Shown here: piece after piece, positions 1 through 64,000 of the stretch
How positions within the stretch are numbered: position 1 is the first letter of the stretch
Layout: the number at the start of each line of letters is the position of its first letter
Source of the DNA: Methylophilus rhizosphaerae
Lineage (GTDB): Bacteria; Pseudomonadota; Gammaproteobacteria; Burkholderiales; Methylophilaceae
Direction: 5' to 3'
Length of the DNA stretch: 64,000 bases
Assembly (NCBI RefSeq): GCF_900100975.1
Contig: NZ_FNFX01000002.1
Location: forward strand, 248,001 to 312,000
Position numbers and translations under genes: made by a program
Notes under the pieces: model-generated
What the model was told of the DNA's origin: nothing
Database searches by the model: none
What the model saw: only the letters and a program-made list of their open reading frames with translations

Positions 1-1
1 C

Positions 2-616
2 GCCGCTGCACAGCATGTCACCGGTTGTACGACGTGCGGATTGGTCAATACACTCCCAACGATTGCCGGTGCGGCCGCTGTTTGCAAACGTTGTGGCAGT
101 AAACTGCATATGCGCAAACCCAACAGCCTGGAGTTTACCTGGGCACTGCTTTTCACGGCGGTGATTCTATATATTCCTGCCAACGCCTATCCGATGATGA
201 TTACGACCTCGCTGGGCCAGACTCACGCTTCCACCATTATTGGCGGCATGCTGGAGTTATGGCAGCATGGCTCCGAGCCAATTGCCGTGGTTATTTTTGT
301 GGCCAGCGTACTGGTACCGATTATTAAAATGCTGATATTGATCCTGCTTTCCTGGCTGGTCAAACATCCGGGGCCATTAAATGCACAGCAGAAAACCAGG
401 CTTTACCACCTGACCGAGTTGATTGGCCGCTGGTCCATGGTCGATGTTTTTGTCGTTGCCATCATGGTGGCATTGATACAATCCGGCAACCTGATGTCGG
501 TACTACCCGGCCCGGCCGCACTCGCTTTCTGTGCAGTCGTGATTACCACCATGCTGGCTGCGATGGCGCTTGACCCGCGCCTGCTCTGGGATACCCAAGG
601 AAACACACATGACTGA
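2..616 (+). CDS. pqiA: PqiA-family integral membrane protein, 5' end outside the window
   Basis: This is the C-terminal part of a paraquat-inducible protein A-type membrane protein. The reading frame is open to the left edge of the window, so the TTG at 41 is not the true start. Just before and after it the frame reads CTTCG and then CKRCG, the paired CxxC zinc-ribbon motif that opens each PqiA domain. About four hydrophobic helices follow (for example around FTWALLFTAVILYIPANAYP). In E. coli, PqiA is the inner-membrane partner of the MCE protein PqiB and the lipoprotein PqiC in moving lipid between the membranes. The next two genes here are pqiB and pqiC, and pqiB overlaps this stop codon, so the three form an operon. 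Only the last PqiA domain is visible, so total length is unknown. Confidence 0.9.
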   Translation, partial: AAAQHVTGCTTCGLVNTLPTIAGAAAVCKRCGSKLHMRKPNSLEFTWALLFTAVILYIPANAYPMMITTSLGQTHASTIIGGMLELWQHGSEPIAVVIFVASVLVPIIKMLILILLSWLVKHPGPLNAQQKTRLYHLTELIGRWSMVDVFVVAIMVALIQSGNLMSVLPGPAALAFCAVVITTMLAAMALDPRLLWDTQGNTHD

Positions 617-2264
617 CTCAAACAATCATCATTTGCTGGCCAAAGTCGGCAAACAAACCAGGCTGTCGCCGATATGGATTGTCCCTATCGTCGCCTTGCT
701 GATCGGTGTATGGCTGGTCTATGACAATTACACCAAGGCAGGCAAGCAAATCACCTTGTCCATGACCAATGCTGAGGGTATTGAAGCCGGCAAAACCAAA
801 ATCAAGGTGCATAGCGTGGATATCGGCCTGGTCGAACAAGTCACCTTGTCCAAAGACCTCACGCATATCCAGGTCATTGCCCGTATTACGCCGAAAGCCC
901 AGCCCATGCTGGTCAAGGATACCCAGCTATGGGTCGTGAAACCGCGTATTGGCCTGGAGGGCATCAGCGGCCTGAACACGGTGATTTCCGGTGCCTATAT
1001 CCAGTTGCAGCCAGGTAAAAGTATCGAAGAAACCGACCAGTTCACCGTACTGGACCAGCCGCCTATCTCGCCAAATGGCGCCCAGGGCGTTCATGTCAAC
1101 CTGATTGGGAAAGTCGGCAATGCGCTGCGGGTCGGCGACCCGGTCACCTACCAGGGCATGCGGGTCGGGCGTGTAGTCAGTGCAGTGTTTGATCCAAAAC
1201 AGCGCCAGATGCAACATGAGGTATTTATTGAACATCCTTATGATGTGCTGGTTACCGAAAACTCCCGCTTCTGGACTGCCGTCGGCATTGATGTCAGGCT
1301 GGACGCCGATGGCTTCAAAGCTAATATTCCGACCGTGGAGTCACTGATTGCCGGTGGCGTCAGCTTTGGTCATGCCGATGACCTGCCTATGGGCAAACCG
1401 GTCGCCTCCGAAACCACGTTTGAACTGTATACCAATGAAGAGGCCGCCCGCCAGCAAACTTATAACCAGCACCTGGAATATGTATTACTGGTCAATGATA
1501 CGGTGCGCGGCTTATCCAAAGGCGCGCCGGTAGAATTCAGGGGGCTGCGTATAGGGACAGTCATCAGCGTACCGTGGAAATTCAACTCACCGGAACGCAA
1601 AAAAGACTTCCGTTATGCGATTCCCGTACTGATTCACCTGGAGCCAGGCCGCCTGGCCGAGAATGGCCAGGCCGACCTGGAGGAATGGAAAGCCAGGATT
1701 GATCGTATGCTGCAGCGCGGGTTACACGCCACGTTGAAGTCGGGCAACCTGCTCACCGGCTCGGTCTTCGTCGACCTGAATATGGAACAGAAAGCGCATA
1801 CGACCTATCGTCGACAACGTTTTGAAGGCATACCGGTATTGCCGACCAGCGCCACCGGCCTGGCCCAAATCGAGCAGAAACTGACAGACCTGCTGGATAA
1901 ACTGAATCGCCTGAATGTAGAACCGGTGCTTTCCGGGCTGGATAAAAACCTGCAGCAATCCGAGCAAACCATGCAGGAAATCCGTACACTGAGCCGCCAG
2001 GTCAACCAGTTACTCAGCCAGCCTGACTTGCAACAGATGCCGGCCAACCTTAACCAGACCATGCAGGCGCTGCGTAAAACGCTCGATGGACTGTCACCGG
2101 AATCCCCCGCCTATCAGGAACTCACCGGCACCTTGCAGCGCCTGGACAAAGCGCTGCGTGACATCCAGCCATTGGTGCGCACCTTAAATGAACAGCCCAA
2201 CGCCATCCTGTTTGACCGCAAGCCCGGTAATGATCCCGAGCCGCTGGCGCCAGCCAAACCGTAA
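609..2264 (+). CDS. pqiB: PqiB, MCE-domain intermembrane transport protein
   Basis: Predicted 551-residue MCE (MlaD) protein of the Pqi system, which forms a periplasm-spanning tube for lipid transport. An N-terminal transmembrane anchor (about residues 20-42) is followed by three MCE-like beta domains (roughly 48-140, 165-225 and 290-390). A Gln/Leu-rich helical tail (about 430-530) fits the coiled-coil needle of E. coli PqiB, which is 546 residues long. I chose the ATG at 609 because AAGGAA sits about 8 bases upstream and the E. coli-like N-terminus begins there. A longer frame from 570 would lie entirely inside pqiA. The 8-base overlap with pqiA suggests translational coupling. Confidence 0.93.
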   Translation: MTDSNNHHLLAKVGKQTRLSPIWIVPIVALLIGVWLVYDNYTKAGKQITLSMTNAEGIEAGKTKIKVHSVDIGLVEQVTLSKDLTHIQVIARITPKAQPMLVKDTQLWVVKPRIGLEGISGLNTVISGAYIQLQPGKSIEETDQFTVLDQPPISPNGAQGVHVNLIGKVGNALRVGDPVTYQGMRVGRVVSAVFDPKQRQMQHEVFIEHPYDVLVTENSRFWTAVGIDVRLDADGFKANIPTVESLIAGGVSFGHADDLPMGKPVASETTFELYTNEEAARQQTYNQHLEYVLLVNDTVRGLSKGAPVEFRGLRIGTVISVPWKFNSPERKKDFRYAIPVLIHLEPGRLAENGQADLEEWKARIDRMLQRGLHATLKSGNLLTGSVFVDLNMEQKAHTTYRRQRFEGIPVLPTSATGLAQIEQKLTDLLDKLNRLNVEPVLSGLDKNLQQSEQTMQEIRTLSRQVNQLLSQPDLQQMPANLNQTMQALRKTLDGLSPESPAYQELTGTLQRLDKALRDIQPLVRTLNEQPNAILFDRKPGNDPEPLAPAKP

Positions 2265-2267
2265 GGA

Positions 2268-2879
2268 ATGCTAATGATGACCCCAAAGAAATGTTTTCGA
2301 TCCGGCCTTCTGCTGTTGCTGGCATTCAGCCTGGGCGCATGTTTCAAATCCAACCCGCCCGTCAATACCCAACGTTATGCGCTGCCGGAAGCGGCTGTGC
2401 AGCAAACAGTAGCGGCGAGGGCACCGGCGCAAACACAAACGCTGGTGCTCAACCGGATTCAACTGGCGGATTACCTGGACACAGACCGTATCGTGGTACA
2501 GACCGATGATGTCACCTTGCACCCGGCACGCGACCATCTCTGGGTGGATACGCTATCACAGGAATTACGTCGCGGACTGCGTGCCCGCCTGGGCAGTCGC
2601 TTGCCTAACCTCTCGGTGACTGACCCATTGCCCGGTGCTGCTACCTCGCCTTCCCTGTCCCTCACCATAGACCAGTTCCACGGGCAAATGCAAGGCTATG
2701 CCGTGTTAAGCGGCCAGTGGCGGCTGGTTTCCCCCCAGCAGCGAACATTGCAGCAGCACGCTTTCAAGTTCAGCACCCCGCTCAGTGAAAACGGGTACCC
2801 GGCGCTGGTGCGCGCCCTGGGTACCAACCTGGATTTACTCAGCGAACAGATCGCCAGCCAGTTACAGTCATCGCCCTGA
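2268..2879 (+). CDS. pqiC: PqiC, outer-membrane lipoprotein of the Pqi system
   Basis: Predicted 203-residue lipoprotein of the PqiC/DUF330 (ABC-type transport auxiliary) family. The N-terminus has a signal peptide with lipobox LGAC and lipidated Cys25. The mature part contains the family's conserved stretch around LADYLDTDRIV, and the length suits the family (about 187 residues in E. coli). It starts 3 bases after the pqiB stop, with AAGGA just before the ATG. PqiC anchors the PqiB tube at the outer membrane. The operon seems to end here: a new gene with its own strong ribosome-binding site follows after 93 bases. Confidence 0.88.
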   Translation: MLMMTPKKCFRSGLLLLLAFSLGACFKSNPPVNTQRYALPEAAVQQTVAARAPAQTQTLVLNRIQLADYLDTDRIVVQTDDVTLHPARDHLWVDTLSQELRRGLRARLGSRLPNLSVTDPLPGAATSPSLSLTIDQFHGQMQGYAVLSGQWRLVSPQQRTLQQHAFKFSTPLSENGYPALVRALGTNLDLLSEQIASQLQSSP

Positions 2880-2972
2880 ATCATATTCTCATCACTGCCT
2901 GGCGCTAGTAGCACCCATGGGTATTTGCTATGATAAAGGCTCCTTCACAATAACAAATCAGGAGGCATTGCA

Positions 2973-3470
2973 ATGAGTTTATTTTCTTTTATCAAAGAAG
3001 CAGGCGAGAAACTGTTTGGAAGCGGGGAAACCAAAGCGGCACAGGAAGCTGCCAGCAAAGCCCCTACTCCGGTCAATGTAGAAGCGGCCAATGCAGCGGC
3101 GGCCAAAGCCATCCAGGACTACATCGCCAAAAACAACTTGCCAACCGCAGGCTACGACGTCAAGTTTGATGGCGCCAGCGGTACCGTCATCGTACAAGGC
3201 AACGTAGACACACAGGAAATCAAGGAAAAAATCCTGCTGTGCTGCGGCAATGTCGCCGGCGTGGAGGGTGTGCAAGACCAGCTGTATGTGCCCAGCCAAG
3301 AGCCGGAAGCCAGGTTCTATACCGTGGTGAAAGGCGATACCTTATCCAAGATTGCCAAGGACATGTATGGCAATGCCAACAGTTACATGAAAATCTTTGA
3401 AGCCAACCGGCCCATGCTGAATCATCCTGACAAGATCTATCCGGGTCAGGTATTACGCATTCCGGCGTAA
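2973..3470 (+). CDS. kbp: BON and LysM domain protein (Kbp/YgaU-like)
   Basis: 165-residue protein with a short amphipathic N-terminus, an Ala-rich linker, a BON domain (about 45-108) and a C-terminal LysM domain (about 114-164: YTVVKGDTLSKIAKDMYG ... YPGQVLRIPA). This is the architecture of E. coli Kbp (YgaU), a cytoplasmic K+-binding protein of 149 residues. There is no signal peptide, so it is probably cytoplasmic despite the LysM fold, which normally binds peptidoglycan. A strong AGGAGG Shine-Dalgarno lies at 2961-2966. K+ binding is carried over from the E. coli homologue and is not shown by the sequence. Confidence 0.88.
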   Translation: MSLFSFIKEAGEKLFGSGETKAAQEAASKAPTPVNVEAANAAAAKAIQDYIAKNNLPTAGYDVKFDGASGTVIVQGNVDTQEIKEKILLCCGNVAGVEGVQDQLYVPSQEPEARFYTVVKGDTLSKIAKDMYGNANSYMKIFEANRPMLNHPDKIYPGQVLRIPA

Positions 3471-3508
3471 TCGCCTTCTTCCACATGACGAATAATAAAG
3501 GAACCGCT

Positions 3509-3751
3509 ATGAGCAAACTGTTACGCCTGTTACTGATCACCGCTTTCAGCGCCACTTTGCTGGCAGGCTGCGGTGACAAGGAGTCTTCCGCGGATCAGGC
3601 AGCCGCACAAACACAGACCGAGCAAGCGGTAAGTGAAGCCAAAAGCACGGCTGAAGATGCAGTGAAAGCCGCGAAAGAAGCCGCCGCTGCGGCTGAAGCC
3701 CACGCAGAAGAGACGGTCGAAGCCATTAAAGACAGCACTGCCAATAAATAA
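3509..3751 (+). CDS. Small Ala/Glu-rich lipoprotein
   Basis: Predicted 80-residue lipoprotein of unknown function. The signal peptide ends in lipobox LAGC (Cys21). The mature part is almost entirely Ala, Glu, Lys and Asp, with EAKSTAEDAVKAAKEA-type heptads that predict a single long helix. I took the ATG at 3509, preceded by AAAGGAA. The in-frame ATG at 3485 would put eight extra polar residues before the signal sequence. It follows the LysM gene by 38 bases and is closed by a clear terminator, so the two may be one short operon. It resembles small helical lipoproteins of the Lpp/osmotic-stress kind in composition only. Confidence 0.75.
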   Translation: MSKLLRLLLITAFSATLLAGCGDKESSADQAAAQTQTEQAVSEAKSTAEDAVKAAKEAAAAAEAHAEETVEAIKDSTANK

Positions 3752-3767
3752 TTACTTTCTCACCCGA

Positions 3768-3790
3768 CCCCGCTTTCACAGCGGGGTTTT
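3768..3790 (+). terminator. Rho-independent terminator
   Basis: CCCCGCT (3768-3774) pairs perfectly with AGCGGGG (3780-3786) around a 5-base loop, followed by TTTT. It lies 16 bases after the small lipoprotein gene. Confidence 0.85.
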
Positions 3791-3907
3791 CAATGCATCC
3801 ACCAGACTTTCGTTAGTAATTCTTTGCCTTTCTTAATTGAGTTGGCAAGCCATCTGCCGGGAACTTTTCGGTACACTGCTTCGTTAATTTGCCGCATTGA
3901 CTGAAAA

Positions 3908-5515
3908 ATGGGATTTAAGCACTATCCGCTCCGGCTACTCCTGACCCTGTGGTTTTACCTGCTGCCATTGCTATCGACGGCAGCACCAATGTTGCTGGGC
4001 GCGACTTGTATCAACAGCCAGGGCACAGCCATTGCCAGCATTCCCTTGCAGGGTGGTAAATTCGTCTGCCAGAGCGTGCTCAATATCACCCATGCCAATC
4101 AGTATGTGATTGACTTCAAGAACACATCCACCATTGCCCGCTTCCAGCACGAGCTGGTAGACAGTCATGACAACCGTATTGTGATCAAAGGCGGGCTCAA
4201 CAGCCCGGAGCATAATCCTTTTATGCTCCGTCATGGGCGTGTTGTCAGCCTGCAACCAGGCACCTATAGGCTGATCACCTGGCTGCAATCCCCCTATTAC
4301 CTGGCACATCCCGAAGTATATGTGACTGACCTGAAGCGCTACCAGAAACGCACCCACTTCAGCACTGCCATTGGCGTACTGATGCTGGGGGTATTGCTCG
4401 GGCTGTTTATCTACTTTGCAGCTATCGGTATGGTCAAAGGCCATATGGCCGAACGCATGTATGCCCTGTTTATTCTGGGCAACCTGATTTTCCATGCTAC
4501 CGCGCTTGGTGTCTTCAACCAGTTTTTTGACCAGTACTGGTTTTACCTGACCGGCGCGCCCTTGCTGATTGCCAACCTGGCCTATATCAGTTTTATCTGC
4601 CACTTGCTTGGCATTACACAAGCTGGCAGACCCAACCTTTACCAGCTCTCGCTCTTTACCGGTGGCATCCTGCTCGCAGCACTGGTACTGGGCATGATTT
4701 TCCCCAGCTGGATGCTGGAAATGTCACGGTACGGCGTCGCCATTTCTCTCTGTTTCGGCCTGATATGCGGTGTTCGCCTTGGCTGGAAGAAACAGCAGAT
4801 TGCGTGCTTGTACCTGCTGGCCATCACGGTATGCCTCCTGTTTGGCTGGGTTGCCATCCATACTGAACAATTGTGGCTGTATCCTCTTACGACAGAACAA
4901 GTCGGTTTGCTGGCTGTCAGCATTGAAACCATCCTGCTGTCCCTGCTCATGGCACACAAGACCAGCCGTTTGTATCATGAAAAAGAAGTGATGCTGATTG
5001 AGTTGCAGAATACCCGCTCCCTTGCCCTGACCGACAGGCTGACCGGCATTCCCAACCGGCATGCGCTGGAAAACAAGCTGCTACAGCTGCCGCCCCATCA
5101 CAGCCTGATTTTCCTGGATATGGATAACCTGAAATACATCAACGACCATTTCGGCCATGAAACCGGGGACCATTTACTCAAACTGTTCAGCCGGACCCTG
5201 GCCGGTAAGCTGCTGCATCATGGCCAGCTCTATCGTCTGGGCGGGGACGAATTTGCCATTCTGTGCCATGAGGACAATGTCGAATGGTGCCAGCACCAGT
5301 TGGAATACACCCACCTGCAGTTGGAAAAAGAAGGCTTTACCGGCGTAGGTGCCAGCATAGGCGTGGTATTTACGCATGAAGCAAAAGACACCGCAGAGTT
5401 ACTGCGTATCGCTGACAAACGCATGTATATAGACAAGCGTACGCGCAAAAACCGCAAAGAAATGATGCAGGTACTGCATCCGCAAAAAACCCAGGAAAAC
5501 CTGTCTCCCTCCTAA
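3908..5515 (+). CDS. 7TM-DISM sensor diguanylate cyclase
   Basis: 535-residue membrane-bound c-di-GMP synthase. Order of parts: signal peptide (1-26), periplasmic 7TMR-DISM extracellular beta domain (about 30-140), seven hydrophobic helices (about 150-350), a short coiled linker, and a GGDEF domain (about 375-520). The active site is intact: LTDRLTGIPNRHAL opens the domain and LYRLGGDEFAI carries GGDEF. The usual RxxD inhibitory site five residues upstream is absent (HHGQ occupies the place), so product inhibition is probably weak. No EAL domain. It stands alone after a terminator. It is the only evidently active c-di-GMP synthase in the window and could feed the Lap adhesion system at 42-60 kb, though that link is inference. 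The periplasmic ligand cannot be read from the sequence. Confidence 0.9.
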   Translation: MGFKHYPLRLLLTLWFYLLPLLSTAAPMLLGATCINSQGTAIASIPLQGGKFVCQSVLNITHANQYVIDFKNTSTIARFQHELVDSHDNRIVIKGGLNSPEHNPFMLRHGRVVSLQPGTYRLITWLQSPYYLAHPEVYVTDLKRYQKRTHFSTAIGVLMLGVLLGLFIYFAAIGMVKGHMAERMYALFILGNLIFHATALGVFNQFFDQYWFYLTGAPLLIANLAYISFICHLLGITQAGRPNLYQLSLFTGGILLAALVLGMIFPSWMLEMSRYGVAISLCFGLICGVRLGWKKQQIACLYLLAITVCLLFGWVAIHTEQLWLYPLTTEQVGLLAVSIETILLSLLMAHKTSRLYHEKEVMLIELQNTRSLALTDRLTGIPNRHALENKLLQLPPHHSLIFLDMDNLKYINDHFGHETGDHLLKLFSRTLAGKLLHHGQLYRLGGDEFAILCHEDNVEWCQHQLEYTHLQLEKEGFTGVGASIGVVFTHEAKDTAELLRIADKRMYIDKRTRKNRKEMMQVLHPQKTQENLSPS

Positions 5516-5812
5516 GCACCACAAGCAGCTGTTTACGTATGTAAATAAATGACTGTCTTTTGCAAACCAGCGTATAGTGAATTTTGCTATTTTGTAATCC
5601 GGTTTGAAACTCTTCCTCTTTGTAACCGTGTGAGGCCCCTCAATCTTTATCGTGGCCTGAAGTTGCTTTCAGCTTTTCTATGTGCATGAAATTGCAATAT
5701 GCTTTCGGTAACATGCGTTTTACGTAGCGCGTAACAGGCGTGATGCCCTATTGGGCGGTGCCTTATTCATTCTTCGCCACGTAATCTTTTAAATGTTTAG
5801 AGGAGTCAGGTG

Positions 5813-6268
5813 ATGGATGAAAAAATATTCTTTGATCAGGTCGGCGTCAGGGTGACCAGGGATAGCGTGGTGGTAAAAGGTCAGACCTATCCTGTGGCGA
5901 CCATTACTTCAGTGAGTTTCAGGGAAATTGAGCCCAAACGATGGTTATCTTTCCTGTGCCTGACCGTAGGCCTGATATTATTACTGGAAGAAGGCACCCT
6001 GTTTGCCGTCGGCGGTATTTTAAGTATTTTTGCCATTGTGTCAGGGCTGACCGCAAAGCTTAAATATGCAGTGGTCATGACTACCGGGGCGGGAGAGAAA
6101 CAAGTCATCACCAGCGAAGACAGCGCCTATATCCAGCAAGTCATTCACGCCATTGATGCGGCCATGGTCAACAGGTACAAATCACCTAAAACCAGTGCAG
6201 CATCACCTGCCGGCAAGGTGGCTGCAAAACGTAAGAGCGTCACGCATAAACCTTCGGCTGCACATTGA
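5813..6268 (+). CDS. DUF6232-like small membrane protein (paralogue 1)
   Basis: 151-residue protein of unknown function that resembles the DUF6232 family. It opens with MDEKIFFDQVGVRVT, a short beta-rich domain, then a hydrophobic hairpin (about 45-85) and a hydrophilic region ending in a Lys/Ser/Ala-rich tail (about 125-151). A second copy lies at 16738-17106 and shares the opening, the hairpin and the IQQVIHAIDAAM-type ending, but lacks the basic tail. I prefer the ATG at 5813 over the GTG at 5810 because the paralogue begins at the same place and AGGAG lies 7 bases upstream. No neighbour suggests a role. Confidence 0.75.
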   Translation: MDEKIFFDQVGVRVTRDSVVVKGQTYPVATITSVSFREIEPKRWLSFLCLTVGLILLLEEGTLFAVGGILSIFAIVSGLTAKLKYAVVMTTGAGEKQVITSEDSAYIQQVIHAIDAAMVNRYKSPKTSAASPAGKVAAKRKSVTHKPSAAH

Positions 6269-6320
6269 TGGCACGATTTACCTGGTCAAGAAACATCACT
6301 CGAATACCCATGCAGCAATA

Positions 6321-6348
6321 AACCCGACGAGATAACTCGCCGGGTTTG
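6321..6348. terminator. Probable bidirectional terminator
   Basis: AACCCG-A-CGAG, loop ATAA, CTCG-C-CGGGTT: an 11-bp stem with one A/C mismatch, with TTTG after it on the plus strand. It sits between the convergent DUF6232 gene and the KGG gene and can serve both. Confidence 0.65.
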
Positions 6349-6361
6349 TCATTGTCATCAA

Positions 6362-6529
6362 CTAACCGTTTTTGTGACTCTGACTGCCAGCTTTGGCATG
6401 CTGCTCGCTGGTACCCCCGCGAGTATGGGAAGCACTTTGGTTGCTGCCCTGGTTTTTGTGGCTTTGGCTGCCTGCTTTCGCATGCTGTTCACTGGTACCA
6501 CCACGCATACTGTTTTGACTTGAAGCCAT
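6362..6529 (-). CDS. KGG-type stress-induced small protein
   Basis: A 55-residue protein on the minus strand: ATG at 6529, TAG at 6362-6364, with AAGGAG about 8 bases before the start. It contains two almost identical copies of a 17-residue motif, GGTSEQHAKAGSQSHKN, at residues 10-26 and 38-54, joined by QGSNQSASHTR. This pattern matches the stress-induced acidophilic repeat (KGG, YciG/YmdF/GsiB-like) proteins, which are short, very hydrophilic and induced in stationary phase or stress. The exact biochemical role of the family is not established. The gene is monocistronic and ends at the terminator at 6321-6348. Confidence 0.75.
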   Translation of the reverse strand: MASSQNSMRGGTSEQHAKAGSQSHKNQGSNQSASHTRGGTSEQHAKAGSQSHKNG

Positions 6530-6954
6530 AATACAATCTCCTTCAATTTCAGGTCATCGTCACATTGCACCGAATCCCCTGAAGTTGGTTTTGAAGTACT
6601 GAAGCAATGTGTGGTGCCAGATTAAGGACTATCACGAGTTGAAGTTATCCGAACATGACTGAATGCGGCGTCAGAATTTCGTAGCTTAAATTCAGCACGG
6701 AGAAACTTGAAAGTATTTCTAATCGAGATTGGATACCGCTATTGTGGACTACTACTGATACCCATTAAGGAGTAAACCTCTGCATGAAGCCATAGCTTGC
6801 GGCAGGTGAAATATTACTAAGAATTTTAATCCTTCAGGCATTATCCAAATCATCTTCACACTGATTCCCTACTGCGACCATCGTGAGGATTTTCTCTCAA
6901 TGTTTCCTCCATAAAATTAGAAAACGCTTCCCCTCAAGCCATTAAAAAATCAGT
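6530..6954. other. Intergenic region with no recognised gene
   Basis: About 425 bases between the KGG gene (minus strand) and the mntP leader (plus strand). Stop codons interrupt all frames and I see no RNA gene. The first 15 or so bases hold the ribosome-binding site of the KGG gene. The rest should contain its promoter, but I see no convincing -35/-10 pair. Confidence 0.5.
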
Positions 6955-7075
6955 TATAATGCCGCCTCCTTTGGGGAGTAGCCAGCTTTGCATACCAAGC
7001 AAAGCGCCTGTATCAACATAATCGACGCAAGTCGTGGTGCAGGCGGCCGTTTTCGGTTGGCGAGACTAATGGATA
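6955..7075 (+). promoter_or_regulatory. Promoter -10 box and yybP-ykoY (Mn2+) riboswitch of mntP
   Basis: A perfect TATAAT lies at 6955-6960, with only a poor -35. The transcript that follows carries the yybP-ykoY hallmarks: TTTGGGGAGTAGC (about 6970-6982), GCGCCTGTATCAACATAATCG (about 7004-7024) and GGTTGGCGAGACTAATG (7055-7071). These riboswitches bind Mn2+ and turn on Mn2+ exporters. The gene 67 bases downstream is mntP, the classic target. Whether control acts on transcription termination or on ribosome access is not clear; no strong terminator hairpin is visible before the start codon. Confidence 0.9.
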
Positions 7076-7141
7076 TCAGTGCGACAAAAGTCGGGCGTGC
7101 TGCTATCTATTAATTTCGTCCCGACTAGAAAACATAACTCA

Positions 7142-7726
7142 ATGACCCTTACCAGCACCTCCATTGCGCTTATCGCGCTAGCCATGTCCACCGACGCCTT
7201 TGCCGCAGCTATCAGCAAAGGCGCAGCACTCAAAAATCCCAAGCTATCAGAAGCACTACGCACCGGATTAATCTTTGGCGTTATCGAAGCCATCACGCCT
7301 TTAATCGGCTGGGCCATCGCCACATTCACTATCAAAACCTTCGCCGCAAAATACATTACCGATTGGGATCACTGGATCGCCTTCACCCTCCTGCTCGCCC
7401 TTGCCCTGCATATGATTTACGAAGGCTTTCAACCGGCAGAACCCGAAGAAGAAAAACCCACCAAGCATTCCTTCTATATCCTCGCTCTCACCGCAATCGC
7501 CACCAGCATAGATGCCATGGCCGTTGGCGTTAGCCTGGCATTTATGGATGTGAATATATTCATCACCGCCGCAGCCATAGGCTTTGCCACATTTACCATG
7601 GTGACGATTGGTGTGATGCTTGGGCGGGTATTAGGGTTAATGTTTGGAAAGCGTTCAGAAATAGTTGGTGGTTTAGTGCTGATTGCGATTGGGTCATATA
7701 TTCTCTATGAACACATCGCTTCGTAA
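7142..7726 (+). CDS. mntP: Manganese efflux pump MntP
   Basis: 194-residue inner-membrane Mn2+ exporter, close in length to E. coli MntP (188). Six hydrophobic helices form two related halves. Each half carries the conserved acidic motif used for Mn2+ passage: STDAFA near residue 18 and TSIDAMAVG in the second half. [23 protein letters not shown] is typical of the family. I chose the ATG at 7142 because it aligns with the E. coli N-terminus; a GTG at 7079 would begin inside the leader and has no Shine-Dalgarno. The Shine-Dalgarno before 7142 is also weak, which suits riboswitch control of initiation. The gene belongs to the core genome; the AT-rich island begins directly after it. Confidence 0.95.
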
Positions 7727-7871
7727 ATAGCAATTTAGAGTTAATACGTTTAAACCTAAATAGCAAAAATTAATTAAAATAGTTTAGTTAAACTTACTAT
7801 CAATTAGAAAAATAGAAACATTACTCATTGTTCCGAACTTACGAGAAAAATACACTAAAAGGAATACTCTG

Positions 7872-9929
7872 ATGCTAAAAAATAGATTTGTAGTCTTTGG
7901 GTTGTTTTTTGCGATATTAATGTTTTTGAACTATTACTTTACGCAGTCTTTATTACCTAGCCCAGATACAAAGAACCTCTGGTTCTACTCAGGGTTGTTT
8001 ATGATGGTATTTTCAATACTATTCATTGATCCATATTACTCTTCCCCAAAAAATGTAATCACGAACACAATCCCCTTAGCACTCACACTTATTCCAATTA
8101 AAGATATATTTGCGGATACTAAGATTTGGTGGATTTCATTTGGAGTGGTTATCACGCTATTAGTAGCTGCACTAATATCCCTAGTAATAAATGACGAAAC
8201 GAAGAGCGAAAATCATGTGCAAAATCGTCTCTCTGTTTTTTTGAAAAATTCAGTTGTGCTCTTTGGCCAGGGAAAGGTTTTATATTCCTTAGTATTCATT
8301 GCATCTTTGCTTAGTTACTATTCAATTCAGAATGACTACACAATAACTTTATTCTTTTTCTGGTGTGGCATTTTGCTGATAAACCCTAAGTCGCTTACTA
8401 ATACATTCAGTTTAACAGGCAAGAAATTGTCCACGAACGCAATAGGCGAAGTGTTCAGCATCCAATCAAAGCAGGTGCTTTTAGCAAAAGTCTTTAGAGA
8501 TAAAACTAACGTTAATAAATTCGATATTGTTGAGTTTCAATATTCAACTCAAGATGATCATACTGTTTCTATTGGGTTTATTTTTGATACCTATTTTCTT
8601 AATAATGAAAAGTGGATAAAAGTCTTAAAGCTTAAAAATGACATTCAACAAAATGCTGACCTAAATCCCAATATTATTTACAAAGTCAGTACCCAGCATA
8701 ATCCACATGCTGATTTAAATATTGATAAGTTTGTGGGAGTGGTTGTTGAAGGCTCAAATATAGAAAATATACGGTTTGAATATTCAAAGCAAAATGAAAA
8801 TTTGGAAGAGGGGCAGCTATTAGTAGTTGCTGTTGGAAGTAAAAGCATATTTTACCAAGTAGTCGAAGGTATAACAGCAATTGAAAATTTAGAGTCTAAG
8901 AATGAAAGTGGTTTCACTTGTGGAGAAGCTATTCAATTGGGTGAGTGGCAAGCAAACCAATTAAGCTTTATTAAATATGGCTGGGTGCCAAATATTAATA
9001 CTCCAATATTTTTAGCAGAGCAAAATTTCGCAATTAATCAATATGCTTATCCTGAATATCAATTAGGTGTTATTCCTGGCACCAACCTACCATCGGTTAT
9101 CAACTTGCATGATGCGGTTAGTCATCATATGGCATTAATTGGTGTAACAGGCTCAGGAAAATCATTTTTGGCCCGAGAGATTATTAATCAGCTTCAAACA
9201 GACACTAAAGTAATTTGTATTGATTTCAATAACGAGTTTGTAACAACATTAAATCCAGCACCTTTACCAATTATTAATGCGGCAACGGCAACTCAAATTG
9301 CTACTCACATTGATTGGATAAATAACGAATTAGATAAATTTGCTAATCAGCAAGATAAACCGCAAATAGCATCACGACAAGAAAACATTAAAACTCTAAT
9401 CAAAACTGAAATTGATGCATTTTTGGATGATCAGACATCCACTATAAAAGTATTTGAATTACCGGATGTTAGTAACACTACAGGCATTCTTGATTACACT
9501 AAATATTTTTTCAAGGTTGTTTTTGAAGTTGCCAAGGAGCGACTACTTGCTGGTAATCCTGTGAGAATCTGTGTAGCTATTGAAGAGGCACATACAGTAA
9601 TACCAGAATGGAATTTTGCTGGCAGTTCAGACAAGACATCTCAAAGTTTGGTTAACACAATAAGCCAAATCGCTCTGCAAGGTAGAAAGTATGGGGTTGG
9701 ATTTATGATCATTACTCAGAGAACAGCAAACGTTTCAAAAACTATACTAACCCAATGTAATACAGTTATTTGTTTTAAAGCGTTTGATGATACAAGCTTT
9801 ACTTTTGTAGGAAATCATATCGGTAAAGAGCTTGTAAAGACTTTGCCAAGGCTCAAACAATATCATGCAGTGGTGACTGGAAAAGCTATTAAGTCGAATC
9901 TGCCAATAATTGTAGACTTAAAGAGATAA
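7872..9929 (+). CDS. Membrane-anchored HerA/FtsK-superfamily ATPase (DUF87-like)
   Basis: 685-residue protein. The first 175 residues hold about six hydrophobic helices. Residues about 180-410 form a beta-rich region that begins IGEVFSIQSKQVLLAK and resembles the HAS-barrel of HerA. The rest is a HerA-type RecA-fold ATPase, with Walker A GVTGSGKS at 424-431, a Walker B ending in two Glu (VAIEEAHT, Glu571-Glu572), and LQGRKYGVGFMIITQR, the arginine-finger and sensor region of HerA/FtsK ATPases. Such ATPases usually work as hexameric rings that pump DNA or drive remodelling. It opens a three-gene operon with a small membrane protein and a caspase-like protease. The AT-rich codons differ from the neighbours. 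AAAAGGA lies 8 bases before the ATG. No nuclease is encoded beside it, unlike HerA-NurA or HerA-SIR2. Substrate unknown. Confidence 0.85.
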   Translation: MLKNRFVVFGLFFAILMFLNYYFTQSLLPSPDTKNLWFYSGLFMMVFSILFIDPYYSSPKNVITNTIPLALTLIPIKDIFADTKIWWISFGVVITLLVAALISLVINDETKSENHVQNRLSVFLKNSVVLFGQGKVLYSLVFIASLLSYYSIQNDYTITLFFFWCGILLINPKSLTNTFSLTGKKLSTNAIGEVFSIQSKQVLLAKVFRDKTNVNKFDIVEFQYSTQDDHTVSIGFIFDTYFLNNEKWIKVLKLKNDIQQNADLNPNIIYKVSTQHNPHADLNIDKFVGVVVEGSNIENIRFEYSKQNENLEEGQLLVVAVGSKSIFYQVVEGITAIENLESKNESGFTCGEAIQLGEWQANQLSFIKYGWVPNINTPIFLAEQNFAINQYAYPEYQLGVIPGTNLPSVINLHDAVSHHMALIGVTGSGKSFLAREIINQLQTDTKVICIDFNNEFVTTLNPAPLPIINAATATQIATHIDWINNELDKFANQQDKPQIASRQENIKTLIKTEIDAFLDDQTSTIKVFELPDVSNTTGILDYTKYFFKVVFEVAKERLLAGNPVRICVAIEEAHTVIPEWNFAGSSDKTSQSLVNTISQIALQGRKYGVGFMIITQRTANVSKTILTQCNTVICFKAFDDTSFTFVGNHIGKELVKTLPRLKQYHAVVTGKAIKSNLPIIVDLKR

Positions 9930-9958
9930 ACAAAAGCAATAAAATAGGGAGAAGAATA

Positions 9959-10405
9959 ATGGTTATGGACGTCACAATTACAACAGCAGCAATAGCAACT
10001 ATAGTTTCAGCAATAACTTCGGCAGCTGTAGCTTTGTTGATTGCTAGTAGGAACTCAAAAAAAGCAATTGATGATCAATTAGACGGGATACTTAAAATTG
10101 CTATCCAATATCCTTATCTTGAATGCAAAAGTTTTACCAATGCCTGGTCAAGTCGTTACGATCAAAATGACGAGAAGGCTTTAAGGTATGAGGTTTATTG
10201 CACCCTTGTTTTTAACTTCATGTCTAGGATTTGTGCTTTTTACAAGTATGACTCAAATAAAGTTGAACAACACATAGCTATAAAGCAGTGGGCTAGAATT
10301 CATTGCAAGTACTGGCGTGATCCTACAGAGGCTTTTGAGAATGTTGATACTTATGATAAGGAATTTGTTGATTTAATTGAAGGTTACTTAAAAGGAGCTA
10401 AATAA
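9959..10405 (+). CDS. Small single-pass membrane protein of the ATPase-caspase operon
   Basis: 148-residue protein that I cannot place in a family. It has one N-terminal hydrophobic helix (about 8-30) rich in Ala and Thr, a short basic stop (SRNSKK), then a cytoplasmic, mostly helical domain with several Trp and Cys residues (for example KQWARIHCKYWRD). The ATG at 9959 follows AGGGAGA; a second ATG at 9965 is possible. It lies 29 bases after the ATPase gene and its stop codon overlaps the caspase start by one base (TAATG). The tight linkage to both neighbours and the membrane helix suggest an adaptor or scaffold that brings the protease to the membrane-bound ATPase. That is inference. Confidence 0.6.
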   Translation: MVMDVTITTAAIATIVSAITSAAVALLIASRNSKKAIDDQLDGILKIAIQYPYLECKSFTNAWSSRYDQNDEKALRYEVYCTLVFNFMSRICAFYKYDSNKVEQHIAIKQWARIHCKYWRDPTEAFENVDTYDKEFVDLIEGYLKGAK

Positions 10406-11112
10406 TGAAAAGAAAGGCTTTATTGATAGCCAACACTAATGGGCTTGAAGGGGTCAAGGTTGATATTACAAAATTTTCTGCGTTCTTAAAAAGCAATCTT
10501 GGAGGTGCCTGGTTTGATTCGGAAATACAAATATTAGCAAATGAGTCCAAAGTAAGTCTGTTACGTAAAGTAGATGAATTAAAAAGACAATCGAATGACT
10601 ACACCATTGTACTTTTTAGCGGGCATGGTGGTTATCAACGAAGAACCGTTTTGGAAATAAACGGTAACGGTGAGACTATCCAAGAGAATGAATTGGCTAA
10701 TATATCTAAAAGACAATTAAATATTTATGACTGTTGTAGATCAATTATTCCAGAATCAACGGTTAAAGCAGCAATGGACTCAATGACCGTTAGATTCGCG
10801 GAGTCTGTAAATACTTATAGGCAAAAATTTGATAGTAGAATTATGCAAGCAGATGAACAGCTTGCTAGCCTTTATTCTTGTTCCATTGGACAAGTATCTT
10901 ATGACACCTCGAATGGTGGAGTTTATTTATCAAAATTACTAGATGCTGCAAAAAATGTATCTACAGATTTTAAACTGGTGAGTACTGCGCATGATGAGGC
11001 TAGAACTGCGACCATTTTGGAAAGTAAACTTGCTGGAAGAACCCAAGTGCCAGATGCTGTACTTGCTAAATCCATGTCATATAGGCAATTAATAATTTCC
11101 CTCTCCTCCTGA
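10405..11112 (+). CDS. Caspase-fold (peptidase C14) protease
   Basis: 235-residue caspase/metacaspase-like cysteine protease. It begins KRKALLIANTNGLEGVKVDI, the first strand and helix of the caspase fold. The catalytic His74 is in FSGHGG and the catalytic Cys is in IYDCCRS (Cys110-Cys111; Cys111 precedes Arg and is the likely nucleophile, as in metacaspase DCCHSG). The C-terminal part has SIGQVSYDTSNGGVYLSKLL, which looks like the caspase segment after the nucleophile that shapes the substrate pocket. There is no fused effector, sensor or transmembrane part, so targeting must come from its partners. Bacterial caspases with linked NTPases often serve in anti-phage defence. Here the partner is a membrane HerA-like ATPase. 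It starts inside the stop codon of the previous gene with AAAGGAG upstream. Confidence 0.85.
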   Translation: MKRKALLIANTNGLEGVKVDITKFSAFLKSNLGGAWFDSEIQILANESKVSLLRKVDELKRQSNDYTIVLFSGHGGYQRRTVLEINGNGETIQENELANISKRQLNIYDCCRSIIPESTVKAAMDSMTVRFAESVNTYRQKFDSRIMQADEQLASLYSCSIGQVSYDTSNGGVYLSKLLDAAKNVSTDFKLVSTAHDEARTATILESKLAGRTQVPDAVLAKSMSYRQLIISLSS

Positions 11113-11134
11113 TTACAGTCGTTAAAGAATTAAT

Positions 11135-12172
11135 ATGGATAAACGTATCCCCGTCACGCTGCTTACAGGCTTTTTGGGCAGCGGCAAAACCACCCTACTC
11201 AACAAGCTTCTGCATAACCCCGCGATGAAAGACACCGCCGTGATCATTAATGAGCTCGGCGAAGCAGGTTTGGACCAAATTTTTGCCAATAGCCAGATTT
11301 CGCAAACCATCGAGAGCGAGCATATTGCCGATAACACGGTGTTGTTGAGTTCTGGCTGTTTGTGCTGTTCACTCAAAAACGAGCTGGCCGATACCATGCG
11401 CGATTTGTTTTTCAAACGCAGCCTGGAGGCCGTACCACAATTCAACCGCCTGGTGATTGAAACCACGGGCATGGCGGACCCTGGCCCGATTCTGGCCAAC
11501 CTGATGAATGAACCGGTGATTGAATCGGTTTACAGATTAGACGCCGTAGTGGTGACGGTTGATGCGGCTTACGGCTTGCAGCAGATCGCATCACAAAAGG
11601 AAGCGTTGAAACAGGCGGCGGTAGCAGATGTATTGCTGATTACCAAGGCTGACACAGCAACGCCTGAGCAGATCAGCGCTTTGCAGGAAAAACTCAGCGC
11701 GATTAACCCGAATGCCACACAGCAGTTTGTGTCACATGGTGAAATCGACCCGATGGATATTGTCGATGTCGGCCTGTTTGATTTTGCCAATAAACAAGCC
11801 AACCCGCAGCGCTGGTTGCGCGCGCCTGCCAGCGGCTTCAGCATGGGTAAAAAAGGCACGATTCCGCAAGCGCCTGCGCATGACGATGTGACGACGTTTA
11901 CCGTTTACCTGCCCAAGCCTATGGTGTGGTCTGATTTTAAAAGCGTGATTCTCAAACTGTGCCAGAAACACGGCGAACAGTTATTGCGTCTGAAAGGCAT
12001 TCTGCACGTAGAAGACGCGCCTGCGCCACTGGCGATCCATGCCGTGCACTTTACACCTTATCCACCGACCTTACTGGAAGGCTGGGATGAGGACGAGCCA
12101 ATTAGCCGGATTGTAATTATCGGCAAAGGTATCGACGAACAAGCCGTGCGTGATATGCTCACCCAGTTTTAA
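11135..12172 (+). CDS. CobW/G3E-family GTPase (COG0523, YjiA-like)
   Basis: 345-residue metallochaperone-type GTPase. Walker A is GFLGSGKTT (residues 12-20). The metal-binding CxCC motif is SGCLCC (Cys75, Cys77, Cys78). Switch and Walker B region ETTGMADP and the guanine-specificity TKAD follow. The C-terminal CobW_C domain (about 235-345) includes the family's typical LLRLKGILHVED. Family members deliver Zn, Co or Ni; the metal here cannot be deduced, and no Zur box is evident upstream. The gene starts 22 bases after the caspase stop without a clear Shine-Dalgarno. It has host-like base composition, so it marks the right edge of the AT-rich island. Confidence 0.9.
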   Translation: MDKRIPVTLLTGFLGSGKTTLLNKLLHNPAMKDTAVIINELGEAGLDQIFANSQISQTIESEHIADNTVLLSSGCLCCSLKNELADTMRDLFFKRSLEAVPQFNRLVIETTGMADPGPILANLMNEPVIESVYRLDAVVVTVDAAYGLQQIASQKEALKQAAVADVLLITKADTATPEQISALQEKLSAINPNATQQFVSHGEIDPMDIVDVGLFDFANKQANPQRWLRAPASGFSMGKKGTIPQAPAHDDVTTFTVYLPKPMVWSDFKSVILKLCQKHGEQLLRLKGILHVEDAPAPLAIHAVHFTPYPPTLLEGWDEDEPISRIVIIGKGIDEQAVRDMLTQF

Positions 12173-12175
12173 CAG

Positions 12176-12371
12176 TAAGTGATTTAACGGGTAAATTGCG
12201 GCGTTGCGCGAACCAATTTCCGAACTCAGGAAATTCTCATGTATGACTTGAACATTGACTTCGGCCACTACGTTTAACATCGCTGCGCGAGTTAGCCTTC
12301 GTCGCAACACTGCGTGAGTTGTCCGGTTTCTGTGTTCGAGCGCCTTGCACTTTACCCCGAAAAATCACTTA
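12176..12371. repeat. Imperfect long inverted repeat (MITE-like element)
   Basis: A 196-base non-coding element with matching ends. TAAGTGATTT, 3 bases, GGGTAAA (12176-12195) on the left mirrors TTTACCC, 4 bases, AAATCACTTA (12351-12371) on the right. Similarity continues inward for about 55 bases per arm (left GGCG..CGAAC...CCGAACTCA, right the complement of TGAGTTGTCCGG...GTTCG..CGCC). The left end begins 4 bases after the GTPase stop. No ORF is inside. It could be a MITE, an old insertion-sequence remnant or a long structured RNA. Confidence 0.55.
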
Positions 12372-12415
12372 TTGGATAATGAAGTAGTCACCGATGTATT
12401 AGAAATGGAGTAAAT

Positions 12416-12940
12416 ATGGCACGTTATTTGGAAAGATTATTAGAAGGCTGGATTTTCAAAAGCCGCTGGCTGATGGCACCGATGTATCTCGGCCTGGTGG
12501 GCGGCCTGGTGATCCTGCTGGTCAAATTTGTGCAGGAATTTATACATATCGCTGCGCACCTGGCGACGCTGACCGAACAGGAAACCGTGTTATCGCTGCT
12601 GGCACTGGTGGACATTACCCTGGTCGGCAACCTGCTGATTATGGTGATCTTCAGTGGTTATGAAAACTTTGTATCGCGCATTGATACGGCAGATAGCGAA
12701 GACCGTCCCGAATGGATGGGAAAAGTGGACTACTCCGGCCTGAAACTGAAACTGATCGGCTCCATTGTCGCGATTTCTGCCATTGATCTGCTGAAAGCCT
12801 TTGTGCACCAAAGTTCTGGCACCGCCAGTTTCAGTACCGAACAAATGGCCTGGCTGGTGGGTATACACCTGACCTTTATCGTCACCGGCGTATTATTCGC
12901 CTGGATGGATAGAATTGCCGGTCACGGCGAAGACCATTAA
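12416..12940 (+). CDS. UPF0114 (TIGR00645/YqhA) family membrane protein
   Basis: 174-residue inner-membrane protein of the UPF0114 family (E. coli YqhA, 164 residues). Hydrophobic helices lie at about 18-40, 55-85, 103-125 and 142-162. The conserved ESRWLMAPMYLGL-type opening appears here as FKSRWLMAPMYLGL, and MVIFSGYENFVSR and LKLIGSIVAISAI are typical of the family. Function is unknown; an ion-channel-like role has been suggested for relatives but is not established. GGAG precedes the ATG. The gene is monocistronic and ends at a strong terminator shared with the converging hydrolase gene. Confidence 0.9.
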   Translation: MARYLERLLEGWIFKSRWLMAPMYLGLVGGLVILLVKFVQEFIHIAAHLATLTEQETVLSLLALVDITLVGNLLIMVIFSGYENFVSRIDTADSEDRPEWMGKVDYSGLKLKLIGSIVAISAIDLLKAFVHQSSGTASFSTEQMAWLVGIHLTFIVTGVLFAWMDRIAGHGEDH

Positions 12941-12959
12941 TGACATGATACCAATATAA

Positions 12960-12984
12960 AAAAGGCCGGGTTCTCCGGCCTTTT
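12960..12984. terminator. Rho-independent terminator between converging genes
   Basis: AAAAGGCCGG (12960-12969) pairs with CCGGCCTTTT (12975-12984) around GTTCT. A/T runs on both sides let it serve the UPF0114 gene (plus) and the isochorismatase-type gene (minus). Confidence 0.85.
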
Positions 12985-13018
12985 GCTTGTGTATCCAGTT
13001 CGGCTGGGCCGGAGACTC

Positions 13019-13564
13019 TTAACTGAGGTATTTATCCGTCGAAATCACCGAACCATAAGCAAAGGCGAATGCGGCCATGGCAGCAGCATGTGCTTGTGCC
13101 GCAGGCACAGTCACGCCATTGAATTCAAGGTCCAGCGTAGCACAGGCATCGTGTAATACGGTCACGGCATACCCCATATCTGCCGCCGCGCGGACAACAG
13201 CATCAATACACATATGGCTCATGGCGCCTACTACGACCACTTCTTCTACCTCATGCGCATCCAGTTGCTGTTTCAGGTCGGTCTTGCGGAATGCGTTGAT
13301 ATGGTTTTTGACAATCACCGGCTCTCCGGCCACCGGTGCTACACTCGCCTGAATTTTTACTCCATCGCTACCGGGAATAAACACCGGTGCCTCATCATGG
13401 GCAAATTCGTGCCGGATATGAAAAACCGGCATGCCTTTATGCCGGGTATAGGCAATCACCCTGGCAGCATTGGCAACCGCAGCCTCAATGCCGGTGAGCG
13501 GCAGTTTACCGGTAGGTAGATATTCGTTTTGCAGATCAACAACAATCAGGCCACTTGTTTTCAT
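13019..13564 (-). CDS. Isochorismatase-like cysteine hydrolase
   Basis: 181-residue hydrolase of the isochorismatase/nicotinamidase superfamily. The catalytic triad is visible: Asp10 in VVDLQ, Lys86 in VIVKNHINAF and Cys119 in MSHMCIDA, the usual SxMC nucleophile motif. I took the ATG at 13564, preceded by CAGGAGAG, rather than the longer open frame that extends upstream without a signal. The family includes nicotinamidases, ureidoacrylate and N-carbamoyl hydrolases, and the substrate is not clear. No NAD or pyrimidine gene is nearby. It is transcribed alone, convergent with the UPF0114 gene. Confidence 0.88.
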   Translation of the reverse strand: MKTSGLIVVDLQNEYLPTGKLPLTGIEAAVANAARVIAYTRHKGMPVFHIRHEFAHDEAPVFIPGSDGVKIQASVAPVAGEPVIVKNHINAFRKTDLKQQLDAHEVEEVVVVGAMSHMCIDAVVRAAADMGYAVTVLHDACATLDLEFNGVTVPAAQAHAAAMAAFAFAYGSVISTDKYLS

Positions 13565-13681
13565 GATGCTCTCCTGAGATGGATGCCTTATGTTAACCGG
13601 AACACAGCAGGCTGAGAAGCCGCATTTCAGACAGCACTGGCTCAGACATACACGCGACAAACAATATCCGTCGGCTGAATA

Positions 13682-13706
13682 AAAAGGCCGGTAACACCGG
13701 CCTTTT
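13682..13706 (-). terminator. Rho-independent terminator of ppk2
   Basis: AAAAGGCCGGT (13682-13692) pairs with ACCGGCCTTTT (13696-13706), an 11-bp perfect stem with a 3-base loop. On the minus strand it is followed by TTTTT, 13 bases after the ppk2 stop. Confidence 0.85.
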
Positions 13707-13718
13707 CCTTTGCCAACA

Positions 13719-14675
13719 TTAATACCTGGCAGGCACAAACATCTCTTGAGGCACCGGGCCGCGGATATAGTCATCGTTATAGACCCGCTGGGGCAATACC
13801 ACTGGCGCGTGTTCTACAACACCATAGTCAATCTGGCTTAACAAGTGATTAATGCAGTTGAGACGCGCTTTCTTTTTGTCTACGGCTTCGATGACCCACC
13901 ACGGCGCTTCGGGAATATGCGTACGTTCCAGCATGACTTCCTTGGCTTTGGTGTATTGCTCCCAACGGCGTCGTGATTCCAGGTCCATCGGGCTGAGTTT
14001 CCACTGTTTGAGCGGGTCATGGATACGCGTCATAAAGCGTAAGTGCTGCTCATCATCGGTGATGGAGAACCAGTACTTGACCAGAATAATGCCGGAGCGG
14101 ACCAGCATCTTTTCAAACTCAGGCACGGAGCGGAAAAACTCTTCGTATTCGTCATCGTTACAAAAGCCCATGACTTTTTCCACGCCGGCACGGTTATACC
14201 AGCTGCGGTCAAACAGCACGATTTCGCCGCCGGCAGGCAGATGCGAAATATAACGCTGGAAATACCATTGCGTCCGCTCACGCTCACTGGGCGCAGGCAA
14301 GGCAGCCACCCGGCAGACACGCGGATTCAGGCGTTGCGTAATACGTTTAATCACGCCGCCTTTACCTGCGGCATCACGCCCTTCAAACAGCACCACCACT
14401 TTTAACTTATTGTGCACCACCCAGTCTTGCAGTTTGACCAGTTCACCCTGCAAGCGGAACAGCTCTTTAAAATAGGTGTGGCGGTTGGACAGTGATGATT
14501 TGGCATTGCCTGTCTGCAAGCCATACACTTCTGAAGCATCGGCAAATTCGGCCAGGATCTGGTCCATGCGCTCGTCATCCAGTTCCATTTCCAGCTCTTC
14601 GTCAAAACTATCCATCATTTCACTATTAAACCGCTCATCCATAGAGAGGATGTCGGCAGACTTTTCAGTTGTCAT
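13719..14675 (-). CDS. ppk2: Polyphosphate kinase 2 (PPK2)
   Basis: 318-residue PPK2-family kinase, which moves phosphate between polyphosphate and nucleotides. The core starts near residue 63. Walker A is GRDAAGKGG (99-107) and Walker B is DRSWYNRAG (from 156), with ALPAPSERERTQWYFQRY as the lid-side signature. The first 55 residues are an acidic extension (DEELEMELDDERMD) seen in some one-domain PPK2 proteins. Whether it prefers ADP/GDP or AMP is not clear from sequence alone. It is divergent from the phosphate transporter gene, with a Pho box of its own upstream, so it is probably induced by phosphate starvation through PhoB. It ends with a strong terminator. Confidence 0.92.
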   Translation of the reverse strand: MTTEKSADILSMDERFNSEMMDSFDEELEMELDDERMDQILAEFADASEVYGLQTGNAKSSLSNRHTYFKELFRLQGELVKLQDWVVHNKLKVVVLFEGRDAAGKGGVIKRITQRLNPRVCRVAALPAPSERERTQWYFQRYISHLPAGGEIVLFDRSWYNRAGVEKVMGFCNDDEYEEFFRSVPEFEKMLVRSGIILVKYWFSITDDEQHLRFMTRIHDPLKQWKLSPMDLESRRRWEQYTKAKEVMLERTHIPEAPWWVIEAVDKKKARLNCINHLLSQIDYGVVEHAPVVLPQRVYNDDYIRGPVPQEMFVPARY

Positions 14676-14731
14676 GGGGATTCCGCTGCTGATATCTAAA
14701 GTTAACGAAGTAAAAATACTAGTTTTCCAAC

Positions 14732-14749
14732 ATGACAGTTTGATGACTG
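14732..14749 (-). promoter_or_regulatory. Pho box for ppk2
   Basis: On the minus strand the sequence reads CAGTCAT-CAAA-CTGTCAT: two 7-base PhoB half-sites 11 bases apart, 57-74 bases before the ppk2 start. Only one base differs from the CTGTCAT consensus in each pair of repeats. Confidence 0.75.
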
Positions 14750-14780
14750 TTTCATGCCTCCTTCTCCTTGACTGCTCTCT

Positions 14781-14798
14781 CTGTCATCAATTTGTCAT
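14781..14798 (+). promoter_or_regulatory. Pho box for pit
   Basis: CTGTCAT-CAAT-TTGTCAT: direct half-sites 11 bases apart, the classic PhoB spacing, 49-66 bases before the pit start. An AT-rich stretch (AAAAAATAATACT) follows where a -10 box would lie. Confidence 0.78.
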
Positions 14799-14846
14799 AT
14801 TAAAAAATAATACTCTGGTATCTCATTAACCATCAGGCGACCATTT

Positions 14847-16475
14847 ATGGATACCTCCACTGCTAGTCACTCGCCGCTATTGCATAGCGCATCCACTGCC
14901 AGGCCCAATCTCGACAATAAGCCTGGCCTCATGACCATGGCCATCTTTATTGGCTTGTTACTGATCGGTTTCATGTATACCGGCTTCAGCCTGATGCATG
15001 ACGTGACGGACACCGGTGCCAAAGCGACCACCTGGCTGCCATTTATTTTACTGGGCCTGGCCCTGGTGATTGCGCTCGGCTTCGAATTCGTGAACGGGTT
15101 TCATGATACGGCAAACGCAGTGGCGACCGTGATTTACACCCACTCATTGCCAGCCAACTTTGCGGTGATCTGGTCGGGCTTATTCAATTTCCTCGGCGTA
15201 CTGGTCTCCAGTGGTGCCGTGGCATTCGGTATTATTTCCCTGCTGCCGGTGGAGCTGATTCTGCAAGTGGGCTCCGGTGCCGGCTTCGCCATGGTATTTG
15301 CTTTGCTGATTGCCGCTATTCTGTGGAATCTGGGGACCTGGTTGCTGGGTTTGCCTGCTTCCTCGTCCCACACCTTAATCGGCTCCATTATCGGTGTCGG
15401 TGTTGCCAATGCCCTGATGCATGGCCGTGATGGCACCAGCGGTGTCGATTGGGCACAAGCCACTAAAATCGGTTACTCCCTGCTGCTCTCCCCGCTCATT
15501 GGTTTCTTTTGTGCGGCGCTGTTATTGCTGGCGCTGAAGGCCTTTGTCAAAAGCAAAGAGCTTTATCACGAGCCCAAAGGCAATAAGCCTCCACCATTGT
15601 GGATCCGTGCCTTGCTGATCCTGACCTGTACCGGTGTATCGTTTGCCCACGGCTCCAACGATGGCCAGAAAGGCATGGGCCTGATCATGCTGATCCTGGT
15701 GGGTACCGTGCCTATGGCCTACGCCCTGAACCGTGCCATGCCGGTTGACCAGATGACACAGTTTGTCGCTGTGGCCAACGTTACCCAGCAATCACTGGCC
15801 CATAGTACGACGATTGTACCGCCTGCCAGCGCTGACGCCGCCCGCCAGAAACTCACCGAATATGTACGCACCAAAACCGTCACGCCTGAGCTGGTGCCGG
15901 CACTGGCCACCATGACCGGCAGTATCGGTGAACAGGTCAAATCCCACGGGACATTTGCCGAAGTCCCTGCCGAACAGGTGGGCAACGTACGTAACGATAT
16001 GTACCTGGCTTCTGAGGCCATCCGCCTGCTGGAAAAAGACAGCAGCATCACGTTTGACAGCGATACCAAAGCCAATGTGGCCGCATTCAAAAAGGAAATT
16101 GATGGCGCGACCAAGTTCATTCCGTTATGGGTAAAAGTGGCAGTGGCGATTGCACTCGGCCTGGGCACGATGGTGGGCTGGAAGCGTATTGTAGTTACCG
16201 TGGGCGAGAAAATCGGTAAAACACACCTGACTTACGGCCAGGGTGCTTCTGCCGAACTGGTCGCCATGGGCATGATTGGCGCGGCAGATATGTATGGCCT
16301 GCCAGTGTCAACGACCCATGTATTGTCATCCGGTGTGGCTGGAACCATGGCAGCCAACAAGTCCGGCCTGCAAATGTCCACCATCCGTAACCTGATGATG
16401 GCCTGGGTACTGACCTTGCCGATGGCGATGGTGTTATCCGGCACCTTGTACTGGTTGTTCACACATTTATTCTAA
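14847..16475 (+). CDS. pit: Inorganic phosphate transporter, PiT family
   Basis: 542-residue low-affinity phosphate:proton symporter. About ten to twelve hydrophobic helices are split by a large hydrophilic loop (about 320-420). Both PiT signature repeats are present: GFEFVNGFHDTANAVAT near residue 75 and FAHGSNDGQKGMG near 268, the latter in the second half-domain. E. coli PitA is 499 residues; the extra length is the N-terminus and the central loop. It is divergent from ppk2 and each gene has its own Pho box, so uptake and polyphosphate metabolism are probably switched together. Most Pit carriers are constitutive or repressed in starvation, so PhoB control here is worth noting. Confidence 0.93.
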   Translation: MDTSTASHSPLLHSASTARPNLDNKPGLMTMAIFIGLLLIGFMYTGFSLMHDVTDTGAKATTWLPFILLGLALVIALGFEFVNGFHDTANAVATVIYTHSLPANFAVIWSGLFNFLGVLVSSGAVAFGIISLLPVELILQVGSGAGFAMVFALLIAAILWNLGTWLLGLPASSSHTLIGSIIGVGVANALMHGRDGTSGVDWAQATKIGYSLLLSPLIGFFCAALLLLALKAFVKSKELYHEPKGNKPPPLWIRALLILTCTGVSFAHGSNDGQKGMGLIMLILVGTVPMAYALNRAMPVDQMTQFVAVANVTQQSLAHSTTIVPPASADAARQKLTEYVRTKTVTPELVPALATMTGSIGEQVKSHGTFAEVPAEQVGNVRNDMYLASEAIRLLEKDSSITFDSDTKANVAAFKKEIDGATKFIPLWVKVAVAIALGLGTMVGWKRIVVTVGEKIGKTHLTYGQGASAELVAMGMIGAADMYGLPVSTTHVLSSGVAGTMAANKSGLQMSTIRNLMMAWVLTLPMAMVLSGTLYWLFTHLF

Positions 16476-16483
16476 TCGCATGG

Positions 16484-16537
16484 AACGCCCTTTCATGCTG
16501 CTACGCGTGTACAGCATTGAAAGGGTGTTTATTTTTT
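16484..16537 (+). terminator. Rho-independent terminator of pit
   Basis: AACGCCCTTTCATGCTG (16484-16500) pairs with CAGCATTGAAAGGGTGTT (from 16512) with one bulged base, followed by ATTTTTTG. It starts 9 bases after the pit stop. Confidence 0.85.
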
Positions 16538-16737
16538 GTATGGCTGATTATGAGCACATCTGGATAGCTTCCCCTCGGGTGACAATAAACCGCATCCACC
16601 CTCTATCCATCCCTTGAAATAATCTATAGAATCCACCCGCCTCACAATGTGAGCATCTGTTAACCCATTGCAAGCAGTGTTCAACACACGGCTTGCGACA
16701 ACGTTATCTCATCATAAATAAAAACAAGGAATATGGG

Positions 16738-17106
16738 ATGGAGGAAAAGGTTTTCTTCAGCCTTGAAGGCGTCAAGGTCAGCAATACGCAATTCGTCGCA
16801 AACGAACACAGCTACCTTCTGCAAGACATTCTTGCAGTCAGGCATGGCATGCTGGAACCCGCGCGCGGCTTTGCCACCTTCTGTATGCTGGCCGGCGCCT
16901 TCCTGTTTATTTTCCAGGGCGCATTTATGTTCGTGGGCGGTTTTTCCGTTGCCATGGGCATCGCGGCGTGGTTTTCAGCCAAAACACATTATGCTGTCAT
17001 CATCCAGGCCGCCGACGGCGAGCATCAGGCACTCACCAGTGAAAACAGTGATGATATCGATCGCGTGATCCGGGCATTACACACCGCGATGATAGAGAGA
17101 GGCTAA
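16738..17106 (+). CDS. DUF6232-like small membrane protein (paralogue 2)
   Basis: 122-residue relative of the protein at 5813-6268. It begins MEEKVFFSLEGVKVSNTQF, has a hydrophobic hairpin at about 45-82 (FATFCMLAGAFLFIFQGAFMF) and ends with DRVIRALHTAMIERG. Function unknown. The ATG at 16738 has AAGGA 7 bases upstream; an earlier in-frame start at 16693 would add a polar tail absent from the paralogue. It lacks the Lys-rich C-terminus of paralogue 1. The two copies are about 11 kb apart with no shared neighbours. Confidence 0.75.
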   Translation: MEEKVFFSLEGVKVSNTQFVANEHSYLLQDILAVRHGMLEPARGFATFCMLAGAFLFIFQGAFMFVGGFSVAMGIAAWFSAKTHYAVIIQAADGEHQALTSENSDDIDRVIRALHTAMIERG

Positions 17107-17136
17107 GTCATGCCAGGCGGCAGGCAAACGCCCTGA

Positions 17137-18057
17137 TCAGCGTCCGTAAATATCCTGGCTCCTGTAATTAGGGCCGAAAAACTCTTTCATCAGGAAATCT
17201 TCCAGGCCAGCACTATCTGCCGGTCGCGCGGATAAGGTCACTGTGCGGCCCAGGCGGTTGGAAATCCAGTCAAAATCACCGTCGTAGTGCTCACGGATAA
17301 TCGCAATCATGCGGCGTATCATCACCAGGCGGATATCTTCTCCGCTCTTGGCTTCCACTTCGTAATACTGGGTATTGGCAGACGTATAGTCATTGACCCA
17401 GCCTTTAAAGCTGAAACTGGCATTAAACGGGTCCATGCGCTTGATCTGGAACAAGCCATTGGTACCAAACTTGAGATTGTTCATGATGTTCTTGGTGCGG
17501 CGCTCATCTTCAGAGGGCCCACGCTCTGCCGCAGCGGCTGCATCATTAATCTGCTTGGCGGCCATTTCCTCAGCGTTACGATCCGTTTGCTTGCGTTTGA
17601 TCATGCTGGAAAAATCCTCCACCGGTGGCGGTGGCTGTTGTGGCGTCGGCTCAGACCTTGGTTGCTGTTTTGGTTCAGGCAGCTTGAATGCACTGTTAGG
17701 ATTCTGTGACTGAATAATCTTTTTCGGCAGCTGGTATTCCTGTTTCGGCTGTGGCCTTGGTTTTGGCTGCGGCTTAGGCTCAGGTACTGGTGGCACTTCT
17801 GGAGGTGGCTCCACCGGTTTGGGCAAGCTCTTGACCGGCACACCCAGATCCAGCACCACACTGATGGGGGCCTGTGACGGCTCCTTCATTGGTTTGAGCA
17901 AATCCAGCAAAAATCCCCAGAATAAAATAGCATGGAAAATCAGGGAGATTAAAAAGCCCCACATGAGCCGCGCCGGAATGCGCAACACCCTGTCCTTCTG
18001 TCTGGGTCTCAGCCAGTTAGGCGTGCTAAAGGGTTCAAATGGAGAAGGTGTTTGCAT
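17137..18057 (-). CDS. TonB/TolA-like proline-rich membrane protein
   Basis: 306-residue protein with the layout of an energy-transducing protein. A cytoplasmic N-terminus (1-30) is followed by one transmembrane helix (about 31-55), a Pro/Lys/Gln-rich periplasmic stretch (about 75-145, EPKPQPKPRPQPKQ), an Ala/Glu/Arg-rich helical region and a C-terminal domain (about 195-306). The C-terminal domain does not show the usual TonB YP motif, so a TonB role is uncertain. FNASFSFKGWVNDY and EVEAKSGEDIRLVMIRRM look like a distinct conserved domain. No exbB or exbD lies nearby. It follows hrpA by 39 bases on the same strand and may be cotranscribed. Confidence 0.65.
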   Translation of the reverse strand: MQTPSPFEPFSTPNWLRPRQKDRVLRIPARLMWGFLISLIFHAILFWGFLLDLLKPMKEPSQAPISVVLDLGVPVKSLPKPVEPPPEVPPVPEPKPQPKPRPQPKQEYQLPKKIIQSQNPNSAFKLPEPKQQPRSEPTPQQPPPPVEDFSSMIKRKQTDRNAEEMAAKQINDAAAAAERGPSEDERRTKNIMNNLKFGTNGLFQIKRMDPFNASFSFKGWVNDYTSANTQYYEVEAKSGEDIRLVMIRRMIAIIREHYDGDFDWISNRLGRTVTLSARPADSAGLEDFLMKEFFGPNYRSQDIYGR

Positions 18058-18096
18058 GAACGGGGTTAATCACGAATTAGCGGACATCGCACATGA

Positions 18097-21000
18097 CTAT
18101 TGCATTTCTTGCCAGAGTTTTTCCAGACGTTTGATGGAGACAGGATAAGGCGTCCTTAATTCCTGCGCGAATAATGATACACGTAACTCCTGCAACTGCC
18201 ACGCAAAGTCTTGTAACTGGCCTGTTACAGGCAGGCTGGCCTTGCGCAACTGCTCTATTTTCTGCTGCCTGCGCTGTTCCAGTTGCACAATGGCCTGCGC
18301 GTGGCGGCTGTCACGTTCCATGCTGGTCGGGTATTTATCAATCCGCATGCGGATGGCTTTCAGGTAACGGGGCAAATGTGGTAACTGCTCCCATGGCGTC
18401 CTGCTGAAGAAACCGTGATAGACCAGCGCATTGAGCTGTTGTTCACATTCGCGCCGGATTTTCTGCGTGACCGGCGTCATTTTCTGCAATTGCGCAGTCA
18501 GCACCTGATATTCAGTCGCCACCAGTTGCGCCTGCCGGGTCAATGCCTCCGTCACAGCTGGCAACCGCGTGCGTGCCCGTGCTTTCAGTTGCATGAATTC
18601 GGCGTTGGTGCGTGGTAAATCATCTTCGGCAATAAAAGCGCGGTCGGCAATCGCTTGCAACATATCCTCACGTAACTGGTCAGGGTTCATGACGTTGCGC
18701 AGCAGCAACGCGTACTGGTTAAATCCTGGCAGTCCTTTCTCCAGTTGTTTCATTTGTTCCTTGAGCTCAAAGCGCATCAGGCGGCACACGCCTTTACGGT
18801 GCGCTGTTGCGGCAGCTTCAGCTGTATCAAACAATTTGACCGCCACAGTGTCGGTATTGTCTTCCAGCGCCGGATAACCGGTTAACTGGCGGCCATCCTT
18901 GCTGAATGTGAGCGTTTCCGGCAAGTCTCCAAAATCCCATTGCTTGAGGCCGGTTTTCTCAATATCCGGCGAACCGCTCCTGAAGGTCAGTTGTGCGGCT
19001 GAACCGAGCTGTTTTTTCAGCGCGTTCCAGTCGCGGCCCATGCCAAGTTCACGGCCTTTTTCATCGACGACGCGGAAATTCATCAAATGGTGCGCCTCCA
19101 GGCCAGCCATATCAAACTCTTCCGCTTTCAGTTTGAGCGTCGTTTTCTGTTGCACATAGGCCGCCAGGGCTGGCAGCAATGGCTCGGAAATGGCCTTTGC
19201 CTCCAGGAAACCGGTCACAAATTCCGGCACCGGCACGCACACCCGGCGCAAGGTCTTGGGCAAAGCTTTAATCAGGGCCGTCAGCTTGTCGCGGATCATG
19301 CCCGGCACCAGCCACTCGGCCGCCGTCGCATCCAGCTGATTCAGCAATGCCAGTGGAATGGTTGCCGTGACACCGTCCAGCACATGCCCCGGTTCAAAAC
19401 GGTATTTGAGTGGCACGGTTTCCCCATCTATGGTCATCTGCTCGGGAAACTGCACTTCGGTAATCGCATTGGCACCATGGCGCATCAACGAGTCACGGGT
19501 CAGATACAGGATTCCGGGATTGGTTTTTTCCGCGTCCTGCCGCCATTTTTCAAACGAAATACCGTTGAATACGCGGTATTGCTCACTGATTGGCGGCACC
19601 ACCCTGTCATAAAAAGCAAACAGCTGATGCTCATCCACCAGTACATCCTGGCGGCGCGCCTTGTGTTCCAGCGCCTCCACTTCTGCGATCAGGCGGCGAT
19701 TGGCTTCGAGAAATGGCGCGCGCGTATCTAACTCCATAGTTGCCAGTGCTTCACGGACAAAAATCTCGCGTGTCTCATCAGGATTCACCGGTCCATAATG
19801 CACCCGGCGCTTGGGCACGATGGTCAGCCCATACAGGCTGACACGCTCCCAAGCCACGACTTGTGATTGCTTTCTATCCCAGCGCGGGTCACTGTAATGA
19901 CTCTGCGTCAGGTCGCGGCTGCCACCTTCGTTAGCAATCGGTTCTATCCAGTCCGGGTCGATTTTAGCCACTACGCGCGCATACAGTTTGGTGGTATCCA
20001 CCAGCTCTGCCGCCATCACCCATTTAGGACGGCTTTTCTTCAATGCCGAGCCTGGTGCAATGGTAAAGCGGATACCGCGCGCACCGGCATAAGTCTCGCC
20101 ATCGCCATCCTTGAAGCCAATATTGCCAAGCAAGCCGGAGAGCAAAGCGCGATGAATCTGTTCATAGCTGGCCTCCTTGTCGCTGGGCTTGAAGTCCATT
20201 TCGCCTACCATCTCCAGCAATTGCGCATGTAGCTCCCGCCACTCTTTCAGGCGCAAAAAGGACAGGAAATTCTGGTGACACTGATTCAGCAACTCGCGAT
20301 TGGATTTTTTGTCCTTCAGCGCCTGCGCGTACCAATCCCACAACTTGAGATAACTCATAAAGTCTGAATCATCCGCCTTGAATTTGGCGTGTGCCTGATC
20401 CGCCGCCTCGCGTTTATCCATGGGCCGTTCACGCGGGTCCTGGATGCTGAGCACACTGGCAATCATCAGGATCTCACGCAGGCAACCTTCTTTTCTGGCA
20501 GCAATAATCATGCGCGCCACGCGCGGGTCCAATGGCAGGCGCGCCATCTGCCGGCCCAGTTCGGTAATTTCGCGTCGCTCAGTCACCGCACCCAGTTCTT
20601 GCAGCAACTGGTAACCGTCACTGATCAGGCGCGAGGAAGGCGCTTCAATAAAAGGGAACTCAGCCACATCACCCAGGCGTAAATCCGCCATACGCAGAAT
20701 CACACTGGCAAGCGAGCTGCGCAGGATCTCAGGGTCGGTAAATGCCGGGCGCTGCTTAAAATCCTCTTCGGAATACAAACGTACACAGACGCCACTGGAA
20801 ACGCGACCACAACGCCCTGCCCGCTGCTTGGCCGCCGCCTGTGAGATTTTCTCAATCTGTAACTGTTCCACCTTGGCACGCGGGCTATAGCGGTTGACAC
20901 GTGCCAGGCCGGCATCAATGACGTATTTAATACCCGGCACCGTCAATGACGTTTCCGCCACATTGGTCGCCAGCACAATGCGGCGTTGGCCGCCGGGCTT

Positions 21001-22149
21001 GAAAATACGTTGCTGGTCCTCGATGCTCAAGCGCGCAAACAGTGGCAGGATCTCAGCCGATTTCAGTTTGAGTGAACGCCCCTGGTTTTTACGCAAGTGA
21101 TCCGCCGTATCGCGGATTTCACGCTCACCGGGCAGGAACACCAGGATATCGCCATCGCCTTGCCGTAACAGGTCTTCAGCCGTATCGAGGATGGCATCCT
21201 CCATCACCTCTTCTTCGTCATCCTCCTCCAGCCAGCGCGTTTCCGTACGCGGCGGCTTGCGCTTGATGCCCATCAGGTCCTGCGCAAACCGGTCTATATC
21301 ATCCAGCCCGTCATCAATCGGCACTTCCACTGCCACCATGGTGGTTTTATTACCCAGCGGGCGGTAACGGATTTCAACCGGATAAGTGCGGCCAGATACT
21401 TCAATGACAGGCGCACCGTCAAAATGATTGGCAAAACGGTCGGCATCAATCGTTGCCGATGTGACGATGATTTTTAAATCTGGCCGCCGGGGAAGTAGCT
21501 GTTTCAGGTAGCCCAGCAGGAAGTCGATATTCAGGCTACGCTCGTGCGCCTCATCGATAATGATGGTGTCATAGCCGTTGAGAAATTTATCGCTCTGCGT
21601 CTCCGCCAGCAAAATACCATCGGTCATCAGCTTGACGTAACTGCGCTCGGATAATTTATCGTTAAAGCGCACTTTGTAGCCAACCACTTCACCGAGCGGG
21701 CTTTTCAGTTCCTGCGCAATACGGCTGGCCACTGAGCGTGCCGCGATACGTCGCGGTTGCGTATGGCCAATCAGACCAGTGACACCTCGCCCAAGCTCCA
21801 GGCAGATTTTAGGTAATTGCGTGGTTTTACCGGAGCCGGTTTCACCACACACAATCACGACCTGATGCTTGGCAATGGCCGCTGCAATCTCGTCTTTTTT
21901 GCCGCTGACCGGTAATTCCGGCGGGTAATCCGGCTTGGGTAATGCAGCCAGCCTTGTCTGTAAACGTTGCTGTGAAGCCTGTACTTTATGCGCAATATCC
22001 ACCAGCGGTTTATCGACCGGTTTATTCTGTTTCAACGCATCCCTAAGCTGGTGTAAACGCCGTTTCAAAGGGAAACGGTCAGCCAGCATACACTGGGGAA
22101 GTTGTTTTTCGAGTTGGCTGATAAGTTGGGCGGGAGAAACGGCAGTCAT
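18097..22149 (-). CDS. hrpA: ATP-dependent RNA helicase HrpA
   Basis: 1350-residue DEAH-box RNA helicase (E. coli HrpA is 1300). Walker A is GETGSGKTTQ near residue 101, followed by TQPRRIAARSVA (motif Ia), DEAHERS (motif II), SATID (motif III), and TNVAETSLTVPGI and QRAGRCGR (motifs V and VI). Then come the HA2 and OB-fold regions and the long C-terminal domain specific to bacterial HrpA (from about 650). HrpA handles mRNA processing and helps resolve stalled ribosomes in E. coli. An acidic insert (EEDDEEEVMEDAILD) sits between motifs III and IV. The start has no clear Shine-Dalgarno. Confidence 0.96.
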   Translation of the reverse strand: MTAVSPAQLISQLEKQLPQCMLADRFPLKRRLHQLRDALKQNKPVDKPLVDIAHKVQASQQRLQTRLAALPKPDYPPELPVSGKKDEIAAAIAKHQVVIVCGETGSGKTTQLPKICLELGRGVTGLIGHTQPRRIAARSVASRIAQELKSPLGEVVGYKVRFNDKLSERSYVKLMTDGILLAETQSDKFLNGYDTIIIDEAHERSLNIDFLLGYLKQLLPRRPDLKIIVTSATIDADRFANHFDGAPVIEVSGRTYPVEIRYRPLGNKTTMVAVEVPIDDGLDDIDRFAQDLMGIKRKPPRTETRWLEEDDEEEVMEDAILDTAEDLLRQGDGDILVFLPGEREIRDTADHLRKNQGRSLKLKSAEILPLFARLSIEDQQRIFKPGGQRRIVLATNVAETSLTVPGIKYVIDAGLARVNRYSPRAKVEQLQIEKISQAAAKQRAGRCGRVSSGVCVRLYSEEDFKQRPAFTDPEILRSSLASVILRMADLRLGDVAEFPFIEAPSSRLISDGYQLLQELGAVTERREITELGRQMARLPLDPRVARMIIAARKEGCLREILMIASVLSIQDPRERPMDKREAADQAHAKFKADDSDFMSYLKLWDWYAQALKDKKSNRELLNQCHQNFLSFLRLKEWRELHAQLLEMVGEMDFKPSDKEASYEQIHRALLSGLLGNIGFKDGDGETYAGARGIRFTIAPGSALKKSRPKWVMAAELVDTTKLYARVVAKIDPDWIEPIANEGGSRDLTQSHYSDPRWDRKQSQVVAWERVSLYGLTIVPKRRVHYGPVNPDETREIFVREALATMELDTRAPFLEANRRLIAEVEALEHKARRQDVLVDEHQLFAFYDRVVPPISEQYRVFNGISFEKWRQDAEKTNPGILYLTRDSLMRHGANAITEVQFPEQMTIDGETVPLKYRFEPGHVLDGVTATIPLALLNQLDATAAEWLVPGMIRDKLTALIKALPKTLRRVCVPVPEFVTGFLEAKAISEPLLPALAAYVQQKTTLKLKAEEFDMAGLEAHHLMNFRVVDEKGRELGMGRDWNALKKQLGSAAQLTFRSGSPDIEKTGLKQWDFGDLPETLTFSKDGRQLTGYPALEDNTDTVAVKLFDTAEAAATAHRKGVCRLMRFELKEQMKQLEKGLPGFNQYALLLRNVMNPDQLREDMLQAIADRAFIAEDDLPRTNAEFMQLKARARTRLPAVTEALTRQAQLVATEYQVLTAQLQKMTPVTQKIRRECEQQLNALVYHGFFSRTPWEQLPHLPRYLKAIRMRIDKYPTSMERDSRHAQAIVQLEQRRQQKIEQLRKASLPVTGQLQDFAWQLQELRVSLFAQELRTPYPVSIKRLEKLWQEMQ

Positions 22150-22269
22150 AGGGAAAGGATTTTAACATGGCATGGGAAATGTCATGCAGCATGGAGGCTT
22201 ACAAGCAGCTTAAGTTTGCTTGTTTCTGATGGGCGGATTTTTGTTACTTTTGAGACGATTAGTAATCCT

Positions 22270-22354
22270 GGTGAGTGAGTGTGTTTAGAAGCAACATGCT
22301 GTTTCGCCTAAAGGCGAAACAAATCGCTACATCCAGTACCACAACACTCACACC
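22270..22354. repeat. Short palindromic element with central hairpin
   Basis: An 85-base non-coding unit between hrpA and the ligase gene. GGTGAGTGAGTGTGTT at 22270-22285 mirrors AACACTCACACC at 22343-22354. At the centre is a perfect hairpin, GTTTCGCC-TAAA-GGCGAAAC (22301-22320). It has no T-run, so it is not an ordinary terminator. It may be a REP/MITE-type repeat. Confidence 0.45.
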
Positions 22355-22394
22355 TCCCCACTAACAAAAAAGCTTCAATCTTTTCAAATACTCG

Positions 22395-23237
22395 TCACTC
22401 CGGTGGCCGTACCCGCAAAAAACTGGCAAATTTCGGCTTGCCATTCTTGGTTAAATCACGATACGTGTAAGTCACTATACTGCCTATCGCTGGCGGCTGT
22501 GCGCGTTCTGCATCGCTGAAGCCGGTACCCAGTCTGAACTGCAACCCTTGCGGTGTTTCCACCAGCAACGCCCCCACTTTCCCCAGGTATTTTCCCTTAC
22601 CGGGGACATGCGCAATCACCCTGGCTTCTGCATCCAGCTGTGGTTTGAGCTTAAGCAACACGTGATTGCGGCCGGTGACATAAGGCGCATCGGCACGGTG
22701 CAGCATCAGCCCTTCCCCGTGCCGGGCAACGATACTGTCTAATGTGCGCTTAAGTGATGCTTCATCACTGACATGAAACTGCTTGATGGCTTTGAGGTAA
22801 GGGCTATGTATGTTGCCAACGATACGTTCAATCTGCCGTGCCCGCTCGGAAAATGTACCTTCAGCATTCGATAGTTCAAATACATAATAGGCCACTTTTC
22901 GCCAGTCGTTTTCACTAGGTGTGGATTGGCGCACGGTACCGGAAAGCAGTTCAAACTGGCCACGGCCAATCCATAACTCACCATCCAGCGATTGGGTAGG
23001 AAAGCCTCTGGTAAACCAGCCCGGTGCATGAATCGGGTTGCCCTGACGACTAATCAACTGTTTACCATCCCAGATAGCACGTACGCCATCCAGTTTTTCA
23101 CTGACCAGGTACTCCCGGACATCAATGCCTTCATGGTAGATATGTGCCAGCAGGATATCCGGTACTTGGGCGTAAGCTGGCGCAACAGGCTCAAACCATA
23201 ACAGCAGAAAATAGATGAAACCGTGTAATCCGCGCAT
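22395..23237 (-). CDS. ligE: Periplasmic ATP-dependent DNA ligase (LigE type)
   Basis: 280-residue minimal ATP-dependent DNA ligase with a signal peptide (cleavage expected after AYA, about residue 23). The nucleotidyl-accepting Lys48 is in motif I, SEKLDGVRA. Motif III is SLDGELW, motif IV is EGLMLHR and motif V is LLKLKPQ, followed by a C-terminal OB fold. Length and exported character match the LigE group of Haemophilus and Neisseria, thought to seal incoming DNA in the periplasm during natural transformation. No competence gene is nearby. GGAGG precedes the ATG by a few bases. Confidence 0.88.
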   Translation of the reverse strand: MRGLHGFIYFLLLWFEPVAPAYAQVPDILLAHIYHEGIDVREYLVSEKLDGVRAIWDGKQLISRQGNPIHAPGWFTRGFPTQSLDGELWIGRGQFELLSGTVRQSTPSENDWRKVAYYVFELSNAEGTFSERARQIERIVGNIHSPYLKAIKQFHVSDEASLKRTLDSIVARHGEGLMLHRADAPYVTGRNHVLLKLKPQLDAEARVIAHVPGKGKYLGKVGALLVETPQGLQFRLGTGFSDAERAQPPAIGSIVTYTYRDLTKNGKPKFASFLRVRPPE

Positions 23238-23345
23238 AAGACCTCCATATTATTAACTTAAATTAACAATATTAACACCAGGTCTGCCATCTTCAGACAA
23301 CTGATATGGCTTAACGGGATATAAAAATACGCAGAATTTGAGGAG

Positions 23346-24050
23346 TTACAGTACCTGGCACCACAATTTGTCGTGGTGCATGACATCCATCCACAATGCG
23401 ACCAGACTCAGGCTCACCAGCATGGCACCGCTGATACGCATACCGGTGGATTCACGCATCCAGGCAGGCAATTTTTGCTGGCCGGAGCGCCACACGATTG
23501 GCGCCATGGCGAGAATAGTGGCAGAACCGGTGGCGAATGCCATCATCACCAGCGCGCCTTGCAACCATTGCGACTGCAGGGAGGCCAGCATCACAGCAGA
23601 ATACAATAACCCGCATGGCAACAAGGCCCATACCATGCCAGTGAACAGGAAGCCCAGCTTGGCATGCTGGGTACGCTGTTTAATCCACGCCCAGACCTGT
23701 TGCGCGCGTTGCACTGCCCATTGTGGCTGTCTGCCGGTGAGCAGCAATAAACACCCCCAGGCAAAGATCAGCGTATGCGAAAAAGTCCATAAAGGCTGGA
23801 ATACATGGCTTTGATCAGACAACCAAGCCAGGCCACGCAAGCTCTGTGCTGCCAAGGCACCCAGCATGCCATAGCCCAGCATGCGCCCCAGGTAAAAACT
23901 CCACGGAACAGTGTGAATAATTCGAATCGGGATAGATTGGATATGGGAAGAAGTTTGCATGGCGCCGCAAGCTGCACCACACATGGCTATGCAGTGAGGC
24001 CCGCCTGCCAGCCCCATGACGAAGGCGGTCAGGAGTAAACTGGCTAACAT
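23346..24050 (-). CDS. SafE/TauE-type (COG2836, DsbD_2) membrane protein of the cbb3 module
   Basis: 234-residue protein with about six transmembrane helices. It carries the family's N-terminal motif GLAGGPHCIAMCGAACGA (Cys20, Cys24, Cys28), related to the MCGG motif of UreH/DsbD-like proteins. Members of this group commonly sit beside ccoGHIS and are linked to copper delivery or thiol chemistry for cbb3 oxidase; the function is not firmly established. It follows hemN by 9 bases on the same strand, so the two are probably one operon under the FNR box at 25541. A role in sulfite export is less likely given the context. Confidence 0.82.
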   Translation of the reverse strand: MLASLLLTAFVMGLAGGPHCIAMCGAACGAMQTSSHIQSIPIRIIHTVPWSFYLGRMLGYGMLGALAAQSLRGLAWLSDQSHVFQPLWTFSHTLIFAWGCLLLLTGRQPQWAVQRAQQVWAWIKQRTQHAKLGFLFTGMVWALLPCGLLYSAVMLASLQSQWLQGALVMMAFATGSATILAMAPIVWRSGQQKLPAWMRESTGMRISGAMLVSLSLVALWMDVMHHDKLWCQVL

Positions 24051-24059
24051 GCCGAGAGT

Positions 24060-25445
24060 TTAAAGGATTTTGGAAAACCTTGCACGATTGCTATCGTGCT
24101 GCAAATAGCGGTCAAATACCATGGCGATGGCGCGTACAAAAAACCACCCCATGTCGGTCACTTTGAGACCATCATTCTCCAGGATAACCAGGCCCTGCTT
24201 CTGTTTATCCACAAGTTGCTGCAGTTCAGGTTTAAAGTACTCCCTGAAGTTTGTCATATACGACAAATCAATCGATTCATAACTAAGCTCACCATGACAC
24301 ATAATGGCCATGATCACGGCGCGGCGTATCAGGTCATCACGGCTCAGGGCCAGGCCACGGACAATCGGTAGCTGACCCTGGTCGAGAAAATCATAATATT
24401 CTTCCAGTGTTTTGGCATTCTGGCTGTAGCTGGCGCCCATCTTGCCAATGGCGGATACACCCAGCGCAAGGATATCCTGGTCTGCCATGGTGCTGTAACC
24501 CTGGAAGTTGCGGTGTAACCTGCCCTGCTGTTTGGCAATCGCCAGGGCATCGCCTGGCAAGGCAAAGTGATCCATACCGATATACACATAGCCGGCCTGC
24601 ATCAATTGCTGGATTGCTTCAGACAGCATCTGGATCTTATCTACTGCGTTAGGCAGGTCTTCCTGCAAGATGCGGCGCTGCGGCTTGAAGCGCGAAGGCA
24701 AATGTGCGTAACCGTACAGGGCAATGCGATCAGGGCGCAAGGTAACGATCTGTGCAATCGTTTCACGGAAAGTAGCGGGCGTTTGTTTCGGCAAGCCATA
24801 AATCAGGTCGGCATTCATGGATTGATAGCCCATGGCACGCGCTTCCTGCATCAGGGCTTCCACCTGCTCATAAGACTGCACGCGATGCACTGCCTGCTGC
24901 ACGTCCGCATTAAAATCCTGCACGCCAAAACTCAGGCGGTTAAAGCCCAGGTCGCGCAAATGCTGCAGGCGCTGGTAGTTCACTGTCCGCGGGTCGATTT
25001 CAATCGCGTATTCGCCTTCTTCACTGAACACAAAAGCGCTTTTCAGCATTTGCACCAGGCGGGACAATTCTTCGTCATTGAAAAATGTCGGGGTACCCCC
25101 GCCCAGATGCAGCTGGTTGACAGTTTGTTGTACACCCAGCTGCTGCAGATGCAAATCCAGTTCGCGTTGCAGGTAATCCAGGTAAATCGCGCTTTGCTCG
25201 TAACGCTTGGTGACAATTTTGTTGCAGGCACAATAAAAACACAGTGAGGCACAGAACGGGATATGCACATAAATGGACAAGGGCTGGGCCCAGCCATTGA
25301 TATTGCGCTGCGCGACGGCTTTGCAATAGGTGGCTGCATCAAATGCTTCCACAAAACGGTCCGCCGTCGGGTAAGAGGTGTAACGCGGACCGGAAACATC
25401 ATAGCGTTCGATATGTGCCTGCGTGATCTTCAACGGTTGGTTCAT
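24060..25445 (-). CDS. hemN: Oxygen-independent coproporphyrinogen III dehydrogenase HemN
   Basis: 461-residue radical SAM enzyme that converts coproporphyrinogen III to protoporphyrinogen IX without oxygen, for heme synthesis. The 4Fe-4S cluster motif CASLCFYC gives Cys65, Cys69 and Cys72. GGGTPTF, the SAM-binding region, follows. The N-terminal ERYDVSGPRYTSYPTA, the C-terminal HemN domain and the length mark true HemN rather than the shorter HemW. I prefer the ATG at 25445; the open frame extends to a TTG at 25457. It is divergent from fnr, with a perfect FNR box between them, so it is probably induced at low oxygen, in step with the heme-rich cbb3 oxidase nearby. Confidence 0.95.
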   Translation of the reverse strand: MNQPLKITQAHIERYDVSGPRYTSYPTADRFVEAFDAATYCKAVAQRNINGWAQPLSIYVHIPFCASLCFYCACNKIVTKRYEQSAIYLDYLQRELDLHLQQLGVQQTVNQLHLGGGTPTFFNDEELSRLVQMLKSAFVFSEEGEYAIEIDPRTVNYQRLQHLRDLGFNRLSFGVQDFNADVQQAVHRVQSYEQVEALMQEARAMGYQSMNADLIYGLPKQTPATFRETIAQIVTLRPDRIALYGYAHLPSRFKPQRRILQEDLPNAVDKIQMLSEAIQQLMQAGYVYIGMDHFALPGDALAIAKQQGRLHRNFQGYSTMADQDILALGVSAIGKMGASYSQNAKTLEEYYDFLDQGQLPIVRGLALSRDDLIRRAVIMAIMCHGELSYESIDLSYMTNFREYFKPELQQLVDKQKQGLVILENDGLKVTDMGWFFVRAIAMVFDRYLQHDSNRARFSKIL

Positions 25446-25540
25446 GGTCTCTGGCAAACTTTTTCCTGTTCGGTACGGATAAGAAATTCAGTGCTTTCAC
25501 TTACTGGGGCACACTTTGCCACAAAGCAATCGCCGGCTAC

Positions 25541-25554
25541 TTGATGTACATCAA
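25541..25554. promoter_or_regulatory. FNR/ANR box between hemN and fnr
   Basis: TTGATGTACATCAA is a perfect match to the TTGATnnnnATCAA consensus and a perfect palindrome. It lies 96 bases before hemN and 65 before fnr, so it can control both directions, including fnr autoregulation. Confidence 0.9.
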
Positions 25555-25618
25555 GTGAATCCCAGAGCTGGGATTGCATAATGACCAGACATCTATAAAG
25601 GGAAGAGACCATACCATC

Positions 25619-26443
25619 ATGCTCAATGAACTCGCAGACGCCCGGGAAGCGTATAATCTGCCGCATGTGCAACAAGAGCCCAGGATTGCCGCCATGCAGA
25701 CCGAACCCAAGCCTATCGAACAAAAACAAATCGAACCCAGCTTCAAAGTCGCCTGTTCCAATTGCAATTTACGCGAACTTTGCCTGCCGGTCGGCCTGAA
25801 TACTGACGAAATGCAGCAGCTGGATGGCATGGTGGCTACCCGCAGGAAGGTGAAACAGGGCGGGCATTTGTACAGCAGTGGTGATGCGTTCACCACGCTG
25901 TATGCGATTCGTACCGGCTTCTTCAAAACCTGCGTCGTGTCTGAAGATGGCCGCGAACAAGTGACCGGCTTCCAGATGGCCGGTGAAATCATGGGCCTGG
26001 ATGGCATTGTCAGCGATAAGCACAACTGCAATGCGATTGCGCTGGAAGATGCGGAAGTCTGCGTGATGCCGTTCAATCATGTGGAAGACCTTTCCCGCCA
26101 GATTCCGGTACTGCAACGGCATGTGCACAAAATCATGAGCCGCGAAATCGTGCGTGAGAACGGTGTCATGATGCTGCTGGCCAATATGCGTGCCGAAGAG
26201 CGCCTGGCAGCCTTCCTGCTCAACCTGTTGCAACGCCTGCACGCCAGGGGCTATTCCAAAAGCGAGCTGATTTTACGCATGACGCGTGAGGAAATTGGCA
26301 GCTATCTCGGCATGAAACTGGAAACCGTCAGCCGGACATTCTCCAAATTCAGTGAGGATGGCATTATTGAAGTCAAACAGAAAAACATCCGCATTCTGGA
26401 CCATGACAAACTGAAAGCCATTTTCAACGCCAGTACCTGCTGA
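25619..26443 (+). CDS. fnr: FNR-type oxygen-sensing transcriptional regulator
   Basis: 274-residue Crp/Fnr regulator with an oxygen-labile 4Fe-4S cluster. The cluster ligands are Cys46, Cys49 and Cys55 (CX2CX5C, as in E. coli FNR) and Cys148 in VCVMPF, which aligns with E. coli Cys122. The cNMP-like beta barrel spans about 65-190. The C-terminal winged helix has ETVSR in the recognition helix, the EXXSR that reads TTGAT half-sites. The N-terminus is about 26 residues longer than in E. coli and is Glu/Gln/Pro-rich. I chose the ATG at 25619, preceded by GGGAAGAG, over a TTG at 25574. Boxes for it lie upstream of itself, hemN and ccoN. Confidence 0.94.
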   Translation: MLNELADAREAYNLPHVQQEPRIAAMQTEPKPIEQKQIEPSFKVACSNCNLRELCLPVGLNTDEMQQLDGMVATRRKVKQGGHLYSSGDAFTTLYAIRTGFFKTCVVSEDGREQVTGFQMAGEIMGLDGIVSDKHNCNAIALEDAEVCVMPFNHVEDLSRQIPVLQRHVHKIMSREIVRENGVMMLLANMRAEERLAAFLLNLLQRLHARGYSKSELILRMTREEIGSYLGMKLETVSRTFSKFSEDGIIEVKQKNIRILDHDKLKAIFNASTC

Positions 26444-26445
26444 TC

Positions 26446-27315
26446 ATGCCTGACTTAACCATGCAGGCCAGAACATTGTTCGATGGCCTGGCGGCGCATG
26501 CGGGTACGCGCCAGTGGCGGTATGTTTATCCGGTCTGGTCTCGCCGGGCACAAGGCATCTCCATAGGCATCAACCTGCATCCCAACCATTGTTGCAACTG
26601 GCATTGCATTTACTGTCAGGTGCCTGGCCTGCAACGCGGGCCTTCTCCTGTCATTACCATCAGCGCGCTGCAGCATGAGTTGCAGGGTTGCCTGGACTGG
26701 CTGCACCGGGAAATTACCGCACATGGCAAAGGCAGCATACAAGCGCTGGTACAAGACATTGCGTTCGCCGGTGATGGCGAGCCCACCACCTCGCCGCAGT
26801 TTGCCGAAGCCATGCTGGCAGTACATGACCTCCTGTGCCATCGCGCGCCGGAGGACAAGCCGCGACATGTACGCCTGATCACTAACGGCAGCCAGTGCCA
26901 GCACGCGCATGTCCAGCACGCCATCCGGCAGTTGCACATGCTGGGAGGTGAAGTCTGGTTCAAGCTGGATGCAGGCAGCGATGAAGAAATGCTGGCCATC
27001 AATGATAGCCGCCTGCCACTCTCTCTGCACCTGCAACGCCTGAAAACCTGTTGCAGCTTATGCCAGACCTGGGTGCAAACCGCGATACTGTGCCGGCGTA
27101 TCCGCCAGCAAACCGTGACAACGCCCTCATTGCCAGGCTATTTACAGGCGCTACACCCTTTGCAACAACAGATTAAAGGGATTCTGCTATACAGCATCAG
27201 CAGGCCCAGCCAGCAAGATACGACAGGCATGATACAAGTCACGCCAGAGGCAATATTAAAAGACTATGCGGAACAAATACGCACACAAGGGTTTCATGTG
27301 TGCGTATTTAACTGA
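26446..27315 (+). CDS. Radical SAM protein (COG0731-like)
   Basis: 289-residue radical SAM protein. The cluster motif is CNWHCIYC (Cys50, Cys54, Cys57), followed by the SAM-binding stretch IAFAGDGEPTTSPQF. NHCCNWHCIYCQVPGLQR is typical of a small COG0731-like group seen in proteobacteria. The substrate is unknown. Its start is 2 bases after the fnr stop, so the two are cotranscribed and this protein is probably expressed under oxygen limitation. A HemN- or tRNA-modification-like role is possible but not supported by specific residues. It converges on ccoH with only 10 bases between the stop codons. Confidence 0.85.
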   Translation: MPDLTMQARTLFDGLAAHAGTRQWRYVYPVWSRRAQGISIGINLHPNHCCNWHCIYCQVPGLQRGPSPVITISALQHELQGCLDWLHREITAHGKGSIQALVQDIAFAGDGEPTTSPQFAEAMLAVHDLLCHRAPEDKPRHVRLITNGSQCQHAHVQHAIRQLHMLGGEVWFKLDAGSDEEMLAINDSRLPLSLHLQRLKTCCSLCQTWVQTAILCRRIRQQTVTTPSLPGYLQALHPLQQQIKGILLYSISRPSQQDTTGMIQVTPEAILKDYAEQIRTQGFHVCVFN

Positions 27316-27325
27316 TAAAACGACG

Positions 27326-27604
27326 TTAGTTATCCGCAGGTTTCATGCTGGTTTGCACGTGATTGCGTGCCTCGACGGCAGGCGTCATTGCATTACTATT
27401 GTGCCCGGCACTCTGCTGTGCCTCCGCATCCAGGGTTTTATTGATTTCCATCCCTTTGCGGTAGTAATCATCAATGGCCGGGTCAGGATTAGTGATGGCG
27501 AGATACAGCGTGATAAAAGAGGCCACAATCACGATAGATGGACCACCGATAATCAGCCAGACATACGGGTTCTGTTTCTGAAACCAATTGCTCAAATTAC
27601 TCAA
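27326..27604 (-). CDS. ccoH: FixH/CcoH family cbb3 oxidase assembly protein
   Basis: 92-residue membrane protein of the FixH family. A short N-terminus is followed by one transmembrane helix (about 14-37) and the family's TNPDPAIDDYYRKGMEINKTL. CcoH is needed for stable assembly of cbb3 oxidase. The protein is shorter than many FixH proteins (about 150-180) and lacks the full periplasmic beta domain. The start is a TTG at 27604, but AAGGAG sits 5 bases upstream, which supports it. It follows ccoG by 49 bases. Confidence 0.85.
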   Translation of the reverse strand: MSNLSNWFQKQNPYVWLIIGGPSIVIVASFITLYLAITNPDPAIDDYYRKGMEINKTLDAEAQQSAGHNSNAMTPAVEARNHVQTSMKPADN

Positions 27605-27653
27605 TGATGCTCCTTTATGCAGCCAAGGCGCTCAACCGCCTTGCGCTGCGGCA

Positions 27654-29114
27654 TTAATTACTGGGAATAATAAAGACGGCTTTTTCCTTCAATGTTTCCT
27701 TGGAGTACAGATCCGTCACTTCAAAATACACCTTGTGTGAGCCTGCGCTGACGGCACCGTCAGGTAGCTGCAATTCAACCACGACATTGCGTTTCTCAAA
27801 CGGCTTCAACCCTTTGAAGCCCTGCGCATCCTCATCGGAAAAATGCAGGGCGATGTCCGGCAAACCGGTGACCTTCAGGTCAAAGTCGCGCTCGGATTCG
27901 GTATCATTTTCCAGCTTGAGATTATAGACATTCTCCACTTTACCGTCATTGGTATAGCGAGCCATCACTGCACGGTCACGTAACACATCCAGCCTGAACT
28001 CGGGTTTGAAATACAGGCTCACCGCCATACCTGTCGTCAGGATAGTCAGGATAGCGCCGTAAATCAGTACCCGCGGCCTGAGCAGGCGGCGCAGCATCTG
28101 CTGACGGTTCCAGCGGTTATCAAGGCCGTTCTGGGTGGTATATTTAATCAGTCCCTTGGCATAGCCCATTTTATCCATCACATCATCACAGGCATCAATA
28201 CAAGCCCCGCAGCCTATGCATTCATGCTGCAAACCGTTACGGATATCGATCCCGGTCGGGCATACCTGCACGCAAATACTGCAATCGATACAGCTGCCTA
28301 GCCCGTTGGCATTTTCGCCGGCCTTTTTGGAACGTGAGCCGCGTGGCTCGCCGCGCGCCTCATCATAAGTCACGGTCATGGTATCGCCATCAAACATAGC
28401 GCTCTGGAAACGTGCATACGGGCACATATACTTGCAAACCTGTTCGCGCATGTACCCGGCATTGCCATACGTTGCAAAGCCGTAGAAGCAGATCCAGAAA
28501 GCTTCCCAGCCGCCGAGTTGCATCTCGACAATGCTGGGCACCAGTTCACGTATGGGCGTGAAATAACCGACAAACGTTACGCCTGTCCACAAGCCAAAGG
28601 TAATCCAGGCAAATTGCTTCAGGGATTTACGCGTAATCTTGTTGAGGTTCCACTTGCTGTCATCCAGTCGCATGCGTGCGATACGGTCGCCTTCGATTTT
28701 CTGTTCCATCCACATGAAGATTTCGGTATACACCGTTTGCGGACAGGTATAACCACACCACAAGCGCCCGGCAATGGCCGTGAACAGGAAAAGAGATAAC
28801 GCGGATACGATCAGCAGGAAGGACAGGTAAATCAGGTCCTGCGGGTGAAAAATCAGGCCGAAGATATAAAAGCGTTTGGCATCCAGGTCAAATAGCATCG
28901 CCTGCCTGCCACTCCACTGTAACCATGGCACGCCATAGAAGAACAGCTGGGTTGCCCACACCATGACCCAGCGCCAGCGGTTGTATAAACCGGATACGCC
29001 CCGGGCATAAATCTTGTCGTCGGATTTATAAAGTGACAAAACCACCTCCCGTTCAGGGATGGTGGTTTCAGTCACAGCGGCGCTTCGTTTGGTTTCGCTC
29101 ATAGCCTTTTGCAT
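27654..29114 (-). CDS. ccoG: cbb3 oxidase accessory protein CcoG
   Basis: 486-residue membrane iron-sulfur protein that reduces copper for cbb3 assembly. It has about five transmembrane helices; two cluster-binding runs (CIDCSICVQVCP and CIGCGACIDACD, about 265-310); a polyferredoxin-type motif RLWCGYTCPQTVYTEIF near residue 120; and a C-terminal immunoglobulin-like domain (about 375-486). The ATG at 29114 lies 3 bases after the ccoP stop; a second ATG at 29102 is also possible. Length and order ccoNOQP-ccoG match the usual arrangement. Confidence 0.96.
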   Translation of the reverse strand: MQKAMSETKRSAAVTETTIPEREVVLSLYKSDDKIYARGVSGLYNRWRWVMVWATQLFFYGVPWLQWSGRQAMLFDLDAKRFYIFGLIFHPQDLIYLSFLLIVSALSLFLFTAIAGRLWCGYTCPQTVYTEIFMWMEQKIEGDRIARMRLDDSKWNLNKITRKSLKQFAWITFGLWTGVTFVGYFTPIRELVPSIVEMQLGGWEAFWICFYGFATYGNAGYMREQVCKYMCPYARFQSAMFDGDTMTVTYDEARGEPRGSRSKKAGENANGLGSCIDCSICVQVCPTGIDIRNGLQHECIGCGACIDACDDVMDKMGYAKGLIKYTTQNGLDNRWNRQQMLRRLLRPRVLIYGAILTILTTGMAVSLYFKPEFRLDVLRDRAVMARYTNDGKVENVYNLKLENDTESERDFDLKVTGLPDIALHFSDEDAQGFKGLKPFEKRNVVVELQLPDGAVSAGSHKVYFEVTDLYSKETLKEKAVFIIPSN

Positions 29115-29117
29115 AAA

Positions 29118-30014
29118 CTACTTGTTAGAAAGTCCCCATACATAAGCTGTTAATAAATGAATCTGCTCAGGGCTGAATTTCTCTTGCCAGGCAGGCATCT
29201 GGTTGGTTTTGCCTTCGTGAATACGCTTGATAATCGCGGCTTCACCCTGGCCATGCAACCAGATATTGTCGGACAGGTTAGGCGCACCAATCATCTGGTT
29301 ACCTTTACCTTCAGGGCCATGGCAGGCAGCACACACCGCGAACTTGTCTTTACCGGCATTGGCACGGCCAGAGTCATGGATACTGCCGGACAGGCTAAGT
29401 ACATAGTTGGCGACGTTTTTCACATCTTCTTCGCTACCCACTGCAGCGGCCATTGGCGGCATCATGCCGATACGGCCATTGGTAATGGTTTCCTTGATCT
29501 TCTCAGGGCTGCCACCATGCAACCAGTCATTGTCAGTCAGGTTAGGGAAGCCGCGGCTACCCTTGGCATCTGAACCGTGACATGCCGCACAGTTGTTCAG
29601 GAAAATACGTTTACCAATATCACGCGCTTCAGGAATCTTGGCCACTTCTTCTACCGGCATGGCCGCATATTTGGCATACAGTGGCGCAATTTTTGCATTG
29701 TTTTTTGCCACTTCAGCTTCATATTGCTTCACCTGTGTCCAGCCAAATTTACCTTGGTACTCACCCAGGCCAGGGAACAGGTACAGGTAGCCCAAGGCAA
29801 AAATAATGGTGATGATAAACAAACCTACCCACCACATTGGCAATGGATTATTCATTTCCTTAATGCCATCCCATTCGTGACCATTGGTGTTGTCACTATC
29901 CAAAGGCACCTTGATGCGACTGGCAAAAACCAGCAAGCCAAGACAGAATGCAATCCCAGCCAGAGTAATGGTCGAAATCCAGATCGGCCAAAATCCACTT
30001 ACAAAATCATTCAT
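29118..30014 (-). CDS. ccoP: Cytochrome c oxidase cbb3 subunit III, CcoP
   Basis: 298-residue diheme membrane cytochrome c. Two N-terminal transmembrane helices (about 10-30 and 55-78) are followed by two cytochrome domains, each with a CxxCH: CAACHGSDAKG and CAACHGPEGKG. Axial Met ligands are expected in MMPPM and NQMPAW. It passes electrons to CcoO and CcoN. I took the ATG at 30014 (MNDFVSGFW), preceded by AAGGAAA, over an upstream ATG at 30041 that would precede the natural N-terminus. Confidence 0.96.
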   Translation of the reverse strand: MNDFVSGFWPIWISTITLAGIAFCLGLLVFASRIKVPLDSDNTNGHEWDGIKEMNNPLPMWWVGLFIITIIFALGYLYLFPGLGEYQGKFGWTQVKQYEAEVAKNNAKIAPLYAKYAAMPVEEVAKIPEARDIGKRIFLNNCAACHGSDAKGSRGFPNLTDNDWLHGGSPEKIKETITNGRIGMMPPMAAAVGSEEDVKNVANYVLSLSGSIHDSGRANAGKDKFAVCAACHGPEGKGNQMIGAPNLSDNIWLHGQGEAAIIKRIHEGKTNQMPAWQEKFSPEQIHLLTAYVWGLSNK

Positions 30015-30045
30015 GATGTTTTCCTTAACATTTCCGCACAACTAT

Positions 30046-30186
30046 TTAATCTTGATCGAACGGCAGATGTTGCGCGTCCTTGAATTGCACGGAGTTGCGA
30101 TTGCGCCATGCCCAAACCAGGATAATTACAAACAGTACAAACGTCAGTACCGTAAAAAATATGCGTAATATAGTGATCGTATCCAT
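30046..30186 (-). CDS. ccoQ: Cytochrome c oxidase cbb3 subunit CcoQ
   Basis: 46-residue membrane protein: ATG at 30186 with AAGGGGG upstream and a TAA at 30046-30048. It consists of one transmembrane helix (about 7-25), then WAWRNRNSVQFKDAQHLPF, the typical FixQ/CcoQ tail. CcoQ stabilises the CcoNOP complex. It lies between ccoO (11 bases) and ccoP (31 bases), the standard order. Confidence 0.92.
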   Translation of the reverse strand: MDTITILRIFFTVLTFVLFVIILVWAWRNRNSVQFKDAQHLPFDQD

Positions 30187-30197
30187 GGCGCACCCCC

Positions 30198-30824
30198 TTA
30201 TTTAACGTGAATACCCAGCACCTGCAGGTAAGCGACCAGTGCATCCATTTCGGTTTTACCCTTGATATCGGCACCCGCTGTCTTGATCTGCTCATCGGTG
30301 TATGGCACACCTACCCTACGCAGGGCGGTCATATGGTCACCGATAGTAGCGTCATCCACCAGGTTTTCGTTCAACCATGGATAGGCCGGCATGATGGATT
30401 CCGGTACCACATCACGCGGGTTGTTCAAGTGAACGCGATGCCAGTCATCACTGTATTTGCCACCAACACGATGCAGGTCAGGACCTGTACGCTTGCTCCC
30501 CCACTGGAACGGGTGATCGTAAACAAACTCGCCCGCCACAGAGTAATGGCCATAACGTAATGTTTCGGCATGGAAAGGACGAATCATCTGTGAGTGACAG
30601 TTGTAGCAGCCCTCACGCTGATAAATATCCCGGCCAGCCAACTGCAATGCAGTGTAAGGTTCCAGGCCACGCACAGGCTCTGTGGTGGATTTCTGGAAAA
30701 AGAGAGGCACGATTTCAACCAGGGCCCCAAAGGAGATCGTGATGAATGTCAGCACGATCAACAAGAAGGGACTTGTTTCAATCTTTTCGTGAAAATTGCC
30801 ACTATTATGTTCATGAGTTGCCAT
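30198..30824 (-). CDS. ccoO: Cytochrome c oxidase cbb3 subunit II, CcoO
   Basis: 208-residue membrane-anchored monoheme cytochrome c. One N-terminal transmembrane helix (about 20-42) is followed by the heme motif [27 protein letters not shown] and [20 protein letters not shown] are family hallmarks. The ATG at 30824 with AAGGAAT upstream is preferred over one at 30851. It starts 10 bases after the ccoN stop. Confidence 0.96.
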
Positions 30825-30834
30825 ACTGAATTCC

Positions 30835-32271
30835 TTAAGAGTGCGCAACAACAGCAGGTATTTCTACCGTTGCTGGTTTACCGCTGCTTGCTGTTTTATA
30901 TGTGTTCCACAACATGAGGAACATGCCGCTCATGTACAGGAAACCACCCAATGCACGAGTAAAGTAGTACGGGAATTTGGCTTTCACGCTCTCAACGAAG
31001 GTATAAGCCAGCGTACCGTCAGCATTCATGGCACGCCACATCAGGCCTTCCATCACGCCGGAAATCCACAATGAAGCGATATACAGTACAACGCCAATAG
31101 TGGCCATCCAGAAGTGCACTTCAATCGCTTTCACGCTGTACATCTGTTTCTGGCCGAACAGGCGTGGAATCATGAAATACAGGGAACCGATGGTGATGAA
31201 ACCTACCCAACCCAGGGCACCAGAGTGCACGTGACCCACGGTCCAGTCAGTGTAGTGAGACAAAGCGTTGACAGTCTTGATCGCCATCATCGGGCCTTCA
31301 AAGGTACTCATACCGTAGAAAGACAGGGAAACGATCAGGAAGCGCAGGATAGGGTCTGTGCGCAGTTTATGCCAGGCGCCGGACAAGGTCATGATACCGT
31401 TGATCATACCGCCCCAGCTTGGCGCAAACAGGATCAGGGATAACACCATACCCAAAGACTGTGTCCAGTCAGGCAATGCAGTGTAATGCAGATGGTGAGG
31501 GCCCACCCACATGTAGGTAAAAATCAACGCCCAGAAGTGCACGATAGACAGGCTATAAGAGTACACCGGACGCTCGGCCTGTTTAGGCACAAAGTAATAC
31601 ATCATGCCCAGGAAGCCCGCAGTCAGCAGAAACCCTACCGCATTATGACCATACCACCACTGTACCATCGCATCCTGTACACCGGCGTAAGCAGAGTAAG
31701 ACTTGAACCAGCCGGCAGGGATCGCAGCACTCTCAACAATGTGCAATAAAGCCACCGCCAGGATAAAGGCGCCATAAAACCAGTTCGCCACATAAATATG
31801 TTTGACCTTGCGGACAAAAATGGTACCAAAGAATACGGTGGCATAAGCAATCCATACAATTGCCATCAGGATATCAATTGGCCATTCAAGCTCGCCGTAC
31901 TCTTTACTTTGAGTGTAACCCAGAGGCAAAGAGATGGCAGCAGCGATAAGCACAGCTTGCCAGCCCCAGAATGTAAAACTGGCCAGTCTGTCGCTAAACA
32001 AGCGCGCCTGACAGGTTCGTTGGACTACATAGTAGGAGGTACCAATTAACGCAGTACCGCCAAATGCAAAAATCACCGCATTGGTATGCAGTGGTCTCAA
32101 ACGGCCAAAAGAAGTAAATGGCAAGCCCAGGTTCAGTTCCGGCCACACCAGCTGGGACGCAATAATGACGCCCATCAGTGTACCGAAGACACCCCAAACT
32201 ACTGCCATGATTGCGAATTGGCGGACCACTTTATCATTGTAGGTCGCAGCCTTCACGGTTGCATCTTGCAT
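30835..32271 (-). CDS. ccoN: Cytochrome c oxidase cbb3 subunit I, CcoN
   Basis: 478-residue catalytic subunit of the high-affinity cbb3 oxidase, with twelve transmembrane helices. Heme and copper ligands are visible: [15 protein letters not shown] near residue 60, [10 protein letters not shown] (CuB His), and [17 protein letters not shown] near 345, which carries the paired heme His. The ATG at 32271 has GGGAGAAA upstream. An FNR box lies about 92 bases before it, so the operon should be switched on at low oxygen. It forms the operon ccoN-O-Q-P-G-H with gaps mostly under 50 bases. Confidence 0.97.
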
Positions 32272-32362
32272 GGATTTCTCCCAATCAATAAAACTAACAC
32301 CCAACATGAAAAAACTACTTTTCAGATATTTGCCAATATCGCACACGTTAAGTGGCGATCAT

Positions 32363-32376
32363 TTGACACATATCAA
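32363..32376. promoter_or_regulatory. FNR/ANR box upstream of ccoN
   Basis: TTGACACATATCAA has nine of the ten conserved bases of TTGATnnnnATCAA. It lies 92-105 bases before the ccoN start and overlaps the last 4 bases of ccoS, so a separate ccoN promoter reaches into the end of ccoS. Confidence 0.8.
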
Positions 32377-32510
32377 TCCTGCTCAAGAATCCGAGAACCT
32401 TCCTCTTCCAGATCCTCAAACTGCCCTGTTTGGATGGCCCACCAGAGGCCACCCAAAATCGCGAATACCAGTATCACTGCCATCGGTATCAATAAAAATG
32501 CTATTTCCAT
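32373..32510 (-). CDS. ccoS: cbb3 oxidase assembly protein CcoS
   Basis: 45-residue protein with one N-terminal transmembrane helix (MEIAFLLIPMAVILVFAI) and the conserved WWAIQTGQFEDLEEEGSRIL tail that defines CcoS/FixS. CcoS is needed to insert heme and copper into cbb3 oxidase. The ATG at 32510 is 1 base after the ccoI stop, so translation is coupled. The longer open frame upstream lies within ccoI. Confidence 0.93.
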   Translation of the reverse strand: MEIAFLLIPMAVILVFAILGGLWWAIQTGQFEDLEEEGSRILEQD

Positions 32511-32511
32511 G

Positions 32512-34806
32512 CTATGCCTGACCTTTCTGCCAGTCCAACTGATCCCAGTGAGTGAGGCGTAACGCATTCAGCAACACCAGCAACGAGCTGGTCGCCATGC
32601 CTAGACCCGCCAACCAGGCAGGCAGCAGGCCCATGATCGCCAAAGGCACACCGGCAGCGTTATACAGCGCTGCCCATAACAAATTCTGTTTTACGATTAG
32701 GATGGTTTTCTTACAGTGCGAAATGAGCGAAACCAGCACTCCGATATCATTGCCCAATACCACCATATCGGCCTGTGCCTGCGTCAAAGGGACGCCGGTA
32801 CCCATTGCAATAGAAGTATGCGCTGCTGCAATGACAGGGCCGTCATTCAAACCATCACCGACCATTAAAACTTTCCGCCCCTGTTGTTGCAGCAACTTAA
32901 CGTGCTGCAGCTTATCTTCTGCTTTTTGTAAACCTGACGCATTGGCAATGCCCAATTGTGCGGCCAGATTTTTTACCGGCGCTATTCTATCACCAGATAA
33001 CAGTTGAATATCAAGCCCTTGTGAAATTAATTGCGAAATGGCTGCTTTGGCATGCGGCTTCACTTGCTCTGACAAAGTCAGGCGTGCCAGCATGGTTGCC
33101 CCGGTGGTTAAATACACCTGGCGCAAGGCTTCAGTCTCGGGTTCGTTGGTAATGCCGCAGAACCGGGCATTACCGATTTTTACCTCTATCGCATCGCCTG
33201 ACTGGGTGGTAAACGTGGCAGACGTGCCGCCACCGACTACCTCCTGCCAGTGCTGCATGGGCAACTGGTCACTGCCATCCTGCTGCAAGGCAAACCCATG
33301 CAAAGCCTTGGCAACGGGGTGCAGGGAGTCACGCGTGATGGTTGCCAGCATATCCAGTAACAGGGTACTTCCCCAGTCCGGATGCGCTTCCGCCAACTCC
33401 ACCTGCTGCAGGTTCTCGGTCAGGGTGCCGGTTTTATCAAACACAATGGTATCGACTTCACTGATGGCCTGGATGGCCTGCAAGCGGCGGATGAGTACCC
33501 CACCTTTGGCAAAGGTCCCGGCACTGGCGAGCATGGCTGCCGGCGTGGCCAGCGACAGCGCGCACGGGCAAGTCACCACGAGAACAGCCACCGCAGACAT
33601 CACCGCTTTAGCCGGATCTGTACTCCACCAGTACAGTACGGCCACAATCGCCGCCAGCAGCACCCCCCACAGGAATGGTTGCGCGACCTTGTCGGCCAGC
33701 AAGGCAATGCCCGGTTTTTCTGTCGAGGCAGACGCCATCAGGTTGACCAGGGCATGGTATTGTGTGCCCTCGCCCACCTGCTCTACCTGCATTTCAATCG
33801 CCGAAGTCAAATTACCGGAACCGGCAATCACCTTAGTACCCGCCGCTTTCATGACTGGATCCGATTCACCGGTCAGCATGGATTCATCAGCACTGGTATT
33901 GCCGTTAACTACTTTACCATCAGCGGCAAACACTTCACCCGGCCGTACAAACAGGATATCGCCGACGTTGATATTGCTGGCCGCAATCTGCACCCATTCG
34001 CCTGCATCGTTTTTCTTGAGCACTGCATGCGGCAAGCGGCGCATCATGTTTTCCAGCGCCCCTGCCGTGCGGTTACGCAATTTCACATCCAGCCAGCGCC
34101 CGATCAGTAAAAAGCTGACAAACATGGTGAGCGAATCATAGTAAACCGTGTCACCCCACCAGCCACCAGGCGCAAAAGTCGCCAATGCGCTCATAATAAA
34201 GGCGACCATAATGCCCAGTGCGACCGGCACATCCATGCCCAACTGACGCTGTTTGAGACTGGACCAGGCTTGAGACAGGAAAGGGGTTGCTGAAAACAGC
34301 ATCACCGGTAAAGTCAGCACCCAGGAAGCCCATTTCAGGAGTTGCACCATATCTGCCGTCATGTCATTGCTGCCAGTCAGGTAGGTCGGATAGGCATACA
34401 TCATGACTTGCATCATGCAGAATACCGCAACCACCAATCGCCACAGCATCTTGCGCTGCTGCACGGTTCTGTCGGTGATGGCATTGTATTCGGTGACAGG
34501 CAGGGCCGGATAACCAATCTCGTTCAGATTAGCGAACCATTTCGAGGGGGAAGTTTTTTGCGCATCCCAAACGATACGAACGCGTTTGGAAGCAGCACTG
34601 GCATACACGGCAAGGACGCCGGCATGCTGTTTAAGGGATTGTTCAATGCGTCCGCTACACGCAGCACAATGCATGCTATCGACCCAGACATGTGATGTCC
34701 ATACCGAGGAAGTCGTTGTTTCACGCTGGCTAAAACGCTCCCATTCAGACTGGATATCTAAACCCAGCCAGGGATTTGCACTGCTCACTGCGCGGGGTTC
34801 TGCCAT
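32512..34806 (-). CDS. ccoI: Copper-exporting P1B-type ATPase CcoI/FixI
   Basis: P-type ATPase of about 764 residues that moves copper to the periplasm for cbb3 assembly. It has an N-terminal heavy-metal domain with MHCAACSGR (CxxC); the phosphorylation motif DKTGTLTE; the transmembrane metal site CPC in VTCPCALSLATPAA; TGES for dephosphorylation; and GDGLNDGPVI in the nucleotide domain. About eight transmembrane helices. The start is uncertain: ATGs at 34839, 34821 and 34806 share the frame and none has a clear Shine-Dalgarno. A TATAAT lies just at the 34839 start, which makes that one unlikely. Upstream DNA is very AT-rich. It is followed by ccoS. Confidence 0.94.
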   Translation of the reverse strand: MAEPRAVSSANPWLGLDIQSEWERFSQRETTTSSVWTSHVWVDSMHCAACSGRIEQSLKQHAGVLAVYASAASKRVRIVWDAQKTSPSKWFANLNEIGYPALPVTEYNAITDRTVQQRKMLWRLVVAVFCMMQVMMYAYPTYLTGSNDMTADMVQLLKWASWVLTLPVMLFSATPFLSQAWSSLKQRQLGMDVPVALGIMVAFIMSALATFAPGGWWGDTVYYDSLTMFVSFLLIGRWLDVKLRNRTAGALENMMRRLPHAVLKKNDAGEWVQIAASNINVGDILFVRPGEVFAADGKVVNGNTSADESMLTGESDPVMKAAGTKVIAGSGNLTSAIEMQVEQVGEGTQYHALVNLMASASTEKPGIALLADKVAQPFLWGVLLAAIVAVLYWWSTDPAKAVMSAVAVLVVTCPCALSLATPAAMLASAGTFAKGGVLIRRLQAIQAISEVDTIVFDKTGTLTENLQQVELAEAHPDWGSTLLLDMLATITRDSLHPVAKALHGFALQQDGSDQLPMQHWQEVVGGGTSATFTTQSGDAIEVKIGNARFCGITNEPETEALRQVYLTTGATMLARLTLSEQVKPHAKAAISQLISQGLDIQLLSGDRIAPVKNLAAQLGIANASGLQKAEDKLQHVKLLQQQGRKVLMVGDGLNDGPVIAAAHTSIAMGTGVPLTQAQADMVVLGNDIGVLVSLISHCKKTILIVKQNLLWAALYNAAGVPLAIMGLLPAWLAGLGMATSSLLVLLNALRLTHWDQLDWQKGQA

Positions 34807-35020
34807 TGCAATACGGACCATTCGTGAAACATTATACAATTTTATATTATATGATTAGATATAATATAAATCAAGACCTTAGCTGCTTTTCCAGGCTAAT
34901 ATTAAAGCGGGAAACGGCTATCAATTCTTTGATTTAGCGCAAAAACAGCATAGAAATATTTAATGCCATCAGACATCCCTCGGACACAGGACAGCCCAGA
35001 AGTATATTTATGACAATATA

Positions 35021-37084
35021 TTATTTTACGCGCATTCCGGGCTGCGCGCCACTGTCAGGTGACAATATATAGGGGCCACCGCGTTCATCACTCGCGGCCA
35101 GCACCATGCCTTCACTCATGCCAAATTTCATCTTGCGCGGGGCAAGGTTCGCCACCATCACGGTTAAACGGCCAACCAGCGTGGCCGGATCATAGGCGGA
35201 CTTGATGCCGGCAAATATCTGGCGTGGCTTTTCTTCACCAATATCCAGTAGCAGTTTCAACAGCTTTTCTGCACCTTCCACATGCTCGGCACTGGCAATC
35301 CTGGCAATGCGCAGGTCCACCTTGGCAAAGTCATCAATCGAAATATAGTCGCCCTCTCCTTCTGCCTGGGCACCGACTTTACTTTCAGCTTTTGCTTCAG
35401 CCTTGGCTTCGGTGCTGGCTGGTGCTGTGGCCTGCAGGCTTTCCTTATTGGCTTCAACCATCGCTTCGATCTGCTTGCCTTCCAGGCGGATAATCATATG
35501 GCTATACGGCTGGATTGCTTGTGCACCCAGCCCTTGCGCCACATCAGCCCATTGCAGGGGCTGCACGTTCAGGAACGCTTCTACGGCTGACGCAATATTC
35601 GGTAATACCGGTTTCAGGTAAATGGTCAGCAAACGGAACATTTCCAGCGCATTGCTGCAAATCGTATGCAACTCGGCAGCTTTACTGTCATCTTTTGCCA
35701 CGACCCAAGGCGCCGCTTCCGCCACATAGGCATTGGCCGCATCGGTCAGTTTCATAATGTCACGCAAGGCACGTGCAAAGTCACGCGCCACAAATGCTTC
35801 GGCAATGGCGGGCGCTGCCGTGCGCATCTCGTCGATCACGGCATGTTGTGCAGGAATCAGTTTGTTATCAAACTTTTTGGCGATAAAGCCAGCAGTACGA
35901 CTGGCGATATTGATATATTTACCCACTAGGTCGCTGTTCACGCGCGCAACAAAATCTTCCAGGTTCAGGTCGATATCTTCCATGCTGCCATTCAGTTTGG
36001 CAGCATAGTAATAGCGCAGGTATTCCGGATTCTTGACATGGTCCAGGTAACTGCGTGCCGTGATAAAGGTGCCGCGTGACTTGGACATCTTCTCGCCATT
36101 GACGGTCAGGAAGCCATGCGCAAACACTTGTGTCGGTGTGCGGTGGCCGGAATACGCCAGCGTTGCCGGCCAGAATAAAGCATGGAAATACAGGATATCC
36201 TTGCCGATAAAATGGTACAACTCGGTGGAAGAATCCTTTTTCCAGTATTCGTCAAAGTCCAGGCCAGCCTTGGAACACAAGTTCTTGAAACTGGCCATAT
36301 AGCCAATCGGCGCATCCAGCCAGACGTAGAAGTATTTGCCTGGCGCGTCGGGGATTTCAAACCCGAAATATGGCGCGTCACGCGAAATATCCCAGTCAGA
36401 CAATTTATTCTCACCCGCTTCACCCAGCCATTCGTTCATTTTGTTGGCGGCTTCGGCCTGTAAAGTACCGGAGCGCGTCCAGTCGCGCAGAAAATCCACG
36501 CATTCACTGAGTTTAAAGAAGTAGTGCTCAGTTTCCTTGCGTACGGGCGTCGCACCGGATACCGCAGAATAAGGATTAATCAAATCGGTCGGGCTATAGG
36601 TCGCACCGCAGACTTCACAGTTATCACCATACTGGTCTTTGGCGTGGCATTTCGGACATTCGCCCTTGATAAAGCGGTCCGGCAGGAACATGTTTTTGAC
36701 CGGATCAAAATACTGTTCAATGGTCTTGCTGGCAATTTTGCCATTAGCCTTGAGCGCACGGTAAATATTGCCGGATAGCTGGCGATTTTCTTCCGAATTG
36801 GTGGAATAGTAGTTATCAAACTGCACCAGGAACTCGGCAAAGTCCTGGCTATGTTCAGCATGCACCTTTTCAATCAGCGCTTCCGGTGTGATGCCTTCTT
36901 TTTCCGCACGCAACATGATAGGGGTGCCGTGCGTATCATCCGCACACACGTAATGCACGGTATGTCCCTGCATTTTTTGAAAGCGCACCCAGATATCGGT
37001 TTGGATATATTCCACCAGATGCCCCAAATGAATACTGCCGTTGGCATAAGGCAAGGCGGAAGTCACCAGAATTTTGCGTGTCAT
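35021..37084 (-). CDS. metG: Methionyl-tRNA synthetase MetG
   Basis: 687-residue class I aminoacyl-tRNA synthetase. The HIGH-type motif is [11 protein letters not shown] near residue 18 and the KMSKS loop is [11 protein letters not shown] near 338. The zinc-binding insert is [17 protein letters not shown]. The C-terminal domain (from about 580, [12 protein letters not shown]) is the Arc1p-like tRNA-binding/dimerisation domain. An Ala/Lys/Glu linker (about 555-580) joins it. It charges tRNA(Met). Transcribed alone. Confidence 0.97.
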
Positions 37085-37307
37085 GAAAACAGGACCGGAA
37101 TAAAAAGCGTTATTTTAGCAAACCCGTTGCAATTTCAGCGAATCTTTATATACAACCATTGCAAAGCATTTTAAAAACACACCTGCAGACTAGACCGGAT
37201 AACAACGCGTAATAACACAAAGCAGTTTAGTAATCTGCTCTCCTGAAAACTAAGCAGGCAATCAGGCCACGCAACCCAGGCGCAGCCTTACTGCCCTGAA
37301 GGGCGAA

Positions 37308-37766
37308 TTAGCCTTTAGGAATCAGGACCGCACTCACGGTATGAATCACACCATTATCAGCATTGATTTCATCACCAACCACTTTCACATTATTCACCTT
37401 CACGCCCTCACTCACCGACAATTGCAAATCAGCACCTTCTAACGATTTCACCTTACCGGCAGCCACATCCGCCTGAGTAATTTTGCCGGGGTAGACATGA
37501 TAGGAAAGTATTTTCTTGAGTTCATCACCGTTAGCCATCAGCGCTTTCAACCTGGCTTTAGGCAGCTTTGCAAAAGCAGCATCGTCGGGTGCAAACACAG
37601 TCATGGGGCCAGCACCATTCAATGTGCTTTCCAGGCCAGCAACTTTTACAGCCTTTAAAAAGGTTTTAAAGCTACCATCCTGCTCAGCGGTTTGCAGCAA
37701 GGTGTCTGCGCTGGCGTGGTTGGTAAAGCTAAGCGCTAAAAAAGTCAATGCAACTAATTTGTTCAT
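37308..37766 (-). CDS. Secreted fasciclin (FAS1) domain protein
   Basis: 152-residue protein: a signal peptide (MNKLVALTFLALSFTNHASA, cleavage about residue 20) and one FAS1 domain. H1 and H2 motifs of the family are visible as MTVFAPDDAAFAKLP and, near the end, NGVIHTVSAVLIPKG. Such proteins are exported and tied to adhesion or surface stability; the partner is unknown. GGAGAAC lies before the ATG. It may relate to the adhesion theme of the window, but no linkage is shown. Confidence 0.9.
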   Translation of the reverse strand: MNKLVALTFLALSFTNHASADTLLQTAEQDGSFKTFLKAVKVAGLESTLNGAGPMTVFAPDDAAFAKLPKARLKALMANGDELKKILSYHVYPGKITQADVAAGKVKSLEGADLQLSVSEGVKVNNVKVVGDEINADNGVIHTVSAVLIPKG

Positions 37767-38001
37767 GTGTGTTCTCCAGATAAGTTAGAACCGAGACTTT
37801 GTGAGCTGGCACTGTCGTCGATGTGCTTACCTTATCAACCCACCCTTACGCGTAACTTACGTACATCCGCCCAAGCTTACAGCAAGCTGAACATACGCTT
37901 TTTATGCATGAACCATGAACGTAGTAGATTAAAACATTCATAAACCCGTCATGCAGGCTTGGCAAGATAGCGCAACCCTTCCGTTTGGAGCGTAGTGACC
38001 G

Positions 38002-39000
38002 ATGTTGATTGTGACTGACACCTTCCAGCAAACCAATGGCGTTTCGACCACATATAAAAACCTGCGCCGTATCGCGAAATCACGTAACATCCGCTTCCAG
38101 GTGCTGCATCCCAGTTTATATCGCTGGATGCCACTACCGTTTTACCCGGAGATCCAGCTCAACCTGCAACCCTGCCGCCTGTGGCGCACCCTTAACCGCA
38201 TGCAACCGTCGCAACTGCATATTGCGACCGAAGGCCTGATGGGCCTGGTCGCGCGCAGCTGGTGCAAACTGCATCACAAACCCTATACCACCTCTTACCA
38301 CACACGCTTTCCTGAATACCTGGCACTGATGTGGCATATCCCGGCACGCTGGACTTATGCTTATTTACGCTGGTTTCATCACGGCGCACTATCCACCTTT
38401 GTGACCACAGAGAGCATGCGCCAGACACTGCTGAACCAGGACTTCCGCAACCTGGTGATCTGGTCGCGCGGTGTATCCGAGCAGCTAATCAGCCCAGTCG
38501 TAGAAACTGCGCCCGCGCACAAATTGCGCGTACTGAATGTTGGTCGCGTCAGCAAAGAGAAAAACCTGGATGCGCTATGCACCTACCAGGATACATTTGA
38601 CATCACCCTCGTAGGTAACGGCCCTTATTTAAATGAATTGAAGCAGAAATATCCGCGCGTCCACTTTGCCGGCTACCAGTATGGCCAGGCACTGGCCGAA
38701 CTCTACGCCAGCCATGATGTGTTCGCCTTCCCTTCGCGCACCGACACCTTTGGCATCGTCATGATAGAAGCCATGTGTAACGGTTTGCCGGTGGCCGCCT
38801 TTGATGTCACTGGCCCCAGGGATGTGGTCGAACCCGGATTTTCCGGCGCATTGCACCACGACCTAAAAGAAGCGATCCTACACTGCCAGGTGCTGGACAA
38901 ACAGGCCATCCGCCAGAAAGCCCGCAGTCAGTGGACCTGGTCACACTGTTTCGACACCTTTTACCAGCACTACCCCAAATCCGGCAGGCAAACGGTCTAG
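38002..39000 (+). CDS. Glycosyltransferase family 4-like protein
   Basis: 332-residue GT-B glycosyltransferase. The N-terminal Rossmann domain opens MLIVTDTFQQTNGVSTTY, the usual DTF/NGVS start of GT4 mannosyl- and glycolipid transferases (MgtA/SqdX-like). The C-terminal donor domain has LNVGRVSKEKNLDAL and SRTDTFGIVMIEAMCNGLPVA, the EX7E region with Asp in place of the first Glu. It is cytoplasmic or peripheral. Donor and acceptor are unknown; a glycolipid or phosphatidylinositol mannoside-type product is possible. It lies upstream of mrp with a 90-base gap and no obvious functional link. Confidence 0.88.
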   Translation: MLIVTDTFQQTNGVSTTYKNLRRIAKSRNIRFQVLHPSLYRWMPLPFYPEIQLNLQPCRLWRTLNRMQPSQLHIATEGLMGLVARSWCKLHHKPYTTSYHTRFPEYLALMWHIPARWTYAYLRWFHHGALSTFVTTESMRQTLLNQDFRNLVIWSRGVSEQLISPVVETAPAHKLRVLNVGRVSKEKNLDALCTYQDTFDITLVGNGPYLNELKQKYPRVHFAGYQYGQALAELYASHDVFAFPSRTDTFGIVMIEAMCNGLPVAAFDVTGPRDVVEPGFSGALHHDLKEAILHCQVLDKQAIRQKARSQWTWSHCFDTFYQHYPKSGRQTV

Positions 39001-39090
39001 CACTTCATGTAATATGCCGCATGACGAACGCATGGCGATGCGGTAAAATACCCGATCTGATTAGTCAGGCATTACCGCAGGAACCCAGGC

Positions 39091-40179
39091 ATGGCCATCA
39101 CTGAATTACTCATTCAAAGCACCTTAAAACTTTGCATAGACCCCAACACTGGTAAAGACTTTATCAGTGGCAAATCCATCAAGAACATCCAGATCACAGG
39201 CAATGATGTCAGCCTGGAGGTCGTGCTGGGTTATCCGGCACAAACGCAGCTGGATGTGATCCGCCAGAAGGTGGCAGATGCACTCAGAAGCATAGATGGC
39301 ATAGGCAATATTACGGTCAACGCCGGTTGCCGCATCGTCGCACACAGCGTGCAGCGCGGCGTCAACTTGCTGCCCAATGTGAAAAACGTGATTGCCGTTG
39401 CTTCCGGCAAAGGCGGCGTAGGCAAATCCACCACCTCAGTCAACCTGGCATTGGCATTGGCCGCCGAAGGTGCCAATGTCGGCCTGCTCGATGCCGATAT
39501 CTATGGCCCCAGCCAGCCGCAGATGCTGGGCATTTCCGGCCGACCGGATAGTGCCGATGGCAAAAGCATAGAACCCATGCGTGCGCACGGCATCCAGGCC
39601 ATGAGCATCGGTTTCCTGGTCGATACCGACACACCCATGGTCTGGCGTGGCCCCATGGTCACCGGTGCACTGGAGCAATTATTACGCGATACGCGCTGGC
39701 AGGATCTGGATTACCTGGTGATAGACCTGCCACCCGGCACCGGCGATATCCAGCTCACCCTGGCGCAGAAAATTCCGGTGACGGGTGCGATTATTGTCAC
39801 CACCCCGCAAGACATCGCCCTGCTCGATGCACGCAAAGGCCTGAAAATGTTTGAGAAAGTCGGCATCCCTATCCTCGGCATTGTCGAAAACATGAGCACG
39901 CACATCTGCTCCAACTGTGGTCACGAAGAACATATTTTCGGTGCGGGCGGCGGTGCAGTGATGGCCCATGACTACAACGTGGATTTACTGGGCAGCCTGC
40001 CGCTGGATATCAATATCCGCATGCAGGCCGATGGCGGACAGCCAACCGTGGTTGCATCACCAGACAGCCCCATCTCCAGAACCTACAAGGAAATCGCACG
40101 TAAAGCCGCCAGCAAGATTGCCATTGCCAGCCTGGACCACAGTGCCAAATTTCCTAATATCGTGATACAGAAAACCTGA
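39091..40179 (+). CDS. apbC: Iron-sulfur carrier protein Mrp/ApbC
   Basis: 362-residue P-loop NTPase that binds and passes on 4Fe-4S clusters. An N-terminal MIP18/DUF59 domain (about 5-85) is followed by the deviant Walker A VASGKGGVGKSTTSVNL (about 103-119). LDADIYGPSQP and DLPPGTGD are family signatures, and the CxxC is HICSNCG near the C-terminus, the cluster-bridging pair. AGGAA lies about 7 bases upstream of the start. Confidence 0.95.
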   Translation: MAITELLIQSTLKLCIDPNTGKDFISGKSIKNIQITGNDVSLEVVLGYPAQTQLDVIRQKVADALRSIDGIGNITVNAGCRIVAHSVQRGVNLLPNVKNVIAVASGKGGVGKSTTSVNLALALAAEGANVGLLDADIYGPSQPQMLGISGRPDSADGKSIEPMRAHGIQAMSIGFLVDTDTPMVWRGPMVTGALEQLLRDTRWQDLDYLVIDLPPGTGDIQLTLAQKIPVTGAIIVTTPQDIALLDARKGLKMFEKVGIPILGIVENMSTHICSNCGHEEHIFGAGGGAVMAHDYNVDLLGSLPLDINIRMQADGGQPTVVASPDSPISRTYKEIARKAASKIAIASLDHSAKFPNIVIQKT

Positions 40180-40291
40180 CCTCTCAAAAGAAAGATCAAC
40201 CTGCACCCACCGGCTACCATCAGGTGCCCATTTTTTATGCCATTGACCCGCTTGTTACGGCGACTGGATATATCACAGTACTTTGATGGCT

Positions 40292-41581
40292 TTAAATGTC
40301 AGGAAAATCTTTCCTGACCGCCAGATAAACAGACTCTTTTAAGCCAGCCTCATCCGCAAATTCTTTCCATTTCAATAGGGCAGCCTGCACTTGGTCAATG
40401 ATGGCACGTGCATCAGGCACCTGAAACCTGTCGGCAACAGCCATCAGGTCACGTTTATTTATGTCTTTAAACTTACCATTGACAGACATCAAGTGCTGGA
40501 ATGTCCACGCCCCTGCAGGATTATAGGCATGCGTCACATCATAAGCGGGCGCCAGTTCCCACTGCCCATGCTGCTTCAATAAAAATGAAAAATTCTTGGT
40601 ATGGTCGTCGCAATTTGCTGCCAGCACATTAAAAACCATTCTTCTAAAAGCCTCGCTTAAATGGTTGCGCATACCCAAACTCAACATCGTCAGAAAATAC
40701 TGGCTATAGTCGTGTGTTGCTCTTTGCTTGTAATCCAGGTGATTCATCGCGCACAAGGTCTGAATGTGATGTTTGATATTGCCATCACGATCGAAGCGCT
40801 TTGTCATAAAATGCGCCCGCCCGTTCTCCTCCAGCAGAGCACTTTCTGACATATAAATACCAGCTGCCCGTGCCATAAGATAATACGCATATTCAATTCG
40901 GCCATAATCCGAGCCCGTGCCAAGCTCATTATCCTTGCCAACGCCATCCAGTTTTAACAACCAGTGCTCAAACCCGCCTGCTACGGGTAACTGCCCCGAC
41001 CTGATTGCCCCGGTTTCCCGATTCCACGCGATCACGGCTTTCGCCCGCGCGCCCCCTGCAGAAGTGCCCACCTGGATAATGTTCAGAATTGCGGCTTCGG
41101 TTTCCTCGTCTCCCTCAAACTTGCCTGCCAATGCGTTTCTCGAGCCTTCCACCAATTGAGAAATCTCAACTGCGGAAGCTGCTTTATTGTTTTTAGGTGA
41201 CCGTGCCGGTTTAAACTCCAATGCCCCCATGCTGCGGTTTGCCATATAAGCCAAACGGTCAAGAGACGTAATAGCCTCTTTTGCAACACCCTGCTTTGCC
41301 AGGTAGGCATCAATTAAAGCGTTACCAAAATCATCCGGCAAGGCATCAGCCAGCATCGCCGGCAATCTTTTAAAGGTCAGTTCGGGAAGGTGGGGGAAAA
41401 TATAGATATTAGCTCTATCATTCAGCGGCATATGCAATGGCGCAATCTCAATCCTTTTCTGACGCCATTTAGCCTCATACTCAAATGCATAATATCCAGA
41501 TCCGGGGTCTAATGCCACGGCACCAATCGTATCTCCCCATAACTTCACCTCAATGACATTGACGGGTTTATACATATTCAA
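40292..41581 (-). CDS. hipA: HipA-family toxin kinase
   Basis: 429-residue Ser/Thr kinase of the HipA toxin family. N-terminal couple_hipA region (about 1-110, with LPDDFGNALIDAYL), phosphate-binding region with GTSAGGARAKAV near residue 170, and catalytic stretch NCDDHTKNFSFLL near residue 320, which carries the catalytic Asp and Asn. YDVTHAYNP is the metal-site motif. E. coli HipA (440 residues) phosphorylates glutamyl-tRNA synthetase and induces persistence. The target here is not known. Its start overlaps the hipB stop in ATGA, so the two are coupled. Confidence 0.93.
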   Translation of the reverse strand: MNMYKPVNVIEVKLWGDTIGAVALDPGSGYYAFEYEAKWRQKRIEIAPLHMPLNDRANIYIFPHLPELTFKRLPAMLADALPDDFGNALIDAYLAKQGVAKEAITSLDRLAYMANRSMGALEFKPARSPKNNKAASAVEISQLVEGSRNALAGKFEGDEETEAAILNIIQVGTSAGGARAKAVIAWNRETGAIRSGQLPVAGGFEHWLLKLDGVGKDNELGTGSDYGRIEYAYYLMARAAGIYMSESALLEENGRAHFMTKRFDRDGNIKHHIQTLCAMNHLDYKQRATHDYSQYFLTMLSLGMRNHLSEAFRRMVFNVLAANCDDHTKNFSFLLKQHGQWELAPAYDVTHAYNPAGAWTFQHLMSVNGKFKDINKRDLMAVADRFQVPDARAIIDQVQAALLKWKEFADEAGLKESVYLAVRKDFPDI

Positions 41582-41898
41582 CCTTTAGCATTTCTTGGCC
41601 GAAAAACATTACGCCTGGGCGCTTCTTCCCGTTGAGCCCTCAAGAGACGCATAGGGCTCACCGCCACTTGCGGCGCCAGCAAGTGTAACCAGTCTTCACG
41701 CCCCAAAGCCCTGACCACCTTCACCACAGACTTCAATGAGGAGCCGCGTCCGTTCTCCAGGTTCATGACAGCGCCCAGGCTGATATTAGCCTTGCCTGCC
41801 AATTCTTTCTGGTCCAACCCGGCCTGGATTCTCATCTGCCGGAACTGCTCACCCAGCGCCTTCTCCACTTCTTCTGTCGATTTAATTAAATTATCCAT
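41578..41898 (-). CDS. hipB: HipB-family antitoxin, XRE-type regulator
   Basis: 106-residue antitoxin with a Cro/CI-type helix-turn-helix (about 14-70, GLDQKELAGKANISLGAVMNLENGRG) and a C-terminal tail of basic and Pro-containing sequence (about 75-106). HipB neutralises HipA and represses their shared operon. Operators should lie in the very AT-rich 150 bases upstream. The order antitoxin-toxin with a 4-base overlap is standard. Confidence 0.92.
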   Translation of the reverse strand: MDNLIKSTEEVEKALGEQFRQMRIQAGLDQKELAGKANISLGAVMNLENGRGSSLKSVVKVVRALGREDWLHLLAPQVAVSPMRLLRAQREEAPRRNVFRPRNAKG

Positions 41899-42224
41899 AA
41901 TAATGAGTTACTTATAATAATAGTCATTATTAAATCATATTTATGTATTTATTAATACATTTTTAATTTATACATATTATTGAATAAATAGAAATTAATA
42001 AATAATAAATATATTTTTATGTATTTATTAAGAATAAGATGATTAAAAGCATAGAAGCCTCATAACTAGCCCGAAAATATCAAACGTTTTTTGTTGCAGC
42101 GGAGGATGCGCAAGCATCACTCAAATCGTGCATTATCAAAATTAATCAACAGAAAAGCTCTCCATTATTGAAGCACCTTCTGCTGTGTACACCTACCCAT
42201 GGGTGGATGTACACAGACAAGCAT
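41899..42224. other. AT-rich intergenic region, hipBA control region
   Basis: The first 150 bases upstream of hipB are almost pure A/T. A 15-base direct repeat, TTATGTATTTATTAA, occurs at 41941-41955 and 42017-42031, 76 bases apart. They are good candidates for HipB operators or bent promoter DNA. No gene is seen. Beyond 42060 composition returns to normal; the palindrome at 42184-42215 is listed separately. Confidence 0.55.
42184..42215. repeat. 32-base near-perfect palindrome
   Basis: TGTGTACA-CCT-ACCCA is followed without a loop by TGGGT-GGA-TGTACACA. As RNA, the two 16-base halves pair with one C/A mismatch and one G-U pair. It lies just beyond the adhesin terminator, so it could be an extra 3' hairpin or an operator. 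Confidence 0.55.
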
Positions 42225-42253
42225 AAAAAAAGGCGACCCGCAGGCCGCCTTTT
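42225..42253 (-). terminator. Rho-independent terminator of the adhesin gene
   Basis: On the minus strand AAAAGGCG pairs with CGCCTTTT around a 10-base loop and runs into a T-tract. It begins 17 bases after the adhesin stop codon. Confidence 0.75.
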
Positions 42254-42269
42254 GAACATCAATACACTA

Positions 42270-45200
42270 TTAATCTGTGACGAGTTTTTGCTGAGCCATC
42301 AGATTAGCGATGATCTGAGCATCTGTGGTTTGACCACTGGTCAAATCAACGCCTGTCAACACAATCTGCTGGGTAGTATGACCGCTGTTGAAAGCACCAC
42401 CCACATTATGTGCATCCCCAGCATAGCCACCATTAGAGCTGATGTTGATAACGGTGCTAGTGACGCCACCGCTCACAGATTTCTCAAAGTGAATATAGTT
42501 AGTGAGATTGCTACTGTTTTCACCTTGCAACAAATCACGCACATCCAAAACATCACCACCATTGCTGATAGTCCCGGTGTTAAAGTCAGTGATCGTATCT
42601 CTAGCAGGTGTGCCTGCTATACCATCATCACCTCTATCCCACTTGAAGACATCCACGCCCGCACCACCTGTTAAGGTATCGTCACCTTTACCACCGATCA
42701 GGATGTCATTACCGTTACCGCCATTCAACGTATCGTTGCCAGCACCACCACGCAGGATATCGTTACCATCTCCACCATTCAGCGTATCGTTACCTGCATA
42801 GCCGTAGATAATATCGTCACCAGTTGTGCCAGTCTTAGTATCATTACCATCAGTACCACTAATAATGGTTGTGTTGTTATTGCTGCTCAACAAATCGATA
42901 TTAACCAGGTTGGTTGAACTGGCGCTGTCATGCAGATTGGTACTATCGGTCGCTGTAATCGTGAAATGATCCAGCACGCCAACGCCGACTGCCGCATTGG
43001 TTTTAACCGTAGACAGGAACTCGTTCAGTTTCAGGTTATCCAATGTGCCACCATCAAGAGCCGTAATCACCATCTGGCCATGAGCGCCCAAGCCTAAGAA
43101 ACTACCTTGATCATAAGTTACCTTTAAGCCCAACTCACTAGCTACAGCTGATGAGTAGTTGAGGAAGTTTGCACCTAACGCAACACCCACCAACGCAGCG
43201 TAATCAATGGTAACCGTTTGGATGTTGTTGTTTACATCACTTGCCGTAAATGCCTGACGGCTGGCAAAGTTCAGCAGATCAACATTCAACAAGCCAGGAA
43301 TAGTCACCAAACCGGATGCGTTCAAGGCATTACCCACATCAGGTGCTACAGCCGGAAGTGCAGTAGATTTAGCCATGGTCACCGTCAATGTTGCAGAGCC
43401 GACGTCACCATCACGATCACTCAATGTGTAACCAAATTGGGCTGAGCCAGTCACATTGGTGTCTTTGGGCGTGAAGGTAAACGCACCATCATCCATATCC
43501 ACAATCAAGACACCTTTGTCGGTTGTCACAGACAGTTTATGGCTGCTTGAGTCATACGAATATGTACTACCACTCTGGCTTGGCGTAATGCTACCGTTGG
43601 AGGCATTAAACGTATAAGTTACGCTGCCAACAGTAATCGACTTCACGTATCCACCATCTGCACCAAAACCGCCTCCCTCAACCAGGCTGCCATTCACCGG
43701 GCTGCTGATTGTTTGGCTTAACGCGTTATCCAGCTGACTATATGAAGTCACCACAATACCATTAGTATTGGTACTTGTTTGACCGTTATAAGCAATCGGA
43801 TTCAAATTGGTAGTCGATGTACTTGACCCCATCCCGATGGCATAAGAGTTGATGTCATGTTGATTCAGGAAATCAGTCCATATTTTCTCTTCAGCAGTAT
43901 CGATACCTCTATCACTTTGTGATGAAGTTTCGCTTCCACTCAAGGTGCCCGACCCGCCCAAACCAAGGTTAGGCTCGCCATCCGTGAACAGATAAGACAC
44001 ATTTTGTGCATTATCTAGTTTACCGGTACTGTCAAAAGCGCTCATCGCCTTATTTAGCGCCGCATCATAGTTGGTGCTACCTTTGGTAGAGATGCCATTC
44101 AACAAAGCCTCAGCTTCTGCGACAGTTACCCAACCACTGCCCAACTGCTTGGTATTAGCAGCATCAGAGAACACAACCAAGGCAACTTTAACATCACCCA
44201 TATCATCATATTTAGCAAGCAGATTTTTAATTGACTGAATCGCACTTGCCAGACGGGTCGCGCCATTTACACCATCTCTGGTATCCATACTGGTAGAAAT
44301 ATCCAGTGTGATCAACAGATTGGTATTGGTCGAATTGGTTGCGACAATAGTCTGATCTTTTGCTACTGGCGAATCATCTTCGATGCTCACTGGCAAGGTA
44401 GTGGTTTGCGTAATGCCATTGACAGTCACGCTGACACCCACATTAGCCGCCACGGTATCTTCGGTATTACCGTTAGGATGATCCAAAGGAGCAATCAGGT
44501 TAATGTTGTATTTACCTTGATCATTGATTGTCACTGTCAGGACAGTGCTACCGCCAGCAGAGCCAGTTAACGTATGACCATCGCTAGACAAACTCCAGGT
44601 CACAGGCTTGCCACCGGAAGTCAGGCTATCGCTTGGTGCCTGCAGGCTCCATTTCGCACCATCATTGCTACCATTCAAGGTAAAGCCACCGGTTGCCTGG
44701 GCTGAATCCGTAGTATCTGTGCTACCGGCATTATCTTTAATGCCATTTGCCAAACCTTCTTCAGAAACAGCCATTTTGCTGCCTGCATCCAGAGTGATAC
44801 CGCGGTCGTTGTCCAGAATAGTGCCAGTCCCTGTCACACCATCTACTGTCAGGGTCAAGGTCTCTGGATTTTCGATCAGAACATCATCAATGGTTGGTAC
44901 GGTGACCACGAAGTCTTTTACACCCGCTGGCACAGTGATCGTGCCATTCGCAGCGTTGTAAGTCACGCCATTACTGAAGTTGGCACTGGTCAGTGCGGCA
45001 TAATCCAAACCGGAGGTTGCAGTACCACCGATAGTAAACGTATGAGTCATTGCATGATCAGCGGCTTTGCCCAGGCCTACTTCAAAGGTCAGCGTATTGC
45101 CTTCAACTACACTGTCATCAGTAGTCGAAGGAGTACCGTTCACAGTGATCGTAGTCGTGGTGCTGTCGTTGTCCAGGATAGTACCAGTCCCTGTCACACC

Positions 45201-48200
45201 ATCTACGGTCAAGGTCAAGGTCTCTGGATTTTCGATCAGAACATCATCAATGGTTGGTACGGTGACCACGAAGTCTTTTACACCCGCTGGCACAGTGATC
45301 GTGCCATTCACAGCATTGTAAGTCACGCCATTGCTGAAGTTGGCACTGGTCAGTGCGGCATAGTCGAGGCCGGAAGTCGCAGTACCACCGATTGTGAAGG
45401 TATGAGTCATCGCATGGTCAGCGGCTTTGCCCAGGCCCACTTCAAAAGTCAGTGTCTTACCTTCAACAACGCTGTCATCTGTCGTCGTAGGCGTACCGTT
45501 GACGGTGATCGTAGTCGTTGTGCTGTCATTGTCATCAACGTACCCTGTTCCAGTCACACCATCTACTGTCAGAGTTAATGTCTCTGTATTCTCAATCAGA
45601 ACGTCATCAATCGTTGGCACCGTGACCACGAAATCTTTCACGCCAGCTGGCACAGTGATTGTGTTGTTAGCTGAGTTGTAAGTCACACCATTGCTAAAGG
45701 TTACTTTTGATGGATCGTAATCCAAACCAGGCGTCACGCTGCCACCCAGTGAGAAGGTGTGCGTCATCGCATGATCAGCGGCTTTACCCAGACTCACTTC
45801 AAAGGTCAGCGTATTACCTTCAACAACATGATCATCTGTAGTCGTAGGTGTACCGTTGACGGTGATCGTAGTCGTGGTGCTGTCGTTGTCCAGAATAGTA
45901 CCTGTCCCTGTTACACCATCGACTGTCAGGGTTAATGTCTCTGGGTTCTCAATCAGAACATCATCAATCGTTGGCACTGTCACCACGAAGTCTTTTACGC
46001 CAGCTGGCACGGTGATTGTGTTGTTAGCTGAGTTGTAAGTCACACCATTGCTGAAGTTTGCACTGGTCAATGCGGCATAATCCAGGCCTGAAGTCGCACT
46101 ACCACCAATAGTGAAAGTATGCGTCATCACATGATCGGCTGCCTTGCCCAGGCTCACTTCAAAGGTCAATGTGTTACCTTCAACAACACTGTCATCAGTG
46201 GTCGAAGGCGTACCGTTGACGGTAATTGTGGTCGTGGTGCTGTCGTTGTCCAGCACAGTACCAGTTCCTGTCACACCGTCTACTGTCAGGGTCAAGGTCT
46301 CTGGATTCTCGATCAGAACGTCATCGATTGTTGGCACTGTCACCACGAAGTCTTTTACGCCAGCAGGAACAGTGATTTTTCCAGTAGCTGAATCATAGGT
46401 AACGCCATTGCTGAAGGTAACTTTGGATGGATCGTAATCCAAGCCAGGTGTCACGCTGCCACCTAGTGAGAAAGTGTGAGTCATGTCATGGTCAGCAACT
46501 TTGCCCAGGCTCACTTCAAAGGTCAGGGTGTTACCTTCAACCACACTGTCGTCTGTAGTCGTAGGCGTCCCATTAACGGTGATTGTGGTCGTTGTGCTGT
46601 CGTTGTCCAGAATAGTACCTGTGCCAGTGACACTGTGAGTACCATCCGGATTGCTGATCGTCAGTGGCACGGTCTCACTTGACTCAATAATTTGGTCATC
46701 CACTGTCGGTACTGTCACTGTAAAGCTGGTCACGCCAGCTGGTACGGTGATCGTGCCGTTTGCAGCATTGTAAGTCACACCATTATTGAAGGTCGGTGGC
46801 ACTGTGTAGTCAGAACCAGCCGTGGCCGTACCGCCACCCAATGTGAAGTTGTAAGTTGTTGGTACGTTGGTTTCGGCACTCAGTGTCACTGTGTACACCA
46901 GAGATACACCTTCAACCACGGCATCATCACCCGCACCAGGATGGCCTGGTTCTACGGTGATCACGTTTGGTTTGTCATTATCAATGATGATACCTGTACC
47001 GGTCACAACATGGCTGCCATCCGGGTTGCTCAGGGTCAGTGGTACTGTCTCGTTCAAGGCTTCAACCACAGTGTCATCGACTGTCGGTACTGTCACGGTG
47101 AAGCTGGTCACGCCAGCTGGTACAGTGATCGTACCGTTCGCAGCATTGTAAGTCACACCGTTGCTAAAGGTAGGGGGTACGGTGTAGTCATCACCCTGTG
47201 TCGCTGTACCACCACCCAATGTGAAGTTATAAGTCGTTGCTGTATTGGTTTGTGCACTCAGGGTCACTGTGTACACCAGGTTGTTACCTTCAACCACGGC
47301 ATCATCACCTACACCAGGCTGGCCTGGCTCTACAGTGATCACGTTCGGCTTGTCGTTGTCCTGGATAATACCTGTACCAACTGCACCACCAATTTCCAAT
47401 GGCAATGTTTCATACAGAGATTCAACAATCGTGTCGTCCACTGTTGGAACAGTCACGGTGAAACCGCTCACGCCAGCTGGTACGGTGATTGTGTGGTTTG
47501 CTGCGTTGTAAGTCACACCGTTGCTGAAAGTAATTTTTGTTGAATCATAGTCAGCTGAAGAAGCAGTACCACCACCCAGATTAAAGCTGTAGGTAGCTGG
47601 CGCGCCAGTGGCTGAACTTAAAGTCACGTTGTAAACCAGATCATTGCCTTCAACCACGATGTCATGACCGACACCAGGCGCTACAGTGGTAATGGTTGGC
47701 TGACCGCTACCATTAAATTGCAGGCTGGAGGAAGAGGTATCACCATCATTATCAATCAAGGTGAAGCCCAGGCTGGTGCTTTCACCAGTCACCAATGGAC
47801 GGCTACCATTGTAGAGGTATTCCCCGTTTTGCATATTGACGGTAATGGTTTCGCCTTTGGCGGTGGTCACTGTCAATTCGTGGCTATTTGCATCGTAACC
47901 ATAACCAGTCACTGCTGGAGAAGTGCCACTGGTAGTGACCGCATTGGTTGTTGCGTTGTAAGTGTAAGTCACGCCACCCACAATAATGTTCTGTACATGA
48001 CCGCCATCTGCACCAAAGGCACCGAAGCTACCAGAAGCAGTGGCAACTGCCGGGTCAATGACCAAATTGCCGCTGTGCACCAGGTCGCTCACAATTTGTG
48101 TGCTGTCTGTTGTACCGTAAGTGGTTTGCAGGTTTACACCTTCCAGCACGATGGTCTGGTCTTCAGCACCAGCACTATAGCCACCGGTAAAGCCGCCTGT

Positions 48201-51200
48201 GCTGCTGATATGCAAGACAGTGTTGCCATTCTCGACAGTCACACGTACATAGCTGGACAGATTAGCCAGGTTCTCACCCTGCAGCAGGGACCGCAGGTCA
48301 ATCACGTCTGTACCCAGGGTAAAGTCTTTTACGGTATCTACAGCTGGAGTACCCGCTGTGCCCTGGTCGCCCTTCTCCCAACGGAACACATCGTTGCCAG
48401 CGCCACCAGTCAAGGTATCGTTACCAGTCCCACCGATCAAGATGTCATTACCAGCACCGCCATTGAGGGTGTCATTTCCGGCACCACCGCGCAACAAGTC
48501 ATTGCCGTCGCCGCCATTGAGTGTGTCGTTACCGCCATGGCCATACAGCTGGTCATCGCCAGTAGTGCCTGTCAGTGTATTGTTGCCACCATCGCCTTCT
48601 TTGAGATTTGGATTGGTCGTAGCATTGCTCAACACATTTGCGTCTGCCAGCGTACCCAGTGTTTTGCTGTCTGAAGCACCCTGGGTATCGGTAGCCGTAA
48701 TGGTTACCGCATTTAATACGTCAACACTGATTGCACCACCATCCAGGCGGACGGTTGCCAATAACTCGTTGATAGCCAGGTTATCGATCGGGCCACCATC
48801 CAATGATGTAATGACTAAGTGAGAGGATGGTACGATCAATCCCAGAAAACCGGGGTCGTAAGTGATGTCCACCTTGAGGCCCAACTCGGCAGCTAATGCC
48901 TGGGAAACGCTGAATTCACGTGGGCCCAGCAAGCCCCCCAGGGAAATCAACCCCGTGTAGCTCAATTCAACCTTGCTGATGTTGTTGTTGGCGTCTGTTG
49001 CACCAAAGGCAGAATGCGTGCTCAGGTCAATCAGGTTCAAGGCAGAAGCACCCACCAGGCCTAACAAATTATGGCTGTTGGTTAATGAAACATCTGGGGC
49101 GACATTGTTGGTATCTACGTTGTTTACTGCCACTGGGCCACCCTGAGCCACTGGTGCATCATCTTCGACGCTCACTGGCAAAGTGGTTGTTTGTGTAACG
49201 CCATTCACGGTCACACTGACACCAACATTGGCTGCTACAGTATCTTCTTTACTGGCATCAGGGTGGTCCAGCGGTGCTTTCAAATCAATGCTGTACTTGC
49301 CTTGATCGTTGATCGTGACAGTCAGCACGGTGTTACCGCCGGCAGAGCCTGTCAATGTATGACCGTCAGGAGATACACTCCAGGTCACGGGCTGGCCACC
49401 AGAAGTCAGGGCAGCACTCGGGGCCTGCAAGCTCCAGACAGCGCCATCGTTGCTACCGTTCAAGGTAAAGCCGCCCGTTGCCTGGGCTGAGTCAGTGGTA
49501 TCTGGGCTACCGGTATTGTCTTTAATACCGTTTGCCAAGCCTTCTTCAGAGACAGCTGTTTTGCTGCCTGCATCTAGGGTAATGCCGCGATCATTATCCT
49601 CAATGATGCCGGTACCAGTCACACTATGAGTGTTGTCAGTATTACTGATCGTCAACGGCACAGTCTCATCAGGCTCAATAATGTTGTCATCCTTGGTTGG
49701 TACTGTCACGGTGAAGCTGGTGACATTCGCTGGCACAGTGATCGTGCCTGTGGCTGCATCGTAAGTCACACCATTGGTAAAGGTTGGTGGCACTGTGTAA
49801 TCCAGACCTTCTGTCGCGGTACCGCCACCCAGAGTGAAGTTGTAGGTAGTAGCCGTATTGGTTTGTGCACTCAGTGTCACGGTGTAAACCAGGTTATTAC
49901 CTTCAACTACAGCATCATCGCCAACACCAGGTTGACCTGGTTCTACTGTGACTACAGTAGGCTTGTCATTATCCAGGATATGACCTGTGCCTGTATCAGA
50001 AACAACATTACCGTTGCCATCCACGCTACCAATAGTCAAGGACACAGTTTCGTCATAGTGGGCATCAACGATAGTATCGTCAGTGGTCGGGACATTCACT
50101 GTAAAGCTGGTAACACCTGCCGGCACGGTGATTGTGTGGTTTGCTGCGTTGTAAGTTACGCCATTGCTGAAGGTGACTTTTGCCGGATCATAGTCAAAGT
50201 CAGGGCCAGCACCAGGTGTCGCTGTATCGCCCGCTTTGCCAAGCTCAAAATTGTAAACAGTATCTGTATTGGTCGCAGCACTCAGGGTCACTGTGTAATG
50301 CAGGGTACCGCCTTCAACCACGGTGTCACCACCAACGCCTGGTGTGCCAGGGTCTACTGTGACTACAGTAGGTTTGTCGTTATCCAGAATATGGCCGGTG
50401 CCTGTCACACCACCAATTTCCAATGGCAGGGTCTCGTCGTAATGATCATCAACGACAGTGTCATCAATGGTTGGCACAGTCACGGTAAAGCTGGTTACAC
50501 CAGGTGGGACAGTGATTGTTCCATTCGCAGGGTTATAAGTTACGCCATTGCTGAAAGTTGGTGTACCGTAATCATCACCAGCCGTTGCAGTACCGCCACC
50601 CAGATTGAATGAATAAGTGGTTGCTGCTTGAGGTGCTGCACTCAAGGTCACGGTATAAACCAGGGTATCACCCTCAACCACGGTGTCTCCACCTGGGCCA
50701 GGATGGCCTGGAACAACATTGGTGATGGTTGGCGAGTTAGGGAAATACATATAGTTTTGCCGAGCGGTTTCGATGGTAGGCTCACCAAATGCACTACCGC
50801 CATCATAGGGGGTTGCCGGGCCAACGCTCTCGGAGATACGATCTAGGTTCACAAAACTGGCATCACCGTCACTGCCTGCCTCACCTGCAGCAGGGCTATC
50901 AAGAACTTCAGTAATATCACGGCCTTCATTCAGGGCGACCAATACTGCATCAAATACAGCCTGGTTGACTGCATTCTCAGTCACATCGGACACATCGACC
51001 TGGGCCAGGTTATCTGTAATCTTCACAGTTTGCGCTTCGGCAAAATTCACAGTTTCGCCATTGGCAAGTTTCACATCGACGCTGGCGCCGCCTGCGGTGA
51101 TCACTTTATCACCGGCGTGCAATGCTTCGCCCACTTGCAGCATATGGCGGTTGCCATTGGCATCCACCACAATTGCCATCCCTTGAACTTTAGTCACGGT

Positions 51201-51218
51201 ACCGATCACTGTAGCCAT
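42270..51218 (-). CDS. Giant LapA-like RTX adhesin with Calx-beta repeats
   Basis: 2982-residue surface adhesin for biofilm attachment, exported by type I secretion. Order: LapA-type retention module (1-105); LapG site PAAG at 109-112; three Calx-beta repeats (about 155-540); a T1SS-143-like domain (543-690); an RTX block (about 876-943) with a following secretion-like module; eight more Calx-beta repeats (about 1176-2140, each about 120 residues); a second T1SS-143-like domain (2140-2290); a von Willebrand A domain (about 2295-2480) with the MIDAS motif DISTS; a final RTX block (about 2789-2860); and the C-terminal secretion signal. The retention module plugs the TolC-like pore until LapG cuts it. 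The Ca2+-binding RTX nonapeptides fold after export. The start follows GGGGAT. It is monocistronic, with its own terminator, downstream of the secretion genes on the same strand. Confidence 0.95.
44830..46650 (-). repeat. Near-identical Calx-beta DNA repeats
   Basis: Five adjacent repeats, about 357 or 360 bases each, encode [10 protein letters not shown](S/T)TTDD(S/H)VVEG and the following beta sandwich. The same block recurs near 45130, 45490, 45850, 46210 and 46570 with only a few base changes. Such high DNA identity favours copy-number change by recombination. Less similar repeats extend to about 47690 and occupy 49600-50720. Confidence 0.85.
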
Positions 51219-51302
51219 TTTTATATCCCCACTTAAAGGTTGAGTTTTGATTGAGAGAATCTTGATAGTGTCGTATTAAACGCGAATGCAAACTTAAAAT
51301 CT

Positions 51303-51320
51303 ATTGTACCGAAGTACAAT
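51303..51320. promoter_or_regulatory. 18-base palindrome upstream of the adhesin
   Basis: ATTGTAC-CGAA-GTACAAT: perfect 7-base arms and a 4-base centre, about 85-102 bases before the adhesin start. Size and place fit an operator for a dimeric regulator; the regulator is not known. Confidence 0.45.
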
Positions 51321-51398
51321 ATCTGTGCTGCGGGCTGAACGGCAGTAGGCAGTAGATGAAACCCCGTAATGACAGGGGAAGCCACTAAGAAGCACAAC

Positions 51399-51427
51399 AA
51401 AAAAGCGAAGCTGTTTCCAGCTCCGCT
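51399..51427 (-). terminator. Rho-independent terminator after the TolC-OmpA gene
   Basis: On the minus strand AGCGGAGCTG-GAAA-CAGCTTCGCT (10-bp stem, one mismatch) is followed by a run of T. A second perfect hairpin, GCCCTGC with GCAGGGC at 51439-51458, lies between it and the stop. Confidence 0.8.
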
Positions 51428-51470
51428 CTGATTTGACAGCCCTGCAATAAAGCAGGGCAAGCAATTTTAA

Positions 51471-53279
51471 TTATTCAGCTGTTTGCTGATAGCGGATCAC
51501 CTCAACGCGACGGTTGGCGTCGTTACCATTGATAGGATCGTTTTCAGCAATTGGCTGGGAGAAGCCGTAGCCTTTAACCACAAACCGGTTGGCATCCAGG
51601 CCTTTTTTGGTCAGGTAATCTGCCACTGCTTTAGCGCGCTTCTCGGAGAGCACCTGATTGTACTTCTCTTTTGAGGTTTTACGTTTATCGGTATGGCCAG
51701 CGATTTCAATTCTATCGTTGCCCCACTCTTTAACCACGTCATACACGATATCCAGGTCAGCATAAGACTCTGGCAGGATAATCGCACTGTCTGCCTGGAA
51801 CAGGATACGTGGCGTAAATTTCATGGTCGCTTTTTCTGGCGCTTTTGGCTTGAAGGCTTCGCCTTCCCATGGCTTGGCATTTGCCAGCAAAGCTGCCTTG
51901 TCCGGTACCAGCTGGTCAGGCACAACGGCTTTACAAATAGTCTCGCGATCCATGTATTCTTCACGTGGATATTCACCCACATCAGTACGTGTGACGCCCA
52001 GTTTGCGCAACAGCAACCCTTGACCGGCGTAGACTCTGGCGTAAGCAGTACTCAGGTCCATTTCCGCACTGGTATAATTGCGGCGGGACTGGAAATATTC
52101 GTTCTCGGTATCCAACAAGTCCAGCAAGGTACGCTGACCGATATCATATTGCTTGCGATAAGCCAGGCGTGCATTCTCAATGGAGTCCTGGTGCTGTTTG
52201 CGGTAAGCAACCTGCTCGCTCAACTGCCTGATATCGTTGTAGGCAATGGCCACTAACTGACGTGTATCAATACACGCTTTATCCCGCAGGTCATGTGAAC
52301 GGTTCAGGTCTTGGGCCGCAGAATCCAGGTTGGATTTGTCGGTAAAGCCATTGAACAGGTTCCAGCTGGCTGTCACTTCCAGTGTATCTGCAGCCAGGGT
52401 GCTGTTTCTGGAAGCATCATTCACATCAATGATTTTGCGCCCGGTCAGATCCAGGCGAGGCATGAATGGCGCTTTTCTGCCAGAAACGGAGTTTTCGGTA
52501 GCAATGATATTTTCAATCGCTGCCAGGATGTTAGGGTTTTGCTTGTAAGCATCATCCAGCACTTTATCCGCACTGCCAGCCAGGCCGTCGCCAGTCATCT
52601 GCACTTCCACCACATTGTCAGGTGGCAACTCACCTACCAGGCGCTGGAAGCGGGCAGTCACGTCAAACAGATTGCTGGTTTCGGTCAGCAGGTTGGCTTC
52701 TGCCAGGGCCAGACGACCTGTCGCCTGCTCAAGGTCAACTTTCTTGCCTACACCGGCCTCGACACGGGATTTGATTTTTTCATGGATTTGCTTGTGCACG
52801 ACAAAGTTGTCTTGCGCATAAGTCACCAGGCGGCGATAGCGCAACAGGTCGAAATAGGCAGTTGCAGTATCCAGGGCGATGCCTTGCATTTGCCCTTGCA
52901 ATTCGTAGAAACGGGATTTAGCCACATGATCCAGGCGGGCTACTTCTGATGGCGTTGCCAGGCCATCAAAAATCATTTGTCGCAATGTTAAGGTAGACTG
53001 CTGATTGGGGGTTTGGGTGTTGTTGATGTTCGGGCTAAGACGCTCCTGGTTACGGAAGGTCTGGTCTACCGTGACATTCGGCAGATACCGGCCCTTGGCA
53101 GCAGACTCATCGAACTCCGCGCCTTTGAACGCATGAAAGCGTGCCTGAACCTCCGGGTTCTCAGACACGGCCTTCTCAACCATTTTCTCCAGTGTCTCAG
53201 GGCTGGCTGCCAGTGACACAGGCGAGTGAGAAAACATCCCCATTACTAACAGCGCCGAAGCGATTTTTTTTATTTTCAT
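51471..53279 (-). CDS. TolC-type outer-membrane secretion protein fused to OmpA domain
   Basis: 602-residue outer-membrane protein. Signal peptide (1-25, ending SLAA), then a TolC-family region (about 30-440) with repeats such as RLVTYAQDNFVVHKQIHEK and QYDIGQRTLLDLLDTENEYF, and an OmpA-type peptidoglycan-binding domain (about 485-600), with EIAGHTDKRKTSKEKYNQ and NDANRRVEV as its signature. TolC channels of this type normally stop after the barrel region. The OmpA domain would tether the pore to peptidoglycan. It should act as LapE, the outer-membrane exit and the pore in which the adhesin is held. The ATG at 53279 is the natural signal-peptide start; another frame extends to 53297. It lies between the regulator and the adhesin gene on the same strand. 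Confidence 0.93.
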   Translation of the reverse strand: MKIKKIASALLVMGMFSHSPVSLAASPETLEKMVEKAVSENPEVQARFHAFKGAEFDESAAKGRYLPNVTVDQTFRNQERLSPNINNTQTPNQQSTLTLRQMIFDGLATPSEVARLDHVAKSRFYELQGQMQGIALDTATAYFDLLRYRRLVTYAQDNFVVHKQIHEKIKSRVEAGVGKKVDLEQATGRLALAEANLLTETSNLFDVTARFQRLVGELPPDNVVEVQMTGDGLAGSADKVLDDAYKQNPNILAAIENIIATENSVSGRKAPFMPRLDLTGRKIIDVNDASRNSTLAADTLEVTASWNLFNGFTDKSNLDSAAQDLNRSHDLRDKACIDTRQLVAIAYNDIRQLSEQVAYRKQHQDSIENARLAYRKQYDIGQRTLLDLLDTENEYFQSRRNYTSAEMDLSTAYARVYAGQGLLLRKLGVTRTDVGEYPREEYMDRETICKAVVPDQLVPDKAALLANAKPWEGEAFKPKAPEKATMKFTPRILFQADSAIILPESYADLDIVYDVVKEWGNDRIEIAGHTDKRKTSKEKYNQVLSEKRAKAVADYLTKKGLDANRFVVKGYGFSQPIAENDPINGNDANRRVEVIRYQQTAE

Positions 53280-53488
53280 GTGCAGACTCTTATACAAGTT
53301 ATTAATGATTCATCCGGGAACCAGTATAACCACAGTATTGTCAAGGCACAACCTAGCCAGCCCTATTAAATGGGAATTAATCTCCATTTTTAGGGAAAAA
53401 TGTCAAAAAATGTTTTTTTACACCAAAAAACCTTACAAAAACGCTGTACTCACTGTTTTTTTCCAGAAAATTAAGAGTGTTTTTTACG

Positions 53489-54163
53489 TCAGGAGTTCAG
53501 GTGCGGTTTATTGAAAGACTGAAGCGTATCCTCTTGGCCGAAATGCCCCTGCGAGGATTGCCCTTGCAATACCAGTGCCAGGTGCAGGCGATCCCGCACT
53601 TTTAGCGTATCGAATACCGAGGTCAGGTGCGCCTTGACGGTACGTTCTGAAATGGACAGGCTACGAGCAATTTCCTTATTGCTGTCACCTTTGGCCGCTT
53701 CCAGCGCAACTTCACGTTCACGTTTGGTCAATCCTTCCAGGATGTCATCCTGGAGACTGGCCTGGTGTGTGCCACGTGTGGTCATGGTAATCAGGTGTTT
53801 GAGCAGGTCGCGCCCCAGCCAGACACCACCATGCGACACCACGCTATAAACCTCTTTCAGCACCTGGTGATGCGCATAGGCGTGCAGATAACCTACCACG
53901 CCCAGCTCCAGCGCCTGCATGGCTTCAGGCTGTTCGGGGTTATTAGACAGCACGATCACTTTGGCAGAAGGAATCAAGGACAACACGCGTTGCACCTGGC
54001 TACGCCATTGCTGACCACTTTCAAGTTGTGCATGCACCCACACTACGGTTGCCCCGGCCAGATCTGCAGATGCGACCTCTGTACTGGTGACCAGTTTGGG
54101 AAATGCTTTCAGCCAGGCTTCTACAGGTTGCTTTAATGACGTAATAAAAATATGTTTCATCAT
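53489..54163 (-). CDS. LuxR-family response regulator with pseudo-receiver
   Basis: 224-residue DNA-binding protein. Residues 1-125 have the alternating pattern of a receiver domain, but the phosphoacceptor Asp position reads VVWVHAQLE, with His where VVLLDLxLP is normal, so it is probably not phosphorylated. The C-terminal LuxR-type helix-turn-helix is intact (about 155-210, LTKREREVALEAAKGDSNKEIA ... SERTVKAHLTSVFDTLKVR). It begins 2 bases after the lapC stop, so it is cotranscribed with the secretion genes. It is a likely local regulator of the adhesin or the operon. An upstream TTG at 54169 is also open. Confidence 0.88.
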   Translation of the reverse strand: MMKHIFITSLKQPVEAWLKAFPKLVTSTEVASADLAGATVVWVHAQLESGQQWRSQVQRVLSLIPSAKVIVLSNNPEQPEAMQALELGVVGYLHAYAHHQVLKEVYSVVSHGGVWLGRDLLKHLITMTTRGTHQASLQDDILEGLTKREREVALEAAKGDSNKEIARSLSISERTVKAHLTSVFDTLKVRDRLHLALVLQGQSSQGHFGQEDTLQSFNKPHLNS

Positions 54164-54165
54164 GA

Positions 54166-55578
54166 TCAACGCTCGGTTAATGCATACGATTTAGCCTTCA
54201 GCACAGGCTTCAGTAAATAGGACATCACTGTTTTTTTACCGGTCAGGATGTCCACCTGTGCCACCATACCAGGAATAATCGGCAAGTTTTTGCCAAGATT
54301 ATTCTTTATTGTTCTTACCTTAACGACATAAAACGCATTTCCTTTATCGTCTATGGTGGAATCGGCAGCAATATCTTCCACCAGGCCGTCCATGCTGCCA
54401 TAAATACTGTAGTCATAGGCGGTCAATTTGACGACGGCAGGCTGCTGGGGCCGGATAAAGGCAATATCCTTGGTCTGTACCTTGGTTTCAATCACCAGCG
54501 TATCATCCGAAGGCACCACTTCCATCACTTCCTTGCCGGGCTGGATGACGCCGCCGACGGTATTGTAGTAAAGTTTGCTCACTTTACCGTTCACAGGCGA
54601 CAGCAGCGTGGACTGTTTCACCTTGTCAGACAGCGCCAGGCTGGACTGGGTCAAACTGTTAATTTTGGCTGTGGTTTCGTTTAAATCCGTCCTCACCTTA
54701 CTCAGGAAGGATTGCTGAGCTTCAGCCACCTTGCGTCGTGCTTCTGAAATCGCAGCCTGCAGGCGGCCAATCTGGGCAGAAGTCTGGTCAATATCTCCTT
54801 TGGCCCGGTTGGCGTCGCGTTCCAGTCGCAGGATCTCGATTTCCGACACCGCACCGCTATTGAGCAAAGGCCGGTTAGCCGCCAGTTCTTTACTGGAAGA
54901 ATCGTATGTTTTAATGGCAACGTCTTTTTTGAACTCTGCTTCAGACAGTTCACGCTCACGCTGTGACAGTTGATCCCTGGCGATATTCACCTGTGAATTC
55001 AATTCATCGCGTGCCGCGTTGAACAACTGCAATTCCTGGTAGTACATATCCGGTGCTTTCTGCTGCACCTCGGCAGGCGGATTGAAGCTTACGCCGTTGG
55101 CCAGCGCCTTTAAACGCGCCTCTTTGGCCCGCAGTGATAGATACTGGCTTTCGTTTTCCTTTAACGAGGAAATCGCCCGGGTTTCATCGATCTTGATCAA
55201 CGGCTGGCCGCGTTTCACGGTATCACCCAGATGCACCATGATATCGGTCACGATACCGCCATCCAGTGATTGCACCACCTGTATCTGGCGGGAAGGAATC
55301 ACGCGGCCTTCGCCACGCGTCACTTCATCCACTTCAGCCAGGTTGGCCCATACCAGCAGCGCCACCAGGATCAGCAGGATAGCGTACATGATGAGTTTGG
55401 CATGCAGCATGTGATCTTCTACCATCACGTCATGCGCCTGCTCCGGCCAGGAACGGTTTTCTGCTGTCTCTGTTTTAACAATCCTGTCGACCAGGGCATG
55501 CACCGGTTTGCCCAGGCGCACCCAGATACTGTCGTTTCTGGTCACACCGCCATAGGTATCAAATATTTTTTTTGTCAT
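54166..55578 (-). CDS. lapC: Type I secretion membrane-fusion protein (HlyD/LapC)
   Basis: 470-residue periplasmic adaptor that links the ABC transporter to the TolC-like pore. One N-terminal transmembrane helix (about 58-80), then a beta-lipoyl part (GRVIPSRQIQVVQSLDGGIV), a long coiled-coil hairpin (about 145-330) and a C-terminal beta barrel with STLLSPVNGKVSKLYYNTVGG. The family's C-terminal ends near residue 470, as in LapC. It starts 5 bases after the lapB stop, in one operon. Confidence 0.93.
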   Translation of the reverse strand: MTKKIFDTYGGVTRNDSIWVRLGKPVHALVDRIVKTETAENRSWPEQAHDVMVEDHMLHAKLIMYAILLILVALLVWANLAEVDEVTRGEGRVIPSRQIQVVQSLDGGIVTDIMVHLGDTVKRGQPLIKIDETRAISSLKENESQYLSLRAKEARLKALANGVSFNPPAEVQQKAPDMYYQELQLFNAARDELNSQVNIARDQLSQRERELSEAEFKKDVAIKTYDSSSKELAANRPLLNSGAVSEIEILRLERDANRAKGDIDQTSAQIGRLQAAISEARRKVAEAQQSFLSKVRTDLNETTAKINSLTQSSLALSDKVKQSTLLSPVNGKVSKLYYNTVGGVIQPGKEVMEVVPSDDTLVIETKVQTKDIAFIRPQQPAVVKLTAYDYSIYGSMDGLVEDIAADSTIDDKGNAFYVVKVRTIKNNLGKNLPIIPGMVAQVDILTGKKTVMSYLLKPVLKAKSYALTER

Positions 55579-55583
55579 GATGC

Positions 55584-57728
55584 TTACCTTGCCTTACCCA
55601 CTTTGCCCGAGCGTAACGCGGCAGTCACGTCTTCTTTATTACCATCGGCCACAATCTGCCCGGCATCAATCACAATCAAGCGCTCAGCGAGTTCCAGCAT
55701 GGCGTTGCGGTGGCTGATCACGAGCAACGTCTTGTCTGCGGTGGCAGTTGCAATATTGCGCTTGACCGTCTCTTCACCCGAATGGTCCATGGCACTGGTA
55801 GGCTCATCCAGCAATACGATTTGCGGATGGGTAACGAAAGCACGTGCAATGCCCACGCCCTGGCGCTGCCCGCCGGACAAGGTCTCGCCACGCTCCCCTA
55901 CTTCCAGGTCGAAACCTTTGGGATGCGTATTCACGAAATCGGCGATGCCGCCCACCTGTGCCGCATGCAGCACCGACTGGTCATCGGCATGCGAATGGCG
56001 CAAGGTAATATTGTCCCGCAAGGTGCCATAAAACAGGTGGTTGTCCTGTTGCACATAGCCGATGCTGCGGCGCAGCTCGGCCGGGTCAATCTGGCGCGCG
56101 TCTATGCCATCAATCAGGATGGCACCTTCCGTTGGCTGGTAGAGGCCCAGAATCAGTTTGTTAATAGTGGTCTTACCTGAACCCATGCGGCCAATCAGGC
56201 CTACATGCTCGCCAGGCAGGATCCTGAAAGAAACACGGTTCAAGGCCAGTTCATCCGAACCCGGGTATTTGAACGATACGTTTTTAAACTCGATCTCGCC
56301 CCGGAATGCTGGCCTGGACAGGAAACCGGCCTCCTTGCTGCGTTCCACCGGTTTTTCCATAATCGCTTCCAGCGATTTCAGCGAGGTTGCAGCAGAATGA
56401 TATTGCGTAAACAGGTTGGCGACTTGCGAAATCGGCGCCAGCGCACGGCTGGTCAATTGCGAACATGCAATCAATCCACCCATGGTCAGGTCACCATTCG
56501 AGATCAGGTATACGCCCAGAATAATGATGGAAACGCTGATAATCTGCTGCAGGGCATAAGAGCCGTTGGTGATCGAAGAAGACAATAATTTCAGCTTGCT
56601 GCCGACTTCGGACAGGAACAAGGCGCTTTTCTCCCACTTGCCCTGCATCTGCCCTTCGATACCCATGGATTTGACGGTTTCCAGCCCGACCAGGCTTTCA
56701 ATCAGTGTAGCGTTACGCTGGGCACTGGCGCGGTACATGGTTTCGGATAAGTCGTGCATTTTGGTCTGCACGCTTAAGGAGTAAACCAGCACGATGGCCC
56801 CCCCGACAAAGGCAGGCAATACCATGACCGGGTTAATCCAGGCGATCACTATCAGGAAAATAATACCAAAAGGTAAATCAATCAGCGTCACCACCGTGGC
56901 GGAAGTAATAAAATCGCGCACGCTTTCGAATGAGCGCAGGTTGGAGGCGAACGACCCCACGGAAGTCGGTTTGGCTTCGTAGCGGGTGCCGAGTACCTTT
57001 TCCATGATCTTGGAACTAAGTTTGACATCAATACGCGCGCTGGCCCAATCGAGGAAATAAGCACGCATGGAGCGCAACAGCAAGTCACCGCATACAATTA
57101 GCGCCACGCCAATGCCAAGCACCCACAAGGTTTCCACCGCCTTGTTCGGCACCACGCGGTCATACACGTTCATGGTGAACAGTGGCATGGCCAGGGCAAA
57201 TATATTGATCAGGAAGGCAGCTACCATCACATCACGGTAGATGCCCTTGTTTTCGGCCAGGGTGCCCCAGAACCAGTGCCGGACTTTAACGCGCCCCACT
57301 TCCGGTGTCCGTGCATCGAAGATGAAGTTCTGTTTGGCCACCAACGCATAACCGGTATATTCCGCCACGAGGTCAGCCAGGCTGATGGTGACAGGTTCCG
57401 GTGAAATGTCCGGGAAAATCACTTGTGCAAAATGCAGGCTGTCATCCACTTTCAGCAACTGGCAGGCGCGGTGATTGTTCAATAGCAAGATCACATCACC
57501 CTGTGACTGAATCAGGGCAGGAATGGCGTTTTGCTGTACCGTGACGTCGAAGCGCAAACGTTCAGCCGAACGCTTGAACAGTTCGGGATTCAGCTTGCCG
57601 TCTTCGAGCGGCAGGCCGGCAGTGAGGGCATCACGGGTGGTCGCCAACCGGTGATGCCGGCAGAGGTAAAGCAGGCACTCAAGTAAAGTGTCTTTGTCAG
57701 TGGGGTTAAAATATTGCGTCGTTTCCAT
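55584..57728 (-). CDS. lapB: Type I secretion ABC transporter (LapB)
   Basis: 714-residue transporter. An N-terminal C39-like domain (about 1-140) has no catalytic Cys-His pair, as in RTX exporters. Six transmembrane helices (about 160-430) are followed by the nucleotide-binding domain: Walker A GRMGSGKTT near residue 510, signature LSGGQRQGVGIARA and Walker B VLLDEPTSAMD. It drives export of the adhesin. The start has no strong Shine-Dalgarno. It is 133 bases after lapD on the same strand. Confidence 0.95.
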   Translation of the reverse strand: METTQYFNPTDKDTLLECLLYLCRHHRLATTRDALTAGLPLEDGKLNPELFKRSAERLRFDVTVQQNAIPALIQSQGDVILLLNNHRACQLLKVDDSLHFAQVIFPDISPEPVTISLADLVAEYTGYALVAKQNFIFDARTPEVGRVKVRHWFWGTLAENKGIYRDVMVAAFLINIFALAMPLFTMNVYDRVVPNKAVETLWVLGIGVALIVCGDLLLRSMRAYFLDWASARIDVKLSSKIMEKVLGTRYEAKPTSVGSFASNLRSFESVRDFITSATVVTLIDLPFGIIFLIVIAWINPVMVLPAFVGGAIVLVYSLSVQTKMHDLSETMYRASAQRNATLIESLVGLETVKSMGIEGQMQGKWEKSALFLSEVGSKLKLLSSSITNGSYALQQIISVSIIILGVYLISNGDLTMGGLIACSQLTSRALAPISQVANLFTQYHSAATSLKSLEAIMEKPVERSKEAGFLSRPAFRGEIEFKNVSFKYPGSDELALNRVSFRILPGEHVGLIGRMGSGKTTINKLILGLYQPTEGAILIDGIDARQIDPAELRRSIGYVQQDNHLFYGTLRDNITLRHSHADDQSVLHAAQVGGIADFVNTHPKGFDLEVGERGETLSGGQRQGVGIARAFVTHPQIVLLDEPTSAMDHSGEETVKRNIATATADKTLLVISHRNAMLELAERLIVIDAGQIVADGNKEDVTAALRSGKVGKAR

Positions 57729-57861
57729 GGCTTTGGCTTGTTATTATCCTTATCAACGGCTCAAATACTTCAGAGGTAGATGAGTATTGTACTCAATTGC
57801 AATACCGGTCAAAACGCCGAGTATATGGCATAAACCCGGCGAATTACAGGGATTGGCAGCC

Positions 57862-59790
57862 TTAGAGTGTACCGAATTGCAGATTTTCCTGCACAAATGG
57901 CCCGGTCACGGCTTCTATACCCACCGCGTTCAAACTGTCCAGCTCCTTCTGGTCCCGCACGCCTTCTGCAATCGGCATAATGCCCATGGTACGTACCATC
58001 ATGCACAAGCCGCGTAACAGTGATTGCTGCTGCGGACGCAGATGAATATCCCGAATCAGCGAAGCATCAAACTTGACAAAATCCAGCCCCAGTTCATGCA
58101 AGTCGCCCAGTTGTGCCATTCGCGTTGCCACATGTTCCATGCCGACCATGCATCCCAGCGATTTCACCAGGTATACAAATTCCCTGAACTGCAAAAAGTC
58201 ACTGAATGCTGCCTCTTCCGAAACTTCAAAACTTAATCTCGCCGGTTGCTGGATGGTCTGCATCAAATTTTGTATCTTGGCCCGGTACTCATCACTGCGC
58301 ATGGCTGCCGCCGACACATTGACACTCAGGCTATCATCGCTCTTATGCAACATATCCACGGCACAATCCAGCGCCAGGCCATCCAGTGTCTTGATCATAT
58401 CGAGCTGACTGGCCCAGTCGATAAAGGCCCCGGCCGCCAGCCACTGGTCACCTTCATCAATATGCAGGCGCAACGGACATTCATAATGTAAGAGTTGCTG
58501 TTCTCTCTGCATCACCGGATAGCGCGCCAACTTGATATTCTTGTGTTCAATAGCCTGCAGAAACTGCTCCTTCCACTGGCCAAGGTAGTTTTTCCTGGAA
58601 GTGAGAATGCTGTTGGCGTTCATGACACGCATGGGCACCACAGCCTGGTCACTGGACAGATCCAGGATAAACTGCATTACGCGGTGAATATCGGCAAAAT
58701 CATCGCCTTTTTTGGTTTTGGTATGCGCAACCACAAATTGGAATTGCATCAGCTGTTGCGCTGCATTCAGTTTTTCCAGCACCAACTTGAATTCTGCTGC
58801 GACAGCAAAATCATTCAGCGGCTGGCGACTGAAAATGCCAAACATGCCACCTGACATCCTGCCAGATACTACATCGGCATAATGTTCCGCCTGCTGCCTG
58901 ATGGCATCACCGACTTTCTTGATTAACTGATTGGTCACACTATATCCCAACTGCTTGTCGATTTCGGACAGGTTGCGCAACTGCACCAGTATCAGCATGC
59001 CTTCTACGAAGCTGTCATCTTTCAGCGCGACTGCTACCGTATTGCTGAAATGCGCCTGATTCATCAGGCCGGTGACTTCATCATAGTTGATTTGCAGGTT
59101 CAGGACATTGAGGCGCTCGGACTCTGCCGTCACCATGGATTTCACGCGATCGGACAAGATGTTCATGGTGCGCACCAGCTTGCGGAACTCTTCGGTTTTT
59201 GGCTCCTTAATCGTGATGTATTTGCGTTCACCCAGGGCCTCTGCCTGACCGATCACATCCTCTAGCGGTTTCAGGATGCGTTTCAGCCAGACACCGGAAA
59301 CCACATAGCTCATCAAGGCCACAATCAGTGTCCACAGCACGGCATGGCGCGAGGTTTCCCATAGCTGGTCATAGGCCAGCGACGGTTCGCTTTCCAGGAT
59401 CAAGGTACCATATTGCTGCCAGCCGGACTGGATATTGGCCACACCGGGGTGAATGCTGATGGAGAAAAGGGACTGGAACCATTTTGGCGCCACCGAATGC
59501 GGATTGCGGTTAACCCGCTCTATCATGGTTTTGTTTTCAGGCGAGACGATCGCGATGCGGCGGTAATTACCCATATCAAACTGGGCACTGACAATCAGTT
59601 CAACCGTGACATTGTCTTTCTGGATATTGGAAAGCGTGATAGCCAGGCCGTTGGCGTTGTCATTATTTTTTTTCTGCATCTGCTCGGCCATGAAACGATG
59701 GTCATCATACACGCCCAGGAACAGGCAACCAGCTGCCACCATCAGGATGATGACAGAAATCGCAATGCGTATTTGTTTTATTAATGACAT
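57862..59790 (-). CDS. lapD: LapD-like c-di-GMP receptor
   Basis: 642-residue inner-membrane receptor. N-terminal helix (1-25, MSLIKQIRIAISVIIL as in Pseudomonas LapD), periplasmic domain (about 26-150) with Trp124 in SGWQQYG, next to the LapG-contacting Trp125 of Pseudomonas, second transmembrane helix (about 152-172), HAMP, GGDEF-like and EAL-like domains. Both output domains are degenerate: the GGDEF site reads RMSGGMFGIF and the EAL site reads LARYPVMQ, so it should bind c-di-GMP but not make or break it. Bound c-di-GMP lets it hold LapG. GAGGG lies 7 bases before the ATG; an in-frame TTG at 59796 is less likely. lapG lies 127 bases upstream. Confidence 0.94.
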   Translation of the reverse strand: MSLIKQIRIAISVIILMVAAGCLFLGVYDDHRFMAEQMQKKNNDNANGLAITLSNIQKDNVTVELIVSAQFDMGNYRRIAIVSPENKTMIERVNRNPHSVAPKWFQSLFSISIHPGVANIQSGWQQYGTLILESEPSLAYDQLWETSRHAVLWTLIVALMSYVVSGVWLKRILKPLEDVIGQAEALGERKYITIKEPKTEEFRKLVRTMNILSDRVKSMVTAESERLNVLNLQINYDEVTGLMNQAHFSNTVAVALKDDSFVEGMLILVQLRNLSEIDKQLGYSVTNQLIKKVGDAIRQQAEHYADVVSGRMSGGMFGIFSRQPLNDFAVAAEFKLVLEKLNAAQQLMQFQFVVAHTKTKKGDDFADIHRVMQFILDLSSDQAVVPMRVMNANSILTSRKNYLGQWKEQFLQAIEHKNIKLARYPVMQREQQLLHYECPLRLHIDEGDQWLAAGAFIDWASQLDMIKTLDGLALDCAVDMLHKSDDSLSVNVSAAAMRSDEYRAKIQNLMQTIQQPARLSFEVSEEAAFSDFLQFREFVYLVKSLGCMVGMEHVATRMAQLGDLHELGLDFVKFDASLIRDIHLRPQQQSLLRGLCMMVRTMGIMPIAEGVRDQKELDSLNAVGIEAVTGPFVQENLQFGTL

Positions 59791-59917
59791 GTCCAAGCCC
59801 TCTTTTTTCTTGGGTAAATCACTTGCAACCCGGCGTTATTGCAGGCTCCGGCATAAGCCTAGCATTAACGCACCCTATTAACCATATATAACCTAAGGTC
59901 TTATCCCAGGTTTTCAT

Positions 59918-60592
59918 TTATTCCAGCCCATCCTGTCGCATCCGCGTCAACACATCCCGCCATTTTGAAATGTTATTGGGTGATCCGGCACGCTGGTTGG
60001 GGTTATTGGCCACAAACAGGCCTTGTTCATTAAAGCTGAAGACAGGAAACAGGTCGCTGCGCCTGGAAGCCGGCAATATCTGGAAATTCAGGTTATCCAG
60101 GATCAGCGGATCGCTGTTCGGTGTGGCATAGTAGGCCACCACCATGTGCGCACGCAGGGTGCCACTGGACATGCGGGCGCGGACATAGGTCATGCGTAAC
60201 TTATCTTGCAAGATACCGAGTTTCTTGAGCAAGGTATATTTGGCAATACTGAAGTCTTCGCAGTCACCTGCCCCTTTACCGAACGTCTCCAGTGGAGTCG
60301 CCCAGTAATCTTCCTTTCCCCATATATTGATATCATCGACAAACATGACATGCTGGTTGACGAAGTCATTGATCATGCCGATCTTGGTCATTTCACTGGT
60401 ACCGCTCAACTGGCTATACAACTCGTTCAGGCGCATCACATTCTGGTAAGCCTCTTCGCCATAGCGCTGCCTCACTTTTTCCAGCATGGCCAGCACATAA
60501 TCGTCGGCCAGGGTGTGCGTCCATAGCACACACAGCGCCAGGCACAAGCTGGCTGCAATTCGGGTCAGAGAAGAAGAAACGTAGCGTCTCAT
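59918..60592 (-). CDS. lapG: LapG-like periplasmic cysteine protease
   Basis: 224-residue transglutaminase-like (DUF920/BTLCP) protease with a signal peptide (about 1-29). Catalytic residues are Cys111 (GAGDCEDFS), His149 (RAHMVVAYY) and Asp166 (LILDNLNF), with the spacing of Pseudomonas LapG (Cys135, His172, Asp189). It cuts LapA-type adhesins in their N-terminal retention module, and the adhesin here has a PAAG site. It is first in the minus-strand cluster, ahead of lapD. LapG needs Ca2+ in Pseudomonas; the sites are not checked here. Confidence 0.94.
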   Translation of the reverse strand: MRRYVSSSLTRIAASLCLALCVLWTHTLADDYVLAMLEKVRQRYGEEAYQNVMRLNELYSQLSGTSEMTKIGMINDFVNQHVMFVDDINIWGKEDYWATPLETFGKGAGDCEDFSIAKYTLLKKLGILQDKLRMTYVRARMSSGTLRAHMVVAYYATPNSDPLILDNLNFQILPASRRSDLFPVFSFNEQGLFVANNPNQRAGSPNNISKWRDVLTRMRQDGLE

Positions 60593-60784
60593 GTGAAATT
60601 AGGTTCCAGTGCGCGATTATGTCATGCGCTTATCCAGCATAAATTGATAAACAAAACGGGTTTCTCCGGCAAATTCAGTCATCTTAAAAAGACTAACGCC
60701 TGACAGCAAGCAATATCTAGCCCACCTGGCAACGGAATTCACCACTAGGAATTCAACAAAGACAAGTAGGGATGGATTGGGTAA

Positions 60785-62191
<1,407 letters not shown>

Positions 62192-62282
62192 TTTGATCAA
62201 AGACTGTGCCGCTTGCAGCGGTAACCAACGCTTGTTAAGGACATTCGCCACCCGTGCGATGTCCTTTCCTGGCCAGGCATGG

Positions 62283-64000
62283 ATGAAATGCCTGATGGCA
62301 GATCGCTTGTTCCTTGCCGCCCTGCTCTGCATCCTCCTGTGCTACACCCCCGGAACACATGCGCAAGACAGCGAATGGTTCCAGGTCAGGCAAGGCGATC
62401 ATTACCAGACACGTTTTTTCCTCAATGGTGATGCGCCCGCTGAAAACCGGCCAGCCCTGCGCGCCCTGCTGGAAAAATACCTGTCCATCCACGAAGCCAT
62501 GCAGAATCCGCGCCTGAACGAGGGTGAGTGGCAGCGGCTGATGCAGAAAACCCCACAGGAAATCAGTGACCTGCTGGCCACCGAGGGCTATTTCAAAACC
62601 AACACAGCCATCACCCGGCCAGCGCCAGACACGGCAGATTTTCACCTGACCCTGCCACCACGGACCAAAATAAACAAAGTCACATTAACCCTGACGGGCG
62701 AGATTCAACAAGCCGCACATCGTGACCTCCTGGAAAAGGCGCAGAAACACTGGGCATTACCCGTCGACAGCGTGTTTACCCAACCTGCCTGGAGTGCGGC
62801 CAAGCGTGATCTACTGGCAGTATTCCTGCAGGCTGAATTCCCCAACGCCAGAATCACCCGTTCGCAAGCGCTGGTCAATCCGCAAACGCAGGCCGTCCTG
62901 ATTAACATTGCGGTAGACTCGGGCCCGGCCATCCGTTTTGGCCAGGTCCGTATCCACGGCCTGAAGCACTACCAGGAAGCCCTGATCCGCCCGTTGAACA
63001 CGCTTAAAACGGGCGAACCCTACCGCCAGTCAGAGTTACTGGTATTGCAGAACAGCCTGATGAGCAGCGGCAAATTCAACCAGGTCGATGTGGTCGCCAA
63101 CACCAAAACACCCAACGCTGACCGCAGCGCGGATGTGGATGTGACCGTCAGCGAGACGGAGCAGAAAAGCATGCGTATAGGCGTGGGTGCCAGCACCAAT
63201 ACTGGCGCGCGTATCGTCTTCAATTACACGGACCGCAACCTGTTTGACCATGGCCTGTTATGGGACAGCGCTATTCGCCTGGAACAGCGCCTGCAGGCGG
63301 CCACTTCCAATATTACCTTCCTGACCGATGAAAAAGGCTATCGCGACAGCATACAGAACAGCGTCACGCGTACCGATCTCGAAGGCCAGGTCACCACGGC
63401 CTTCCAGAACGGGGTACGTCGCTACTGGGGGAATGCCGCGACGCTGGAACAATATATAGGTGCCAACCTGCTGTATGAATTCCTGTCGGTGGATGGCGAG
63501 CAATCGCAGTTCAACAAAGCGACCACACTCGCCTATGGCTTAAGCATGCGGCACCTGGATAACGCACTGGCGCCGACCAAAGGCTGGATACTGAACACGC
63601 AATTCCAGCTCGCTCCGTTTGAGCACTTGTCTGATGGCCGCTTCCTGCAATCGCAGGCCAGGTTGCAGGGGTTTTATCCGCTGACCAGCTCCACGCAATG
63701 GCTGGGCAGGATTGAAGTCGGTACGGTGACTGGTGCACGCAGTGTACCTGCCACTTACCTGTTCCGCGCCGGTGGCGACCAGTCGGTACGTGGCTACGCC
63801 TTCCAGTCACTCGGCGTGGATAATGGAGATGGCGCGGTTGTCGGCGGACGGGTGCTGCTGACCGGCAGCAGCGAACTGGTGCAATGGCTGACCCACTCCT
63901 GGGGGGCCGCCATGTTTGTGGATTTTGGTAATGCCGCCAACAGCTGGAAAGATTACGACCCGGCACTCGGTTACGGCCTGGGTGTGCGCTGGCGCAGCCC
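62283..64000 (+). CDS. tamA: TamA-like outer-membrane assembly protein, 3' end outside the window
   Basis: At least 572 residues of a BamA/TamA (Omp85) family protein; the frame runs off the right edge. A signal peptide (about 1-27, ending THAQ) is followed by POTRA repeats (about 100-330, with VRIHGLKHYQEALIRPLNTLKTGEPY) and the start of the barrel (from about 300, RIGVGASTNTGARIVFNY ... FRAGGDQSVRGY, the RGY motif of Omp85 proteins). TamA works with TamB in lipid and protein delivery to the outer membrane. tamB would be expected downstream. An ATG at 62295 is another possible start. It lies about 90 bases after purB. Confidence 0.88.
   Translation, partial: MKCLMADRLFLAALLCILLCYTPGTHAQDSEWFQVRQGDHYQTRFFLNGDAPAENRPALRALLEKYLSIHEAMQNPRLNEGEWQRLMQKTPQEISDLLATEGYFKTNTAITRPAPDTADFHLTLPPRTKINKVTLTLTGEIQQAAHRDLLEKAQKHWALPVDSVFTQPAWSAAKRDLLAVFLQAEFPNARITRSQALVNPQTQAVLINIAVDSGPAIRFGQVRIHGLKHYQEALIRPLNTLKTGEPYRQSELLVLQNSLMSSGKFNQVDVVANTKTPNADRSADVDVTVSETEQKSMRIGVGASTNTGARIVFNYTDRNLFDHGLLWDSAIRLEQRLQAATSNITFLTDEKGYRDSIQNSVTRTDLEGQVTTAFQNGVRRYWGNAATLEQYIGANLLYEFLSVDGEQSQFNKATTLAYGLSMRHLDNALAPTKGWILNTQFQLAPFEHLSDGRFLQSQARLQGFYPLTSSTQWLGRIEVGTVTGARSVPATYLFRAGGDQSVRGYAFQSLGVDNGDGAVVGGRVLLTGSSELVQWLTHSWGAAMFVDFGNAANSWKDYDPALGYGLGVRWRS

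Follow-up and report, generated by a model that had tools for sequence, protein, structure and literature searches.

An AT-rich island with three genes before cobW

Within the window, i.e., the whole 64,000-nucleotide stretch of Methylophilus rhizosphaerae DNA analyzed here, an AT-rich island lies between mntP and a CobW-family gene.

7079-7726, + strand: mntP (manganese exporter); left neighbor, outside the cassette
7727-11125, no strand: AT-rich acquired island; 34.3% GC; contains exactly three genes (ATPase, membrane protein, caspase)
7872-9929, + strand: membrane HerA/DUF87-type ATPase gene; 685 aa; six predicted N-terminal helices; Walker A at 424-431, Walker B with EEAH at 571-574, LQGRK at 602-606
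9959-10405, + strand: small membrane protein gene (P0002); 148 aa; single transmembrane helix near the N terminus (residues ~10-28); no Pfam family
10405-11112, + strand: gene for a stand-alone caspase-fold protease (P0003; Peptidase C14); 235 aa; dyad His74/Cys111
11135-12172, + strand: CobW-family gene, right anchor of the hotspot, outside the cassette; present in 22/22 genomes searched in the genus

The three same-strand reading frames of 685, 148, and 235 aa were found where the initial annotation had placed them, the last two overlapping by 1 base, and a gap of 29 bp separates the ATPase gene from the membrane-protein gene. They are evidently not chance reading frames, because homologues of all three occur elsewhere and the ATPase is under purifying selection. 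In a consensus scan, promoter-like sites were fewer than in shuffles (5 versus a mean of 14.1); one of these sites falls a little way into the membrane-protein gene (9977-10005). Terminator-like sites slightly exceeded the shuffles (4 versus 1.7), and two of them lie on the coding strand in the ATPase (7977) and caspase (10877) genes. An operon structure is putative.

The island forms one sharp low-GC block (34.3% versus 51% for the window), a feature that the initial annotation had not noted. When 3.4-kb blocks were sampled from the window without overlap with the island, none of the 539 fell below 45.5% GC. Similarity to the sister genome G003 stops at 7716, at the end of mntP, and restarts at 11126, immediately ahead of the cobW-type gene. 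Sister species carry other cassettes at this site, many of which match candidate defense systems of PADLOC. Thirteen sister genomes have a readable site that is not closely preceded by a SelO-like gene; in 11 of them, one or more genes lie directly before cobW, and in 7 of these 11 such genes match PADLOC families at an E value of ≤1e-10. The site before cobW is a cassette hotspot in the genus. The left neighbor mntP is itself patchy, with a match in 4/22 genomes including that of the window; only the window and G003 have it next to the cobW site, and fragments of it lie there in G015 and G008. Taken as a whole, the island is an acquired block and most likely a virus-defense device.

A HerA-type membrane ATPase related to type I restriction operons

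The ATPase matches Pfam DUF87/HerA (E value of 6.5e-13) and has the proposed Walker A motif (GVTGSGKS, 424-431) and HerA-type EEAH Walker B motif (571-574). Its motor domain is matched by PADLOC HerA models (best E value of 3.1e-31) and by solved HerA chains, which together place the protein in the HerA/DUF87 family. The PADLOC mad8 model matches more weakly (3.6e-17) than the best HerA model; no other mad model matches any of the three genes, the entire content of the island, so the remaining MADS genes are absent from it. The suggested six or so N-terminal helices agree with six main peaks in hydropathy averaged over seven ATPases (6-24, 36-54, 62-80, 88-106, 128-146, and 157-175), whereas in the window ATPase alone no more than three segments exceed a strict cut-off.

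The nearest relatives of the ATPase, 86-87% identical over all 685 aa, are encoded in Methylobacillus; a Gracilibacteria metagenome-assembled genome follows with 54% over the full length, and Arcobacter with 26%. The Methylobacillus and Gracilibacteria relatives lie inside type I restriction-modification (RM) operons, the closest ATPases between hsdS and hsdR. Type I RM operons harbor four of the relatives (L004, L005, L006, and L007), whereas another adjoins a DNA methylase gene (L034) and a further one a DUF4365/REase-like gene (L035). As judged from these neighborhoods, most members of the family occupy type I restriction operons, and others lie in different defense-like loci. DNA similarity to the Methylobacillus operons is restricted to 7860-9929, beginning 12 bp before the ATPase start, which gives the gene modular boundaries. 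None of the HsdM, HsdS, and HsdR proteins of L004 was found in the window by tblastn; here, the ATPase gene has mntP on one side and the caspase pair on the other instead of hsdS and hsdR. In Methylobacillus, the accessory gene behind the ATPase gene encodes PADLOC PDC-S42, which also has one hydrophobic segment; it was rejected as an equivalent of the window membrane protein at the level of BLASTP, which gave only chance-level pieces (best E value of 0.16 over 24 residues).

Purifying selection on the ATPase is strong (pS of 0.75, pN of 0.08). With the Gracilibacteria protein as the outgroup, 23 lineage-specific amino acid changes were counted for the window protein versus 20 for Methylobacillus L004. 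The idea that the gene is what remains of a decaying restriction operon was rejected because of this selection, the lack of a rate excess, and the lack of an adjoining hsdS remnant. The genome that contains the window (G000) has only this one ATPase match, and a query against viral contigs gave 15 pattern matches and 0 relatives. The ATPase was matched by 359 plasmid records at an E value of ≤1e-5, nearly all of the listed ones by the motor domain and 5 with a coverage of at least 80%; loci were examined for 5 of the best 8 of these 359 records (H1, H2, H3, H5, and H6).

A small membrane protein and a bare caspase

The 148-residue protein was described as single-pass, in accordance with its one N-terminal transmembrane helix at about 10-28. 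Its C-terminal part is conserved, with a YPYLE motif and invariant R76, Y77, N86, H115, W119, and Y132. It has no Pfam match at an E value of ≤1, no family model names it, and a sequence comparison with Pfam, NCBIfam, and PADLOC gave no gasdermin match at the same E value; its profile reached only chance level against the PDB.

The caspase matches Pfam Peptidase_C14 with an E value of 4.7e-16 (59.6 bits versus a cut-off of 21.4) as a bare catalytic domain spanning residues 2-187 of 235, and the characterization as a stand-alone protease with its dyad kept is borne out. Two relatives on phage contigs (L078 and L080) also pass the Pfam cut-off; the one on L029, 42% identical to the window caspase, has no Pfam match at an E value of ≤0.01. 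The initial annotation had left the catalytic cysteine open between positions 110 and 111. All five aligned caspases, the one in the window included, have His74 and Cys111, whereas two of them replace Cys110 by Ser or Ala; Cys111 is therefore the likely nucleophile. Only general caspase models match this protein, the NCBIfam model of EACC1-associated caspases matching at 1e-6, far under its cut-off. Among PADLOC protein models, the match of HerA to the ATPase is strong and the match to the caspase weak (0.0042), and the small membrane protein has none. Neither P0002 nor P0003 matches PHROGs, and the membrane protein of L080 weakly matches phrog_27043, of unknown function (E value of 0.002).

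The pair recurs on phage contigs and Leptospira plasmids

In the relatives examined, the membrane-protein gene is located directly upstream of the caspase gene. The two form a conserved unit, which keeps this order on Leptospira plasmids and on three phage contigs that also carry an integrase gene. The gap between the two genes is −1 to 17 bp in five loci, i.e., the window, the phage contigs L029, L078, and L080, and the Leptospira interrogans plasmid L013. On all three phage contigs, an integrase gene lies within about 2.1 kb of the pair. The vicinity of an integrase is a usual site of accessory defense genes. Plasmid queries with the membrane protein or the caspase retrieved only the same 5 to 6 Leptospira records among 72,556. 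Three Leptospira stretches from two species with an intact caspase gene have an NTPase gene annotated as a DEAD/DEAH helicase 90 bp behind the pair; the one tested matches Pfam ResIII.

P0003 found only its own sequence in 398 Pseudomonadota genomes (E value of ≤1e-8), and a P0002-family profile matched only the window in 369 genomes of the class and 398 of the phylum (E value of ≤1e-6). These absence counts may be low, because a genome profile search with PF00656 missed the window caspase, which hmmscan finds. P0002 also matched G025 weakly (E value of 7.4e-5, about 60 residues with four in-frame stops), which was dropped as chance. INPHARED phages gave no match to the L029 caspase, the L078 membrane protein, or P0002, and viral contigs searched with the first caspase alignment gave 73 matches and 0 relatives.

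Composite cassette or separate units

The proposal that ATPase, membrane protein, and caspase form a conserved three-gene system did not hold. The exact trio was seen in one genome only, and tblastn revealed homologues without their partners in both directions, the very outcome that the initial annotation had named as speaking against it. All seven other loci of the pair that were examined (three phage contigs and four Leptospira plasmid stretches) lack the ATPase, and all 12 ATPase loci examined lack the pair, in stretches of 9-19 kb; one of the ATPase stretches (L036) ends inside the ATPase gene. Neither part therefore needs the other in these loci, and in terms of their genomic neighborhoods they originate from different kinds of locus, which the initial annotation had not recognized. 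In contrast, the claimed role in defense is likely, given a hotspot at cobW with PADLOC-matching cassettes and the integrase beside the pair on every phage contig.

Our preferred reading, to which we assign a probability of roughly 0.45, is a composite anti-phage (abortive-infection) cassette in which a portable HerA-type membrane ATPase has been placed before a membrane-tethered caspase pair. Cooperation of the two parts is inferred from the tight packing with a 29-bp gap, the shared low GC content, and the purifying selection on the ATPase. Their separate occurrence elsewhere also fits two independent units that share a hotspot, an orphan ATPase and an autonomous membrane protein-caspase defense (or toxin-regulator) system whose membrane protein would act as a sensor or brake of the caspase. 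This explanation, which we regard as somewhat unlikely, has to accommodate an island of only three tightly packed genes with the same low GC content and an ATPase that is strongly conserved by selection and evolves no faster than its relative. In addition, NTPase neighbors of the pair recur, as the helicase gene behind the Leptospira pairs indicates.

The position of the closest ATPases between hsdS and hsdR suggests another partner, namely, the HsdM-HsdS-HsdR set that the same genome encodes away from the island on contig C5: the ATPase, the only match of its kind in the genome, might act with this type I system in trans as its relatives may in cis, the caspase pair being unrelated. The C5 system has its own accessory gene, a Schlafen AlbA_2, and in HsdM and HsdR it shares just 25-26% identity with the Methylobacillus L004 system, which makes this arrangement very improbable. 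A function outside phage defense, e.g., as a stress-induced proteolytic regulator or a programmed-death module, is improbable as well. It draws on the indirect nature of the case for defense, and other roles have also been proposed for bacterial caspase homologues; the occurrence of the pair on plasmids and in prophage-like settings, the hotspot for cassettes, and the restriction-linked ATPase relatives all point instead to conflict with mobile DNA.

In the composite cassette, the membrane-anchored HerA-type ATPase would be the front end and sensor, and the portable pair of single-pass membrane protein and caspase-type protease the effector. The overlapping genes of the pair may reflect a protease that a membrane partner holds in place or that acts on this partner, so that the small protein would serve as an anchor or regulator, or as a substrate, and the caspase as the killing effector. 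Upon infection, the ATPase would engage invading DNA or a membrane disturbance and cause a change in the membrane protein; the caspase, triggered or released by the ATPase, might then cleave the membrane protein or cell proteins, and growth would stop before the phage is completed.

Relation to known systems

Bacterial gasdermin and the caspase-like type IV Thoeris employ a caspase-type protease as an immune effector, which in the gasdermin case acts on a membrane protein. HerA-SIR2 exemplifies the HerA-effector systems. Excerpts of one account name gasdermin and Thoeris among caspase systems and describe protease-effector pairs joined to unrelated NTPase sensors, i.e., Canu (caspase-nuclease), Hachiman, and AVAST (PMC12799240). 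The island resembles these in having a caspase-family protease beside a small set of partners, and the same excerpts report that such pairs were acquired repeatedly with different sensors (PMC12799240). In contrast to Canu, it contains no MBL-fold nuclease gene, the partner being a single-pass membrane protein without a Pfam match, and with respect to the Ig-like fold of Canu, Pfam matches the window protease in the caspase domain only. The membrane protein differs from gasdermin in its length of 148 aa, its N-terminal helix, and the lack of a gasdermin match. Unlike type IV Thoeris, the three proteins have no TIR match in Pfam, and the neighbors are mntP and CobW.

HerA-type ATPases with changing effectors are also a feature of HerA/FtsK capture and HerA-effector systems, as far as excerpts of two reports indicate (PMC10853773, PMC12839542). 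The window ATPase differs in its six predicted membrane helices and in adjoining a protease pair instead of a nuclease or NAD hydrolase; no SIR2 or nuclease partner of the HerA-SIR2 or HerA-DUF4297 kind is present beside it, its neighbors being the unmatched membrane protein and the caspase. It shares its family with the membrane ATPases of type I RM operons in Methylobacillus, Gracilibacteria, and Arcobacter, but it lacks adjoining hsdM, hsdS, and hsdR genes, and the caspase pair replaces the RM accessory genes. No title or abstract on the membrane protein-caspase pair or on a caspase combined with a HerA ATPase of the membrane was found in a literature search with few subscription journals and bioRxiv preprints covered, which is weak evidence of absence. 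We tentatively propose that the pair, a YPYLE-motif single-pass membrane protein with a membrane-coupled caspase on prophages and plasmids, may be a two-gene defense unit not described before, joined here to a HerA ATPase of the type I RM kind to give a membrane caspase triggered by a DNA translocase.

Caspases carry out cell death in animals, and a question posed by their bacterial relatives is how they become active. With a single small membrane protein next to a bare caspase, the pair on phage contigs and plasmids is one of the simplest systems for studying how a bacterial caspase is restrained. Joined to a restriction-related ATPase at a cassette hotspot, the pair would offer a testable case of parts exchanged between restriction and cell-suicide systems.

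Results

The initial annotation had proposed a three-gene abortive-infection module in which a HerA-like ATPase senses attack and releases a caspase, and all three genes were recovered on the plus strand exactly where it had placed them:

7872-9929, +, HerA/DUF87-type ATPase (Pfam, 6.5e-13; best PADLOC HerA model, 3.1e-31)
9959-10405, +, membrane protein with one N-terminal transmembrane helix (no Pfam match)
10405-11112, +, Peptidase C14 caspase (Pfam)

The Walker A motif (residues 424-431) and the EEAH motif (571-574) predicted for the ATPase are both present, its HerA/DUF87 assignment is shared by Pfam and PADLOC, and the proposed six or so N-terminal helices match six main hydrophobic peaks in the family-averaged hydropathy of its first 180 residues. 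The small protein is single-pass, as had been proposed. For the caspase, the suggested His74 and Cys110/111 were narrowed by an alignment of five caspases, including that of the window, in which His74 and Cys111 are invariant, whereas Cys110 varies.

The three genes make up the entire island, since the low-GC limits and the break in similarity to the sister genome G003 enclose just these. Positions 7727-11125 have a GC content of 34.3% (ATPase, 34.1%; membrane protein, 35.3%; caspase, 36.6%), compared with 49.2% for the neighboring mntP, 51.8% for cobW, and at least 45.5% in each of the 539 3.4-kb blocks sampled elsewhere in the window; similarity to G003 is lost at 7716, where mntP ends, and returns at 11126, immediately ahead of the cobW-type gene. 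A manganese (yybP-ykoY) riboswitch at 6965-7129 (45.3 bits; gathering score, 45) overlaps the start of the mntP open reading frame to the left of the island. Elsewhere in the window, the minus strand encodes at 42270-51218 a 2982-residue protein of repeated segments with glycine-rich repeats, which we take to be Calx-beta-like and RTX-like, respectively, and to resemble a type I secreted giant adhesin.

The cobW-type gene is present in 22/22 genomes of the genus searched, including the window's own, and the left neighbor mntP is patchy (4/22): it adjoins the site in just two genomes, that of the window and G003, and G015 and G008 carry fragments of it at that position. The stretch before cobW was fetched from 20 other genomes, leaving out G013, whose contig starts there; in G018, there is no room upstream of cobW. 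Another arrangement, with a presumably SelO-like gene close upstream, was found in six genomes (G001, G006, G012, G016, G017, and G019); between this gene and cobW lies what we take to be a Fur-like gene in four of the six and a pair of opposite-strand genes in G019. Among the remaining 13 genomes, 11 carry one or more genes directly before cobW and two (G004 and G011) carry none; PADLOC families are matched at E <= 1e-10 in 7 of these 11 cassettes.

Cassettes directly before cobW in other genomes of the genus
G003: PADLOC PDC-S06
G002, G010, G020: PADLOC PDC-S15 with FRG domain
G007: PADLOC PDC-M36AB
G008: PADLOC PDC-M34AB
G005: PADLOC NsnA/PD-T4-2 and HEPN gene
G021: DUF4062 gene (Pfam only)
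G015: weak PADLOC match (2.4e-4)
G014: no match
G009: PEP-CTERM-like exported protein, not defense-like

Cassette GC is 33-43%, versus 50-54% for cobW (ten measured cassettes, G009 not among them). The trio therefore counts as one among many interchangeable cassettes at this site. The hotspot proteins of G014 and G015 (480 and 495 aa; no Pfam match, PADLOC none or weak) are presumably ATP-binding, judging from a motif, and are possibly products of undescribed defense genes.

When 72,556 plasmid records were searched by tblastn, both the membrane protein and the caspase matched the same six records, all from Leptospira; four plasmid stretches were fetched and read around the matches. In L. interrogans (two of four records) and L. 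mayottensis, the membrane-protein gene, cut short in the latter, precedes the caspase gene, after which comes a DEAD/DEAH-annotated helicase gene; L. noguchii has a broken caspase gene and a membrane protein sharing 62% identity with that of the window. The helicase gene, 90 bp behind the caspase gene (7829-9727 in L013, L014, and L015; 632 aa; ResIII in Pfam, tested in L013), possibly encodes another NTPase partner of the pair. Among the viral-contig matches listed, three are relatives of the pair (L029, L078, and L080); in each, the caspase gene comes immediately after the membrane-protein gene (gaps of 5, 5, and 17 bp), and an integrase lies at a distance of 0.06-2.1 kb. As queries, these versions retrieved the same Leptospira records again and had no match among INPHARED phages. 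With the same gene order on Leptospira plasmids and integrase-linked viral contigs, the pair is a two-gene unit conserved on the mobile DNA of distant hosts; among Pseudomonadota genomes, it is rare (1/369 and 1/398, each being the window itself). By tblastn (E <= 0.01), the ATPase is absent from these seven other loci, in all of which the same search detects the pair proteins, the caspase of plasmid stretch L012 only in pieces.

In viral contig L029 (7538-10360), the pair is flanked by a Cro/CI-type HTH gene and a SocA/Panacea antitoxin-like gene. Its caspase (8444-9166) shares 42% identity with that of the window and retains the dyad, yet Pfam Peptidase_C14 does not match it at E <= 0.01; part of this family thus escapes general caspase models.

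The closest ATPases (86-87% identical over the full length) occur in two genomes of Methylobacillus, in type I restriction-modification (RM) operons with hsdM, RhuM, and hsdR, where hsdS precedes the ATPase gene and a PDC-S42 gene follows it (genes of L006 assigned by similarity to L004). Two genomes from the family of the source organism, but from another genus, also matched at 86-87% and are probably these two. From the ATPase to hsdR (10102-11558), the Methylobacillus operons hold the PDC-S42 gene plus one of 183 aa that neither Pfam nor PADLOC matched (both genes tested in L004). A 54% identical ATPase lies in a type I RM operon of a Gracilibacteria MAG (L005, 5816-14162; HsdM, HsdS, ATPase, Fic, HsdR; code 25, TGA read as glycine) and was apparently exchanged between phyla and between genetic codes. 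On an Arcobacter plasmid, the type I RM region contains a 26% identical relative, preceded by SMODS and SLATT_6 genes and followed by Schlafen AlbA_2. Further relatives are located between an AAA gene, whose neighbor we take to be subtilase-like, and an N6_N4 DNA methylase gene (L034); ahead of a DUF4365/REase-like gene (L035); ahead of the gene for a 475-aa protein bearing a C-terminal hydrophobic segment, with an integrase-like gene nearby (L033); ahead of reverse-transcriptase genes (L010); and, on Bradyrhizobium plasmids, close to genes carrying an abortive-infection family annotation (L008, L009, and L011). The setting of L036 counts against a strict link to restriction: about 1 kb upstream of its ATPase (53% identical over the 431 residues left by the contig end) lies a transporter-like gene, and the listed ORFs include neither hsdM nor hsdS, the downstream side being missing. 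The pair proteins have no match in any of the 12 ATPase loci. The source genome's own type I RM operon (contig C5, 5755-14306 of L083; HsdM, RhuM-like, HsdS, Schlafen AlbA_2, HsdR) is without an ATPase of this family.

At the DNA level, the window resembles the Methylobacillus operons over 7860-9929 only, a stretch that starts at the ribosome-binding region and ends with the stop codon, and the ATPase gene behaves as a module. With pS of 0.75 (synonymous sites saturated) versus pN of 0.08, and 23 private changes versus 20 in the Methylobacillus copy (outgroup, the Gracilibacteria protein), it appears to be a functional gene in its current context.

Discussion

Given these parts, with intact catalytic residues, a conserved pair, and a modular ATPase in one low-GC block at a cassette hotspot, we put at roughly 45% the probability that the trio is a composite cassette whose ATPase and pair act together in phage defense. 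The ATPase would sense or pull on invading DNA at the membrane and then free or activate the caspase, which the membrane protein may tether and control, or whose substrate it may be; growth of the cell would halt, and the phage would fail. In the loci read, this ATPase family mostly accompanies restriction and other defense-like genes. A less probable reading, itself tentative, is that pair and ATPase are two independent units lying side by side; our weighting of the two reflects the occurrence of the pair without a window-type ATPase at every other pair locus examined (7).

Homologues standing alone, i.e., the pair without the ATPase in 7/7 other loci and the ATPase without the pair in 12/12, speak against the trio as a conserved system, and it was found in one genome only (genome searches within Pseudomonadota; elsewhere, stretches around matches). 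Every checked gene detail of the proposed three-gene system was borne out and its interpretation was right in part, but the conserved unit is the pair only. For a composite cassette, the closest precedents are the protease-effector pairs that unrelated sensor systems have captured repeatedly (Canu, Hachiman, and AVAST; PMC12799240) and the HerA/FtsK motors likewise captured time and again by anti-invader systems (PMC10853773, PMC12839542). The EACC-type caspase systems of PMC8195603 differ from the window's in domain make-up. The object of interest is both smaller than proposed, as its conserved unit is the membrane-protein/caspase pair, and larger, as this pair is placed within a cassette hotspot of the genus and follows a motor with restriction-system relatives.
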